64,000 bases of DNA, taken from positions 107,817-171,816 of the forward strand of contig VLTN01000071.1 in the NCBI GenBank assembly GCA_008330645.1, read 5' to 3'. The notes under the pieces are model-generated. The model was not told where the DNA came from and did not search any database. It saw only the letters and a program-made list of their open reading frames with translations. This document shows positions 1 through 64,000 of the stretch, piece by piece (position 1 is the stretch's first letter; each line of letters starts with the position of its first letter). The position numbers and the translations under genes were made by a program. Origin of the DNA: Cafeteria roenbergensis. Taxonomy: Eukaryota; Sar; Bigyra; Bicosoecida; Cafeteriaceae.

Positions 1-616
1 ACGGTCCACTCGTCGGCCGTGAGGCCGCCCTCCAGGCCGGCAGCCGCGGCCGCCGCGATGGCAGCGCTCACGGAGCTGGCAGAGGTCGCGTCAAAGGACG
101 CGTCCTCGCCAAGCGCTCCCGCCTCGGGCAGCTGGGGTGCCGCGCCGGCGTTGAGCGAGTTGCAAAGCCACTCCGCGACCTCCGCCCGCACGCCGAGGCC
201 CGCGCGCGCCACGCAGACGAGGATCCCAGCGCAGGCGGCGCGCGACGCCGCGGAGTTGGACGCGCCCATGCGGCAGCCGCTGGGCAGCGCAAGCCCCTCG
301 GGCGCGGTGGTGAGAAGGGTCCCGGCCTTGGCCGAGGCGCTCATCTGCGGAAGTGGCAGGCCAGGGATCCCTCGCGGGGCGGTAGCGGGCGCGCGCCATG
401 CGCGCGCGCTCGCGGGCGGGTCCCACGGGGAGGAGCCACGGGCGGCGGTGCGCGGCGCTGGGGCGACATGCGCCTGAAGGCGAGAGCGCTCACCTTGGCG
501 CTGACGCTGGCGTCAAACATGGCCTGCCCGGTGCCGTCGACCACGGCGAGCAGCTCCTTGGGGGGCACCACGCGGTTGCCGAAGACGACTCGAGTCGCGA
601 AGGCCATGGCTGCCAT
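1..616 (-). CDS. Aromatic amino-acid ammonia-lyase-like protein, partial
   Basis: The 3' part of the gene lies beyond the window edge. Exon 1 (494..616) gives 41 residues from an ATG at 616, with a second ATG at 607. An intron at 345..493 has GTGAG and GCAG ends, and exon 2 (1..344) stays open to position 1. Exon 2 contains SRAACAGILVCVARAGLGVR, then AEVAEWLCNSLNAG, then PQLPEAGALGEDAS. This order (R...L..N.LA.G.SG.R, E.L...LN.G..P..P..G..G) resembles the segment of histidine/phenylalanine ammonia-lyases just before the catalytic Ala-Ser-Gly that forms the MIO cofactor. Here the aligned triad reads Glu-Asp-Ala, so the protein may not be a classical lyase. The family call rests on this short segment only. 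The next gene diverges from it, with 175 bp between start codons. Confidence 0.4.
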
Positions 617-667
617 GGATGCACGGCCTGCTGGGTGGGGGCGGGCGCGCGCGCGTGGCGGCGGGCG

Positions 668-677
668 GCGGCTCTGC
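668..677 (+). promoter_or_regulatory. GCGGCTCTGC upstream element
   Basis: The element lies between the divergent starts at 616 and 792, 52 bp upstream of the minus-strand ATG. It continues as CTCTGCCGGCAGAG, a palindrome, so the core is readable on both strands. The same decamer lies upstream of four other starts in the window. Its function is inferred from recurrence only. Confidence 0.35.
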
Positions 678-791
678 CGGCAGAGTCGGACGCGCGCAAA
701 TGCAGCCGGAGTTGCCGGCGAGTGGCGAGTGCGGTGCCGTTGCGGCAAGCAGCGGCCGGCCGGGGAGGCGGGCACAGCGGCGCGGGCGGCC

Positions 792-1838
792 ATGGCGGCT
801 GGGTATGGCATTGCCGGGCACACCAACACCTACACGCGCGCCTCTGTGGGCAACTGGACGGAGGACAAGCTCGCGGACGAGGCCACGCGCAGGCGGGGCT
901 TCGAGTTCACCCCGTTCGAGGCCACGACCGAGGCGCGGGCCAGGTTCTCGCACCCCGGGCGCGAGCCGGCTCGGGACCTCGGGCCCCGCCCGCTGCCGTC
1001 GACGGATGCGGACCCCCGCGCGGGGCAGCCGCCGCACATTCTGATGGCACACGGTCGCCGTTCGTTCGACCCCAAAGCCGACGACCCGACTCGCTTTGCG
1101 AGCATGTCGCACACGATGCACTCTTCTGCTGTTGCCGCCATGCCGCTGAGCTCCACCGACGCTCTGGCCGAGCCGGACCGGCGGCGAGCGGGCGTGGAGG
1201 CCGCACTCATCGGCGGCAACCGCACCGGTCTGATGACGATGCGCGAGAAGACCGTGAGAGCGCCTCTGGGCCGCCGCGCAGCTGCCGCTTTCCGCACGCG
1301 CCGCCCTTGGGGCCTGCTGGGGCCTCGCGCCCCGTGCTGGGCGCTGGGCCCTGCCTGCGTCCGTCGCGCGCTGGCGCCACCCCCGCCCCTGGCCCGTTGC
1401 TGCCTCCCCCCCCCCCCCCCCCCCCGCCACGTCACACACACCATGCGCCTCGCCGCGAACGCCCGGTTCTGTCGCCCCCTGCGCGCGCTCTCTCCTCCCC
1501 TGGCGCTCTCGCAGCTCATGGTGGGGGCCGACCCCCGCGACCCCCGCGGCGCAGGCGGGGGCGGAGGCCGGCCAGCCCCTGCGGGGGCCGGCGCCACCGC
1601 CTTCTCGACCACGTCGCGCCTCGCCACCAAGCCCACGGAGGACGCCCTCCGCATCAGCACGGCGCTGCGGGGCGGGGACGCCTCGGCCTCGGCGGCGGCT
1701 GCCTCCTCGCCCGGCGTGGAGACGATCACCATCCCCGACGGCCTCGGCGGCACGGTGACGCGGGTGGTCGGGAAGCCCTCCACCCGCAAGCCAGGGTTCA
1801 CCGCATCGTTTGCGACCAACCGCACGATGAGGGGCTGA
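792..1838 (+). CDS. CFAP68-like ciliary microtubule inner protein
   Basis: Exons 792..1253 and 1515..1838 give 261 residues. The intron 1254..1514 has GTGAGA and CGCAG ends and a run of C's near 1409. It is a multiple of three and open, so an unspliced reading is possible, but its translation is only Ala/Arg/Pro-rich. The N-terminus reads HTNTYTRASVGNWTEDK, followed by FEATTEAR about 20 residues later. This matches the layout of vertebrate CFAP68 (C11orf1), a doublet-microtubule inner protein with an NxxAYxxxxxxGNWNEE motif followed by FETTYD. The rest of the chain is not recognisable. The function, a structural protein inside ciliary doublets, follows from the family and the call is moderate. 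Other ciliary genes occur in the window (IFT54, CFAP20-like). Confidence 0.5.
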   Translation: MAAGYGIAGHTNTYTRASVGNWTEDKLADEATRRRGFEFTPFEATTEARARFSHPGREPARDLGPRPLPSTDADPRAGQPPHILMAHGRRSFDPKADDPTRFASMSHTMHSSAVAAMPLSSTDALAEPDRRRAGVEAALIGGNRTGLMTMREKTVRAPLGRRAAAAFRTRRPWGLLGPRAPCWALGPACVRRALAPPPPLARCCLPPPPPPRHVTHTMRLAANARFCRPLRALSPPLALSQLMVGADPRDPRGAGGGGGRPAPAGAGATAFSTTSRLATKPTEDALRISTALRGGDASASAAAASSPGVETITIPDGLGGTVTRVVGKPSTRKPGFTASFATNRTMRG

Positions 1839-2256
1839 CCCGCTGGCCGTTGCGTTGCGTGTTGCGTGCCCGTGGCCGACCGGCGCGCGCGAGATTGCCG
1901 TGACAAGGCGCTGGCTCGCTCGGGTGACTGCTGTCAGGTGCTGGGGCCAGCACGCCGGCACGGGCTTGGTTCAGCCTCAGGCAGGCCGGACGCCCGCCGG
2001 CACACACGCACACGTCTGTGACCTAGGAGAGCAGCAGCCGCCCGCTGGGCGCTGCGGGGCAGCCAGCCAGCGACACGCGGCCGAGGGCACCCACCACCCC
2101 GCGCCCTCTCGCGGGGGCTCGGCCACGGGCACCCTCCGACACAAACACGAATGCACACAGAGTGAGAGAGAGCGCGCGCCTCACAGACACAGACACAGTC
2201 ATACGAGCACACGCACATGCACGCACGCACGCACGCCCCCCCCCCCCGCGGCCGCC
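1839..2256. other. Convergent 3' intergenic region
   Basis: This region lies between the ends of the CFAP68-like gene and strumpellin. It holds no supportable gene. Its second half (about 2140-2240) is a CA/GA-rich simple-sequence stretch ending in repeated ACGC and a run of C's, presumably within the 3' UTRs. Confidence 0.6.
2143..2240. repeat. CA/GA microsatellite with ACGC repeats
   Basis: This is an imperfect ACAC/GAGA tract followed by four ACGC units and about ten C's, next to the strumpellin stop codon. A similar GT/GA tract lies in the convergent spacer near 50.6 kb. Confidence 0.7.
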
Positions 2257-5200
2257 TCACTGCGAAGTGACGCAGGCCACGACGTGGGCGGGGACGAATG
2301 CGGTGAGCGTGTCGCGCGGGAGGCCCAGGAGGTCGATGACGGTCTGCATGATGACCACGGCGTTGACGACGGCGGCGGGGACGGGCTGAGGCCGCTTGGC
2401 GATGAGGGCGACGTGGATGGCGGAGCGGACGTACTGGCCGAGGAAGCCAAAGGTGGAGCGGAACACGCGGGGGTGCAGCTGCCTCAGGAGGGTGGCGATG
2501 CCGGCGCAGAAGGGCACGCCGTCGACGTCGATGGCCCCGCGGCTGAAGTCGGACTGGACCAGGGTGCGGAAGTCGGTGTCGTACCGGAAGCGAGGGGCGT
2601 TGACGAGGACGATGAGGGCGAGCCAGAGGTCGAGGAGGGGGGTGGCGTCGCGGGTGACGTAGATGCGGTGCATGGGGTCCGCCACGCCACACTGCTGCAG
2701 CAAGGCCGCCAGCTGGGGCAGGAGGGGGTTCTCGGCCGTCGGGAAGGCGTTGTCGGCAGGGCGGTGGTAGTGGCGCCTCACGTCGTTGAGCACCGCCTCG
2801 TTGAGGGTGTCGGCCGCGGAGAAGAGGAGGCCGGACTCCAGCGAGGAGGCCTGCCGGAGCTGGTGCGCGAGGGCGCGGCGGAGGAGCTGCGAGTGGCCCA
2901 GGGCCACGACGTCGGCGGTTGCCGCTCCCAGCTGCGTGCTCAGGCGCTTGCAGACGGCGTCGTGGACGAAGACGCCGCGGGTGAGGAGGGCCGTGGTGGG
3001 GATGAGGTCGGCGCGGAAGCTGGTGAGGACCTCAGACGCGCCGGCGCGCATCTCCGCCACGAAGCGGCGGAGGCCGCGGTCAACGTGCCTGACTGCCTGG
3101 AAGCCCAGCAGGCGGTCGAGGCCGACGAGGCCGGGCACCCCCACGCAGTCGCGGAGGGCGGCGAGCATGCGCAGGCCGGCGAACTCCACCCCCTCGGGGG
3201 TGAACCAGCCGTCGGCAGCGGGGCTGAAGACGGTGAGGCCGGGGCGGGTCAGCGCCTCGAGCGCGCAGAGCGTGCGGCCGAGGAAGCCAAAGGTGACGTC
3301 GCCGTCGCGGGAGGTGAGGAGGGGGATGGGGGCCGCCGCGGACTGGTGGATGGATGCGTCGGGCGCCACCCGCTTGCGGACGAAGCGGTTGGCCTCCTGC
3401 TCCGCGTAAAAGGCGAACGCGCGGCTCACCTCCTCCTGCCACATGCGCAGGCCGGTGATGCCGATGAAGTCCTGGATGTACTCCACCGAGGCGTGCAGGC
3501 TGCGCAGGGTGTGGCCGGCTGCCGCCATCGCGGACAGCACGGAGGCGCGCGGGTCGTGGCCGCGCGGGGCCTTGGTGCCGTCGAGGCCGGAGAGGTCGAA
3601 GACGAGGGCCTCGTCGAGCGCCCGCACCACCCGGGCCACGAGCTGCTTGCGGATGCCGTCGTGGAGGATGGCGCGGGGGTCGAGCTGGATGACGCCCAGG
3701 AGGGCCTTCTCCTGGCGAACCACGCCGTCGGTGAAGACGGCGATCTGGTGGGTGCGGAGGGCGAGCTCGTGGCGCGCCTCGAGCCGGGCGAGGGAGGAGA
3801 GGTGCCCCACTTCAAAGGTGACCGGCGTGTCCACGAGCGACTCGGAGCGCACGCGAGCGACGCGCTCGAGGACCTGGAACACGACGAGGGGCACGGCCTC
3901 CATGACCCGGCGCACGAAGGCGACGAGCTGCGTGGAGTAGTGCTTCGCGATGGACTCCAGGTCCTTGGAGCCGGCCTGCACCACGCGGGCCACGGGGATG
4001 TTGAGGATGGAGGTGAGCTTGTGGAAGAGCGCTCGCATCGAGGCCAGGGCGGCGGGGGAGCGCTGGATGCGGTCGTGCATCATGGGGAGGAGGGACTCGA
4101 TGATGGTCCCCCACGCGTAGGAGAGGTCGGCGATGAGCTCCGTGTGCTGCACGACCGACTCCTCCACGTTGAGCAGGCGCACCATGCCGCCCAGGCGGTC
4201 GGCCGTGGTGCGCAGAAACTCGACCACGATGGGGTGTGAGTCCACCGACTCGAACTCCTGCACCTCGCGCAGGGCCAGAACCAGCTTGTGGACCTTGCGG
4301 CCGGCCACGGTCGGCCGCGACGGGTCGAGCGCGTTGACCTCCCCGGCGAGGCGCAGGAACCACTCGGCCAGCCCCTCGTCCGTGTCGATGTCCGACGGGA
4401 TGGTGCCCTGGAACAGCGCGGCCAGCTGGCTCAGCTGCGAGCTCACCAGCGCCTGCGCCTCGGCCCAGCTGGCCGCCCGCTTGTCGATCACGTCGTTGAG
4501 CAGGCCCTTGAGGCGGAACTCGAACTCGGCGGTGCGGAGCAGCATGTCCAGCATCTCGTCGTCGGGGGGCGCGTGCTCCAGGACCGCGGCGCGGAACCCT
4601 GCGTGCGCCGTGTGGCGGTGCAGCATCAGCCAGCGCAGGGCGATGTTCGACTCCCGGAGCACGTCCAGGACGGCCTTGACGCCGTCCGTCACGGTGGTCT
4701 CGGTCAGGGCGCCCTCGGCGAGCAGCTCGCGGAGCGAGGCGTCGGCCCGCCGCTGCTGCTCCGCCGCCCGCCGGGCGAGCTCCGACACGCGGTCGGGCCG
4801 CAGCGTGTCCGTCTGCATCGCCGCCATGGCCGCGGGGAACTCGGCCCACTCGCGGGAGAGGTCCACGGTGAACCCCATGTAGACAGGCAGCACCCAGCTG
4901 TCGGAGAAGTGGCGGTCCACGAGCTCGCGCATCTTGCTGCGGTCGCGGATGAGGTCGGCCGGGGCGAAGTGCAGCACCACGTACACCAGGGCCGCCTGCT
5001 GCGCCAGCGCCGCCGAGCGGTGGTCCGGCCGCGGGAAGATCTTGAGCTTGTTGTAGATGTCGTCGCTGCGCAGCGTGCCGAGCAGCTGGGAGACGGCGGC
5101 CGCTGGGAGGGGCGCCCGGGCAAAGAGGGCGAGCGGGTACTGCTTCGGCCGGCAGCCCCCCAGGGCCTCGGCGTAGGCGCGGTTGTGCGCGCGGGAGCCG

Positions 5201-5880
5201 TGCGGGCCGGCGCGGAGCGCCAGCACGTCGGCGCGGCGCTCGGCAAAGCGCCGGTCGAGGAACCCGGAGTCCTTGCAGAGGCGAGACACGGGCTCCACGT
5301 TGCGGGCCGCGCCCTCGCCCTGGTAGCGAAGGTGGGCGACCACCAGCCGCTCGCGCGCGACGCCGGGGATCTTGCGGTCCATCAGCAGGAGCATCATGCC
5401 CTTGAGCGCCATGGCCTCCGCCACGAGCTGCCTGCCGTCAGTGTCCAGGAGGACCGCCTCCATGGTCGACTGGATGAAGAATCCTTCGTCAAGCTGCTCC
5501 AGGAAGGAGCGCAGGTCCTCGTGGTACTTCCAAATGGAATCGAACAGGGTGTAGAAGCGGCCCACGATGGCCTCGTGCGTGGCCTGGCTCTCGTCGTCCA
5601 GGTCGGAGAGCTCCACGCTGTCCGACACTTGCGAGTCGAACACCTCGGGCTCGCTCATGTACCGCTGCGTGAACAGAACCGGGGCATACCTCGCCGCGGT
5701 GGCCCGCTCCGCCGGATCGCAAAGCTCCACCCCCAGGAAGGCGGCGGGCACGTGCTCCGCCAGGCGCGAGAGCTCGGCAATGATTGCGCTTCCGCGAGAG
5801 CACAGCCGCAGGATCGTCTGCCCGCACACGCCCTCGAGCAGAGGCTCTTCCGCGTCATTGAACACCGCGCTGGCCGCCAT
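2257..5880 (-). CDS. WASHC5: WASH complex subunit strumpellin
   Basis: This is a single-exon gene of 1207 residues, close to the roughly 1160 of animal strumpellin. Strumpellin is a scaffold of the pentameric WASH complex, which activates Arp2/3 on endosomes for cargo recycling. Diagnostic blocks are the N-terminal FLEQLDEGFFIQ (about residues 126-137) followed by AVLLDTDGRQL, MMLLLMDRKIPGVARERLV (about 162-180), and helical sequence throughout with no signal peptide or membrane segment. The ATG at 5880 heads the conserved region directly and nothing coding-like lies upstream in frame. It diverges from the ammonium transporter across 452 bp. CCDC22, a partner of the same endosomal pathway, is about 13 kb away. 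A long antisense ORF is a shadow of the codon bias. Confidence 0.93.
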   Translation of the reverse strand: MAASAVFNDAEEPLLEGVCGQTILRLCSRGSAIIAELSRLAEHVPAAFLGVELCDPAERATAARYAPVLFTQRYMSEPEVFDSQVSDSVELSDLDDESQATHEAIVGRFYTLFDSIWKYHEDLRSFLEQLDEGFFIQSTMEAVLLDTDGRQLVAEAMALKGMMLLLMDRKIPGVARERLVVAHLRYQGEGAARNVEPVSRLCKDSGFLDRRFAERRADVLALRAGPHGSRAHNRAYAEALGGCRPKQYPLALFARAPLPAAAVSQLLGTLRSDDIYNKLKIFPRPDHRSAALAQQAALVYVVLHFAPADLIRDRSKMRELVDRHFSDSWVLPVYMGFTVDLSREWAEFPAAMAAMQTDTLRPDRVSELARRAAEQQRRADASLRELLAEGALTETTVTDGVKAVLDVLRESNIALRWLMLHRHTAHAGFRAAVLEHAPPDDEMLDMLLRTAEFEFRLKGLLNDVIDKRAASWAEAQALVSSQLSQLAALFQGTIPSDIDTDEGLAEWFLRLAGEVNALDPSRPTVAGRKVHKLVLALREVQEFESVDSHPIVVEFLRTTADRLGGMVRLLNVEESVVQHTELIADLSYAWGTIIESLLPMMHDRIQRSPAALASMRALFHKLTSILNIPVARVVQAGSKDLESIAKHYSTQLVAFVRRVMEAVPLVVFQVLERVARVRSESLVDTPVTFEVGHLSSLARLEARHELALRTHQIAVFTDGVVRQEKALLGVIQLDPRAILHDGIRKQLVARVVRALDEALVFDLSGLDGTKAPRGHDPRASVLSAMAAAGHTLRSLHASVEYIQDFIGITGLRMWQEEVSRAFAFYAEQEANRFVRKRVAPDASIHQSAAAPIPLLTSRDGDVTFGFLGRTLCALEALTRPGLTVFSPAADGWFTPEGVEFAGLRMLAALRDCVGVPGLVGLDRLLGFQAVRHVDRGLRRFVAEMRAGASEVLTSFRADLIPTTALLTRGVFVHDAVCKRLSTQLGAATADVVALGHSQLLRRALAHQLRQASSLESGLLFSAADTLNEAVLNDVRRHYHRPADNAFPTAENPLLPQLAALLQQCGVADPMHRIYVTRDATPLLDLWLALIVLVNAPRFRYDTDFRTLVQSDFSRGAIDVDGVPFCAGIATLLRQLHPRVFRSTFGFLGQYVRSAIHVALIAKRPQPVPAAVVNAVVIMQTVIDLLGLPRDTLTAFVPAHVVACVTSQ

Positions 5881-6332
5881 GTCGGCAGACAGCAGGCCGG
5901 ACGGGGGGATGGGGCGGGCGGTGGGAGAAGGGGCTGTGGCCGCAGCAAGCTGGAGGTGCGCAAGCTGCCGAGCCGCGAGCCGCTCCGATGGGCCTGCCGC
6001 GCGCCGTGGAGAGGGGTGCGAGCGGGTTCCGGTTGCGGACGCTTCCGGGCGCGGGGAGGGCGCAGGCGGCGCTCAAGGGTGTGCCGGAGGAGCCGCCGCG
6101 CGCCGCGCGCGCTTTTCGTCGCGGCAGGCTTTGACGGCTCGCGGTTGTTGAAGCCGCCAAGCTGCACAGAGTTGGGCGTTGTTGAGGCTGCGCGAGTCCC
6201 CTCAACTACGGCGAACTACGCGGGCCCTGAGCGGGAACTCTGCCGGCAACGACGCGTGCAGCGCGGCACCCGCGACAGCGCTGCGCCTTGCCCGCTACAG
6301 GCGGACGGGGGGCGGCCGCCGCCCCGAGGGGG
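5881..6332. other. Divergent promoter region, WASHC5 / ammonium transporter
   Basis: This is a 452-bp GC-rich spacer between two divergent ATGs. A possible splice acceptor (CTACAG near 6300) precedes the transporter ATG, so an upstream non-coding or short coding exon of the transporter cannot be excluded. No other element is recognised. Confidence 0.5.
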
Positions 6333-9300
6333 ATGTTCGATGAGGCTTTCATGGTGCTGGCCACCATGGTGGTTCTGCTCATGGGACCAGGCTTTGCGTT
6401 GCTCGAGGCCGTGAGCGCGACAAGCGATGTGGCCTGACGGCACTTGCCTGCTTCCCCTGCCGCGGGCGCCGCTGCGAGCAGTGTCGCTAGGCGCGGCTGC
6501 GCAAAGCCGGGAACGCGGCGGGGCTGGGCGACTGCCGCCGGCTGCGGCCGCCCCCGCTGCCGCGCCGCGGCAATGGGGGGCGGCGGCGTGCCGGGTTGAA
6601 GCTGCTTGTGCGCCTTGGTCCGCGTCCGCCCGAGCGGAACGCCGCTCGGCCCTGCCCCCGCCCGGACCCCTTGCCCCTCGCTGCCCCCAATCCCGCCGTG
6701 CTTGGCCGCGTGGGCCCGCTCGTGCTCTCCCCTGTGCCGCAGGGGGCGGCCCACTCGTCCAGCGCGGTTCACCTGCTGATGAAGAACTTCGTGGACTGCT
6801 GCATCAGCGGGGTCGCCTTTTGGTCGGTCGGCTACGCCATCGCCTTCGGAGTCGGACCTGGCCACTCTGAGGCAAGCTTCGCGGGCGCTTCGGGGTTCTT
6901 CCTTGTGGACGTGAACCTTGCAAAGTTCTTCGCGCAGTACGCGTACGCCGCGAACGCTGCAACCATCTTTGGCGGAAGCGTGGCCGGGCGCACGCGCTTC
7001 CTGGCCTACGTGGTGGTGGCCATGTGCATCGCGGCGTTCGTGTACCCCGTCGCCGCCCACTGGGCGTGGGGCCCAGGCGGCTGGCTGGGAGCGCGGGGAT
7101 TCATCGACTTCAGCGGCGGCTGCATCGTCCACGTCGTGGGCGGGCTGGTGGGCCTCGTCGGCGCCGCCCTGCTCGGCCCGCGCATCGAGGCCAAGGGATG
7201 CGCGCTGCCGGAGAGCGCCGGCGAGGCCGACCGGCGGCGGCAGGCAGCGGAGGAGCACGAGGAGCGTGCGGCCGCGGCAGACGCCTCCCCGGGGCGGCCG
7301 CAGGTCTGCCCGCGGCAGGGCTGCTGCGCCCGCGGCCCGTGCTGCTGCTGCTTCGGCTGGCCCTCGCGGCGCAGGTGCTGCGACTGCTTCTGCTCGTCGC
7401 TGGGGCGCCTTTGCGGGATGCTGGACACCTCGTGCGACTGGGAGGAGCTGCAACCCGTGGAGAACAGGGGGTCGGGGGGCAGGGGCTGCCTCGGCACGCT
7501 GGTGGGGCCGGTCTGCGGCGGGCCGCTGCGCCGGTGGGAAGAGGAGGAGGAGGAGGAGGAGCAGCTGGCCGAGCGGGCGTCGCTGAGGAGCGGCGGCGCC
7601 ACCGCCTCCTCCTCCTCCCCGCCCCCGCCGGTGGTGCCAGAGGGCGGGGCTCCAGCGGATGGGGCCGACGGCGGGGACGGGGCGGGCAATGGCACTCGTG
7701 CCGCCGCGGGCACGGCGGGGATCCCCGCCAGCCAGGCATCGCCCGGGCGCGCCGGAGAGAGCGCTGTGGTGCGGGTGTGGCCGGACGACGACAGCACGGC
7801 GCCTGGGGGCGCCGATGGGCGGCCCACGGTGCCGCGGCGGCGCCAGCTCCCAGCGGGCCTCGAGGCCTCGGCCGCGGAGAGTCGCGCCGCTGGCGCGGCA
7901 GGGCCGCGCGAGGACATCGCCGACCCCGACCGCCGGATCAGCGCCGACTCGGCCGACCGGCTGACATCCAGCGGCCCGGCGCCGGGCGGCGAGCGGCGCC
8001 GCGGCCTGCGCTGCTGCCTGCGGTTTCGCGAGGGCTTTTGGGCCCCGATCGCGCCCCTGCGCCGCAGCGTGCCGCACCACCGGCCGTTCATGCTGCTGGG
8101 AGTGTGGCTGCTGGCGGCCACCTGGCCGGCGTTCAACGTGCTCTCGGTGGCCTTTCTGCCGGACAACATATCGGACGACGTCCGGGGCCGCGTGGCGGGG
8201 CGCTGCGCCACCAACACGATGCTGGCGCTCTCGGCGGCAGGCACGGTCCAGTACCTGCTGCAGCGCTCGGCCGGCGCCACGGCCCGGTACAGCCTGGCTG
8301 AGTTCTGCAACGCGGTGCTGGGCGGGGCGGTGTCGGTCACGGCGGGCTGCGCGGTGATGCAGCCGTGGGCGGCCATTGTGGTGGGGACGGTTGCTTCCGT
8401 GGTGGTGGGGTGGGCGTCGAGGATGCAGCGGCTGGTCGGGCTGGACGACCCGCTGGACGCGGCGCCAGTCCACGCGGCCTGCGGGGCGTGGGGCACCATC
8501 GCGCTGGGCCTGCTTGCCGACACGTCGCTGATGGCGGACATTGGGAGGGCGACGCCGGGCGAGGGGGGCATGGTCGTGGCCGAGGGCGCGGGCCAGCTGG
8601 GCGCGCAGCTGACGGGGCTGCTGGCCGTGGCCACGTGGGCGGTGCTGGCGTCGCTGCTGGTGTTCGGGGCGCTGACGTGGTGGGGCCAGCTTCGCGTGGC
8701 GGACGAGCAGCAGGTGCTGGGCATGGACCTGACCAAGCACGACGCGGAGCACGCGTACCCCGAGTTCGAGCTCAGGCGCGTCAGGGGCACGGAGCTGCGC
8801 CGCGACGGGGGCATGGTGACCTCCGGGGCGGAGGGCGACGAGGACGCGCAGTCGGTGCAGCGGGCGTGGGCGCAGGAGCGGGCAATGCGGCTCGGCGCCA
8901 CGGGCGGGGGGCCGGGCCACGTGTCCGACCTGCCGAGCCCGTGGGCGCACGCCCCCGCAGGCACAGGGGCTGTGACGGCGGGCGGGGGCTGGGCCACGGC
9001 CTGGGCCCACGCCTGGCCGCTGGCGCACCCGATGGCGGCGGCGTCGCCGGACGCCGCGTCCAGCCCGCAGTTTTCGCCCTTCATCGGCCCGATGGGCGGC
9101 GGGGCCCTTCCCGACGGCGGGTGGCACCGCGCCGCCAACGCGGTGACGTGGGGCGGCATGAGCGTGCCGGTGGTGCCTCGGGAGAACAGGCTGCTTCGTA
9201 TCTTCGGCCAACCCGCCGGGGCGCAGGAGCAGGACCCCGTTGGGCAGACGGACCCCGCCCACAGGCTGGCGACCGCCGGGCCGGACGTGGCTCCCGAGAC

Positions 9301-10960
9301 GGCCGCCGTGCCGCAGGGGGCCGTGCACGTGATGAGGCCCATCGCCGAGACGTCGCGCGAGGAGGAGGCGAGGCGCAGCCGCAGCAGCAGCGCGGACAGC
9401 CTGGGCAGCCCCGCCATGCGCTCCCTGCGGTCGCTGAGGACGTCGACGCCGACGGGACAGCCGGACGTGGGGGAAGGGACGGCAGAGCCGGTGCCGTCGG
9501 GCGCTGAGTTCCGCCGCCGATCGGACGCGGGCGACGAGGGCCAGGGTCGGCGCCCACGGGGCTCGGACCGGATCCGGCCCTTGCGCCGGCGGGATCGGTG
9601 CTTCTCGGGCGATGCCACGGACGCCACGAGCGACGTCAGCAGGAGCGGCAGCGGCAGCCGCAGCGGCAGCCGCAGCGGCAGCCGCAGCGGCGGCGGGGGA
9701 CGCGCCCACGCTCGAAGCGGGAGCGGCAACAGCGGCAACAGCGGCGTTGGCAGCTACGCTGACACGGCCAGCCAGCGGCCGGCCAGCGGCAACAGCTTCG
9801 GCGGCAGCGCGCGCCTCTCAGCCAGCGCGAGCCTGGCCAGCAGCGAGCAGGCGGGCCAGAGCGCCGACGGCGCGGACACAGCCGCGGACCCGCGCGCCGC
9901 GGCCGGGGGCGGGAACGCAGGAGCTGGCAGCGGGCTCCGCGAGGGCGAGCGGCGGCCAGGGTTGGACGCGCTGCCGCGGCCGGGCCCAGCCGGGTCGGCG
10001 CGCACTCCTGCGGCGCCTGCTCACGCTCCCCCGCCCCTGGCACCGCCCCTGCGGCAGGCTGCCCAGCTCGCCGCGCCCCCGTGGGGCGACGAGCCTGCGG
10101 GAGCGGGACACGGCCCTGCGTGGTCCGCCGCCGTTCCGCTCTCCCAGGCCGGCCCAGCGTTCGGCGGGCACCCCGCGATGTGGGGGGGGGGCGCGGGTTT
10201 GGCCCTGCCGGGGGGCCTGCCGCCCGGGACGGCCTTCGTTCCCCTTCAGCCCGGCGTGGGGCAGCCGTGGCAGCAGCCGCTGATGTGGGGCGCCATGGGC
10301 CCGGGAGGCCAGTTGCTGCTCCAGCCCGCGCCAGCTGCGGGCCCTGGCGGCGGCGGCCATTGGCCCGTCGTCCACCCATCGCTAATGGACCAGCAGCTTG
10401 GCCTGCGGCTGGCTGGGTACGCGCCCGGGCTCCTAGCCAGCAACCCGTGGGGGAACGGCCCGCCCAGGCACGCTAGCGACGCGATCCAGCACGCCCACGG
10501 TGCGCCTCCCGACTTCCCGCCCCCAGCGGCGGCGGGTGCCGCGCCGGTGCCGCTGGTGGGCGCCGGCGCGCCGCTGCCCGCCTTCGACAACATGCAGCCC
10601 AGGGCCCTGTCACGCCTCGCCAGCGACCTGTCGGCCTCGTCGGCCAAGGGGACGGGCGCGGACCCGAGCGACAGCGGGGCGGAGAGCGGGTCCATGTGGT
10701 GGGCCGGCGTGCCCCGCGGCACTCGGCACGAGCTTCGCAGGCCTGGGCGGAGCGCCAGCGACGACGATGACAGCCTTGCTGCCGAGCAGATCGAGCTCCC
10801 GCCGCCGCAGGAGCGCCCGAGGGGCGCCTCTCCGCACCCCACTGGAGCCGCCGCCGCTGAGGGGGAGCGCGCTGCGCGCGACAGCGACTCAGCTCCTCGT
10901 CCCAGCGCGCCCCCGGCAGGCCCTGCTCAGCTGTTCGACCTCGCCCCCGGCCCCAGCTAG
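6333..10960 (+). CDS. Ammonium transporter (Amt family) with giant loop and C-terminal tail
   Basis: Exons 6333..6410 and 6743..10960 give 1431 residues, about three times the usual 400-500. Exon 1 encodes the first helix ending FALLEA, which continues in exon 2 as GAAHSSSAVHLLMKNFVD, as in Amt proteins. Helices then follow, with VYPVAAHWAWG and DFSGGCIVH (Asp148, His156) and, far downstream, LDAAPVHAACGAWG (His603). These are the recruiting Asp and the two pore histidines of Amt channels. Between helices 5 and 6 lies an insertion of about 290 residues (roughly 175-468) rich in Gly, Ala, Ser and Arg, with a cysteine cluster (CCARGPCCCC...CCDCFC). After the last helix (LTWWGQLRVADEQQVLGMDL, near 680) a tail of about 730 low-complexity residues includes an SGSR repeat. 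The role, ammonium uptake across a membrane, is firm; loop and tail functions are unknown. Confidence 0.85.
9644..9692 (+). repeat. 12-bp tandem repeat encoding SGSR units
   Basis: About four copies of a CGGCAGCCGCAG-type unit lie inside the transporter tail and encode repeated Ser-Gly-Ser-Arg, then run into Gly codons. Confidence 0.75.
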
Positions 10961-11302
10961 GGCAAGCTGGCAGTGCGTGCACTGCGGCCGCCCACGTCCC
11001 CAGAGAGTGTTGCATCTGTGAAACACTGCAATGCGTCCCCCGGCGCCAAGCCGGCGCGGCGGCGGGGGGGGAGGGGGGTGCACCAACAACCAACGATGAA
11101 CCAGGCTCTGCGATCACACGCGGCAAGCAAGCCCGCAACCATACGCGCATGTAGGTTTACACCCCCTTTTTGCGCGCTCCATCACCCCGATTCCCCGTTG
11201 CCATCGGAGTGCGGCGTTCCGCTCCGATTCCAAATTTTCACTGGCGGCTCTGCCGCTCGGGCCAACCGCTCCGCCCCCGCCCCGAGAAGCACACGAAGTC
11301 GA
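10961..11302. other. Intergenic region, transporter 3' / eIF4E promoter
   Basis: This is a 342-bp spacer between two plus-strand genes. It contains a G-rich run near 11063-11078, an AT-richer patch just before the element at 11244, and no ORF of note. Confidence 0.5.
11244..11253 (+). promoter_or_regulatory. GCGGCTCTGC upstream element
   Basis: The element starts 59 bp before the eIF4E-like ATG, in the sense orientation, and is extended to TGGCGGCTCTGCCGCTCGG. The copy at 24171 shares the same extension, GGCGGCTCTGCCGCTCG. Confidence 0.4.
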
Positions 11303-12236
11303 ATGGCAGCTGCTACAGTCGCTTCTTCCTCCTCCACTGGCGCCGCTGCAGCGGCCGCCAGCACTGAGGGGGAGCACGTGCTCACCACGCCCTGGGTGCT
11401 TTGGGAAGAGAGGGATAGCGCGGACAAGGGTCCGGACGAAAAGTGGGGGGACCTGCTCATCCCCGTGGGCGAGTTCAGCACGGTTGAGCAGTTTTGGAGG
11501 CTCTGGACGCACGTCCCCAAGCTCACGTGAGGCCCCGGGCTCGGGCTGGGCAAGGACTGCGCAAGCTCTGTTGACTTCAGCGAAGCCATCAAGCGTTGCC
11601 GCCGACGAGCGCGCCAACCGACTGCCGCCTGGCCCCTGCCGTGCCGTTCCTGTCCCCGCAGCCAGCTCCTTTCCAGCCATGCTGGGCCGTGCAAGGTCAC
11701 CCGCAAGGGCGCCGACGGCGGCAAGGAGCGCACTGGCGGCGTGAAGGGGCTGATGATCTTCAGAAAGGGAATTCGCCCCGCCATGGAGCACAAGGGCGAG
11801 GACGGCAAGCCCTTGACCACCCACAGACTGCGCTCGGACCAGAACTCGATCCGCAGTGAGTATTGGCATGCTGCGCATGCGGCGCGGAGCAAGTTGTGGC
11901 ATCGCGGCTGCTTGCGCTCCGTTCCGAACGACCTCCCCAGCTGTCACGCCCCCGCTCGCGTCCGTGCACGTGCCCCTCGATGTTGGCGCCGCAGCCCCAC
12001 AGGAAGCCGACCACTGGGAGAAGGCGTGGGAGACCCTCATCCTGTCGCTGATCGGCGAGTCGCTGCCCAGCGCAAGCGCCATCAACGGGGCGTACCTGAG
12101 CGACAAGACGCGCCGGGGGCGCGTCATGTTCCGCCTGGAGCTCTGGTCGACGAAGATGCTCGACTCCTCGGTGTCCAGGATGTGCCAGGAGGCCCTCAGC
12201 GCCGCCAAGCCCAAGCAGTTCTCCGTCAAGGTCTGA
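11303..12236 (+). CDS. eIF4E-family cap-binding protein, divergent
   Basis: Exons 11303..11526, 11662..11855 and 11995..12236 give 219 residues, typical of eIF4E. Family blocks are TPWVLWEERD (30-39), EKWGDLLIPVGEFSTVEQFW (46-65), GLMIFRKGIRPAMEHK (104-119), HWEKAWETLILSLIGES (146-162) and RLELWST (187-193). Trp48 matches one of the two cap-stacking tryptophans (human W56). Trp190 matches W166. The second stacking tryptophan, in the human P-M-W-E-D motif (W102), is replaced: the motif here is P-A-M-E-H. The GGRWL motif is also lost. The protein is therefore probably a specialised eIF4E paralogue with altered cap affinity, or a 4EHP-like repressor. The splice joins restore frame exactly in phases 2 and 1. 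It is cytoplasmic by family. Confidence 0.85.
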
Positions 12237-15200
12237 GGACGCCCAATGATCAATGACCCCTCCCCCTTCCTCTCCCCAGAGCGACCCTTTCGTCGTGTGC
12301 ATGTCCTGTGTCGTGCGGAGCTTGCGTTGGGTGGGACCACGTCCCCGGCCATTCAGTTGATGCGGGGCCATCGCAGAAACTCAGCTTCACACCGCCAGCG
12401 TGCAATTGCCCTCGTCGACACAGGCACCCGATCCCTCACCGAACCATCACGAGGCACCGGGGCAGATCAGGCCCTGGGCGGCATCTGCTCGGCGTGCGGG
12501 TGGGTCATGGTTTCCTCGCCCTTCCGGCACCGGCTGAACTGAGAAAGCGAAATGGTCCCGGCGCCAAGGGATGGCGCAACAGGCTCGGCACGACATAGTG
12601 TCGGCGAGGGGTAAACAGCACGTGGTGGCCATCCTCCACTCCGTCTCCACCCAAGACAGGCAGAACTAACTGCACCGCCGCGACATGCGCTTCGCGTCTC
12701 GCCAGCGAAAGAGCAGGTTTGGCGCAGCTCGCAAACGCACTGGAGTTCATGTCATGAGGTCAAAGCTATTGTTGCCACGCTCAGCGTCGTCGCGAAGCCT
12801 GGACGAAGTGAAGAAACATTCCAAGACCAAGCGGCTACAATCAGCTCCAAAGTGCAGGCCAGGCAACTTGTGCTCACGAAGCCCTGGTGCATTCAGCACT
12901 TGTGCTGCAACTGAGGCCTAAGGGGCAGCAACTGCAGGGCTCTTGCAAATCTCAACCTTGTTCGGAAGAATGCCCAGACACAGGCCAGGCGAAAAACAAT
13001 CGTTCCTGCCCAAGGACCTCCGAGTTGGAACGAAGCAAGCGAAGCCGTCCCGACAGCCTGGCAACCGCAGGATATCCCGAAGCAAGAGCACACCCAAGAA
13101 TGCTGTGCCTCGGCCTGGGCTCGTTCAGAGTTCCCACATTCGCGCGACGGCCGCGAAACTCGTCACACACCCCAGCAGAGGCAATTTGGACAGCGGCCCT
13201 TATGAGCTTTGGGGGCTCGCCACATCAGCCCCAAACGCAGCTGCACACCTTGACCCAGTCGTCACCAGCTCCACTGTCGAGAATTGACCATGCGCTGCTC
13301 AACGGAACCCAGCATGCACTTCAAGCTGCTGGTGCAGCAAACTGCAACCAACCAGCCACCACTCTGAACTCGCACTCTCCCTCTTTCTCCTTCCATCTCA
13401 CTGAAGAATCAACTTCAAGCACTAGCGGCACCCTTGCTGCATTCCTCCGTTGCGACAACGCTACAGGCCACTGGTTGCGGGCTGAATCGAAGACAACGTC
13501 TTCGTTCAAAATCCGAACGAGCAGGAAAAAATCGAATCTCAGGCCTCAAAGTCCTGCGGCGAGCAATCACCAGTGTCCTAGTGGGTTGGCTGGCGTCTTG
13601 CGCTTGCAAGCATCAGGTGAGAATGCGACAATGTCAGAACATGGTGAAACGGACCAACCCTGTGGTGAGGAAACAGACAGAGACTTCGATGCCGACCGAC
13701 ACAAATGCCATGGCAAGGATCACAAACCTTTGCAGCTGGATTGGCTGATGGCGGGTGCTGAGGCAAGGCCACGCCGAGCTGCTGCGGACAATCTTCGCAA
13801 GGCTGTGAGGGTTGAAGGATGAGTTCCTGGCACTGAACAGTCTGTCAGCTTTGGCCCCGGGGGCACCCAATGTGCCATCAATTCTTGGTCATCAAGCGTG
13901 TGCCTGGGACATTGGCTGCTCGAAGATGGTGAAGCGGCACCAGCAAGCCATTCCAACGTAAGTTTGTGTCCGCAAAGCGCAAAGTGGCCCAAAAGCATGG
14001 CGAGGGTGTTTCCAGGGGCTCTCTCCGCAAACGCGAGGCTCAGAGCATTCGCCGCTTGGCTTGTTGCACGACATGCACATCTCGCCAGCAGTGCTTGTTT
14101 GTTTACAAGCTACTGAGCGCGTTCTGTCGGCAAAATGCTGCAGCAGCACAGCATCTGTGACGTATAGCATTGCCTTGTAGAGGGTCCAAGTCACAAGCTG
14201 AGCATCCAGGCTCGCGATTCGTCGCCCAAGTATTTGGCTACTGGCTGGATCAGACCAGAGCGTTGTGGAGCATGACTGGGAAGAGAATGACGCGTTGCGA
14301 GTTTGCGGATTCCAGGGAGCCCTTGTGTGCTGTGGTGTGTCTGAAGCAGAACGAGTGCGAGCATGAGCGTAAGTGACGTGTTTCGGCATTTGGTGTGGCA
14401 GGAACAAGCAGCGGCGGGATTGCAAATGCCAGCTTGTCAATAATGGCCCTGCCTGGTTTGGACGCTTCTCCGCAAGGTACGAACGGATGCAGATGATTGA
14501 CACATCCCTTTGCCTCCGCTTGCGTCGGCAATCAGCTTCGCAAAACTGGCCACCGCAGCAAGTGTTTCACACCATGACTGTGCTCCTGCCAACCCAGCCG
14601 AGCAGGCTTCCAAGCCACCTGCAGCCTTCAGTGGGCCTCGGAGGCGAAGCTACAGCCCCTCCATCCAGCAATGCTGCAAAGGATGGGCCATTTCAGCGCC
14701 CTTACAGCCGGAACTGCGCACGCCCGAGAAACAAAGCTGCCCGCCGCTGTTGCAAGCTCAACGACGGTTTGCATCCTTCATGCAGTCCATTGTGCACGCG
14801 TCTCCTGTCAGACAGCCCCCGAGGCCGACCACGTGCCGTGTGATCCCTGGCTTACAGGAGGCACGCCCGTCCGGTGGCATGTTTCGGTCGCCTTGCATAA
14901 GGGGGTCCCATGTCGTCGCGACTCGTGTCGAGCAGACTTGGAAGGGTCGATCAGCCGGTCTGACAGGCACGGAGGTCACAGCCTCCTCTTCCCCGCGTCA
15001 GCTAGCGCCGTAGGGACGGATGAACAGTCACTAGGCCTTGCGGCCTGTTCCCCGAAACGAACATGAGTCCCTCGCGCAGCTCTTCTGGCCACTGATGGGT
15101 GGCGAGGCACTTCTCGTCGTGCCTCAGCTCGGCTGGCCCTTCACCCCTTGGAGTCCAGCAAGGAAAGGCTGAGGGTTTCCCTGCTTTCTCATGGGCGGCG

Positions 15201-16065
15201 CAAGGGCATGGATGGCGCGTGGTTCTGATTGCAAGCGCTCTCACGCCAACGATCGCTGCGTGAGCAGGCCGGAACTGCGAGGGGCCACCCCGCCAGCCTT
15301 ACTGCCGCTAGCATAGTTGCCAGGTGTTCACCATGACACGCAGCGGTGTGGAATACTCGGAAGAGTTTCCAGCCGCTACAAAATTTTGCTACTGAGTGGG
15401 GGAAGACGGCAAGGCTTTGCATTTCAGACCTTCGAAGCTTTGCCCCAAGAGTTTACCTTGGGTCGTCCCTGCTTCTAAACGTTCAGAGCAGTTGCTCGTA
15501 AGACTGGCGTCGTCGATCAGGGTATGCGCTTTGCTTCCAATGCTGCCAACTTTTGTTCTACCCGGCACATTTCTGAGGATTCTTGCAAACAGCCATCGTT
15601 CCGCACCTGGCACTTTGGCCTGCGGATTACCACAAATGGAATCAGTTTCAAACGCCGATCCTCAAGGTGCGTGTGTTGTGTTTGTAGCGTCGCCCGATCG
15701 CTTCGCTGCTTCCCATCTGCAGGAGTGGGGTTTGAGGTCGTATGATGAAAACGGAGGGCAAATGACTCAAGGTTTGAGTTCGCCTTCGGCGTTGGTCCGT
15801 CTGAATGCCAAACCGCGTTCTCTTTAAAGCCCGTGCGCGACACGCGAAGGAGGTGGGTTCCAGGTCGCATCCTCGTCAGCCTCACTGAGCGCGGCAAGGG
15901 AACGCCGACGCCCAACGCACGCTAGTGGCAATGGGCGGCCGTATTGGTGGAATGTTCAGTGCAGTCGCAATATGCACTCAGCTCAGGAAAGGGTGCAGTT
16001 GCAGGTTGTCGGTACGGGGTCCGCGGAGGGCCGTGCCCACCCCGCGCCGTGACAACGCGGGGAGT
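12237..16065. other. 3.8-kb gene-poor stretch of lower GC
   Basis: Base composition drops to roughly 55% GC by eye, against 70% or more in the neighbouring genes. Runs of AAAA, CAAA and TTTG appear that are rare elsewhere. The longest open frame (12887..13822, 311 codons) starts at GTG, has no recognisable motif and mixed composition, and I do not call it. No terminal repeats, transposase, reverse transcriptase, integrase or tRNA were recognised. It could be a decayed mobile element, a long non-coding transcript or structural chromosome sequence. Confidence 0.5.
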
Positions 16066-17178
16066 CTACCGCACAAGTGCGCGCTCGGCATCCACCTCGC
16101 CCATGGCGCTCCGGCGCCTTCCAATGCAAAACCAGACTCCTCCCACCACGAGGAGCGTTGCGGCCACGCTGCCTGCGGCAGTTCCAACGACTTCTGCGGT
16201 CGTCGTTCCTGGCTGCTGCGGTGACGGCGCAGAGGATGGGTTCGGAATCGGGCCAGCAGACGGCGGCGCGGGTCCGCGCGGGCCGACAGGCCCTTGCTCG
16301 AGAATGAGGTTGCGCGGCGCGTATCCGCAGATGTTGTGGTTGCTCTCATCGCAGCAGTCAACGCGGGACTCCTGTCTGTGGTCAAGGATCCCGTAGCGGA
16401 ACGTCACGCTGGAGTTGCCGTGTCCCACATCCACGACGAGCAGCTTGAACATCGCGCGCGTAGTCTGCCCGTCAGCAATTCTGAGGATGTAGATGTGGCC
16501 TGGGATTGGGAGCGCTTTGGCAGACGACTGCGTGCGGCTCAGGGTCTCAGCCAGCCCCGAGATGTTGCGAAACGTCTGAGGGCACGAGTTACTGCTCCCA
16601 CATGTGTCGACGACAACAACCTGGCCCTCTGACACGTGAAGGGAGGCAAAGTACTGGCCGTCGCCGACGGTGTTGCAGTCGTCCCTGCCGATCAGGTCCG
16701 AGGCGGTTCCCAGGTCCGCAAACGCGGCCTGCTCTCCACCCTGAACGCCGGAAATGAGATACCCGGCGCCGTATGGGCCTGCGTGCAGCACAGGGCGCGG
16801 AGGGTGACAGGGTTTTTGATGTGAGCGCACGAGCTTTGCAGTCCGCGCCGTGTGGTGCGCAAGCCGCCTGGACCGGGGCTCACCGTACGAGATATCGCTG
16901 TTTGAGTTGAACTGCGTGAAGCCCCCGATGACTGAGCCACTGAGGGCCGAGAGCAGGTCCACGGTGCAGCTTTGCGGGTCATGGGCATACATGGTGACCA
17001 GGAAGGTCGACGCGTTGTGCGAGCGGACAACCGAAGCGCCGGCGCCGAGAGCTGGCGCTGCCAGCAGTGCAGTCAGCATTGCTAGGACCGAAAGCATGGC
17101 TGCTGCAAAGTCCTCCGCGAGTGCCTGGAGGGCTCGAGGAAAGAGCGTTCGATTGTAGAGCTTTTTTCCCCAACCCAT
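16066..17178 (-). CDS. Unknown secreted or type I membrane protein
   Basis: Exons 16884..17178 and 16066..16778 give 335 residues from the ATG at 17178. A start at 17097 would place MLSVLAMLTALLAAPALGAG at the N-terminus, a canonical signal peptide, and may be the real one. The intron 16779..16883 (105 nt, in frame and open) has GTGAGC and ACGCAG ends, and its translation is unusually basic. The lumenal part has six or more cysteines (SCTVD, DDCNTV, DTCGSSNSCPQTF, DCCDESNHNICG), likely disulfide-bonded. A Pro-rich spacer precedes one hydrophobic helix (AATLLVVGGVWFCIG) and a short basic tail. I do not recognise the family. Topology suggests a surface or endomembrane protein. Confidence 0.65.
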   Translation of the reverse strand: MGWGKKLYNRTLFPRALQALAEDFAAAMLSVLAMLTALLAAPALGAGASVVRSHNASTFLVTMYAHDPQSCTVDLLSALSGSVIGGFTQFNSNSDISYGEPRSRRLAHHTARTAKLVRSHQKPCHPPRPVLHAGPYGAGYLISGVQGGEQAAFADLGTASDLIGRDDCNTVGDGQYFASLHVSEGQVVVVDTCGSSNSCPQTFRNISGLAETLSRTQSSAKALPIPGHIYILRIADGQTTRAMFKLLVVDVGHGNSSVTFRYGILDHRQESRVDCCDESNHNICGYAPRNLILEQGPVGPRGPAPPSAGPIPNPSSAPSPQQPGTTTAEVVGTAAGSVAATLLVVGGVWFCIGRRRSAMGEVDAERALVR

Positions 17179-17509
17179 TGCCGAGAAAGTATGGGGACAA
17201 CTCGGCGCGCTCGAAATTTGCCAATGTAGAAGCTATGTATGGCGTGCAGCCGGCTTGGCGACGGATCGCAGTGCATCAATGCGCTCGCAGCAGCTGTGCC
17301 CAATCGAGCGTCGCCATCTGTCGGTGCCAAATGGGCTCCCACTGCGCCTGCTCCCGGCGATGCGACAAGAGCGACGAACGGGCGTGGCATGATGCGTGCC
17401 CGATCGCGCCTGCCGAGGGACGGCCGCGTGGCGATGCTGCTGGGCGCACTGGGTGCGAGGGGCGCAGTCGCCGCGTCGGGAGGCCCTTGCGGAAGCGAGG
17501 CAGCGCCAC
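17179..17509. other. Intergenic region upstream of the membrane protein gene
   Basis: This is 331 bp between two minus-strand genes, holding the promoter of the 16066-17178 gene and the 3' region of ACAD8. No element was recognised. Confidence 0.45.
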
Positions 17510-18966
17510 TCAAGCATCGAAGGCCAACAGCTGGCGGGACACGATCATGCGCATGACTTCGTTCGTGCCCTCGAGAATCTGGTGAACCCGCACGTCGCGG
17601 AGGAAGCGCTCGATGGGGTAGTCGCGCAAGTAGCCGTAGCCACCGTGCAGCTGCAAGGCGTCGTTGCAGATGGAAAAGGCGTTGTCAGTGGCAACCACCT
17701 TGGCCATGGCCGCATGGGCGCGGGCGTTGGAGTCCTTTGCGTCCAGCATGGCGGCAGCGGAGCGCACCATGGTGCGGGACGTGTGCAGGCGGATGGCCAT
17801 GTCCGCCAGCTTGAACTGGATCGTCTGCTGCTCCGAGAGCGGCTTGCCGAACTGCTTGCGGCCGCGCACGTAGTCGCGCGCTTCGGTCAGGCAGCGGTGC
17901 GCGCCCCCCACCGAGCAGCTGGCGATGGAGAGCCGGCCGCTGTCCAGCGCCTTCATCGCGAACCGGAACCCGTCGCCCTCGGCGCCCACGAGGCGCGACT
18001 TGGGCACGCGCACGTCGTCGAAGGAGATGGCCGCGGTGGGCTGCGAGTTCCACCCCAGCTTCCGCTCGTTCGCGCCCCAGCTCAGGCCCTTGCTGTCGCT
18101 GTCAACAACGAAGCACGAGATGCCGCCGGGGCCGTCGCCCCCCGTGCGGGCCATGATCACGTACACATCGGACCTGCCGCCGCCGCTGATGAACATCTTG
18201 GATCCGGACAGAATGTAGTCGTCGCCGTCCTTGCGAGCGCGCGTCTGCAGCGAGCCGGCGTCGGAGCCCGCGTTGGGCTCGGTGAGGCAGTAGGAGGAGA
18301 AGCGCTCCATGGTGGCCAGGCTGGGGACAATCTCGGAGCGGAGCTCGTCGGACCCGAACTCGTCCACCAGCCAGGCGCACATGTTGTGGATGCTCAAATA
18401 TGCCGTTGTGGACACGTCTGCGGTGGCCAGGGCCTCGTACAGGACCGAGGATGTGCTCCGGCCCATGCCCAGCCCGCCCATGTCCGGGCTGACGTTCATG
18501 GCAGCGAGGCCGAGCGAAGCAGCCTCGCGCAGCTCGTCCTCGGGAAAGTGCTTCTTCTCGTCCCACTCGCCGGCGAAGGGCGCCAGCTTCTCGTCAGCGA
18601 ACCGCTTGACCATGTCAAAGTACGTCTTCTGCTCCTCGTCCAGGCCCACCGTTGCTGCGGAGAGCTCACGTCAAGGTGCAAGGCACGGCGCGTTGTTGCA
18701 TGTCGAAGCGGCAGCCGCTGTGCGCTCAAGCGGACAAGCGGGGCCGCTCGTCGGTCGCACAGCACTGCCATAGCCCAGGACAGGACCGCGCGCGGGCGCC
18801 GCGGCCCTGGCCCAGCCGCGGCTCCGGGCCAGGGCGCACGCTGTTGGCGGCGGGGGAGCTCACGGTCGATGATGTCCAGTCCGGTGGAGGCAAAGCGCGC
18901 CGTTGCCCGCGCGGGGGCGGCGGCCACCGCCCTGGAGGCAGCGCGGGCAGCACGGGCGATCATCAT
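17510..18966 (-). CDS. ACAD8: Isobutyryl-CoA dehydrogenase, mitochondrial
   Basis: Exons 18864..18966 and 17510..18654 give 415 residues, matching human ACAD8 in length. Exon 1 encodes an Arg/Ala presequence (MMIARAARAASRAVA...RFAS) and IID; the join gives IIDPTVGLDEEQKTYFD, the normal start of the mature enzyme. The enzyme oxidises isobutyryl-CoA to methacrylyl-CoA in valine breakdown, using FAD and passing electrons to ETF. Signature blocks are STTAYLSIHNMCAW, SYCLTEPNAGSDAGS, GWNSQPTAAISFDDV, QLHGGYGYLRDYPIERFLRD and VHQILEGTNEVMRM, with the catalytic base Glu396. These are closer to ACAD8 than to short-chain or glutaryl enzymes. Its electron acceptor subunit ETFB is encoded 11 kb away. 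An upstream GCGGCTCTGC element is at 19052. Confidence 0.93.
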
Positions 18967-19269
18967 GGCGTGGAGACGGTGCTCGTTCCGCTCAGGTGCA
19001 GGGCCTGGGTTGCGCTGACGGCAGCGCGAGTCGAGACGCAACACTGTTCCTGCAGAGCCGCAATTGGCGACGTTTTGGTAGTCGTGGCCGTCGCGCGTGG
19101 AAGCGTCCGGGGCGTGCACTCGATCGCAGCAGCGACGCCAAGGTCGTCCGCGCCTCGGCATTTGGCCGGAGCTGGGGGGAGGGCCGAGTGGGCGGGGTTT
19201 CGTGTGCGACTGATGGCGCGATTTGGCGGAGCAAGCGCGGGCAAACGCCGGCTGAACGCACAGGCCTGA
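18967..19269. other. Intergenic region, ACAD8 promoter
   Basis: This 303-bp spacer contains the element at 19052-19061 next to an ATTGG/CCAAT pair. No gene was seen. Confidence 0.5.
19052..19061 (-). promoter_or_regulatory. GCGGCTCTGC upstream element
   Basis: Read on the minus strand this is CCAATTGCGGCTCTGCAGG, about 86 bp upstream of the ACAD8 ATG and in sense orientation to that gene. Confidence 0.35.
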
Positions 19270-21709
19270 TCACTCTGATGCCACACCCGCTGCCCGTAGG
19301 CGAGCCTCCATTTCCGCGTTCTCGGCCTTGAGCTGCGAGGGAGGGGGCCGCAAGCCGCAGGCGCGGGGAGTACGCACGCGTCAGGTGGAGCGCTGCGCGC
19401 GCGGGAGAAGCCGGTTGCGTCCGCGCGGCGCACAGCAGGGGCCTCGGTCAGAGTGTGACGCGCGAGCGCTCCGGTCGGGGCGCGACTCACGAGTGAAAGG
19501 TCCCGCATGACGTCGTCGCGGTTTCGCGCGGCAGAGCGCTGCTTGAGGCTGTCGACGTGGAGCGCGAGGTCGCGCAGCTCGGCGTCCGCCGCAGCAGTGT
19601 CCCGGAGTGCCGTGAGCAGGGCGGCGAAGGCCTCCTGCAGGCTCGTGAAGGTCCTTGCCGCCTCGCGGTGCGGCGCCGAAGCGCGGTTTCGCTCCACCTC
19701 CTCGAAAATGGCGTCGTGCGTGGCAGCCCTCGACCTGGAGAGCACGCCGGCCAGTCGGCCTGACTCGGCCTGGACACGCGCGATGTCGCGCGCAATGCTG
19801 CGCTCCTCCGCCTCCTGCTTGCGGCTCTGCTTGACGATCCCGAGGATCCGCTCCACGTACTCCCGGCGGGAGGGCGCGTCCTTAGGCAGCGCCTCCTCCT
19901 TCCTCCGCAGGGCCAGCGCCTCCGCCTCCCGTTCCCGAACCGAGTCCGCGAGCGACCGCATCTCGCCGCGCAGCGCCGCCGCCTCCTCCTCCAGCTCTGC
20001 CGCCCTGGCTTCCGCCCTGGCGGCGCTGCCCCGCAGCTCTGCCGCCGCGTCCACGAGCGGGCGCCGGTGCGCCTCCCACTCCTCCGCCAGCGACGTCAGC
20101 CGCGCCTGCCGCTCCGCCACGTCGGCCCCCGCAGCGCGTCAGCTGCGGCCTCGTGGTCGCCCTCCGCCAGCTCCAGCGCGCGCTGCTGCAGGGCGAGCTC
20201 TGCCTCGGCGGCGGCGATTCTCTTCCGCAGCTCTGCCAGCCGATCCAGCTCTGCCAGCAGGGCGTCCTCGGTCGCCGAGCGCTTCGCGCGGGCCGCGGCC
20301 GCCCTGGAAGTGGCCGCCGAGCGTCGCTCCTCCTCGGCCGCGAGCTCTGCCGCCCTGTCAGCTGCCACCTCCTCGTCAGTGCGGGCGCGGTCGCCCTGGC
20401 CCGCGCCCTTGTCCTGGTCGTCCTCGCCCGCCCCTGTGCCGTCCGTCACGAGGGCCCTGTCCTGGGCAAACTCCGCGCTGAGCAGGAAGGCGTTGCGCCC
20501 CAGGTCCTCCCGTGACGCGCGCACGGCGGCTGCCAGCTGGGCCAGCCCCAGCCCCGAGAAGCCGCCTGCGCCGGACCCCGACACGGCCAGGCCGCCGCCC
20601 ACGCCCGCTGCCTCGCCCTCCCCACAGGCGCCCCCGCCGGCGGCGGCACCCACCGCGAAGCCGCGTGCAGCCAGCGCGCGCGTGCGGGCAAATGCCGCCG
20701 CTTCCGCCTCCGCCGCGGCGTCCTGCCCGCCCGCCGCTGCGACCGCTGCTGCCCTTGCTCGGCGCACGACGGCGGTTTCCAGCAGGGAGTCGGCGAGGGA
20801 CTGCGCGTCGCTCACCTGGGACGCCAGCGAGGCATCGGCGCGAAGCGGCACGGCGCGCACGGCCTTGCCCGACCCCCTGGCCTGGGCCACGAGCAGACGG
20901 TGGCGCGTCTCCGCCGAGGCCCCGCCCTCCTCCTCTGCCAGCACGGCGCGAGACGCGTCTCGGACCCGCTGCATGGCGCCGGGAGCAGGCTCCGGCTGGG
21001 CGGACCAGGCGCGAAGCGAGGCAATGGCTGCCTCCCGCGCGATGGCCTCTGGTCCCGAGGGCCCCGCCGCTCCCGCGTCGTCCTCCTCGGGGCGGGGCAG
21101 GCGGCCAGTCAGCCACTGGAGCACGTCGCGAGTCTCGGACGCGGAGGGGTACAGGAGGTGGTTGTAGGCGAACTCGCGAAGGTACCCCATGGCCTTCACA
21201 GCGGCGGCCATCTTGGCGCACATGCGGTGGCGCGCGCCCATGGAGGGCGGCAGCCGGCCTGGCAGCTTGGTCTTGCCCTCGGACGCCACGTCCACGCAGG
21301 CGGCAACCAGGCCCACGAGCTGCTCGCTCGTCATGGCCACGATGGAGGTCACAGACTTGGGCACTCGCCTGCGCAAGCGCACCATCGGACCACAGGGGGG
21401 GAGTTTGGGAAGCGGCACGTGAGCGCCCCTGAGGCCACCAAGCCGGGAGTCGCAGCGCAGCGGGCGCATGCCGGCAGCCCCCCGCCCCGCACCACCCCAA
21501 GTCCACCCCACACATGCGGGCCTGCGCGGGGCTGGCCAGCACCGGCTTGCCCGGGCGCGTTGCCCTTGGGGGGAAGCTCTGTGCCACAATCCTTGCCCAG
21601 GCGGCTCGGGGGCAGCGCATCGCGCCCTCGCCACGGCCGCAGCTCACACGCCGCCCTGGGCCATGGAGCGGAAAAGGATCTCATCAGCCTCGGCAAGGGC
21701 GCCCGACAT
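19270..21709 (-). CDS. CCDC22: CCDC22, CCC complex subunit (frame break in exon 2)
   Basis: Exon 1 (21648..21709) encodes MSGALAEADEILFRSMAQGG. Exon 2 (19491..21368) joins it in phase 2 to RVPKSVTSI. Exon 3 (19270..19332) adds LKAENAEMEARLRAAGVASE. CCDC22 pairs with CCDC93 and COMMD proteins to recruit the WASH complex to endosomes. The N-terminal NDC80-like fold shows in MAAAVKAMGYLREFAYNHLL; the C-terminal coiled coil shows in SRREYVERILGIVKQSRKQ, as in the family. The frame changes at a run of five C's (20126-20130). Upstream and downstream frames overlap by about 25 nt, and one extra base there would give a 667-residue protein (human 627). No usable intron fits, so an assembly error is most likely. 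A long Ala/Gly-rich stretch separates the two conserved ends. Confidence 0.85.
20126..20130. other. Frame break in CCDC22
   Basis: This CCCCC run (GGGGG in the gene) sits where the CCDC22 frame shifts by one base. A sixth base would join both halves into continuous coiled coil. Confidence 0.7.
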
Positions 21710-22034
21710 GGGCGCTCGCGCGCTCTCGCGCCGCTCAGGAGTGCGGGGGCCGAGGTTGAACTCGGCAGGCCAGGTGCTGGCCAGGGCCGGGCTTCCGGGC
21801 AAGAGCGCGGCCCCTGCGCGTGGTTGCGAGGGAAAATGAGACCCATACCACGGCTTGTCATCGCCGTTCTTTGCACAGAGGGGTCTGGCTGGCGTGGGGT
21901 GGCCTCGCCGCTGTGCTGGGCACGGGCGCTGTGAGCTGCTGCATTCCGGAAGCCGCGCGCGCACGCAACCGGAGCTGCCAGAACATACAACACGAGCCTC
22001 GCGTTCGACGGGGCTATAGGGACGCAAGGGCGCG
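21710..22034. other. Intergenic region, CCDC22 promoter
   Basis: This is 325 bp between two minus-strand genes, becoming AT-richer towards 21830-22030. No RNA gene or element was recognised. Confidence 0.45.
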
Positions 22035-24048
22035 TTAAATGCCCTTTCTGCCCCGCATCGACACCACACGCGCGTGCCTCTGGGACGCGAGCAGGGCCAT
22101 GCGCGCGCCCGTGCCGAGCGCGAGCGACAGCAGCGCCCCCCCCAGGAGCGACAGGGGCGAGCCCGCCACGGCCGAGCCCCAGGCGACAATGGTCCCAACC
22201 CCGGCCGGAGAGTCCTCCACCCAGGTGCCGCAGCCCCCGTGGGCGTGGTCTGCGGCCACGGCCAGCGCCGCTGCGGCCTCGAACGCCGCGTCCGCCTCCG
22301 CCAGCAGGTGCGCCGCCGCCGCAAGGAACCGCGCCCGCACACCGGGGGCCGGCTCCGCGCCTCCCGTCCCCGCCGCCGTCGCCGCGCGCCGCCTGCCGTC
22401 CGCGCCGCCGCTCGCCAGCCCCAGCGCCTCCCTTCCCAGCTCCGCGGCTCGGGCCTGCAGCCTGGCCGTGCCCGCCCAGCGGCTCACCAGCCCAGACCAC
22501 AGCCGCGTGTCAAGCAGGTGCGCGTTGCTCTCGTCGATGCGGGCGGCCGACAGCATCGCCGACGCCGCCTGCAGCCGCGCTGCGGCCAGTCCCCGTACCA
22601 GCACGGACGGCCAGGCGAGGGCCACGGCGGCGCTCTCGCCCACCGACGTCACCGCCTCGCCCCACGAGCGCGCAGCCCACTGCCCGCGGCCCTCCGCGAT
22701 GACGCTCCCCGGCGGCGGCAGGGCCCCGATCAGCCGCAGCACCGACCCCGCCGCCTTGGCTGTGGCGTCGACGTCGATCACCTCCACGTCGCCCCGCCGG
22801 CGGACCACAGCCACCACCACCACCGCCGGCCGCCCGTCCTCCTCCGCGGCCCCCTCGCCCATGTGGGCCACCCCCCAGTCGGCGTCCTTGCCCCCCTCCA
22901 GCGAGGGGACCAGCTCCTCGTCCACCAGCAACACCGGCAGCACCACGCCGCCCTCTGCAGTCTCGGCCTCGGCCGCCTGCTCGCTCAGCCGCGCGGCGCC
23001 CGAGCGGAACGTCCGCGCCATCGACCTCGCCAGCAGCCCCGTGCGGAGGGCAGGGGCACTCGGCCCCTCCTGTGCCTCTGTGGCACGGAACGACGTGGAC
23101 GACGCAGAGCCATCGTCGGCGGGACCACGCGCCCCCACAGAGGACGCCAGCGCGGCCACAAGGGCAGGCGCCTCGCCGTACTGCTTGCTGCGAGGCGGGA
23201 GCGCGGGGGACGGGCCGCAAGCGGGCAAGCAGGCAAGCAGGGAGCGGGGGCGATCGCGATGGTGATGGCGGTGGCGACGGGACCCGGGCGACGATGGGCT
23301 GGGACGAGAGTGGGGGGCGGGGGGGGGGGGGGCGCAAAGCGGGCCGCGCCCCACGCGCGGTTCGCAGCGCGCCCCACGCGCGGTCCGTGGCGCAGGGCCA
23401 TGAGGTCGGTCCCAGCGCCCCCTTCCCCTCCCCCGCAGCGCCCTCATGGCCCCACGCCAGCCTCCGCGCGCGGCCGGTTGCCTGCGCCGATGCGGGGGAG
23501 GGGCGGCGCCTAGGGCGGTCTCACATGTCAAGCGAGGACGTGACGCGCAGAAGAGGGGACGCGTTCGCGCGGGCCGACGCACGGTTGTTGCCGCCAGGGG
23601 CCAGCTGCTTGAGGGCCGACACGATGCTGCCAAGGTCAGGCGACGGTCCGTCGAGCCCGCCAGCCGCAAGGCGAGTCACCTGGAAGTGCAGCCGGGCGGG
23701 CGGCGCGCTCGCGAAGAGCGCGATTTCGGACGGCAGGCGGTCCACGCATGGGTGCGTCGCCAGCTTGGCCTGGTGAGAGGCCGCGACGCCGTGCCCAAGG
23801 CGCTGGGAGCAGTGCTTGTGCACCTCGATGCGGGGAATCCACGAGGGGAGCTCGTCGGTCAAGGGGGCCGACGGGCCCTCCTTGGCGCGGACGGAGTGGA
23901 GCAGCGCACTCATCGGCGCGCCGACCATCCAGGCCTGGCGTGCAGCCTTGCTGGCCTCGGGCGCGGCAGGGGCCGCCTTGCGCTGGGCCGCTGCCCGCTC
24001 GGCAAGCAGCGCGCCAAAGGCGGCAGCTGCGAGCAGCCACACACGCAT
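22035..24048 (-). CDS. Unknown signal-peptide protein with C-terminal membrane helix
   Basis: Exons 23525..24048 and 22035..23187 give 558 residues; the intron has GTGAGA and CGCAG ends and carries a long C run. The protein starts with a signal peptide (MRVWLLAAAAFGALLAERAAA). A lumenal region follows with SWIPRIEVHKHCSQRLG and RLHFQVTRLAAGG, joined at TSSLDIKQYGEAPALVAALA. A central segment GVVLPVLLVDEELVPSLEGG with paired beta-like stretches (PAVVVVAVVRRRGDVEVIDV) comes next. One hydrophobic helix lies near the C-terminus (LSLLGGALLSLALGTG) before a short basic tail. The layout weakly recalls plant ER proteins with a DUF7906 domain, but I would not assign that without a profile search. It diverges from DDX10 with 217 bp between the ATGs. 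Confidence 0.65.
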
Positions 24049-24170
24049 TCTCCCTTGGGAAGGAGACGCACCCCGCCCCTGGAGACGCATGCCAGGCGTG
24101 GGGACCGGGCCGGCTGTGCCTGGGGCGGCAAGCCGGCCGCGCAAGCGACACCGCACTGCCGCGGTCAGAG

Positions 24171-24180
24171 GCGGCTCTGC
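24171..24180 (+). promoter_or_regulatory. GCGGCTCTGC upstream element
   Basis: The element lies in the 217-bp divergent promoter, 86 bp before the DDX10 ATG and in sense orientation to DDX10. It is extended as GGCGGCTCTGCCGCTCG. Confidence 0.4.
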
Positions 24181-24265
24181 CGCTCGTTCTTTTCGGCTCG
24201 CGGGGAGGCGTGCGCGCCCACTCTGCTGCGCGCCGCTCCGCTAGTGTGGTTGAGCGAAGCGAACA

Positions 24266-26845
24266 ATGAGCGGAGCTGCTCCGGGGCGCAAGCGCCCGAG
24301 GCCCGGGCCTGAGGGCGAGCGCAGTGGAGGCGGCGGCGGGAGAGGTGGCGCGCCCGCTGGCGGCCGCGGTGGCGGCCGCGGCGGCGGCCGCGGCGGCGGT
24401 CGGGGAGGGGGCAAAAGCGGCGGCCGTGGTCGCGGCGGCAAGGCGGCGCGGCCCCGGCCTGAGACTGCCAGCCGGCGCGAGGCGGCCGAGGCCGCGCAGC
24501 TTGCCCGCCGCGTCGTCGCGGAGGCGCCCGAGAAGGGCACTCAGGACGCGACCGCGGAGCTGTTTTCGGAGCTGCCTCTGAGTCGCGCGACCCAGGCCGC
24601 GCTGACGTCGAACAAGTGGACGAAGCTGACGGACGTGCAGCGCGCGGCGGTGCCGCACGCGCTCGCGGGCCGCGACGTGCTGGGAGCCGCCAAGACTGGG
24701 TCCGGGAAGACGCTCGCCTTCCTCGTGCCCATCGTAGAGCTGCTCTTCCGCGAGCGGTGGTCCGCTGAGGACGGCGTGGGGGCCATCATCATCACGCCGA
24801 CGCGGGAGCTTGCGCTTCAGATCATGCAGGCGCTGCGCCGCCTTGGCACGCGCCACCCCGACCTCACGGCGGGCCTCCTCTGCGGTGGCAAGGCGTTTTC
24901 CGAGGAGCAGGCCGTGCTGGGCCGCCTCAGCGTGGTGGTGGCCACCCCCGGCCGGCTCCAGCAGCACCTCGAGCAGAGCCCCGAGCTGGACACTTCGTCC
25001 CTCCGCGCGCTGGTGCTGGACGAGGCCGACCGCCTCCTCGACATGGGCTTCGCCCCCTCGATCAACGCCATCCTGGGCGCGCTGCCGACGGAGCGCCAGA
25101 CCATGCTCTTCTCTGCCACGCAGACGAGGGATGTCTCCCGGCTCGCCTCCCTCAGCCTGCGCGACCCGGAGTACGTCAGCGTGCACGAGGCCGCGGTGGA
25201 GGCCACGCCCCGCCGGCTGGTGCAGGCCTACGTGGTGTGCCCGCTGGCGGACAAGGTGAACCTGCTGTGGTCGTTCGTCAAGGCCCACCTCAAGCAGCGC
25301 ACCATCGTCTTCGTGTCGTCCACCAAGCAGGCGCGCTTCCTCTTCGAGGTCCTGCGCCGCCTCCGCCCCGGCGTGCCCGTGATGGAGCTGCACGGCCGCA
25401 TCGCCCACGACAAGCGCACGGCCATCTACTCAGACTTCCTCAAGAAGAAGGCCGCCGTCATGCTCGCCACCGACGTCGCGGCGCGCGGCCTGGACTTCCC
25501 GGGCCTCGACTGGGTGCTGCAGCTGGACTGCCCGGAGGACGCCGCCACGTACATCCACCGCGTCGGCCGCACGGCCCGCTTCCGCATGCGCGGCAACGGC
25601 CTGCTCGTCCTCCTGCCCTCGGAGGCCCCCGCGATGCTGCAGCGCCTCCGCGACGCAAAGGTGCCCCTCAAGCGCATCACCATCGCTGCGGCGCAGGCGC
25701 GCTCCGTGCAGGGCCTCGTGGCGGCAGAGGTGGCCGCCGACTCCCACCTCCGCTACCTCGCCCAGCGCGCCTTCGCTTCCTATGTGCGCAGCGTCATGCT
25801 GCAGCCGGACTCGGAGGTGTTCGACGCGGCGGAGCTGGACGCCGACGCGCTGGCCACCTCCTACGGCCTGCCCTCCACGCCGCGAGCCAAGGCGCTCGAG
25901 GGCGCCAAGAGCCGGGAGGAGTCGTCGAAGCTGCGAAACCGGGACAGGAAGCTGCAGAGGCTGAAGGACGCGATCCGGTCGAAGCAGGACGACGACAAGG
26001 ACGGCGACAGCGACGGCGATGGCGACAGCGGCAGCGACAACAGCAGCGGCAGCGACAGTGACGGCAAGCGGGCCAGGCAGGCGGCCAAAGCAAGGGCCGC
26101 CCCTGCCAGCGAAGAGGAGTTGGAGAGCGATTCGGACAGCGACTCCGAGAGCGACTTTGGCGGGGACGCCGGCGACGCCACCGACCTGCTCTGGCGCAAG
26201 GAGGGCGGCGGCGCCAAGGCGGACGACGGCAGGGCCGCAACTGCCGCGGAGCTGCTGGCGGGCATCGAGGGGCAGGATATGCCGGGCTGGCAGCGCGCTC
26301 GAGCGCAGCGGGTCACTGAGGGGGCCATCGAGACGGGCCGCCGGGCGGCCGGCGGGGCCGACGCCGGCTTCAAGCAGCTTGCGGCAGAGCTTGGGGCGAG
26401 CAAGGGCTCGGGGCGCAAGGCGTCCACAGCCGCGGTGGAGGCGCACGCGGCGGCCGTGGCCGCGCGGCTGCAGGCGCAGGACGGCGCCGATCGGGAGCGG
26501 GACCGGCTTCGCGTGCGCGCGAAGCACCGGTTGGAGCGGCTGCAGGCTAGGGGGCGCGAGGACGAGGACGATGACGACGATGAGGAGGACGGCGGGCATG
26601 GTGCGGTGCTCGGCGGCAGCAGTGACGATGACGACGACGACGACGACGACAGCGACGCCGGGAGCGCCGGCGACGAAGCCGCGGGCGACGATAGCGGTGA
26701 TGACGACGACAGCGACGCGGAGGGTGCGGAGCTGCCCGCGAAGCGGCCCCGCGACGCGGCCAGTGACGGCGCCGCTGACGACGAGGCGGATCTTGAGGCC
26801 AAGGCGCTGAAGCTGCTCGAGGCGCGCGGCACCGCTGGGTGGTGA
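24266..26845 (+). CDS. DDX10: DEAD-box RNA helicase, ribosome biogenesis (Dbp4/DDX10)
   Basis: This single exon encodes 859 residues, the usual Dbp4/DDX10 length. The helicase unwinds RNA during small-subunit rRNA processing in the nucleolus. After an RGG/GGR-rich head (about 20-60) comes FSELPLSRATQAAL...LTDVQRAAVPHAL, the Dbp4-type Q-motif. Then follow AAKTGSGKT (about 141-149), PTRELALQI, TPGRL, DEAD at 252-255, SAT near 283, TDVAARGLDFP and HRVGRTAR (about 430). Blocks such as RERWSAEDGVGAIIITPTRE and SLRDPEYVSVHE separate it from other DEAD-box clades. The C-terminal third is acidic and Ser-rich with poly-Asp runs, as in DDX10. The ATG is the first in frame. Confidence 0.95.
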   Translation: MSGAAPGRKRPRPGPEGERSGGGGGRGGAPAGGRGGGRGGGRGGGRGGGKSGGRGRGGKAARPRPETASRREAAEAAQLARRVVAEAPEKGTQDATAELFSELPLSRATQAALTSNKWTKLTDVQRAAVPHALAGRDVLGAAKTGSGKTLAFLVPIVELLFRERWSAEDGVGAIIITPTRELALQIMQALRRLGTRHPDLTAGLLCGGKAFSEEQAVLGRLSVVVATPGRLQQHLEQSPELDTSSLRALVLDEADRLLDMGFAPSINAILGALPTERQTMLFSATQTRDVSRLASLSLRDPEYVSVHEAAVEATPRRLVQAYVVCPLADKVNLLWSFVKAHLKQRTIVFVSSTKQARFLFEVLRRLRPGVPVMELHGRIAHDKRTAIYSDFLKKKAAVMLATDVAARGLDFPGLDWVLQLDCPEDAATYIHRVGRTARFRMRGNGLLVLLPSEAPAMLQRLRDAKVPLKRITIAAAQARSVQGLVAAEVAADSHLRYLAQRAFASYVRSVMLQPDSEVFDAAELDADALATSYGLPSTPRAKALEGAKSREESSKLRNRDRKLQRLKDAIRSKQDDDKDGDSDGDGDSGSDNSSGSDSDGKRARQAAKARAAPASEEELESDSDSDSESDFGGDAGDATDLLWRKEGGGAKADDGRAATAAELLAGIEGQDMPGWQRARAQRVTEGAIETGRRAAGGADAGFKQLAAELGASKGSGRKASTAAVEAHAAAVAARLQAQDGADRERDRLRVRAKHRLERLQARGREDEDDDDDEEDGGHGAVLGGSSDDDDDDDDDSDAGSAGDEAAGDDSGDDDDSDAEGAELPAKRPRDAASDGAADDEADLEAKALKLLEARGTAGW

Positions 26846-27161
26846 GGTCCGCGGCCTCGCGAGGGCGGCGCACTGCGTCCGTCCGTCTGTTCTCGTTGGC
26901 GCAGTGAGGCTTCTGTGTGGTGCGTGTGGTGCTGCCAGTGCTGCGGCCGACGGCCGGCCGTGGGGCAAGGGGGCGCGCGCTCCAGGTGCGAGGCAAGCCG
27001 GCCACACATCTCACGAAGGCGGCAGCCACTCTCGCGCCCGCTTTCCTCTCATGCAACCGAGGAAGAGGCGGGGGCTTGCAGGGGGCTGCCTCGCATGGGC
27101 CCGGGGCCGGTAACTTGATGCGTTCAGTGGAAGGCAGGGTGCCCGTGGGCGGCCTGCGCGG
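26846..27161. other. Convergent 3' intergenic region
   Basis: This 316-bp spacer lies between the DDX10 and DUF4476-like stop codons. Nothing was recognised. Confidence 0.5.
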
Positions 27162-28094
27162 TCAGAGGTTGGCCTCGACGCGCTCGTCGGAGACGTAGTG
27201 GCCTCCCGCGGCGCACCGCCAGCCCATGGGCACGCGGCACCAGGAGTAGCCGGCGGGGCAGTTGCCCAGGCGCGCCAGCACCTCGAGGACCTCGGGGGGC
27301 GGCTTGTTGGGCGGCTCGAACTTGGCGACGACGTCGCGCAGGATCTCCTCGGCCTTCTCCTTGTCGCTGCTGAAGGAGAAGGACATGACGATGGTGAGCT
27401 TATTCTGCGGGTCCTTGATGAACCGCTTCAGCGACGGGAGGATGCGGATCTTGTCGTCGCTCATGCTCTGCGTCTCCAGCACGCCCACGAGCTCTTCGCA
27501 GGTCATGGGGTACACCAGACCGGGCCCCACGAGCAGCTCCAGCGCAGCCTCGAGGTCGGAGGAGAAGGTGAACTTGCCCAGCACGTCCATCAGCTGGGGG
27601 ACAGTGAAGGGCGGGGTGGGCTTGGCCTTCACGGACGCGTCCAGGGCCGCCACCTTGTCGCTCCCCATGAAGCCGGCCTCGATGGCATCGAGCAGCTCTG
27701 CCATCTCGGCGTCGGAGCGCAGCCCGTCGTCCTCGATGGGGTACGAGGCAAGGCGGCCCGTCCGGGCGGCCGAGAAGCCGGACACCTTGGCGGCCGCCTC
27801 CTCCTTGTCGGACGACATGGAGAAGACCTCCGCGATGGGGTCAGTGTTGCTTGGGTCGCGGATCCGCGACTCGAACACGTCGAGCGCCTCCATCTTGTCC
27901 GAGGACATGCTCACCTCCTCAAGCAGCGCCGCAACTTGCTTGGTCGTGAACACGTACGACTGGCACAGAGTGCGGAGCACGGCGAGCTTGGCGCTGGAGA
28001 AAGACGCGTCGGACAGCGCTGACTTGGCCTCATCAATCTTGTCGTCAGTGAACTCGACGCCCACGACGGACCCGGAGCCGGCTGCTGCTGCCAT
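27162..28094 (-). CDS. DUF4476-like repeat protein
   Basis: A single exon from the ATG at 28094 gives 310 residues. The chain is a series of helical repeats of roughly 35-50 residues, each with a (M/F)(S/G)SDK-type turn: VSMSSDKMEAL, FSMSSDKEEAA, FMGSDKVAAL, FTFSSDLEAAL, QSMSDDKIRIL and FSFSSDKEKAE. Such repeats, with preceding phrases like YVFTTKQVAALL and PMTCEELVGVL, resemble DUF4476 domains of animal and protist proteins. No enzyme motif, signal peptide or membrane segment is present. A C-terminal YSWCRVPMGWRCAAGGHYVS piece stands outside the repeats and has two cysteines. Function is unknown; a binding scaffold is a guess. It diverges from YOD1. Confidence 0.65.
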   Translation of the reverse strand: MAAAAGSGSVVGVEFTDDKIDEAKSALSDASFSSAKLAVLRTLCQSYVFTTKQVAALLEEVSMSSDKMEALDVFESRIRDPSNTDPIAEVFSMSSDKEEAAAKVSGFSAARTGRLASYPIEDDGLRSDAEMAELLDAIEAGFMGSDKVAALDASVKAKPTPPFTVPQLMDVLGKFTFSSDLEAALELLVGPGLVYPMTCEELVGVLETQSMSDDKIRILPSLKRFIKDPQNKLTIVMSFSFSSDKEKAEEILRDVVAKFEPPNKPPPEVLEVLARLGNCPAGYSWCRVPMGWRCAAGGHYVSDERVEANL

Positions 28095-28651
28095 TTTGCG
28101 CGGGGGCAAAGGGGGTTGGGCCTTGGCCGCGATGCGGAGAGGAGTGCCCCGATCCAGAGGCGTGACGGGGTCTGCACAAGCTTCAACAATGCAGAGCGGA
28201 GCGCGCGGAAAAATTGCCACGGTTGCGGATCGCAACTCGCGCCCCGGGGCCGCGATCCAGCTCGCGGGGCGGGGCTCGCACGCACGGGCGAGGGCCAAAG
28301 AGCCGAAGTCGTAGACGGGGGTGGGCCGAAAGTTGCGGGGGAAGGCTGCGGGGCCAGGCAAGCGCGCCGGAAGCCGGCAGGCGCAGCCGTCTTGGGCGCC
28401 GCCCGCGCCCCGCAACGCCCCCCCCCCCCGCGCCCTCCCGGCGCACGGCTCGCCGCCGGACGGACGGCGCGGTTTCTGCGCTCGGTCGTCGGTTCTTGGA
28501 GCTGAGGCCCTTTGCGGGAGCCATCGGCGTCCCGGCGAGCCGGCGATCGGCGCGCCCCAATCCCACAAAAAATTGCGATTGCCGCTGCGCGGCTCTGCCG
28601 CGAGCAAAATGCCGGGTCGATCGCGCGCTGCCCTTGGAGTCCACAAGCGAC
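28095..28651. other. Divergent promoter region, DUF4476-like gene / YOD1
   Basis: This 557-bp spacer contains a C run near 28421 and, close to YOD1, an A-rich patch followed by the element at 28589. No gene was seen. Confidence 0.5.
28589..28598 (+). promoter_or_regulatory. GCGGCTCTGC upstream element
   Basis: The element starts 63 bp before the YOD1 ATG, in sense orientation, reading GCGCGGCTCTGCCGCGAG after an AT-rich stretch. Confidence 0.4.
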
Positions 28652-29596
28652 ATGGCCGCCTCGTTGCGGTTCAAGGTGAACGGCCCAAGCGGGGGCTCCT
28701 CCGTCTTCAGCATGCCCGACACGGAGCTGTGGGGCGCAGCGAAGGCCGAAATTGCGGCCAAGGTGCCCGGCCTCGGCGCGGGAGCCAAATTCCGACTGGT
28801 GTCCCGCATGGGCAAGGCCGAGGTTGCGAGCACAGACAGTGACGACACCGCCACCATAGGCTCCCTGGGGTTCGAGGCGCGCCAGCAGTACGACGCCGTG
28901 GTGGACGCCCCAGGCGCGGCTGGCGCGGCTGGCGCGGGGGCGGGCGAAGCCGCCAGCGGGGCGGCAGGCAGTGGCGGCGCGGCGACGGGCGGGGCCGCGC
29001 CAATGAAGCGCATCATTGTGCCTGCCGACAATACCTGCCTGTTTACGGCAGTCGGGTACTTGCTCATGGGCCGGACAAAGGAGCTGGGGCCCGACCTGCG
29101 CGAGCTGTGCGCTGGCATGGTGGCCACGTCAGACTTCCCCGAGGGGGCCCTGGACGGAAAGTCACCCGCCGCGTACGCCGCGTGGCTGCGGGACAAGTCC
29201 CACTGGGGCGGGGCGATCGAGGTCGGGCTGCTGGCCGAGCACTTCGGGCGGACAATCGTGGTGATCGAGGTCAAGTCGGGGATCGCGTACCCGTTCGGCA
29301 GCGGCGACAAGTGCGTCTACCTGGTCAACGACGGCATCCACTACGACGGCCTTGGGCGCGACGCATCGGGGTCTGGGAGGGAGGCAGACCTCCAGGTGGA
29401 GTTTGACACGGCGGACGCCGCCGCCAAGGCCGAGGCTCTGGCTGCCGGCGCGGAGCTCAAGGCTGCGAGGGCCTTTGTCGACACGGCGACGTTTGCGCTG
29501 CTGTGCACGGTGTGCAACACGCCGCTGCGGGGGGAGAAGGAGGCCCGGGAGCATGCGTCCAAGACCGGGCACGTCAACTTCGTGCAGAATAAGTAG
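28652..29596 (+). CDS. YOD1: Ubiquitin thioesterase OTU1
   Basis: This single exon gives 314 residues, near the yeast and human lengths. The order is an N-terminal ubiquitin-like UBX fold (about 1-85), an Ala/Gly linker, an OTU cysteine protease domain (about 118-235) and a C2H2 zinc finger. Catalytic residues are visible: ADNTCLF with Asp126 and Cys129, and NDGIHYD with His230. The finger is LCTVCNTPL...HASKTGH (Cys285, Cys288, His301, His307). OTU1 removes ubiquitin chains from substrates bound by p97/Cdc48 in ER-associated degradation, which the UBX-like fold recruits. Everything expected of the family is intact. It converges with ETFB. Confidence 0.93.
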   Translation: MAASLRFKVNGPSGGSSVFSMPDTELWGAAKAEIAAKVPGLGAGAKFRLVSRMGKAEVASTDSDDTATIGSLGFEARQQYDAVVDAPGAAGAAGAGAGEAASGAAGSGGAATGGAAPMKRIIVPADNTCLFTAVGYLLMGRTKELGPDLRELCAGMVATSDFPEGALDGKSPAAYAAWLRDKSHWGGAIEVGLLAEHFGRTIVVIEVKSGIAYPFGSGDKCVYLVNDGIHYDGLGRDASGSGREADLQVEFDTADAAAKAEALAAGAELKAARAFVDTATFALLCTVCNTPLRGEKEAREHASKTGHVNFVQNK

Positions 29597-29948
29597 TGAC
29601 TCACCGGCCCCCCGCCCGACCCGTTGGCTGTGCGTCTGCCACCGACCTCGCCGGCGCGCGGCGGCGTCGCCCCGCTGCCGCACTCAGAGCCACACGCAGC
29701 TTGCAGCGGGCCGTGCCGCGACGAACGCATGTCGCGTGCAATCGTTTCGCGTCAAGTTCAGCGCGCGGGGGCCATCGCCACTGTGGTGGGCAACAGTTGC
29801 GCACACGTCAACGCGAGGCCAGGCAGTCGGCACCCCATCAGCGGGTCCATTGATGAAATTGCGCGGCGGCGCTTCAGCGTCACACGGTCGGCCAAAGGCA
29901 AGGTGCGGCGGGAGCGGGGGCGCGCGCAACGGCGTCGGCTGACGTTGC
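29597..29948. other. Convergent 3' intergenic region
   Basis: This is 352 bp between the stops of YOD1 and ETFB. No feature was recognised. Confidence 0.5.
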
Positions 29949-31280
29949 TCAGAGCAGGCCGTCCGCCTTGAGCTTGGCGAGAAGGGCGTCCACGTCCTCC
30001 ACCTTGGAGCCGGCCTCCCTGGTGGCGGGCTCGCTCACCTCGAGCACCTCGATCTGGCCTGCGAGGTCCACCCCGAGGGAGGCGGCGTCGACGGTGTCGA
30101 TCTTCTTCTTCTTGGCCTTCATGATGTTGGGCAGCGTGGCGTAGCGCGGCTCGTTGAGGCGCAGGTCGGCGGAGATGACTGCGGGAAGCGGCACCTCGAT
30201 GGTCTGCAGGCCGCCGTCGATCTCGCGGGTGACGGTCGCGGACTTCTTGTCCTCGGAGACCTCCACCTCAGACGCAAAGGTGGCCTGGGGCCAGTCAAGG
30301 AGGCCAGCAAGCATCTGCGCAACCTGGTTGCTGTCGTCGTCGATGGCCTGCTTGCCGAGCAGCCACGCGGACGGGTCGTGCTCGCCGGTCAGAGCGGCCA
30401 TGATCTTCGCCACCGCGAGGGGCTGCAGCTCCTGGTCCACACGCATGTCCGTCGTCACGTGGATTCCTGCGGCTCAAGGAAGCAGCTACTTGGCGCAAGG
30501 CATCGCCAGCAGCCGCTGCCGCTCCGGGAGGTGCCGAGGGCCCAGGCTGCGCGCCCGCCCGAGGGACCAGAGCGCAACCCGGCATTGCTGGGGGCTGCGC
30601 CCGCGCGCGCGGGGCCGGCTCACCGCGGTCGGCGCCCATGGCCAGAGCCTGGCGGATCACCTCCTGCGCCTGCTTGGGGCCGATCGAGACGGCGACGACC
30701 TGCGAGCAGAGGCACCGCATGCACAACAACGGGTACTCGCGGCAGTCGGGCAAGGCGCACGCCGCCGGGCAGGGGCAGTGGCAGGGCGAGCCGGCGGCCG
30801 ACAAACTCAACAACCGCGGAACAGCCGCCGAGGGCGCGCGCGCCGCGCAGCGGCGGCTTGGCGGCGAGCGCGCGTCGTGCACGCGCCGCGCAGCCGCAGT
30901 CACCAGCAGCTGACTGTGCGGACAGTGCGGAGGGGCGCCTGCGTGGCTGGCGGCGGCGGCGGCGGCTCGAGCCGCGGGCGTTTTGGCACGGGCCGGGCCT
31001 CACCTCCTCGGCCACCTTCTTCTCCTTGAGGCGCACGGCCTCCTCCACGGCGATCTCGCAGAAGGGGTTGATGGCCATCTTCACGTTGGAGATGTCCACG
31101 GCTGCGAGGGGCGCCGGCGGGGCCTTGGCGATGGCGGGGGCAGTCGTGCACGGCAGCGAGGCCAAACCTTCGCCCCGACTGGCGCCGCGGCGCCTGCGCG
31201 CGCTCACCCTTCTTGTCCGCCTGGATGCGGACCTTGGCGGCGTAGTCCACCGCACGCTTGACACCCACGAAGACGCGCAT
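29949..31280 (-). CDS. ETFB: Electron transfer flavoprotein beta subunit
   Basis: Exons 31208..31280, 31004..31101, 30624..30699 and 29949..30466 give 254 residues (human 255). All junctions restore conserved sequence. Exon 1 encodes MRVFVGVKRAVDYAAKVRIQ. Exon 2 encodes MAINPFCEIAVEEAVRLKEK. Exon 3 encodes VVAVSIGPKQAQEVIRQALA. Exon 4 contains LLGKQAIDDDSNQVAQML, ADLRLNEPRYATLPNIMKAK and GVDL. With ETFA it forms the soluble mitochondrial FAD/AMP protein that takes electrons from acyl-CoA dehydrogenases such as the ACAD8 in this window. The recognition loop around LNEPRYATLPNIMKAKKKK is intact. No separate presequence is seen, as in animal ETFB. It diverges from the SpoVS-like gene with 184 bp between the ATGs. 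Confidence 0.96.
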
Positions 31281-31464
31281 GGTTGCTCGGCTGGACCCGT
31301 CGAGAGCTGTGCCGGCCCGCAGCCGGCGGCGGCGGACCTGGCGTCATCGCTCGCAGATCGGCCGGCAGAGGCGTGTGCCGGTGATGACTTTCGGCCAGCG
31401 CGGCCGGGCGCGCTGCCGTCGCGCCGCGCCGCACAAGTACACTCCCCGCACGCCAGCGGCCGCC

Positions 31465-32639
31465 ATGCGCCCCGTTCCTCGCGTCCTGCGGCTGCTGCGC
31501 CAAGGTGAGTGCCGCGCGGCGTGCCACTGGCCCAGCCCCTTTTCCGGGCGAAGCGCGCGGTCTTCGCGGCATCGTCCCTGTGTGTTCCTGCGCCGCGCCA
31601 GGGCGACCCGGGGGCCGAGCGTGCGCCCGCCTCCTTGCCCAGGCGCAACAAACAACGCGCGAGCGCGTGCCGGTGCCGCGTGGCGCTTCCGTTTCGTTCC
31701 CCGCCTTCCGCAGGCGTGTCTGTGTCCCGCGCCGCCGGCTCGGCACCCGGCAAGGCCCCCCCGGCGGCCGCCGTCGCCGGCTCGCCGCCGTCTGCACCTC
31801 CCAGTTTGATGTTCTCAACGGCGCTGGCAGCCGAAGAGAGCTGCGCGGCGACCGCGCACGCTGTGGTCGCTCGGGCATTTTCCACGACGCCCCCTCCGTC
31901 GGACGACAGCAGCGATGACGAGGAGGCTCCCGCAGCGGCGGCCGCGCCCCACCGCCCGCAGCGCGCGTCGAGCACCATCATCGCGCAGGACGGACCCAAC
32001 GTGTACCGCGTGTCGAGGAGCACGGTGCCGCGCGTCCTTGCCACGAAGATTGCGAGCGAGATCTCGGACCCTGACAACGGCGAGATCGTGCTGTCGGCGG
32101 TGGGCGCTCAGGCCCTCTTCACCGCCGCGCGTGCCCTTGCAGTTGCGAACGAGGACTTGGCAGCAGCGGGCAAGCCGCCGGTGCTGGTGACGGAGATCCG
32201 CAACATGGGAGCCCGCAACGCCAAGGCGCTCGTGGCGCGCATCGCCGACCCCTCCCTCGGAATCACGCACGCCACCGCCCTCGAGTTTGACGAGGAGCGC
32301 CGCTTCGCCCTCCGCAAGGTGCAGGACCGCTCCATCACGCCTGTGGCGGGGGCGCTCAAGGCCGCCGTGATGATGGGCCACAAGCCCATCATGGTCTCCG
32401 GCGTGGGCGCCATCGCAACCTCTAACCTCGTCTTTGCCTGCTTCCTCGCCACCACCTGGGCGCGCGAGGAGGGCGTCGAGTCCGTCATCCTCCCAGGCCG
32501 CCAGCTCGTGGAGGGCGGCGGCGACAACGGCACCACGCTCGGCGTCATCAAGTTCTTCGTGATCAGGACGTCGGCCGCGGTCGTGCCCCCCGAGCGCCGC
32601 CAGCCCTCCTCGGACGATCACGACCGTGTGGACGCGTGA
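31465..32639 (+). CDS. SpoVS/Alba-like tandem-domain protein, probably mitochondrial
   Basis: Exons 31465..31504 and 31714..32639 give 321 residues. The first 90 residues are basic, Ala/Ser/Pro-rich and end VVARAFSTTPPP, which looks like an organelle presequence. Then come two related units. The first is NVYRVSRSTVPRVLATKIAS...GEIVLSAVGAQALFTAARAL, and the second is FALRKVQDRSITPVAGALKA...KPIMVSGVGAIATSNLVFAC...GVIKFFVI. Both resemble bacterial stage V sporulation protein S, an Alba-like small protein with a conserved A(I/V)GAGA..QA.KA..IAR helix. Bacterial SpoVS is a single roughly 86-residue domain, so a tandem eukaryotic version is unusual. Nucleic-acid binding is inferred from the fold. 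The SpoVS call is moderate. Confidence 0.6.
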
Positions 32640-33546
32640 GGGGCCTCGTGATCACAGACAGGCGTGCGCGCGCTGAGAGTGTTCGTGATGGTGACTTGTG
32701 TGCTGGAGCGCTTTGCTCGCCCGGAAGCCAACTCGGACCCTCTCCAGGCCCCTTGGGGGGAGCACGCGGGTGTGCGCGCCCCACCCTCCACACATGTCCG
32801 CCTGGCGACAGTGCGCCGGAAGACCAGCAGAGCCAAACGCGAAGGCCAGAAGAATCCGGGCTGGCGGTTTTCCTCCTCGAGCTGCGTCGTGCCGAGCGCG
32901 CCTCAGGCAGCCACTCCAGGCCGCCCGGGCTTCCATCGCAGCTGGAAGCCGACCGCTTGCGCTCGCCCGTGGGCCAGCCGGCGCTGGCACGGCTTCTGCC
33001 GCTGCGTCTCACGATTGCGGCGCCCCGCAATCGGCCACGCTTGGCAGTGCTGCCGCCCCTCACCGGCTGCCGGCTCTGTCCTTCTCTCTGCCACCTTTGC
33101 CCAGCCGCCACCGCCCGCGGCAACAGGGCCTGCTGAGTGCTCCCTACTGCGCCAAGTTGCGTGTCTCGAAGCGGGCCGCCTGAGGAGCGGGCCTTGGGCC
33201 GCAGCACGCGCGCCAACTGCCGTGAGCCACGTCGCCGTCGCTTGCGGCTTGTTTCCCCCGCCAATCCCAGTGCCCCGGCTTGCAAGTTGGGACCTGACCA
33301 GGGCCACCGTGCGGCGCCTTCGCACTGTGCGCGCGGGAGTCTGCACGTGACTGCCTCTGGCGCCCAAGGCGCGGTGCAGCCCCCTCGTGCGCCGAGAGCG
33401 ATGCCTGGTGGTCGGAGCAGCGTTCGCTCTGGCCGCGTGGAAGCCTCTTGGGCGGCTGCCCGTGTGCGCGAGCCCAACCCGACCGCGGCTGCGGCTGCCG
33501 TGCCCCTGAATCCGCGGTGCCCCGTCGCAGGCACGACCGCCCGAGA
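32640..33546. other. 907-bp intergenic region
   Basis: This lies between two plus-strand genes. ORFs of up to 228 codons exist in several frames, but none has recognisable motifs or splice structure. It is the second-longest gene-free interval and presumably holds the promoter of the receptor-like gene. Confidence 0.5.
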
Positions 33547-36500
33547 ATGGCCCGGCTCGTGGTCTTAGGCCTCGGAGCCATTGTTCTTCTTGCCACGCTC
33601 GGCGGGGCGTCCATCGGCGGCCTGTTGCAGCACGTGAACCTGACAGTGTCCTCGTTGGATGCGCAGCCGGTGCGAGCGGCGCTGGGTGAGCTGGCGAACC
33701 ATGCCAAAGAGCTGCGCTCGCAGCTCGCAAGCGCCGAGCTCCTGAGCTGCGAGCTTCTGTGGGGGGGGGCGCTCAGGTGCTGGACTGCCGTTCCCAACAA
33801 CAACGAAGTCTTCCTTGCACCGCCTGGGCAGCCGGTGTGGGGCTGGAGGTCCATCTCTGCCGATTTCCGATCCGTCGTCGGCGTCCGGGAGAGCGGCGCT
33901 CCGTTCCTCTGGGGCCCAAGCAACTCGGAGCATGCAGAAATCAGCGAGATGGCGGACTTTCAGCAAGCCCGGCTCTCCCAAGCCACGATCGAGCACAGTC
34001 TTGTGTGCGGCATCGAGCAGGCTGGTCGGGCCCTTCGCTGCTGGGGGCAGAAACCCCCGTGGGGAACCGATCCAAGCCCGAGCCAGCTCGAGCTGGAGTG
34101 GTTGGATTCCTGCGTCGGGCAGGGCTCAGATGCTGGGAACAACTTCCTGTGCGGCATAGAGGCTCGCAGCGGCGATATTCGGTGCTTCTGGTCCGAAACG
34201 GACGTGCCCGTTGGCACTTTTTCGTCGCCGCCTCTCGGACAGGGGCCGTGGGCGGAGCTCCAGTGCGGCCGCCAGCTGCTCTGTGCCCGCCGAGTGAACG
34301 GCAGCATGGCGTGCTGGAGAGAGACCTTGTCGCCAATGACCGTCGACCAGGGAGCGCCGAGCCCTCTTGCCTTTTATGATGACTTCTGCTCGACAGACAG
34401 TTCTGTGTGCATGGTTTGGCACTCGCAACTGCTCTGCGGAGCCAAGCACACCGGAGACGTGCGGCCTAGTGACCAGTCGGGGACTCTAGGCTGGGAGCGC
34501 GTCGTTTGCGGGCGCGACCACATCTGCGCTTCTCAGGAGTGGGCCGGGTGGACGTGCTGGGCTGCTCCGATCGCATCGCTTCCGTTCATGCATGACGTTG
34601 TGCAGGGGTGGGCTTCGGTAGAGTCGTTCGGCACGACTCGTCGCGGAGCGATCGATCAGAATGGGAACCTGTGGACTTGGGACTCGTCGGCTGCCACGAC
34701 GCAGCGGTCAAAGTACTCGTTTGTGTCGCAGGTGGCGAGGGTTTGGGGGTACGCGTCGGGGGTCGAAATGATTCTTCTGCAAGACGGGACGCTCAAGGTC
34801 TCCGATGAAGTCCCGACCAAGCTGATAGGCCAAGTGGTGATTGATGCCGCCATGGTGTCCGGACTATGGGTAGCCCTGAAGGCGGACCGCCTTTTCGAGG
34901 TTGCCGAGGAGGCCGTTGGCCTCGGTGCGCGGATTCGCTCCGTGTCCTTGGCGGTGCACGCGCACGGCAACCACCTTTGTTCGATTGTTGCAGCCGACAG
35001 GTCTCTGAATTGCATCTTTTCAGACGCGTCGGGATATGGCACTAATTCGGCAAGCATGCCGTCGCCGAATACCGGATGGGCCCACGTGCGCGTGCGCGGC
35101 AGCGGCAAGTGCGCCATCCGGGAAACCGGGCCAATTTCGTGCGTCGGCATGTCCGCCAGCGTCCAGGCTGCGGTGCCGACGACAGGCTCGTTTAGCGCGC
35201 TCGCGCTCGTTGACGATGCCGCGTGCGCAATCGCAAACGACACCAGCCTTGTGTGCTGGGGCGACGGGCCAGCTGCGGCCCTTCCGCCTGAGCTCGCCAA
35301 CCGGACCGGGTGGACGGACATTGCTGCGCAAGCCGACGAGATATGCGGAATCCGACAGGGCAGGCTCGCGTGCTGGGGCAGCGCGACTTCGGCGGACGGG
35401 CTTGCAGCGCTGCCCGTCGCTAACGGGTGGAGCGACGTGGTGCTGGTGGATCCCTCCGAGGCCACTTGGCCAAGCGACCCAGTGGGCTGCGCGGGGCGCG
35501 GCCGGTGCCGGAACCTGACCGCGGCGCTGTCGTCCGGCGCCGGGGAGCTGGCAGTGGTGCTGGCCGGGGGATCGGAGCACTTGTTGGAGCGGCTGGAGTG
35601 CCAGGCTGGGTGGCTCGGCAGTGGAGCGGTCCATCGCGCCGTGGTGGCCGTTGCCGGGGGAGCTCCCACGGTGGTGCGCGTGGGCGAGGGGGCTTCGCTG
35701 GCTGCCTGTCCGCCAAAGCAGGCCGGCAAGCCAACGGTGATGGCAGTGCAGCTCGTCACAAGCGGCCCCGTGTCCTTCGAGCGAGCCGACAGCCCCGGGG
35801 CACCGGCAACTCTGCCTCTGTGGCCGGAGGGATCCGAGGCCGGCTGGCAGGCCACATCCTCGCTGCATTTGGACCACGCCGGGATCGGAAGCGTGGCCCT
35901 TGGCACGGCCCACGTGGAGGAGCTGGTGATCCGCGCCGACGCCGGCCCGGCCAGCACCGCACCGCTGCGGTCCTCGCTTGCCGGCGTGCGGGCCACCAAG
36001 GTGCGCGTGTCGCTCGGGAACGGGTCGGCGCCCGGGGTGCTGACGGCCATTGCGGACCAGGTGGCAGGGCTGCAGGAGCTCACGCTGCACGACTGCCCCT
36101 CGGCGCCTTCGGTCGATGCGGGCGCGGTGGGTGGGTCGTCAACGCTGCGGGTGGTGGACTTGTGGCGGTGCCGGGTGGAGCGCCTGCGCCCGGAGCTTTT
36201 GTCGGGGGCCAGGTCGCTCCAGGCGGTAGCGCTGCCGGCGGAGCTGACGTCGGTGGCACCGGGAAGCTTCAATGGCTCATCGCTGAAGACCATCGACCTC
36301 CGGGCGTCCGCAGGCCTTGTGGAGCTCGGCACGGGGGCGATTGCGGGCGCGGCAAATCTCTCGTCCTTGCTGCTGCCGTCGGGGCTGCGGCGGATCAACG
36401 CCTCGGCGCTGTCGGGGGCGCTGTCGCTGACAGAGTTGGACTTGCGGGACACGCAGGTCGCCCGGCTGCAGAATCGCTCGCTCGACGGAACCCCCGCGTT

Positions 36501-39500
36501 GTCGTCGCTCAAACTTGGGAGCAACGTGGAGGCCATTGACCCCGGCGCACTTGCGGGGACGGAGGCTCTTGCCGTGCTGGACCTCTCAGCCACGAGCGTG
36601 ACTGAGCTGCCCCCGGCACTGTGCTTGGGCGCGAGCGGGCTGATCTCGCTAGTTCTGCCCGCACGGCTGGACGTGGTCCACGAGGGCGCGCTCGCCCAGT
36701 GCCGGCGCGTCAACTCCCTTGACCTCTCTGGCACGCTGGTGCAGGAGCTGCCCGCCAGCATGCTGGAGGGCATGGCCAACCTGTCGCGCCTGGTTGTCCC
36801 GGTGGGTCTGCGCGAGGTGGGCCCGCGCGCGCTGAGCGGCGCTCCCAGGCTGGAGTCCATTGACCTGAGCAGGACCGCGGTGACCAGCCTCCAGCCCCTG
36901 GCCATTTCCGAACTGCCCCTCCTGGATTCGCTGCAGCTGCCCTTCGGCATCACGGCTCTGCCGGCAGGCTCCTTCCTCAACTTGCCCCGCCTCAGCCACC
37001 TGGACCTTGCCGTGACCAAGCTCGAGGTGCTGGAGGCCGGCGCGTTGGCCGAGCTCGGGGGCATGCTGCACCTGCGACTCGGGTCGCCGTGGCTGCGGTC
37101 CGTGGGGGAGGGCTGCCATGCGTTTGAAGGCCTCGTTCGGCTGCGGTCCCTGACGGTGGAGCCCAGTCCTCAGCTGGCCGGCCTGGGCGCTCCGAGGTCG
37201 CTCCCGCCGGGCGGCATTGCGTCGTGCAGCTTCGCGGGGAGCCTCCAGTCCCTGAGCATCTCGGGCGTCAACCTCTCGTCGCTGGTCCTGGAGCGCGACA
37301 CCCTGGGCGCGGCCGGCGGCACGCTGAAGGCCGTCTCGATTCGCGGCTCGGGGCTGTGGGACGTGCGCACGGGGGCGCTGACGTCGATGCGACTGCTCCA
37401 GTCCCTCGACCTGTCCATGAACCGCATCGTGGTGCTGCCGCGGCTGTCGCGCGCAGTGCTGGAGGCGATCGGCTCCATCAACGCGACGGGAAACGCTCTC
37501 GACGAGGTAGCCGCCGACGTCTTCGCTGGCCTGCTAAACCTCCGCACGGTCGAGGCCGAGGTTGGGAAGGAGTGCAACCCGGGCACCGTCAGGCAGGCCG
37601 TGCAGCTCAAGGGCGACGCGGTCGCGATGTGCGTCAAGTGTGTGCCGGGCAAGTACTGCCCCGACGGGGCCACCGCCGAGCCTTGCCCCATCGGCACGTA
37701 CGGGACCGAGGCCGGGCTTGCCAGCTCCGAGGGCTGCACGACGTGCCCGGCGGGCTCCACCACGCTGGCCGTGGGCGAGTCTGCTGCGGAGGCGTGCGTG
37801 CCTGTGGTGGCAAACTGCGCGGCGGGCACTGGCGGGTCGCTCTGCCGCCCCTGCAGCGCCGGCACGGCGAGCACGGGCGGGCGGGAGGCGGAGTGCGAGC
37901 TTTGCTCCCCGGGCTTCGTCAGCGCCTCCATGCTGGGCTCGATCGACTGCGAGCCCTGTCCGGCGGGCACGTTCCAGCCGGCGTCGGGCGCGGCGACGGA
38001 GGCTTCCTGCGTTCCCTGCGGGCTCGGGCTGGTATCCGCCGAGGGCAGCAGGACCTGCAGGGCGTGCCCCGCGGGGACAGAGCTCCAGGGGACCGCGTGC
38101 GTGGCGTGCTCCGGGCCGGACGCCCTGCTTCGCTGCCCCGCGGGCGCTGCCCAAGCGGTGGAGCTGCCACAGACGCTCGAGCAGCTCCTGGGAAAGCTCC
38201 CGACCGGGGACGCTCCGGCGGTCCCTGCCGTGGACCCAGGCGCAGCGCTGGACGCTGGATCTTCCCAAGAGGACGCCAGCGCCAGGCGTGCGCGCGCGGC
38301 CGGACGATCGCTCCAATCAGGCGACGCTCCGGCGGGAGCTGCCGCGCCGGACGACGAGCAGCTGTCGAATGTGGAGCTGCTGGCCTGGACGCTGCAGGTG
38401 TCGCTTGGCATCAGCGCGGGCGCGGTGCTCGTCGTTCTGGGGCTGATGCTCGTCTTCCCGTGCGCGAGGACCTTCATGTGGCCTGTGCTCGCCGCACTGG
38501 ACGGCTTCCGGGTGGCACACGCGCAGCCCCGCTTCGCAGCCGTGCGCGTGGTCCCGACGGTGACGGGCGGGGTGTTCACGCTGGCCGCAGCCGTCGCGGC
38601 GCTGGCCCTGGCCTCTGCGCTTGTGGTGGGGTACTTCGGAGCCAACACACTGCGAAGCTCCTCGCTCAAGGTGGAGGCCACCGGGGTGGAGAACGCCCAC
38701 CTTGCAGCCTCGGCAACAGGCGACATCCTCTTTGTGAGTTCGCGCGCGCGCGCTGCGCCTCCGAGCACGCCGTGCGTCCCTGCGCGAGGTCGCGCGCAAT
38801 TCACGAGACACGTGGGCGCTGCCGCGCCGGGGATGCGGGCTCGCATTGCGCTCCGTCGTGCCCGGCCCCGTGCTGCTCGTCTGCCGCTGTGGCATCCGCG
38901 CGCCTCAAAATCCGGCTCCGCCTCGTTCCCCCGCTCCCGCACCGCTGCGCCCCATCGCAGGACGCTGTGTTCCAGCCCATGCGGTCCGTCGCCTGCGCCA
39001 GCGCGGCGGAGCTGGTGGTGGATTCGCCTTCTGGGGACGTGTCGCAGCTGGCGGCCACGGCGTCGACGTCGGTGCTGCAGCAGTCGGGCACAGGGCCGGT
39101 GTGCTGGACCCGGGGCAAGTGCACGGGCTGCCAGTTCCGGTCGGCTGCGGAGGTGGCTCTGCGCACGCACTGGTCGGTGCAGTCGGTGGCGTGGCGGCTG
39201 GCCTCCACTGACGCGGAGGGCATGTGGGTGAGCGTCAACGGGCTGGTGTCGCCCGCCACGGCCTCGGGCGCGTCTGTGCTCGGGAACGTGTCCCGCATGC
39301 TGGAGCGGCACTCGGAGACGCTTGCTCTGGTGCCCCACGTGGCCATCGACGACACCCCTACCGGAGGCATGCTGGGTGGCAAGGCGGGCTCGTCCGGCTC
39401 TGTGGACGCCTCGGGCAGCTCCAAGGGCCGCGTGAGCACCGGCCTCATCCCGCAGGACCTGAGCCGAGAGGCCACCAGCCGCACCAACGAGGCTGACGTG

Positions 39501-39938
39501 AACCCAGCCCTTGCGCGCGCAGAGCTGAGGCTGGTGGTGGAGCGCTCGGCCGTGTTCTCCGACCTGCGCATCTCGCAAATCTCGTCCGAGACGCAGCTCA
39601 TCTCAGCCATCGCGGGAATCGTGGTGGGTGTGCTGGGGGCGTTTGCGTCCGGCTTCCGCACGTTCGAGGCGCACTGCGGCGAGCGTCTCGTTTGGATGTG
39701 CGGCCCAACGGGCAGGATCGCGACCGAGGCCGACGCGCTTGGCCGAGCGCGCGGCAAGCCCCTTGAGCCGCTGATGGAAACGGGCAAGCCCAGCATCCCG
39801 AAGGCGGCAGCGTCGGCGTCGAGGCTGCACCTGCTGCGAGTCTCGAGCCCCAATCCTTTGGTGTCCCGCACTGCGGCCGGCGCCCACCCCGAGCGGGCCC
39901 AGCCTCAGAGCCAAGCGGGCGGAAAGCCCACCTCCTGA
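33547..39938 (+). CDS. Giant receptor-like protein: RCC1-like repeats, BspA-type LRRs, Cys-rich repeats, TM helices
   Basis: Exons 33547..38733 and 38961..39938 join in phase 0 to 2054 residues. The signal or anchor sequence is LVVLGLGAIVLLATLGGAS. Residues about 65-650 carry repeated C-(G/A)-I...(L/I)xCWG motifs (CGIEQAGRALRCWG, CGIRQGRLACWG), as in RCC1-like beta-propellers of surface proteins. Roughly 850-1335 is a BspA-type leucine-rich repeat array (LPSGLRRINASALSG, LPARLDVVHEGALAQ, VPVGLREVGPRALSG). About 1340-1530 is a GCC2/GCC3 ephrin-receptor-like Cys-rich region (CVPGKYCPDGATAEPCPIGTYG). Two helices follow near 1611 and 1670, and one near 1943 in exon 2. The last 90 residues are basic. 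It is probably a cell-surface recognition or adhesion protein; ligand and partners are unknown. The ATG at 33547 immediately precedes the hydrophobic start. Confidence 0.8.
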
Positions 39939-40391
39939 GCCGGCGCCACACGGCAGCCGCACCCCTTGGGTCTGCGGATTGCTACCCACCGGAGTCGGGG
40001 GCGATGATCGCCCCCGTGCGCGCCGGCCTGGCGCTGGCAGACGAATTCGCTACGATTTGGACACACTGTGACCCCGTCCCCATTCATTGAGCACATCGTC
40101 GACTGGGGCCGCGCCCTTGGGGCGGCTTCAGCTCGGACCTGTGCTGGCGGAACCCACTGGGGTGGCGCGACAACGTTCCCCACCCCCACCTGGACTGACC
40201 TGCCTAGCTCATGCATCGTTTGACAGACTTGCGCTCGGATGTGAACTGCTGCGTCGTTGTGACGCAGACCACCCGCCGCCACGGTAGCAAGACCAGAGTC
40301 TCGGCCGCCGCTGCCCCAGCACATCGACACGCAATTTGCCCTCTCCACCGCTGGCACGCACGCACGCACGCACTCGGCCCCACGCAATCGC
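39939..40391. other. Convergent 3' intergenic region
   Basis: This is 453 bp between the receptor-like gene and IFT54. It includes a short ACGC repeat near 40360. No gene was seen. Confidence 0.5.
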
Positions 40392-42669
40392 TCACTTGCC
40401 ACGCGTGACAGCGAGCATGATGAGCTCCTGGACGCGGCTGTCGTTGCTCGCGATCTTGGCCTGGGCCTGCGCGATGCGCGCCTCGAGGGCCTGGCAGGCG
40501 TCCTCGGCCGAGCGCAGCTTGGCCTCGAAGGGGCGGAGGGCCTCGGCCGTCTCTTGCCTGGCCGCGCCCAGGGCCTCGGCCTGCTTCCGCGTCTCCTCGC
40601 CCCACTGCACCAGCTCTGCGCGCATGTCCGCCATGTCCTCGCGAGCGTAGCCCATGGACTGGCCCAGCGGCGTGGCGGACTGCACCAGCGCCTGCACGGC
40701 CTCCCGCAGCGACGGCAAGTCCAGCACCTGGCCGGGCGCGGCGCCACGCCCGCGGCCCCCGATCCGGCCCATCTTCACGCCGCCCGCGTCCTGCTCCTTG
40801 GACTCGGACGCCCCGCCGCCCGAGCCTCCGGCCCCGGCCCTGCCCGCCTCGCGCTTGGCCTGGCCCAGGATGTCGCGGGTGTGCTTCCCCGCCCCGCCCG
40901 CGGTCGCGGAGCCGCCCCCCGAGCGCAAGCCGAGGTCGCCGCCCGCGTCGTCGTCGTCTTCGCTGTCATCGTCACCGCCCTCGGCCATCACGCCTGCGGC
41001 CGCGCGCTTGGACGGCGCAGCGCCCCCTCCCGCCTCGGGGCCCGCCGCATCCGTCGCGGGCTTGACCCGGGGCGGCCGCTTGCGAGCCGTCTGCGGCCGC
41101 GCAAGGCGCCTGATGGGCCGGCCGCCGATCGCGCCCGCCGTTTCGCCGCCTCCGGCGGCCGCCGCTGTGTCCACGGCCGCGCCCCCGTCGGCTGCGCTCG
41201 CGTCGCCGGCAGCGGCGTCGTGGCGCCCCCAGCCCTCGGTGGACTGCGGCTGCTGCTGCTGCGAGTGGTGGGCTGGCAGCTCCATGTCGGCCGAGGGTCT
41301 GACAGGCGCGGGTGCGGGTGCGGGCGCAGGCGCAGGCGCAGGCGCAGGCGCGGGCTCCACGGGGGCAGGCGCCGGCCCCGCAGCTGCTGCCGACGGCGCC
41401 GCCGCCTGTCCGGCGGCGCCCCCGACGGGGACCCCGTCCCGCCTGGCGTGGGCACGCGCTACTGCGTCCGCGCAGGGGCCCTTTTGCGCTGCCACGCCGA
41501 GCATCTGGAGCAGGACGTTGGTCGAGGGGGCGTCCTTGCCCGCCGCGACCCGCTCCGGCGCGGCCGGGCAGCGCATGCCGGTGGCCTCCTCCGCAAAGTC
41601 GCGCAGCAGCTGCAGGAAGGCGAGCTTGTCCTCCCGCTCCCGGATGGCCTTGCCGTCCTCAAGGGACGCCGGGAGGAGGCCGCTTCCAAGGCCGGTCGCC
41701 GCCCTGAGGGCCGTGAAGATGTCGTGGATGAAGCGAAGCGGGGGCCTGCCGAGGAGCTTGTCCACCAGCTTGGGCTTGGCGATGAGGGCACCCACGACCT
41801 GGCGCGTCACGTCGAAGGACCCGTCGAGGCCAGCCGACTCGGGGGCGAACGTTGCTGCCGTGGGGGCGTTGGGGGCGGCGGCGCTCGGGCGCGGAGCGGG
41901 CGCTGCGGCTGCAGCAGCGGCCGGAGCAGGTGCAGGCGCCGGGGCGGGGGCGGGGGCACGCGCAGGGGCCGGCCGCTCGCGCGGGGCAGGTGCTGGGGCC
42001 GGCGCCGTTGCGCAGTGTGCCAGTGCCTGCGAAGGCGGGGAGGGCGCGGCGGTGGCAGCGGCGTCGGAGGGCTCGGTCGGGTCGCTATGCGCTGCCACGG
42101 CAGCACGCCCTCTGCCCCCGTCCGCCCCTCATCCCGCGGGCAGGGGCTTTCGGAACTCGTGTCTCCGGGAGAGACCCGCCGCGGGAAGGAGGCGGCCGGT
42201 TGGGCGGCAACGCGGCTCGCGCGCGCTGGTCGTCCGTTGCTCGGTTGCCAGGACGACCACGCGGCTCGGCGTTCCACCCGATTGCCTGCCCATCGCCCCG
42301 CCAGGGTCTCACCTGCAGCATATAGTTTGTCATCTCCGGCTCCTTCCCGGCCGCGACCTTCATGGGGTCCACTCCGAGCGGCTTGCCGAGGGACTTGGCG
42401 AGCAGGTCGAGCAGCTTGGTCAGGAAATGCAGCTTCTCATCGCGCTCCATGGACTTGGGCTCCAGCTCGGGCCCCGAGAAGGCGCCGCGCAGGTAGCCAG
42501 TGGCATCGGTCACGGCGGTCACGGCGTCGTGCACGAACCGGAAGGGCGGCCTGCTCAGCAGCTTGTCCCGCATGGGCGGCTTGCTGACCAACCGGCCGAG
42601 ACTTGCCTTGGTCCGCTCGATCATCACGCCGAGGTCGCCCACTGGGGCTTCGAGGCCAGCAGCCGCCAT
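40392..42669 (-). CDS. IFT54: Intraflagellar transport protein 54 with duplicated N-terminal MIP-T3 domain
   Basis: Exons 42313..42669 and 40392..42026 join in phase 0 to 663 residues. IFT54 (TRAF3IP1, MIP-T3) is an IFT-B subunit that binds tubulin through an N-terminal calponin-homology-like domain and IFT20 through a C-terminal coiled coil. Exon 1 is one such domain (about 15-119) with DKLLSRPPFRFVHD and VAAGKEPEMTNYMLQ. Exon 2, after a Pro-Ala linker, carries a second copy (about 185-305) with DKLLGRPPLRFIHD and VAAGKDAPSTNVLLQ. A long Ala/Gly/Pro linker with an acidic patch (DDDSEDDDDAGG) leads to the conserved C-terminus: SLREAVQALVQSATPLGQSM...MADMRAELVQWGEE, then a coiled coil to residue 663. 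Two domain copies are not the family norm. It diverges from APC10 across 204 bp. Confidence 0.88.
41305..41355. repeat. Short tandem repeat encoding Pro-Ala
   Basis: Repeated GCGGGT/GCAGGC hexamers inside IFT54 encode an Ala-Pro string on the minus strand. A second Ala-Pro string is encoded near 41930-42000. Confidence 0.7.
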
Positions 42670-42873
42670 TGCTGGTGGCTCCCCGGCTGCGCGCCGCACG
42701 GGGGTGTGCCTCCCGCCGAGCGGCGGCGCGGGCCAGCGGGGGCAGTCCTGCGCCGTCGCTGCTGCAAACGGCGAGCGCTCACGCCAGGGCTCTGCGCGCA
42801 GTTGCCGGCGCATTGCTGCCCTGCCCCGCACGCGACAGCCAGCCGGGCTGGCGGCAGGCCGCGCGCGAGGGAC

Positions 42874-44258
42874 ATGGCCGACCGGCGGTCTGCGTCCCAG
42901 GCCGGGTCGGAGGCGGCTTCGGATGCCGAGTCGGAGGCCTCGGAGGCATCGCCACTTGAGCGCGCCGTTGCCGTCGTGCTCACCCCGCCCCAGCCCGATC
43001 CCGGACTCGGGAGCGAGCTCTCGGAGTCCCTCGTTCGCTGCATCAACGGCTCCGCCCGCTGGGTGCTCTCAGGGGCCAAGCCCGGGAACGGCATTGAGTG
43101 CCTGCTGGACGACAGCGTGAGCGGCAAGCACGCCCCAAGCGGCGGCGCTTCGATCGAAGCCGGCCCCGCCCCGGAAGCTTGTCCGCGCACCCTCGGCGGT
43201 GGCGGCTGCCGTGGCCCGCGCGCCCGTTCTTGGCCAGCATTCGCTCACGGGACCCAAGCGCAGTCCACTGCCTGTCAATCGCCTCCACTTCCCCCCCCGC
43301 TCCCCCCCGCCTGCAGCTGGAGACATGGTGGCAGAGCGACGGCAAGGCCCCGCACACGGTACAGGCCGTGTTCGACCGGCGGACCACGGTTGTGGGCGTT
43401 GCCATGTTCGTGGAGTACGGGGCTGACGAAAGCTACACACCCAACAAGGTGAGCTGCCGCAGGCCAACGCATGAGCGCTTGTGATTCGGGGGACGCGCGC
43501 CACCGAATCTGCGGTGCGCGCGCGCATGATACCCTCGACGCGAGCGCCGCGTGCCTTTCGCTGCCCCAGCAGCTGCGGTCAGCGCTTCGGGGCCACTCCC
43601 ACGGCAGCGAGCAGAGGCCTCGCCGCCCCCTGGCGCTGCGCAGGTGGCGATTCGCGCCGGGATGGCGGCTGGCCTGACGACTACGATCCGAGAGGTGACG
43701 CTGGAAGAACCCAGCGGGTGGGTGTGGATTCCGCTGGCGCTGCCGGACCCGGACGCGGACCTCACGATGCCCCGCGGCGTGCGGACTGGCGACCGGTCGC
43801 GCGTCGGCCGGGCCAGCTCCAGCGGGGAGGTGCACTGCTTCCCCTTTGGCCTCAAGCCTCTGCGGTGCCACGTGGTGGAGGTCATTGTGCCGTCCATGCA
43901 CCAAAACGGACGCGACACGAGGATTCGGCAACTGCGCGTGCTTGGACCCGCGCGCTCGCTTGTGGCGCCCGTGCTGCCGCTTCCGTCCGCTGCAGCCTTG
44001 GCGAAGCGCGGGGAAGCAGGGTCCCGTCCCGGCGAGGGGGGGCGTGCCAGCGATGGTGTTGCGGGAGCCGGCAGCGAAGGCGACGGGGGCGACGAGGACT
44101 CGCCCGCAACTGCCGCTGCCGCAGTTGCGGCAGCCCTCGGCCGAGTGACCAGGGCGGCCGAGCGGGCGGCCGCGCCAGCAGCGGGCCGGGCCTCGCCAGC
44201 AAGGCGGCGCGGCGCGAGGAATGCTATGGCGTTTGACACGCTGCCCGCGTTGCGCTGA
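42874..44258 (+). CDS. APC10: Anaphase-promoting complex subunit 10 (Doc1)
   Basis: Exons 42874..43116, 43317..43448 and 43644..44258, all phase 0, give 329 residues; animal APC10 is about 185. The DOC beta-jelly-roll runs from about 55 to 205: ARWVLSGAKPGNGIECLLDD, then LETWWQSDGKAPHTVQAVF, VEYGADESYTPNK, EPSGWVWIPLAL, and HQNGRDTRIRQLRVLGP. These include the family's WQSDG, DESYTP and NGRDTH-type motifs that form the substrate-degron receptor surface shared with the APC/C co-activator. An N-terminal acidic Ser/Glu extension (about 40 residues) and a C-terminal Ala/Gly-rich extension (about 100) are extra. The chain ends LPALR rather than the Ile-Arg tail used by canonical APC10 to dock on APC3. 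It is a nuclear cell-cycle ubiquitin-ligase subunit. Confidence 0.93.
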
Positions 44259-44510
44259 CCCGTGGCGCTGCCAGTCCCGAGCCCATCACATTGCGCCGCC
44301 ATTACGCCCCCTCCGGAGCACGGCCGCCCGGTGCTCCGCGCCGGTCGGGCGGGCGGGCAAGCGGGACACGAGTGTGGTACGGGGCGCGCGCGGTTGTGCA
44401 CGGCGGCGTGATTCGCGCTCGGGTGCCCCGCGCCCTCGAGGGGGGCTCTCGCCGCGAGTGCGACGCATTCGCGAATGCTAGAAGTTTGCCAAAGATGCTG
44501 CCGAGCCCTC

Positions 44511-45089
44511 TCACGCACGGGCCGAGCCTTGCAGCTCGGCCTTGTTCACGAAGCGCTCCAGAAGCCCAGCAGGCGGCAGCTGGCAGGCGACGGTGCGGCC
44601 GAACACGGAGTAGCGCGAGTCGGCGATGGCGCCGTAAATGGCATCCCGAAGCGACTCCGGCACCAGTTCACCAGCGGCTGACGCGGCCCCCAGCCACGCC
44701 GCGCCGCCGCCGTTGTGGGCCCAATACGCTGCCCGGAGAGCGGCGGCGGACGCCCTGTGCACGCGGAGGCCGGTGGGCGTTTGCGCGACGCCCTCGGACG
44801 ACTTCGAGGCCCAGGTCGGCGGCACGCCCGCTGGGGGCTTGACCTCGCCTCCAGCGTTCAAGCCGGCCTCAATCACGTCGCCGATCCGACCCTCGATGAG
44901 GGCGAACTTCCTGTGCACGTCCTCGCGCTTCAGACCAGTGGCCTTGAGCACGGGCTCGGCTGCCTTTGACTGCAGCGCGACATACGCAACACGGCCGGCC
45001 GGGTCGTTGCGGGCCAGGAACTGGACGCCCTTGTTGCAGACGTTGCACACGCCGTCGTAGATGATCACGGCGCGTGCGCTTGCGGCCAT
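44511..45089 (-). CDS. DCC-family thiol-disulfide oxidoreductase (DUF393)
   Basis: This single exon of 192 residues starts at the ATG at 45089. The N-terminus reads VIIYDGVCNVCNKGVQFLAR, the family signature with a DGxCxxC redox pair (Cys15, Cys18). VAYVALQSKAAEPVLKATGL then follows, as in bacterial and plant DUF393 proteins. The C-terminal half has the expected SVFGRTVACQLPPAGLLERF. Members are small thioredoxin-like proteins thought to carry out disulfide exchange; the physiological substrate is unknown. No targeting sequence precedes the domain. A run of about thirteen G's lies immediately upstream (5' UTR). The gene converges with APC10, 252 bp apart. Confidence 0.85.
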   Translation of the reverse strand: MAASARAVIIYDGVCNVCNKGVQFLARNDPAGRVAYVALQSKAAEPVLKATGLKREDVHRKFALIEGRIGDVIEAGLNAGGEVKPPAGVPPTWASKSSEGVAQTPTGLRVHRASAAALRAAYWAHNGGGAAWLGAASAAGELVPESLRDAIYGAIADSRYSVFGRTVACQLPPAGLLERFVNKAELQGSARA

Positions 45090-45423
45090 GGTAGGTGGGG
45101 GGGGGGGGGGGTGGAGTGCCGTGTGTGCTTGCCAGCAGGCACGAAGGCAATTGCTGTTCGGCCCGGATGACGTGGCAGTCACCTCCAACACACACAGCAC
45201 GAGCGAACGCCCCGCCACCCCCCGCCCTTCTCCCCCCGCGGAAGCGCTTCGATCGGGAGCCGCTCTCGCCAAAGCCGTTCGCTATCATTCAGCTCGCCCA
45301 AGGCCTGGCCGGGCCGAGCACCGGCTGCCGGCTCGGGCGCTGTGGACGGTCCTTGAGCTGTTGGTTCGGGAACCGATGACCGGCCTTGCCGCGGCGAGCA
45401 GCGCTTGGGGTGGCCGGCGATGC
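45090..45423. other. Intergenic region
   Basis: This is 334 bp between two minus-strand genes. It has a G run at 45096-45111 (C run in the transcript direction) right at the DCC-gene 5' UTR, and nothing else recognised. Confidence 0.5.
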
Positions 45424-48061
45424 TCACTCCATCCCCACCTCAGCCTCTTCCTCGTCGGTCGGGGACTGCCCTGGGAAGCCGGCGGGAGTGCCTTCGCTCT
45501 GGGCGTCGCTGCTGCCGGAGTCGCTTACCGAGTCTGCAGCAGGCGCCGCGCTCGCAACGGGACAGCGCGCCTTCTTCAGCTCCGACTCCCATTGCCACGG
45601 ACAGCCACCCACGCCAAAGGCCCTCAGCCCGCGAGGGATGCCGCCGCTGGTGTCCCCAGCCGCGTTGGGCGGCAGCCCTGCCAGCGAGGCGGTGGCGTGC
45701 TTGAAGGCCGGGGCGCCTGGGGCCATGGCCTCGTCCGAGGGCGCCGTGGGGCCTGCGGCGGGGACCCTGCCCGAGGACCGCGCGATGAGCCAGCGGGAGA
45801 CGACTCGGCGGATGAGCGCCTGGGAGGCCTCAGCGGGCGCCGTCCCTGCCGCCCCGGTGAGGCGGAGGAGGGGCTCGGCGATGAGCTCCATGTCCGCGAA
45901 AGACTGGTGCTCGCTGCCGGGCAGGACCGCCAGGCAGCGGTCGAGGCGCGGGGCGTCGGGCTTGGCGTCTGCGCCCTGGATGGGCACGAGCGGCAGGCCG
46001 GAGAAGAGGTCGATGCCGTTGCACTCGTCCTGGGTGGGCATCGGGTGGGGGCGCTCGGAGTGGCCCTCGATGACAGGGGGGGCCGCCGACGGGTCCGCGC
46101 CCGACTCGAAGGCGGCTGCGGCCGCCGCGCGAGACGCGGGGTCGAGAAGGATGGACAGGGCCTGGGAGTTCCAGGGCGCGGCGAAGCGGGGGCAGGAGAG
46201 CACCAGCACGGGCACCGAGGGGTCCAGCCCGCGCGTGATGGTGTCGCAGTGCAGCGGGAAGAGCCACGGGTCCAGCGCGACCACGCCGGTGAAGGCCCCC
46301 GGGCGGGCGGACGCCGCCTGCAGAACCGTGGCGCCGCCAAAGGAGTGGCCCATCAGCGAGATTCTGGAAGGATCAGCGACGTCGGCGAGGATGTGGGCCA
46401 TCATCTCGAGGGCAGTGTCCTCGTTGAGCTTCTGCGCGGCCATGGCCCGGTCCGCCGCGCTCGTGGAGTCCTGGCCGCCGCCGGAGCGCCGCAGCTGCGC
46501 GGCCTCCTCTCCCTGCTCGCGGGCCGCCCGCCGCAGCCGCACCACGGAGCGGCCGTACGGGGAGCGCTTCGCTGCCGCGCCCTTGCCGCTGCCGGCCCCC
46601 CTGCCCGCCGCGGCCACGAGGTCGGTGGCCGCATGGGCCGCGGCGCGAGCTGGGACGCTGGACGAGGCGGGGGCCTTGCTTGCCGGCGGCACGGGCGTGG
46701 CGTCGGCGCCGATCTCCAGCGCCTCCACGGGCTTGATGTCCTGGGGCCGCACCATCCCGGCCGTGGGCGCCGCAGCCTTGCGCGCCGAGGACTTGGCGGC
46801 CGGCAAGGCGCGGCCGGCGCGAGCCTTGAGGCTCTCGCGGCTGGGGCGGCTGCTGGAGGCGGCCTCCTTGGCACGGCGACGGTCCTTGGCCGACGCCCCC
46901 TTGCGCGACGACGCCCCGCCGGAGGCACCACCGCGCCTCACGCCTCCACCCGCCGTGGGGTCGGCGTCGGGCAGCGCCAGGGCCTCCACGAAGTCCACTG
47001 CCGTGAGCACCTCCCGCACTCGCACGTGCAGCTGATCGCGCCGAACGACGTACGACAGGCGCGGGTCCGCCGCCTGCTCCGCCGTCAGCGGCTCATACGG
47101 CCGCGGGTTGCCGAAGCGGGCTGGCAGAGCCGAAAGGCCAGCAGAGCCATCGTTGTGCTCGACGGCCAGGACGATGAAACCCTGCGATTCGCGTTCGGCG
47201 GGGCAAGGCCAGGGGCGGAAGTGGGCGCGCCGCGGAGGCCGCAGGCCGATGAGCGCGCAGCAACGTACGCGTGGCAACGTGCGCGCGACACCAGCGAGCG
47301 TCGCTCACGTGGGAGCAGACTTCGGAGATGATCGACTGGTACACGTCCGGCACCCCGCCCAGGCCGTGGCTGAACACCACCACGGGCAGCTTGGACTCGC
47401 TCGCTTTGGGGGTGTCGGCTGGCCGCGTGAGGAAGAACGCGCGCGGGTCCGGCAGAGCCCAGTCCTCGGTGAAGAGGCGGCTGCCGGTGGCCGCCACGGT
47501 GGTGAGCAGCTGGGCCGGGATCTTGGCCAGGAGGGCCATGCCCGCCGTTGCGGCCGTGCCCTTGCGCAGGTATGCCGCCGGGGAGGCGTCCCGGAGGTCC
47601 AGCTTGGTGGGAACGTATGCCGTCAGCGTGAACACCACGCCGTCGGTCGGCGAGTCGACCACGCAAGAGTGCCGCGTGATGTCCCGGCACGGGCCGGTGG
47701 GACCCGGGAGGGTCACGCGCGGGACTGCCACAGCAAATACGAGGGTCAAGCACACTGCGGCGACGGCGATGCTCTGGGCCTCGACGCGGTAGTCCTCGAG
47801 CAGGTTGGAAAACCAGAGCGAGGGGAGCACGGCAACCGTCGCGCCGTAGAGCACGTACAGCTGCCACCGCCACGCCCCGTCGAAGAAGTAGTGCACGAAG
47901 AAACACGAGGCGGCGACCACGCCGAGCGGGCCCCACGGCTCGTAGGCGAAGCCGGCGACAGCGGACAGCCACAGGAGTTCCAGCAGCGTCAGCGGCCAGC
48001 GCTCCCGGGGCAGCGGCTTGCCCATGCCCATGTCGAACGTGTCGAGCGAGTACCTGCCCAT
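45424..48061 (-). CDS. Platelet-activating-factor acetylhydrolase-like lipase with N-terminal membrane region
   Basis: Exons 47309..48061 and 45424..47181 give 836 residues, about twice a usual PAF-acetylhydrolase. The first 110 residues hold three to four hydrophobic helices (LLELLWLSAVAGFAY, AASCFFVHYFF, AVAAVCLTLVFAVAV). The alpha/beta-hydrolase core begins LPVVVFSHGLGG and crosses the splice junction as SEVCSHGFIVLAVEHNDGSA. Catalytic residues can be read: Ser531 in GHSFGGAT, Asp555 in ALDPWLFPL and His676 in SEHQSFADM. Between the early strands and the nucleophile lies a basic low-complexity insertion of roughly 170 residues. The family removes short acyl chains from oxidised phospholipids; this member is probably membrane-anchored. 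The C-terminal acidic tail (TDEEEAEVGME) is poorly conserved. Confidence 0.87.
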
Positions 48062-48525
48062 GCTTGCTGGCCGGCCGGGAGCGGCCCGCGCGAGTGGGTC
48101 CCGTCACAGGCGGTTGCCCGCCGGAGCAGAGCGCGATCCGTCGGCGTGCTCGGACCGAAAAAAACAAAACATTTGCCGGCGCGCTTGATGGCGCCTCGAA
48201 ATCGCGCGCCGGCAATTCGGGGCGCCCAAACTGCGCGCCGCAGGTGTTGCAGCTCACAGATTGAGCGCGCGGGCAGGTGGGGCGTGTGGGCGGCGGAGGG
48301 ATCTCGCGGGACGGGCAAGCAAGTCAGCCCACTTGAAACGTGTGTGTCGGGAGCGCATCTCGCAGCCGGCTGCCGACGCCGTCGGGCGTGTTGCACGGAG
48401 CGCTGCCGCACCGCCCCCTGGGCGCACGGCGGCAGCGCGAGGCGTGGTCGCGCGTCGTCCGCCCCCGCGCTGCTTGCACCCGAACGTCGCGCGGCGATGC
48501 TGCAGGAGCTCCGGCAGCTGGCCGC
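48062..48525. other. Intergenic region with hairpin, upstream of PAF-acetylhydrolase gene
   Basis: This is 464 bp between two minus-strand genes. Near 48158-48170 there is an A-rich patch (GAAAAAAACAAAAC), followed by the inverted repeat described separately. No gene was seen. Confidence 0.5.
48173..48215. repeat. Perfect 12-bp inverted repeat
   Basis: TTGCCGGCGCGC (48173-48184) and its exact reverse complement (48204-48215) flank a 19-bp spacer containing GGCGCC. It lies 112-154 bp upstream of the PAF-acetylhydrolase ATG. It could be a dimeric factor site or a cruciform, or chance in GC-rich DNA. Confidence 0.55.
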
Positions 48526-49370
48526 TCATTTCACGACACGCAGGAACGCAGGCAGCTCCCTGTCCTCGTACCGCTTGTCCTGGAAAAAGATGCGTGCCAC
48601 CCGGCAGCTGCTCTTCACCGTCACGCCTGTGGTGAACGCGAGGTGCGCGCCGAAGGCCATGTGGACCACGTCCTCCACGTCGACGCAGCAGTAGTTCCAG
48701 CCCGGCCGGATCATCAGCGGCAGCGACGCCTTCTCGCGACCGATACGAGCCACGGACGCCCGGGAGCTCAGCTCGATCGTGTACTCCGCCCCCGCGCGGC
48801 TCTCCACTGTCAGCTCCACCGCGCAAAACCGGCCGATGTCCTTCAGCTGCAACACCAGGAAGGGCAGCGAGCACTCGCACTTGAACCCCAGCCGCACCTT
48901 GCCGTCCCGCCCCATGAGCTCCAGTGCCTCGGCCGCAATCTCGCCGTCCGTCACGATGCTCGCCTCCACCACGTCCTCCGACGTGTTCTTGCGCCGCCCC
49001 GCCGCGGCCTCGGCCATTCCCTCTTCCGCGTAGAACTCGGACTCTGCGGCAGCACGGGGGCGCGAGCTCGCACACCGCGCATGGGGTCGCATCGCAGGCC
49101 GTTCCCGCGCAGCGCCGGGCTGCCTTCGCTGCCCGGCCCGCGGCCGCATGGCGAGAGGGACAGGGCGGAGAGGGAGCAAGCGCCGCGCAGCGGCAACCGC
49201 GGCCGGGGCTCACCCTCGATCGCCCTAGCAACAGGCCGCATCTCCCCAAAGCGGGTGTCCGCGTTGGGCGGAAGCAGGGCGACGATGGGAAAGTGGTCAT
49301 CAGGCCCGGCGGGGCCGGGTCCCGGCTGCACAGACGCAGCCGTTGTGGACCCCGGGGAAGGGGCCGCCAT
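48526..49370 (-). CDS. CFAP20-family (DUF667) protein
   Basis: Exons 49214..49370 and 48526..49043 give 224 residues. After about 65 variable N-terminal residues comes a CFAP20-type beta-sandwich: VEASIVTDGEIAAEALELMG, LPFLVLQLKDIGRFCAVELTV, LPLMIRPGWNYCCVDVEDV, GVTVKSSCRVARIFFQDKRY and DRELPAFLRV. Order and spacing match CFAP20 (BUG22), whose equivalents include LPFLVMIIKNLKKYFTFEV, GWNQIQFNLLDF, CRIRRVYFSDRLYSEDELP. True CFAP20 is extremely conserved, so this divergent copy is more likely a paralogue than the orthologue. CFAP20 bridges A- and B-tubules of ciliary doublets; a related ciliary role here is inference. It diverges from the HIG1 gene with 255 bp between ATGs. Confidence 0.8.
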
Positions 49371-49625
49371 TCTCGACAGGGCCTCGCGCGCAAAGCCCCG
49401 GTCCGCCTGGGCAGCTGCGCGTATACGGCTCCGGGCGAGGGCTCGCCGGGCGAGCGGGGCGGGTCGAGCAGCGGGGTGCTGCGCCCGGCCTTGCCGTGCC
49501 GGCCGCGGCAACGCGGCTTTCCTTGCGCCGGGGCAAATATCCCTGCCTTGGTCCGAACCCAGCAAACTCTGCGGCGCGCCCCGCAGCGCTCACACGCCGC
49601 CAGCTGCCCCGGAGGCGTTGCAGCC

Positions 49626-50557
49626 ATGAGCTCCGTTGCCGGCCCCAAGCAGTCGTTCACGCAAAAGATGACGACCCGCTTCAAGAAGGAGCCGCTCATC
49701 CCGCTCGGTGAGTGCGGCGCCCGGAGCGAAACGTCAGCTGCACGTCGGGCGTGGAAGGCGCGGCCCGCAGCCGCCTCCCGCCGAAGGCAGGCGGGAAATC
49801 GGAGCGCTGGCTGGCCCGCCAGTGCTGAGCGCGCAAGCTCGTGTCTGCGGCGCCGGGCGGGTGCCACCGGCCGCAAGGGGGCGGCAGCGCGACTGCCCAA
49901 GCGCGATGCGTGCTCCGGCGCTGAGCTAGTGGCAGCGCTCTGCGACCGCCCAGGAGCGCCGGGCGGACCACATACTAGGCAGGGGCGCCTGCCGCAAGCT
50001 GCTGCCCGCGACGTGACCAGTGGGCGTGGCGCCAGGGGCCGCCTATGGCAGCCGGGCTGCGCGCGACGCCGCAGCTGTCTGCCGTAGCGCGCCGGCACGC
50101 CCGGACCAGGCCCGTGCCCACCGCACCCCCAGGCGGCCAGCGCGCTCCCTGCTTGCCAAAGGCACGCTAGGCTACTTGCTCGCTGCCCGCCAGGCCCAGC
50201 GCTGCCGCTCGCGCCTCGTATCCTTGCGCGCTGCCTTCCGCAGGCCTCGGCGCTGTCGTGGTGGTCCTGTCTCGAGGCATCAACGCGTTCACCCGCGGCG
50301 ATCAGTCCACCTCGTTCCGCATGATGCGCTACCGCGTGATCTTCCAGGCGGGCGTTGCCTTCGTCCTCCTCTTCGGCGTGTTCTTCCGCATCGGCGGATC
50401 CGACCATGAGCCCAAGACGTTTGCCGAGACGCGCACGGCGTCGTCTGTGGACAAGGAGTACTTCATGGACGTCGGCGTCGAGTACTGCGTGGAGGACGGC
50501 AAGCCCGTGTTCGGGCTGCCGCCCCAGGACCCCGAGGAGGCCGGGGAGCGCAGCTGA
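49626..50557 (+). CDS. HIG1-domain mitochondrial protein (Rcf1/HIGD1-like)
   Basis: Exons 49626..49707 and 50244..50557, with a 536-nt intron (the longest in the window), give 131 residues. The join yields FKKEPLIPLGLGAVVVVLSR, the HIG1 pattern in which P-x-x-P-L-G opens a helical hairpin. The second helix follows a basic loop (MMRYRVIFQAGVAFVLLFGV). Family members sit in the inner mitochondrial membrane and stabilise cytochrome c oxidase and supercomplexes. The hydrophilic C-terminus of about 55 residues (DKEYFMDVGVEYCVEDGKP) is not typical. The protein lacks the Q-R-R-Q motif of yeast Rcf1, so type-1 versus type-2 assignment is open. Confidence 0.8.
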
Positions 50558-50983
50558 GCGACTCCCCGAGCCGCCGCCGGCGCTTCGCAGCGCATGCGCG
50601 TGGGCCCCTGCTTGGCTGCCGTGTGTGTGCGTGTATGCGAGTTTGTGTATGTGTGTGAGAGAGAGAGAGTGAGTGAGTGTGCGGTGCTTGCTCCTGCCAC
50701 CCTCCCCCGCCGCAGCCCTCCGTATTCGTCGTGCACCAGAGGCTGCGCTGCTCACCGCCCCGCTCACGCGATCCGTCTAGCCCGCAAAATCAGAGGCGAG
50801 CTCTCGCGTGCCGCGTGAGGGCGCGCGTGAGGGCACGTTGTCGATGCCCACGCGCCGCGCTGCATCCGCGCCCTCGGCGACCGATCTCCAGCGCGGCCGT
50901 CTGTCCAGCGCGAGCCAGCGAACTCCGCACGCGCAGCGCGAAAACGCCATCTCCCGCCCTTGTGCCGGCACCAGATGCCCTGC
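50558..50983. other. Convergent 3' intergenic region
   Basis: This is 426 bp between the HIG1 gene and the unknown minus-strand gene. It contains a GT/GA microsatellite at about 50622-50682 and otherwise nothing recognised. Confidence 0.5.
50622..50682. repeat. GT/GA microsatellite
   Basis: Imperfect TGTGTGTG runs are followed by a GAGAGAGAGAG run and GTGAGTGAGTG, just 3' of the HIG1 gene. Confidence 0.75.
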
Positions 50984-51859
50984 CTACGCCCGCCTCGCCT
51001 CGTCCATGGCCCGGAGCTTGGCCTCGTCGAGCTCGCAAACGTCTGCCGCCGAGGAAATCTCCCCGCGGCACACGGCTCGCAGCTGTGCCTCCGCCTCAAG
51101 CGGCGTCAGGTCCGCCAGCAGGGCCGCGCACACCTGCCCCGCGGTCATCAGCGGCAGCCCGTCCGCCTGCCTGCGCCGCAGCAGCTCGGCCACGGAGCGC
51201 GGCCGTCGCGACTCGTCGGCGAGGTAGAGTCGGGCGCCGCCCGTGGAAGACCCACCGGCCTGTGCTGCGCCTGCTGCCGAGGACGACGACGACGACGAGT
51301 CACCTGCCGCCGCCGCCGCCGCCGCCGCGGATCGCTCCACCACCGCCCCTGCCTCCAGCATGCCGTCCACCGCGTCCTCCGCGAGCTGCTGGATTCCCGT
51401 GATGGTGCGGATGGACCCAACGAGGTCGCGCCGCGTGAAGCCCTGCCCTGGCCGGAACAGCTCGCGCATTGGCCGGTCGGGGTCCTGCTTGGCGCTGTCC
51501 GGGCCGCGATAGCGCTCCTTCAGCACCCACTTCCCGCGGCGCGGCCCCGACTGCAGGTAGTCGCACTTGGCTCTGATCTCCTGCTCGGCCGAAGCGGCGT
51601 CGGGAGCGGCCTCTGTGCCCTGAATGGCGCTGCGAAGCTGGTCACGAGCATAGTAGGCACGGAATCGGAACAATCCGAAGAGGGTGGTCCCGCCCGGCAG
51701 AGCACTCGCCTTGGCAACTGCCTCCTCCACCGACGGCTCCCACGCCGTGACGAGGGACGACGCCGACTTGCCCTCCTTCCGCGCCTGCTCTGCCGCCTCG
51801 GCCATGCGGATGCCGACAAAGCGGCCCGACGTGGACGCTGACTCGCTCGAGACTGCCAT
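50984..51859 (-). CDS. Unknown soluble protein
   Basis: A single exon from the ATG at 51859 gives 291 residues. Predicted helical segments include TTLFGLFRFRAYYARDQLRS and EQEIRAKCDYLQSGPRRGKW. A basic block VLKERYRGPD leads to FRPGQGFTRRDLVGSIRT, and a poly-Ala/poly-Ser spacer (about residues 181-203) separates it from a C-terminal helical part (AGQVCAALLADLTPLEAEAQ). There are no membrane helices, no clear signal or presequence and no catalytic motif that I know. The amino-acid composition and codon use fit the neighbouring genes, so it looks like a real coding sequence. I do not recognise the family. Confidence 0.6.
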   Translation of the reverse strand: MAVSSESASTSGRFVGIRMAEAAEQARKEGKSASSLVTAWEPSVEEAVAKASALPGGTTLFGLFRFRAYYARDQLRSAIQGTEAAPDAASAEQEIRAKCDYLQSGPRRGKWVLKERYRGPDSAKQDPDRPMRELFRPGQGFTRRDLVGSIRTITGIQQLAEDAVDGMLEAGAVVERSAAAAAAAAGDSSSSSSSAAGAAQAGGSSTGGARLYLADESRRPRSVAELLRRRQADGLPLMTAGQVCAALLADLTPLEAEAQLRAVCRGEISSAADVCELDEAKLRAMDEARRA

Positions 51860-52043
51860 CCGGGTGCCTCTGCGGCGCGCGCTCGCACACGATGCACGCA
51901 GGGAGCGTCAGAGCGGGGGTGGCGCGCGGCAGGGCGGGAGCTTCCAAGCAAGGGCGGTGGCGCGCGGCAGGGCGGGGGCGGTCGTTTGACAGCGACTCGC
52001 TGCCGGGGCCGCTGCAGCGCGGCGCCGGCTGGACGACCCCTCC

Positions 52044-52604
52044 TCACTTGCGGGCCTGGCCCTGCTCGGCAGCGTCAGCTTCCCGGTCTCGCTTCTTTCG
52101 CGCGATGAACGCAGGGTCCGACGAGCTCGGCTTGGCCTCCGAAAAGATGGATGTGATGCCGGCGAGCGCCGCAGAGCCCCCTGCAAGCCTGATGACGCGG
52201 CCAGGGACCGCGAGCCCGTCCTTCACATGGTAGTCGGTGGGCGTCACGTGCCTGTCTGCCTCGGGCACGTGCGAATCCGAGAGGCGGACCAGAACGTCGC
52301 TTTTGCCGTAAGCTAGCTGAATGCGCTCCAGGCGGCCAAGGTCGGCCCCGGGGGGCGCCGCCGCTATCAGATCGCCCAGCATCGCCTGCGGGCGCCATAC
52401 CATACGCGACGACGGCGCCACAGCGCGGCGATTGCGGGCCAGCGCCGGTGCAGTGCGCTCGCTGGCTGCACTCTCCGACGAACCAAGGGCGCACGAGGAG
52501 CAAGCACGCACCGGGACCTGCAACACCCATAGCTCATCGTTCGCGTTTGTTGTGTCAAGCTTGGTGAACCTGGCCGGGACTGCCATGGCGCCACCGGCGC
52601 GCAT
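52044..52604 (-). CDS. Unknown small protein, possibly RNA polymerase-associated
   Basis: Exons 52512..52604 and 52044..52385 give 144 residues (alternative ATG at 52586). The intron has GCAG but an atypical GTGCGT donor, the only non-GTGAG donor in the window. The intron is open and in frame, so retention is possible; its translation is Ala/Arg/Ser-rich. The spliced protein reads NDELWVLQVP...MLGDLIAAAPPGADLGRLER, then AYGKSDVLVRLSDSHVPEAD, and ends in a lysine/arginine-rich tail. An ELW-hydrophobic-x-P opening followed by beta-strands faintly recalls the dimerisation domain of Pol I subunit RPA34 or TFIIF-beta. That is only a suggestion. It diverges from the acyl-CoA oxidase with 140 bp between ATGs. 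Confidence 0.5.
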   Translation of the reverse strand: MRAGGAMAVPARFTKLDTTNANDELWVLQVPVRACSSCALGSSESAASERTAPALARNRRAVAPSSRMVWRPQAMLGDLIAAAPPGADLGRLERIQLAYGKSDVLVRLSDSHVPEADRHVTPTDYHVKDGLAVPGRVIRLAGGSAALAGITSIFSEAKPSSSDPAFIARKKRDREADAAEQGQARK

Positions 52605-52744
52605 GTGCCCCGGGCTGCCGCCCGACGCTGGCTTGCCGCCGCGTCAGCTCTGCAGCCGCTGGCTGATGCACGCGAGAGTGCGCGCCGCGACCTCACTCGC
52701 GAGCCGCAGGTCTCCGCTGGCGGGCCAGGCCTGCTCCGTGGGCT

Positions 52745-55378
52745 ATGTCTGCTGCCGAGTTTGCCGCGCTGGATGCTGCCGAAGGGCTGGTGACCCAATG
52801 CCGTCCGTCGCCGCAGCCGGTCGCCGCCCTGGCCGCGGAGCGCGAGGGTATGGCCGAGCTTGTGTCAGCCCTGCGGATTCTCTGGCATGGCTCGCGCGAG
52901 GCGGTGCGCGTCGTGGAGGTGTCAGCTCGGGCAGCGGAGGCCGAGCCCGAGCTGAGCAAAGCCGACTTGCCGATGCTGTCGCGCCCGGCGTGCTTCCGGC
53001 GGGCTGTCGCCGTGACCAGGCGCGTGGCCGCCATCCGGCGCAAGCTGGGTTGGTCTGTCGACAGCTGGCGGGCCGCCGTGCTGTCCGAAGTGGCCGTGGG
53101 CGACGCGCCTTCCGTGGTGCACGACAGCGTGTTCGTGGCCGCGATCCAGCACCTTGCCAGCCCCGAGCAGCGCGCAACGTGGCTCCCGGCAGCCCAGGAG
53201 TACGCGGTGCTTGGGTGCTACGCCCAGACCGAGCTGGGGCACGGGTCCGACGTCTCGCGTCTGGAGACAACAGCCACGTTCATCCCCAGCACTTCGCAGG
53301 TAGAGCTGCACACGCCCCGCCTCGAGAGCACAAAGTGGTGGGTGGGTGGCCTGGGGCGCACGGCAACGCACGCCATCGTCTGGGCGCGCCTGCGCGTGCC
53401 AGCGCCCCCGGCAGGCCCCTCCGGTCGAGGGCTGGTCGACGTCGGCCCGATGCCCTTCCTGGTGCGCATCCGCGACGCAGCCACGCATGAGCCCGTGCCC
53501 GGCGTGACCGTGGGCGACATTGGCCCCAAGCTCGGCTTCGCCGCCATCGACAACGGCTATCTCCGCCTCTCGCGGTTTCGCGTGCCCCGGACTTCGCTGC
53601 TTGGCGAGTGTGGCGCGCTGTCCGCCACGGGTGTCTTCTCCCCGCCGGCCCACCCCAAGCGCGCGTACGCCGGGATGATGGCCGTGCGGGTGTTCATGCT
53701 GCGGGCGGCCGCGGCGGGGCTGGCGCTCGGGAGCACAGTGGCGCTGCGGTACAGCGCCCTGCGCCTCCAGTTCGCGCTGCCGCCGGCCGACACGGACGAT
53801 TCGCTCGTGGCGGCCCTGGCCGCCGCTGGCAGAGCCGGCGCAGCGGGCCCGTCTGGGACGCCGGCCCGCTCAGCCCCAGCTGCGGCGGCTGCCGGCGCCT
53901 CGGCGATTGCTGGGCCGGGGGCGAGCATGCCGCCGCGGCCCGGACGCTGCCCCGGCGGCGAGGTGAGCGTGCTGGACCACGGCCTCCAGCGGCAGCGCAC
54001 GCTGCCCTGGGCATGCCTCGCCTGGGCGCTGCGCTCCGCGGGCGCCGCGCTGGGAAGCTGGCACGCTGACGTCATGCGGGCGCTGGACGCCCGATCAGGG
54101 GCCGAGGCCCTCCGGAGCAGCAGCGGGGGGGCAGGGCAGCTCGGCTCCTTGCACTCGCTCTCCGCCTGCCTCAAGGCCACAGGCACGGCGCTCGCCGCCG
54201 ACGGCGTGGAGGCCTGCCGGCTGGCCTGCGGCGGCCACGGCTACAGCGAGCTGGCGGGCCTCTCGCCGGTGTGGCGGTCGCTGGTGCACACGTGCACGGC
54301 GGAGGGCGAGAACGGCGTGATGCTGCTGCAGGCGGCCAGGGCTGTCCTGAGGGCGCGGTCGGGTCACTCGCTGCCAGCCACTGCCGCTCAAGGCGCCGCG
54401 CCAGCGGCCGCTGCGAAGTCCCTAGCAGGGGCGGACGACGCTGTGACGGTGGTCCGCGACCACCTGGAATACCTCTCTGGCGAGGCTCTGCCAACGTCAT
54501 GGTCCGCTTTGCTACCGGCGGAGCTGGCTGCAGAGCTTGCGGACGACGCGGGCGCCGGCCCGCGACTGGCCAGCGCAGCCAGCAGCGCCGAGGCACTCCA
54601 GGGGAACCGGTCGCCAGAATTGTGCCTGGCGCTGCTGGTGAGCGCCTCTCGCGCTGCGGCCGACGAGGCGGGGGCCTGCGTGCAGGCCGCAGCAGCGGCC
54701 AGAGCGAGCGACGCGGCTGACGGAGACACCAAGTCGCTCATGAGCGTGGCGTCGGCGCAGGCTCAGCCGCAGCTGGCAGCAGCTGCCAAGGCGCACGCTC
54801 ACGCCGTGCTCGCCGCGGCAGCGGTCAGGGCGCTTCATGCCGCTGAGGCGGCCGGGGCAGCGGCCGGCTCCAGTGGGAACGGTGAGGCGGCAGGGGCGGC
54901 CGATGAGGACGACGCGGCTGCGCCTGTGCCGCTGAGCGCCGTTGCCTGTGAGCAGGCTGTGGCTCGCTGCTTGGCGGTGCCGGCGGCGCTGCGCTCGGTG
55001 ACCACGCTGGCTTTGCTGTCGCTTCTCGAGCGGTCAACCGGCCACCTGCTGGCCTGCGGGGCGGCTGGGCCAGGCACCCCCGCCGCTCTCGCAGCGGCCA
55101 GCGCGGCAGTTTGTGCCCGGCTGCGGCCCGTTGCAGTGGCCCTCGCTGACGGATTCGGCGTGCCTGACTACACGCTTGCCTCGGCCATCGGGCGAGAGGA
55201 CGGGGCAGCGTACGGTGGGATGTGGCTGTGGGCGCAGCGGTCTTCGCTTGGGAACAAGGCGGCCGGGACGGTGGACCCGGCGTTTGCGAGCACGTTGCGC
55301 CCGATGATGCAGGAGGGGCTTGCGGCCGTGCGCGCGCAGCTCGGTGCGCAGGTAGCCGACCGGGTGTCGCGCCTGTGA
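52745..55378 (+). CDS. Peroxisomal acyl-CoA oxidase
   Basis: This single exon encodes 877 residues, longer than the usual 660-700 because of Ala/Gly/Ser-rich insertions (about 360-400 and 690-730). The enzyme catalyses the first step of peroxisomal beta-oxidation, reducing FAD and passing electrons to oxygen to give H2O2. Family blocks are GCYAQTELGHGSDVSRLETT, STKWWVGGLGRTATHAIVWA, GDIGPKLGFAAIDNGYLRLS and HGYSELAGLSPVWRSLVHTC. The catalytic base is Glu520 in the motif CTAEGENGVMLLQAAR. The chain ends in Ser-Arg-Leu, a peroxisomal targeting signal type 1. Which ACOX isoform it equals cannot be said from sequence inspection. Confidence 0.93.
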   Translation: MSAAEFAALDAAEGLVTQCRPSPQPVAALAAEREGMAELVSALRILWHGSREAVRVVEVSARAAEAEPELSKADLPMLSRPACFRRAVAVTRRVAAIRRKLGWSVDSWRAAVLSEVAVGDAPSVVHDSVFVAAIQHLASPEQRATWLPAAQEYAVLGCYAQTELGHGSDVSRLETTATFIPSTSQVELHTPRLESTKWWVGGLGRTATHAIVWARLRVPAPPAGPSGRGLVDVGPMPFLVRIRDAATHEPVPGVTVGDIGPKLGFAAIDNGYLRLSRFRVPRTSLLGECGALSATGVFSPPAHPKRAYAGMMAVRVFMLRAAAAGLALGSTVALRYSALRLQFALPPADTDDSLVAALAAAGRAGAAGPSGTPARSAPAAAAAGASAIAGPGASMPPRPGRCPGGEVSVLDHGLQRQRTLPWACLAWALRSAGAALGSWHADVMRALDARSGAEALRSSSGGAGQLGSLHSLSACLKATGTALAADGVEACRLACGGHGYSELAGLSPVWRSLVHTCTAEGENGVMLLQAARAVLRARSGHSLPATAAQGAAPAAAAKSLAGADDAVTVVRDHLEYLSGEALPTSWSALLPAELAAELADDAGAGPRLASAASSAEALQGNRSPELCLALLVSASRAAADEAGACVQAAAAARASDAADGDTKSLMSVASAQAQPQLAAAAKAHAHAVLAAAAVRALHAAEAAGAAAGSSGNGEAAGAADEDDAAAPVPLSAVACEQAVARCLAVPAALRSVTTLALLSLLERSTGHLLACGAAGPGTPAALAAASAAVCARLRPVAVALADGFGVPDYTLASAIGREDGAAYGGMWLWAQRSSLGNKAAGTVDPAFASTLRPMMQEGLAAVRAQLGAQVADRVSRL

Positions 55379-55528
55379 CGGGGCGCTCAGCGAGCCCGCG
55401 CGCGCATCGCTCGTTGCGGGGCACGAGTGATGGTGGATCAATGCTGCATTGTTGTTTCAGCCCCGCAAAACGCGATACAACACGCAAAGCGCTGCGTCAA
55501 TGCAAGTCGCTCGAGCACGACACACCTC

Positions 55529-58500
55529 TCACTTGCCCTTGGACTTGCGCCGCAGTCGCTCCAGCGCCTCGCTCACAAGCGACACCGGCCCCTTGCGCGG
55601 CTGCGGGGCAGGCTCAGCACCCTGGGATGCCGGTGCTGCAACGCCTCCGGGCCCTGGCGGAAGATGGATTGCTGTGCCCAGAGAGCCAGTTCGAGCCGCA
55701 GCTGACTTGGGCATCCCGGCGGAGGAGGCACGAAGGGTTGGCGCCGCAGCGCCGCCTGCCCCGCTCGCGGTGGCCCAGCCTGCCGCGTCATTACCTCTGC
55801 CCTTGGCGGCCACCCCGGCGGCGGGGCCGACCAGCTCGTCGTCGTCGTCGTCGTCCCGCACGAGTAGCATGTCCTGCCGCGCGCGCGGCCACCCGGCTGG
55901 CGATGCGGCGGGCTTGCCCCAGAGCCGCTGTCGACGAGGCCCGGCAAGACGAATGCCCACACCGCCCGGCGAGACCACGCGGCGTAGCGGAGCGTTGGAC
56001 CCTGTGGCCCCGGCGCTGGGCGGGGCGGGGCGCGAAGTCGCAGGCGTGGGCCGGCCAGGCGAAGAGAGGCTGACCCCGCCTGTGCTTGCCATGTCATCCC
56101 ACTGGTCCAGCGGCAGAGCTGCAGGGAGGCCAGGGGTCGTCGGTGGCAGCGGCGTCCGCGGGGCACAGGCGGGCGAGGCGGCAGCGGCGGAGGCGGCGGA
56201 GGCCGGCGGAGGCTCGCGCTGTGCGGGCGGCGGCGGCGGCTGCCTGCTTACTGCCCCGCGCGAGAGGGGAGCGGCCGGGGGCGATGGCGTGGACGGCGTG
56301 CGGTCGCCGGACAGCGCGAGCTGCACTGGAGAGCCGTCGTCCTTGCCGACCAGTTCCACTGCCGCGTCCACCGCCCGCTTCCCAGCCGCGCCCATCCCAG
56401 CCGAGTCCTCCTCTCTCCCGTCGTCGCCGCCATCTTCGTCGTCATCGCTGCTTTCGATCGCGGTCCAAGGCAGAGCCACGGACTGTGCGGGTCCAGCGCC
56501 CATGCTGCCAGCACCGTGTGCCGGCAACTGCTGGGGGGCGGCACCCGTGCGCGCCCGTTCGCCCGACGAGCCCGACTGGGCGGACAGCGTCCGAACGACT
56601 GGGCTGGGGCCAAGGGAGCCCAGGCTGCTGCTCTGGGCAGAGGACGCGCGCTGCAATGCCGACTCGCTGGACCAAACACGCTCTTGGAGGCTTGGCGTCG
56701 GGCAAACGCTGGCAGGAGAGTCGGTGCATCGGTTTGCCATTCGCGCCCGGACTGCGGGCGGGGCCACGCGGTCAAGCCTCGGGCAGTCGCCGTCCGCCCG
56801 AGCTGAGCGAGCTGCAGGGGCGTCTTCCCGGTGCCGCTTCCGGTCGAGGCTGGCTCTGCTGTGCATCGAGGCCACCCCACTTCTCGCAAGCTGGGCTCCC
56901 AAGCGGTGCTTGGCGGGACTGCCGGCCTCGGTGCCCACGGCCGCCGCCACGGCCCTCGCCGCCAATGCTGCCCTTGTCCCCGGCTGCGCCGCCGTAGCCA
57001 CGGCCATGGCGCGCTCCTGCGATACAAGGTGGCCCTCGGCCACAGTGGGCGGGTCTTGCACGTAGAAGAGCATGTAGGCGTCTCGCGACTCAGACAGGGC
57101 GTCCGCTTCATCCACGCGCTGCACGTACGAGTCGTCATACCTGGCCCAACTTCGGTCGTGGGACCCAGAGCCAGTCGTGGCCCCGATGGCCGTGTAGTGC
57201 CCTGAGGTGGCAGAGCCTCCGTGGTGCATGCACACGGCTGCGAGAGAGTAGGTCCTGCAGGGGTTGGCGTTGAGCGCGTGCCTGGTGACGGGGGACGGCA
57301 CATCCACGTCCAGCACGGCAAGCAGCCAGTCACGCAGCGGCGAGCTTAGCGCCTTCGCCAGGCTCGCGAGCCCTGCGCACAGGTCGGAGGCGGTCAGGCC
57401 AAGGACGTCCAAGTCGGTCTGGAGCGGCGAAAAGCCCCCCCCAGGTCTGGGTTTGCCTGGCGTGGCTGGCAGCTGCGAACCCGTCCCAATCGACCTGGAC
57501 CAGTCCAGACCGGCAAGGGGGAAGCACGCAGCAACGCGCATGGCCGCCACGCGCTCTGGCCTGCCCTCGAACAACACCAGGGCGCGAGCCTTGGCTGGCG
57601 TCAGTCGTAGCGCCGGCCAGCCGCGGTCCTGCTCCAGCTTCCGGCGAGCATGCCAGCTGCCCGCAGCCAGGGCGGCAACATCGGCCGCCTGGCGAGGCGG
57701 TACGATGGATGTGTGGTCAATGCCGAGGGGCGCCAGGGAGGAGCTGGCGGGCGCACGAGGCAGAAGGGTCTCGTCCAGCCGAATGCGCGCCGGGTACTCG
57801 ACATGGTCGTTGAGCTTCTGCCCGCCTACGGCCCCGTATCCCCCGCCATAGCTGGACATGCCCCCAAGCGCCCAACCAAGGATCCCGCCCGTCGGCCTTA
57901 GCAGCCCCCCTGGTGATGGGAGGGGGCGGGAAGCATCGCCCTGCGGCTTGGCCACGCGAAAGTCGAATCGCTTAAGGTGGATGCCGAGCACGGCAGGGGG
58001 CGGCCACGCGAGCACCGTCTGTCTGCTGGCTCGCACGGCGCGCTTGCACCCCGAGCAGTGCCACTTGTTTTCGTCGTCCAGCTGCTCAGGCTTGGCCGTG
58101 CCGCTCAGCAGCGATTGCAGTCCACCTGGGCCCACCCCCACACTGTGAAGATATTATGCAACGGCACACGCTGGGGCAGAGCAACGATGATGATAGCATC
58201 AGGCCTGGCCTACCCACTCTTGCTCGGGCCGTTTCATGCCGCCCGCGCGACGGCCCTTGCGCGGCCAATCCGCCACACCTCACGGCAGCATGTCCGTCGT
58301 CCCCAGAGTCTTGCTCACGTGCCCACACTCAGGACACGTGAGGCTGGACACAGTTCGCGTCACCATCGCCGGGCAGAGCGGAATCCCCTCCAGCATGCGC
58401 TCATCGGGCCGGGTGGAGGCGGGCAAGGCTTCGCGCATTGCTCTCGTCGCCGCCAGCACCTCCTTCTCAACCGTATCCAGGAGCTGCACAACGTGGCAAA

Positions 58501-59522
58501 CACGCGAGGAGGCAAGGCGCGCGCGGGGGGGGTGGCATGTGTGTGTGTGGGGGGGGGGGGGTAGCACACAAGGCCCCGCGAGGTCCGCCAACTGCAGATG
58601 CAAGCAAGCCGCGCAGCGGGGCGGCCCGAGGAAGGGCCGACCCAACCCTTCTTGCCAGCATGTGACTCACGGCGGTGAAAAACTCGTGGGCATCGTGCTG
58701 CCTTCCCAGCGAAAGCCCTGGCCCAAGGCGCGCCAGCATTGAGGCCGTCCTTGGCTCAAAGGAGCGCCCGCCCCGCTTCAGGTCTAGCACGTCGGCCCCA
58801 AGCTGCCGGAGCACTGGGGTGAGAGGCTTCGCTACGTCAGACAGCGAGGCAGCGGCAGCTGCGGGCAGCAGCCACCCCGCAAAGGGCCCAAGGCTCGCAA
58901 GGCACTGCAGCGTGGCTGCCAGAAAGCAGGTGTTGCCGACGTTACGAAGCCCGGCTGCCAGCGGCAGCGGAGAGGCAAGCGAAGCAAGTGGAAGGTGCTC
59001 TCCGTGCTCTCCAAAGCAGTCATCGTCTTCAGCATCCGTGCTGGCCCACGCTCCGGCAATGGCGCGTGCCGCAGCCGGAATTGACGCGGCCCCGCCTTCG
59101 TCCAGCGACCACATTCCGGCCACCGCAGCACGGGCAAGCCCGAGCGACCCAGTTGGGTCCAGTGTCGCCACGAGCTTCATGCTGCCCCGCGAGGCAGTCA
59201 AAGGTGCAGTCGCCGGCGCCGACGGAGTCTTCCTCGCGTCCTTGGAAAGCCTGCTTGGGACGAAACCAGGAACCCCAGACTCCCGTGCATCCGCGGCATC
59301 GAACCCAGCAGGCACTTGCACACGTGGGGGTTCTGCAAAGGAGCCGCACCCCGCTCCGATGGCCGGGGCGGGCAGTGACGAGCGAGGCAAAGGGCTCCGT
59401 CCTGCTGCCATGCTTGCCGCAGCCGCACCTCCCGGCCGAGGTGGCCCTAGTGAGCTGCTGCCATAAAAGTCTTTCCAAATCGACTGCAGCGCGCCGCTCG
59501 ACTGCGCCGCAGGAGCGGCCAT
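55529..59522 (-). CDS. Ubiquitin-specific protease (USP family)
   Basis: Exons 58671..59522, 58284..58483 and 55529..58142 give 1221 residues, joined in phases 0 and 2. The Cys box is LRNVGNTCFLAATLQCLASL (Cys199), followed by QHDAHEFFTA and, across the first junction, LLDTVEKEVL. A zinc ribbon is formed by SSLTCPECGHVSKTL and WHCSGCKRAVRASRQ. VLGIHLKRFDF precedes the His box MHHGGSATSGHYTAI (His666), then WARYDDSYVQRVDEADALS and DAYMLFYVQ. Catalytic elements are complete, so it should be an active deubiquitinase. The last 500 residues are low-complexity, with Ser/Pro/Ala stretches, an acidic patch (SSDDDEDGGDDGREED) and a basic tail RLRRKSKGK, resembling nucleolar USP36/42-type tails. A GT/G run lies in intron 2, on the + strand near 58536-58561. 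Confidence 0.92.
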
Positions 59523-60143
59523 GGGGCGCTTTGCAGGCGCGCGAGTGTGGCGGAAGTTTGAAAGCTGTGGCCTCCCGGCAGCGGGGTTGGCACCGCGGCC
59601 AGAAAGCACAGCCGGAGGCGTCCGCGTATGGTCCCCGGCCACCTGGCGCAGACACCGCGGCAAGTGGCGCCCTGGCGGAGCTGCTTTCCCATCGGGCCGA
59701 CTTGGTTGGCAAGCAGAGCCACGCATTTGCCGGCGTGAGCAAACCTTGCAGCTTAGCTCGCCGGCAGAGTGGCTGAGCACGAGGCCAAGGCTGGCGCAGC
59801 GCAGCTCAGAGCTACGACGGTGATGCCCGTGGAGAATCGCTCGGCGCGGGGCGACTCGTGCACTTGCGTGGCCAAGATTGACGGTGCATGGCGAGTTTCG
59901 AGTGTCGGCGTAACGCTGGGGTGAGGGCAGTCGAACGTTCTCACGCGGCATACGGCACGCAGTGCAATCCGCGGCAGAACCCGGAGATTGCTGGCAGTAT
60001 CCTAAGGCAACGCTCCGAGTGTGATAGCATGCGAAGAGCAGTCCGCAACTCAGGATGCAGTCGCTTCCGTCGGCATCCGTTGGGCAGGCATTCCAGTGCG
60101 AATCAGTCCGTCAGTCATTTGTTTTCAATCCATGCGTGCGCTC
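59523..60143. other. Intergenic region upstream of the USP gene
   Basis: This is 621 bp between two minus-strand genes, AT-richer between about 59880 and 60130. No motif, RNA gene or additional exon was recognised. Confidence 0.5.
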
Positions 60144-63100
60144 CTATTCGCCGGCCAGCAACTTGGCACGGCTCCTCCCGGAAGCGAGGGGATTCTCGCG
60201 GCCGCTACTGCTCGCCGCACCAGCATCGGCGAGGCCAGCGCCAGAGGAAGACTTGCGACGAAGCAGACGGGGAGCGGCTTCGTCCTCGGCAGCCAGCTGG
60301 GCCTCCTCCTCCTTGGCAGAGCTGATTGCGTCAGCCGCCGCGTTGGTAGCTGCAGCCGCCGTCATCTCGGGGGTCCACAGCGCAGCGCCAGGCGCGTCGA
60401 AGCTGTCCGGCATGGCCCAGCGCTGCTCGTTTGTGAGCTCGTTCACGTACCAAATAACGCCCTCCTCGTTGCGCACACGCGTCCAGGGTCCGCACGTGGG
60501 GTTGCCAGCGAACGGATCTTCGTCGGCGCCACCAGCCACGGCCGCTCGGCTTCGCGCCAGCACGGCAATCGACGGACGCGGCTCGCCGCCTCGCCTCCTG
60601 CGGCCGCCCTTGGCAGGTTTTCCTGCAAAGCGCGACAGCCGCCTGACGCGCGCCACGTCGACGCCCTTTGCCGTCGTCTTGCTGCCTCGTGCAGCGCCAA
60701 GCTCCGTGACGTCTTCGTCGGCTTCTCCTTCGCCCACCACCGCGAGCACCGCCTCCTGGGCAGCCTCCTGGACCGCCGCAGCCGACGGGATATCGGGCAC
60801 GCTCGAGTCCGACCCGAGCGAGGCCACGCTGCCTTGGGACACTGGGGTCCCCATCGAGCGCGCGCCGCCCGCAGAGCGTCCGATGGCCCAAGGCGGCGAC
60901 TTCGGCTGGCTCGCCTGCGCTCGCTGCGCCTGCTTCTTCTTGAGCTCAGCTACCTCCCAGCGAAGCTTGGACAGAGTGTCGTCGACCCGCCCGGCGTGCT
61001 TGCGAATCACGGCCCACTGCGGAAGCGTGGGCGCAGAGTCAGCGGCGAGAATGGCCTCCAGATCCTCGCCTGCCTTGGCAACGTCCAGGGCCGCCGCAGC
61101 CATGGGGTTGATGTGGAACCCGGGGCCGCTGTCCAGCGAGCTTGGCGCGATCGCCGCCAGCGCCTCGCGCTCCATCTCCCGCAGCACAGGGTCCAGGTCT
61201 GTAGGGTCCTTGCTCTCGGCCGGGCGGCCGCCCCGCTTCTTCCGGCTCACGCGCGAGACGCTGGCCTTGTCCCCCGACGCCTTGGTGAGCCCCTTGGGCG
61301 CGCAGCACTGGCAGAGCCCGCCGGAACCACCTCGAAGGAACGTGGCCAGCACCTCGATGGCCACCACCCCGAAGGCATACAGCACAGCCACGACCAGCAG
61401 CACCATGGCCGCGTAGGCGATCACGTCGCGCTGCACCGCCACGTACTGGAAGCTGGTCTCGCCGGACTCCATGAGGATGCCTGTGAGCGCGATGAGCATG
61501 CTCACGAAGAGCAGCACCGTCTCCATGTTGTTCGGGTCGCCGGACCAGCGAGCAGCGAAGACCAGCCGCGCGCGGCGGGCGTCGGCCGTGTTGACCGCAG
61601 CTGCCATGCTCTTGAGGTCGGTGGACCGGACGCGGCTGGCGATGCTGCGGTCTGCGATGGCGCGCTGGTAGGTGTGCGAGATTGCCTTGTGCAGCTCGTC
61701 GCCCTCGCGCACCTTGGCGCGGTGCTGCAGCACCACCTCGCGCCTGCGGGCGTAGCTCATGTACGGCACCGACCGCGCGTTCATGGTGAAGGCGACGAAG
61801 AGGATGAGCATGATGCAGGCCAGCTGGAACGAGGGCACGCGCCCGAACACGAGCGCCGCCACCGCCACCAGGGCCTTGCGGATGAGCAGCAGCACGATCC
61901 AGTAGGGGCCTGCCCGGGGACGAAGTGCATGTAGAGCCGGGACCAGCGGGCGCGGAAACTCGTCAGGCCGTTCTGCTTGGTGCTGACGTCCATGGCGCGC
62001 AGGATCTGGTCCACCTTGACGTCCTCCTTGTACCGCCGCAGCAGCACCGCAGTGAAGACGAGGAAGCCGACCGTGTAGAGCCCGATGAAGACGTACGCCA
62101 GCGGGCGATGCGCGCCTGCATGCCGGTCCCGCACCGCTCGAACACCGCCTCCAGGTACGTGTAGCCGTCGGGCGGGTCCAGCGACATACAGTTGAGCGCG
62201 TCAAAGGCGGTCGCGTCACCTGGAGGTAGAGCACGTAGAAGAGGAGCACCGACGTGGAGATGAGCGAGGAGAGGTGGTCGTTCCGCCGGATCTTGTTCTG
62301 GCCCATGCAGAGCCCCTTGTACAGCCCACAGCACCGAGTGCAACAGGCCGAAGATGACCAAGAAGGCGATGGGAAGCAGCTCGGTGCCGAGCCAGCGCAT
62401 CTCGTAGCCCAGCTCGGGCATGGCGCAGTCGAGCCCGACGATGTCGATGTTGAACTGGAACACGCTCAGCCACGAGAGCAGGTCGGCGAGGAACGACGGC
62501 CACTTGACCCTCGTCTTGGGCGAGGATGCTGAGCACCTGCATGTGGTCACCGCCACGAAGAGCGCCGTGGCCGAACCTTTCCACCTGGGTGTCGAGCCGG
62601 TGCAGCACGTAGGCGCCGCAAGCCACCACGATGACCAGCATGGCGAACAGGACGGGGAAGAGCCACACGTTGTCCGGCACTGGATACAGACGCCGTTCTT
62701 CGGTAGTACTTGCCGGGGAGGCACTCCCCGCAGCGCTCGCCCTGGTAAGCCCTCCGCGCAGACGTTCTGCCGAGGCCACGCCGCCTGGGGTCGCACGGCA
62801 TGAACGCCGGGCAGGAGCCGTTGAACGGCGCCGGGCGGCTCTGCGGGACTGGGGCAGAGCTCCGCCGGCTGGGCGATTTGCCAGAAGCCCGGGGAGGCGT
62901 ACGGTCGCGGAACTGGATGCAGCTCGCGGCCCTGCCCGGCTGGCGCCTCCACTTCGCAGACGGCTCCCTCGCAGACGCCGCCCTGGGGGCAGTCCGCGCA
63001 GGTCTCTCCAGGCTGGCCGTACGTCTCGAATGGGCAACAGCCTCCACGCGCCACACGTCGGTGCCCGCGGCGCCGCGCCTCGTCCGGGTAGCGCATGTTG

Positions 63101-64000
63101 CTGTAGCCCGCGGTGGAACCTCGAGCACCTCACCCGACCGATGTCGCGCTGACGTGTCGCAGACGAGCGTCGTCCGCTGACAGCTCCGGGACGCAGGCCA
63201 GCTCCCGATCTTCACAGTCGGCGAGTTGCGGTCGCGTCGCCGAAGGACTCCGCGCCTGAGTTGCCGCTCCCTGGACGACAGGCCCCCTGCCGGCCGTTGG
63301 CGGACGGCCGGTTGGGCAACCAGGGTCACACCATCGGCGGCGCGTACGAGAAAGCGGCCTCACTGCGCGAACAGGAGACCCTCTGGCCGGGATGCCGTCC
63401 TCAGTCCACCTCCAGGCACGTGATGTCTTGGCCGAAGCCGCGGCCAACAGGCACGAAGACCACTCGTGGTTAGCCGACGAGGGCGCGGCGGCCGCTCGCC
63501 TTGGCCGTATCCACAATCACCAAGGCGCGCGTTACTTCGCGCGCCCACTGCCCCCCCGCGCTGCTCACGCGTGCCAGCACCGCAGCTCGCCCCCGGGCGC
63601 CCACGCCCCACCGACAAGACTCGCGGTGTCGCTCTTGAGACTGGCCGAGCGCCACGCGCTCACGCGCCGAGGGACTCGCGCGGAAGCGCACCAGGTACGC
63701 CGTTGGTGGCCCCCACCAGCGGACGTCCACGGCCATCAAGCTGGGCGGGCGGATGCCCAGCGCCAGCTCTGCTGCGCTGCCCAGGTCGCGTCCTGCGCCG
63801 CGTCGAGAGTGGACTGGCCGCCCACCGTGACGCGGACCGCGGGATGCGCCCTGAGATCTGCGGCGCGCGGAACACGAATGTGGTGTGGTTGTTGCGAGAT
63901 GATGGCGCCGTCTGGCCGAAGGTGCCAACGCCGTCCGGGTCCGCACAGTGCGCACCATCATCCGCGAGCGCACCCCGACGGGCACGAGCAGACTGCTGCG
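60144..64000 (-). CDS. IPT/Cys-rich multi-TM protein with WW domain; 5' incomplete, frame broken
   Basis: The 3' part (60144 to about 61915) is one clean frame. It contains WIVLLLIRKALVAVAALVFG, LLFVSMLIALTGILM and AYAAMVLLVVAVLYAFGVVA helices, a long basic/Ser tail and a WW domain (about 60408-60486, WTRVRNEEGVIWYV...QRWAMP). Upstream, protein-like sequence continues but hops among all three frames: LAYVFIGLYTVGFLVFTAVL, HLSSLISTSVLLFYVLYL, LPIAFLVIFGLLHSVLWAV, VWLFPVLFAMLVIVVACGAY, then Cys-rich GERCGECLPGKYY and ETCADCPQGGVCEG, then possible IPT/TIG pieces (AFSYAPPMV, VRVTVGGQ). The architecture suggests a large surface protein with an extracellular IPT and GCC2/GCC3 part, several helices and a cytoplasmic WW tail. 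The breaks are more likely assembly indels than decay, because conserved pieces survive between them. The 5' end lies beyond the window. Confidence 0.6.

Follow-up and report, generated by a model that had tools for sequence, protein, structure and literature searches.

IFT54 (TRAF3IP1, MIP-T3) is represented by solved chains from Chlamydomonas (8bd7, 5fmt), mouse (5fmu) and human (2eqo). It consists of a CH-like domain, a long linker and a MIP-T3_C coiled coil. In human, mouse and Chlamydomonas the solved protein carries a single CH domain in each chain, an arrangement that is customary in the family without formally defining it. Three papers (PMC10320715, PMC10987677, PMC10191852), which cite Taschner 2016 and Zhu 2017/2021, state that the coiled coil pairs with IFT20, and that the CH domain is a head on a long linker, unmodelled in the train probably on account of linker flexibility. 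According to these papers and PMC4617596, the head binds dynein-2 WDR60 (residues 375-388) and is reported to bind tubulin in vitro. The head is nonetheless dispensable for ciliogenesis in IFT54-knockout rescue cells, and a Chlamydomonas mutant agrees (PMC10320715, PMC10987677 and PMC10191852). IFT57 (PMC10320715), IFT38 and IFT81 (both PMC10191852) are likewise described as having a CH-like head at the N-terminus, followed by a coiled coil.

The gene described here lies on the minus strand of a 64,000-nucleotide stretch of the Cafeteria roenbergensis genome (the window), which varies from 58 to 76% G+C in 2-kb steps. Judged by its sequence it is the IFT54 (TRAF3IP1) of this small marine flagellate, and it is the only one returned by a profile search of the genome (36,303,456 bases in 167 contigs). 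It shares the CH-like domain, the long linker and the coiled coil with the known proteins, but differs in carrying two CH domains in place of one, in an extra linker rich in alanine and proline, and in an N-terminal CH domain that is without the terminal segment. The presence of two CH-like domains, a coiled coil, an intact frame and splice signals is well supported by the sequence.

Anatomy of the gene and its neighbors

The reading frame begins with the ATG at 42669 and ends with the stop at 40394-40392; the last base of exon 1 is 42313 and the first base of exon 2 is 42026. Exon 1 opens with ATGGCGGC and closes with CAG, directly downstream of which lies GTGAGA. Joined in phase 0, the two exons would encode a protein of 663 amino acids. 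The exon and splice coordinates given in the preliminary description are exact, and all four motifs that it quoted were found (residues 35-48, 208-221, 105-119 and 279-293). The features are as follows.

42313..42669, minus strand: exon 1, 119 codons, with a short N-terminus and CH copy 1, which Pfam matches from residue 17 up to the end of the exon; evidence from PF10243, 5fmu and coding score
42027..42312, minus strand: intron, 286 nt, phase 0, CAG/GTGAGA...TTCGCAG/GCA; evidence from splice ranking and coding score
40395..42026, minus strand: exon 2, 544 codons, comprising the Ala/Pro linker, CH copy 2, the long linker and the coiled coil; evidence from PF10243, PF17749 and 8bd7
41811..42005, minus strand: linker 1, which separates the CH domains, with a length of about 65 residues, a net charge of +1 and an Ala+Pro content of about 71%; evidence from composition
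41484..41810, minus strand: CH copy 2, protein residues 192-300; evidence from Pfam, from 5fmt by sequence and from Foldseek, where 5fmt is the best match
41433..41483, minus strand: terminal CH segment (KGPCADAVARAHARRDG), which continues copy 2 in the canonical way; evidence from the 5fmt alignment (QKGNGAKAVQK) and a low-confidence model helix, 126-137
40737..41432, minus strand: linker 2, of low complexity, with short stretches in common with Chlamydomonas IFT54, such as RPQTARKRPPRV at 41064-41099; evidence from the 8bd7 alignment
40416..40733, minus strand: MIP-T3_C coiled coil, protein residues 551-656 (the IFT20-binding region in known IFT54); evidence from PF17749
40392..40394, minus strand: stop codon TGA

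Several neighbors of the gene were seen in the window. A divergent gene (42875-44258, plus strand), a later exon of which matches ANAPC10 with 43.6 bits, seems to begin about 205 bases from the IFT54 start, which would allow a promoter region common to both genes. A CFA20 domain at 48541-49050 on the minus strand (69.8 bits) marks a further candidate ciliary gene close to IFT54. On the plus strand, 31707-32636 matches the SpoVS family in two stretches (45.4 bits), a family named for a bacterial sporulation protein although the window is eukaryotic, and a very long open reading frame at 33577-38736 contains leucine-rich repeats and an ephrin-receptor-like cysteine-rich stretch.

Two CH-like domains in one predicted protein

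The joined protein matches the Pfam family PF10243 (MIP-T3/IFT54 CH-like) in two stretches, with 198.9 bits and E 2e-59. Taken alone, exon 1 scores 105.4 bits (E 2.1e-30) and exon 2 scores 88.3 bits (E 4.2e-25, at exon-2 residues 73-181), where the gathering cut-off is 23.4 bits. The MIP-T3 profile thus finds two matches, one per exon, rather than one, as the preliminary description had anticipated. Its single C-terminal coiled coil was recovered also: one match to PF17749 (MIP-T3_C; cut-off 25.8) follows the CH domains, with 74.2 bits in the joined protein and 74.4 bits in exon 2 alone. The further claim that each exon holds a full copy stands for the Pfam domain, copy 1 of the joined protein covering profile positions 2-112 of 113, but not for the terminal CH segment, which follows copy 2 only.

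The likeness between the copies is not due to chance, since their Smith-Waterman score is 184 and the best of 1000 shuffles reached 65. Among PDB sequences the best match of copy 1 is the mouse IFT54 CH domain 5fmu (91.5 bits, E 5e-25), and Chlamydomonas 5fmt scores 79.5 bits. Exon 2 matches Chlamydomonas best: 8bd7 with 108.4 bits, a score that includes the coiled coil, 5fmt with 95.6 bits (E 3.5e-26) and mouse with 62.2 bits. Up to the residues LLQ, 49 alignment columns are invariant in human, mouse and Chlamydomonas; copy 1 retains 31 of these, copy 2 retains 26, and 23 are retained in both.

AlphaFold models from two-row alignments were modest, with a mean pLDDT of 65.1 for copy 1 and 58.2 for copy 2. 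Compared with the PDB by Foldseek, the copy 1 model has five matches with E <= 0.001, all of them IFT54 CH domains (5fmu, E 7.7e-06), and the copy 2 model has two, both the Chlamydomonas IFT54 CH domain (5fmt, E 2.4e-04), with the mouse and human IFT54 CH domains next at E 0.001-0.009. The TM-scores of the IFT54 CH matches are modest (0.50-0.63), and for this reason we give more weight to the sequence evidence than to the fold matches.

Two CH folds within a single chain are the mark of the tandem CH actin-binding domains of alpha-actinin, dystrophin and fimbrin; in IFT54, by contrast, the two CH domains stand about 65 Ala/Pro-rich residues apart. Against the PDB the copy 1 model has no significant match to a CH domain of the alpha-actinin type (best E 2.4), and among the best 50 matches of the copy 2 model none is better than parvin at E 7.4. 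PF10243 is the only CH family that Pfam reports in the joined protein. On the basis of the fold and Pfam results we rejected an identity as tandem actin-binding CH domains.

Across the genome PF10243 occurs in four places: the two IFT54 copies, a protein of contig C10 that combines CH with ankyrin, and a weakly matching frame of contig C21. The first of the two other proteins (L005:2350-5385) has an IFT54-type CH domain (MIP-T3, 37.8 bits) followed by ankyrin repeats (Ank_2, 72.7 bits). It shares PF10243 with IFT54 and is about 35% identical to copy 1, but differs in its ankyrin repeats, its single CH domain and the lack of a MIP-T3_C match. The second (L006:2700-4445) is an open frame of 582 residues with a match of 24.2 bits (cut-off 23.4) in its first part and no other Pfam match. 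IFT54 is the one place over the cut-off for PF17749; weak coiled-coil matches mean little in this family, since 2 of 14 control genomes gave signals below the cut-off.

Genes for IFT20, IFT57 and IFT38 were found in the same genome by the profile search. IFT20, IFT38/CLUAP1 and IFT81_CH each match at two neighboring places with successive profile positions, which corresponds to one gene in exons. IFT57 has one strong place (231 bits) and one weak (30.1 bits), the latter covering the coiled-coil part only; the control for this family gave sub-cut-off signals in 3 of 14. In this profile search no doubling of the CH domain was seen in IFT57, IFT38/CLUAP1 or IFT81, unlike in IFT54. In scans for relatives, none of 21 pattern matches in viral contigs and none of 36 in contigs of prokaryote genomes was confirmed, as is expected of a eukaryotic gene. 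In the literature, no two-CH IFT54 appears in the titles and opening lines of abstracts of the matches listed, and the one match in which the terms 'IFT54' and 'two CH domains' occur together is a comparison of IFT81 with Ndc80. The deposited gene model of IFT54 may already show two domains; according to PMC6972860 the gene models of this species drew on transcriptome data of E4-10P, and PMC7852580 also describes a transcriptome.

Splicing, and the order and age of the copies

That the two domains are joined by an in-frame splice, as previously claimed, we infer from the sequence: the intron is of the GT-AG type and in phase 0, and its donor and acceptor are both top-ranked. Splice matrices were derived from 20 other introns proposed by a crude predictor within the window, the IFT54 gene being left out; these introns have GTGAG/GTAAG-type donors, lengths of 60-700 nt and C or T at acceptor position -3. 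The acceptor at 42026 ranks first among 112 AG sites in the region that starts 60 nt inside the intron and extends to the end of exon 2, and about 0.1% of the AG sites of the window score as high. Of all GT sites in exon 1 and the intron, the donor at 42313 ranks highest, a ranking that is partly circular because the predictor favored, and the training set kept, donors of the GTGAG/GTAAG type. An intron of IFT20 in the same genome has an identical acceptor, TCGCAG/GCA, and separates exons that correspond to profile positions 2-33 and 34-119.

Coding scores per codon are +0.334 for exon 1 and +0.378 for CH2, and range from -0.21 to -0.32 in all three frames of the intron; the counts of this codon model exclude the IFT54 exons, although these exons had seeded the model that supplied its segment list. 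For linker 1 the score falls slightly below zero (-0.108 per codon), which counts mildly against coding but fits a low-complexity sequence of alanine and proline. The crude gene finder, which lacks an acceptor model, spliced exon 1 to 41837 rather than 42026 and chained IFT54 to its neighbors; as it over-joins adjacent genes, its gene list was not used as annotation. By sequence, an acceptor at 41837, or any other in-frame acceptor between 42026 and CH2, would still give two CH domains; the one at 41837 would leave a shorter linker.

If instead there were two genes, exon 1 would encode a short stand-alone CH protein and exon 2 the true IFT54. Exon 2 alone does align with Chlamydomonas IFT54 from the CH domain through to the coiled coil, and with the intron retained exon 1 would extend for 75 residues and then reach a stop. 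Such an arrangement, however, would still call for an extra first exon with a start upstream of exon 2: in the exon 2 frame there is a stop just past 42128 and no ATG before exon-2 residue 151, which lies midway through CH2; in this frame exon 2 therefore cannot initiate a CH-bearing protein of its own. Moreover, donor and acceptor are both strong, and the PF10243 score rises by about 5 bits on joining compared to the summed exons, which lends weak support to the join. Given the lack of a start before CH2 and the splice signals, we rejected the two-gene arrangement as very improbable. A different possibility is that the donor at 42313 is alternatively spliced to an internal CAG/ATG at 41504, producing a single-CH isoform beside the two-CH form. 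The exon 1 donor and the internal CAG fall at the same homologous residue, after LLQ, and both are in phase 0; their joining would skip copy 2 and supply copy 1 with the canonical last segment (MLGVAAQKGPCADAV), the outcome being a textbook IFT54. Yet the 41504 site ranks 19th of the 112, with about 16% of window AG sites scoring as high as against about 0.1% for 42026, and the CAG codon there is no surprise because Q is conserved at this position in the compared IFT54 sequences. In addition, copy 2 is conserved and so must be translated in some transcript. We regard the additional isoform as improbable.

Identity between the two copies is 39% over the multiple alignment and 41% by BLASTP. Copy 1 is 40% and copy 2 is 44% identical to Chlamydomonas IFT54 (44% and 46% by BLASTP), and the corresponding values for mouse are 36% and 30%. 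The copies are therefore no closer to each other than either is to Chlamydomonas IFT54. While their tandem order would suit an assembly artefact or a very recent duplication, they are too diverged for either; we rejected both, and consider the chance of such an origin negligible. The sequences suggest that the duplication is old, or that the copies diverged fast. A tree was built from six sequences, namely both copies, the two further PF10243 matches of the genome, and the mouse and Chlamydomonas proteins; human was omitted as near-identical to mouse. In the best tree the copies are not sisters, and copy 2 groups with Chlamydomonas with 60% ultrafast bootstrap. In a test of five topologies a sister relationship of the copies was not rejected by the AU value of 0.12, which came with a warning of too few replicates, and its RELL bootstrap share of 0.03 marks exclusion.

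Exon 2 aligns in one stretch with Chlamydomonas IFT54 8bd7 (query 76-540, chain 13-507) and, by sequence, appears on its own like a complete canonical IFT54. The residues right after CH2 (QMLGVAAQKGPCADAV) match Chlamydomonas QMLGRACQKGNGAKAV, as do short stretches of the linker, whereas copy 1 gives way in the joined protein to ALAHCATAPAPAP, in which the segment around V125 has no equivalent. This difference in what follows the two copies argues that CH2 is in the ancestral place and that exon 1 is an added head. The ancestral IFT54 would have comprised CH2, linker 2 and the coiled coil, with CH1 an extra, long-diverged head placed in front. The higher retention of invariant columns and the higher Pfam score of copy 1 run against this simple picture.

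LLQ are the final residues of exon 1; the segment that closes the solved CH domains (around V125; helix 126-137 in the copy 2 model) is present after copy 2 only. The position of V125 is one we take from counting along the mouse chain with an assumed offset. PMC4617596 places I17 and V125 of IFT54 in hydrophobic pockets, identifies V125 as a patient-mutation site and reports that I17 and V125 mutants of the isolated mouse CH domain are insoluble. As copy 1 is without the terminal segment, CH1 may fold or bind differently. It might even be on its way out, a tolerated extra copy that has lost its last segment and no longer works as a CH domain; the missing counterpart of the V125 segment and the insolubility of the mutants (PMC4617596) point in that direction. 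Copy 1, however, retains more of the invariant columns than copy 2 (31 versus 26 of 49), the opposite of decay, and has the higher Pfam score (105 versus 88 bits), so we doubt that CH1 is decaying.

What a second head may do

We assign a probability of about 0.6 to the reading that this is a single IFT54 gene, with the order CH1, Ala/Pro linker, CH2, long linker and coiled coil, in which the second head would add avidity or valency and leave IFT-B assembly unaltered. The coiled coil would pair with IFT20 in IFT-B2, as it does in other species. With an additional head, tethered by a further flexible linker, the protein would gain avidity or valency for WDR60 and tubulin, either with both heads on the same client or with labor divided between them. 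We consider this the likeliest effect because the known CH domain is a mobile, flexibly tethered head that binds both WDR60 and tubulin. An effect on IFT-B assembly is unlikely.

In the preliminary description the CH domain was said to be used for IFT-B assembly, which is doubtful: the domain is dispensable and flexibly linked, and assembly belongs to the coiled coil (PMC10320715, PMC10987677, PMC10191852). By analogy with known IFT54, the head is no less likely to serve in docking dynein-2 through WDR60 than in binding tubulin. A doubling of tubulin cargo, also put forward there, is possible and would be no better supported than a doubling of dynein-2 tethering. The dimer-like contact between heads finds no support, since the linker is long and its composition points to flexibility.

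It is conceivable, though unlikely, that the heads are divided in their work, with one CH domain holding dynein-2 via WDR60 and the other carrying tubulin. If so, one IFT54 would load the return motor and structural cargo at once, and two activities that reside in one domain in the IFT54s studied so far would have been separated in evolution.

The function of the IFT54 CH domain is itself unsettled: it binds tubulin in vitro and it binds WDR60, yet its removal has little reported effect (PMC10320715). Two long-diverged heads in one protein, one of them without the terminal segment, constitute a natural comparative test; if their clients differ, then the binding activities are separable. A two-CH IFT54 would show that the flexible, cargo-loading part of a conserved train can gain modules.
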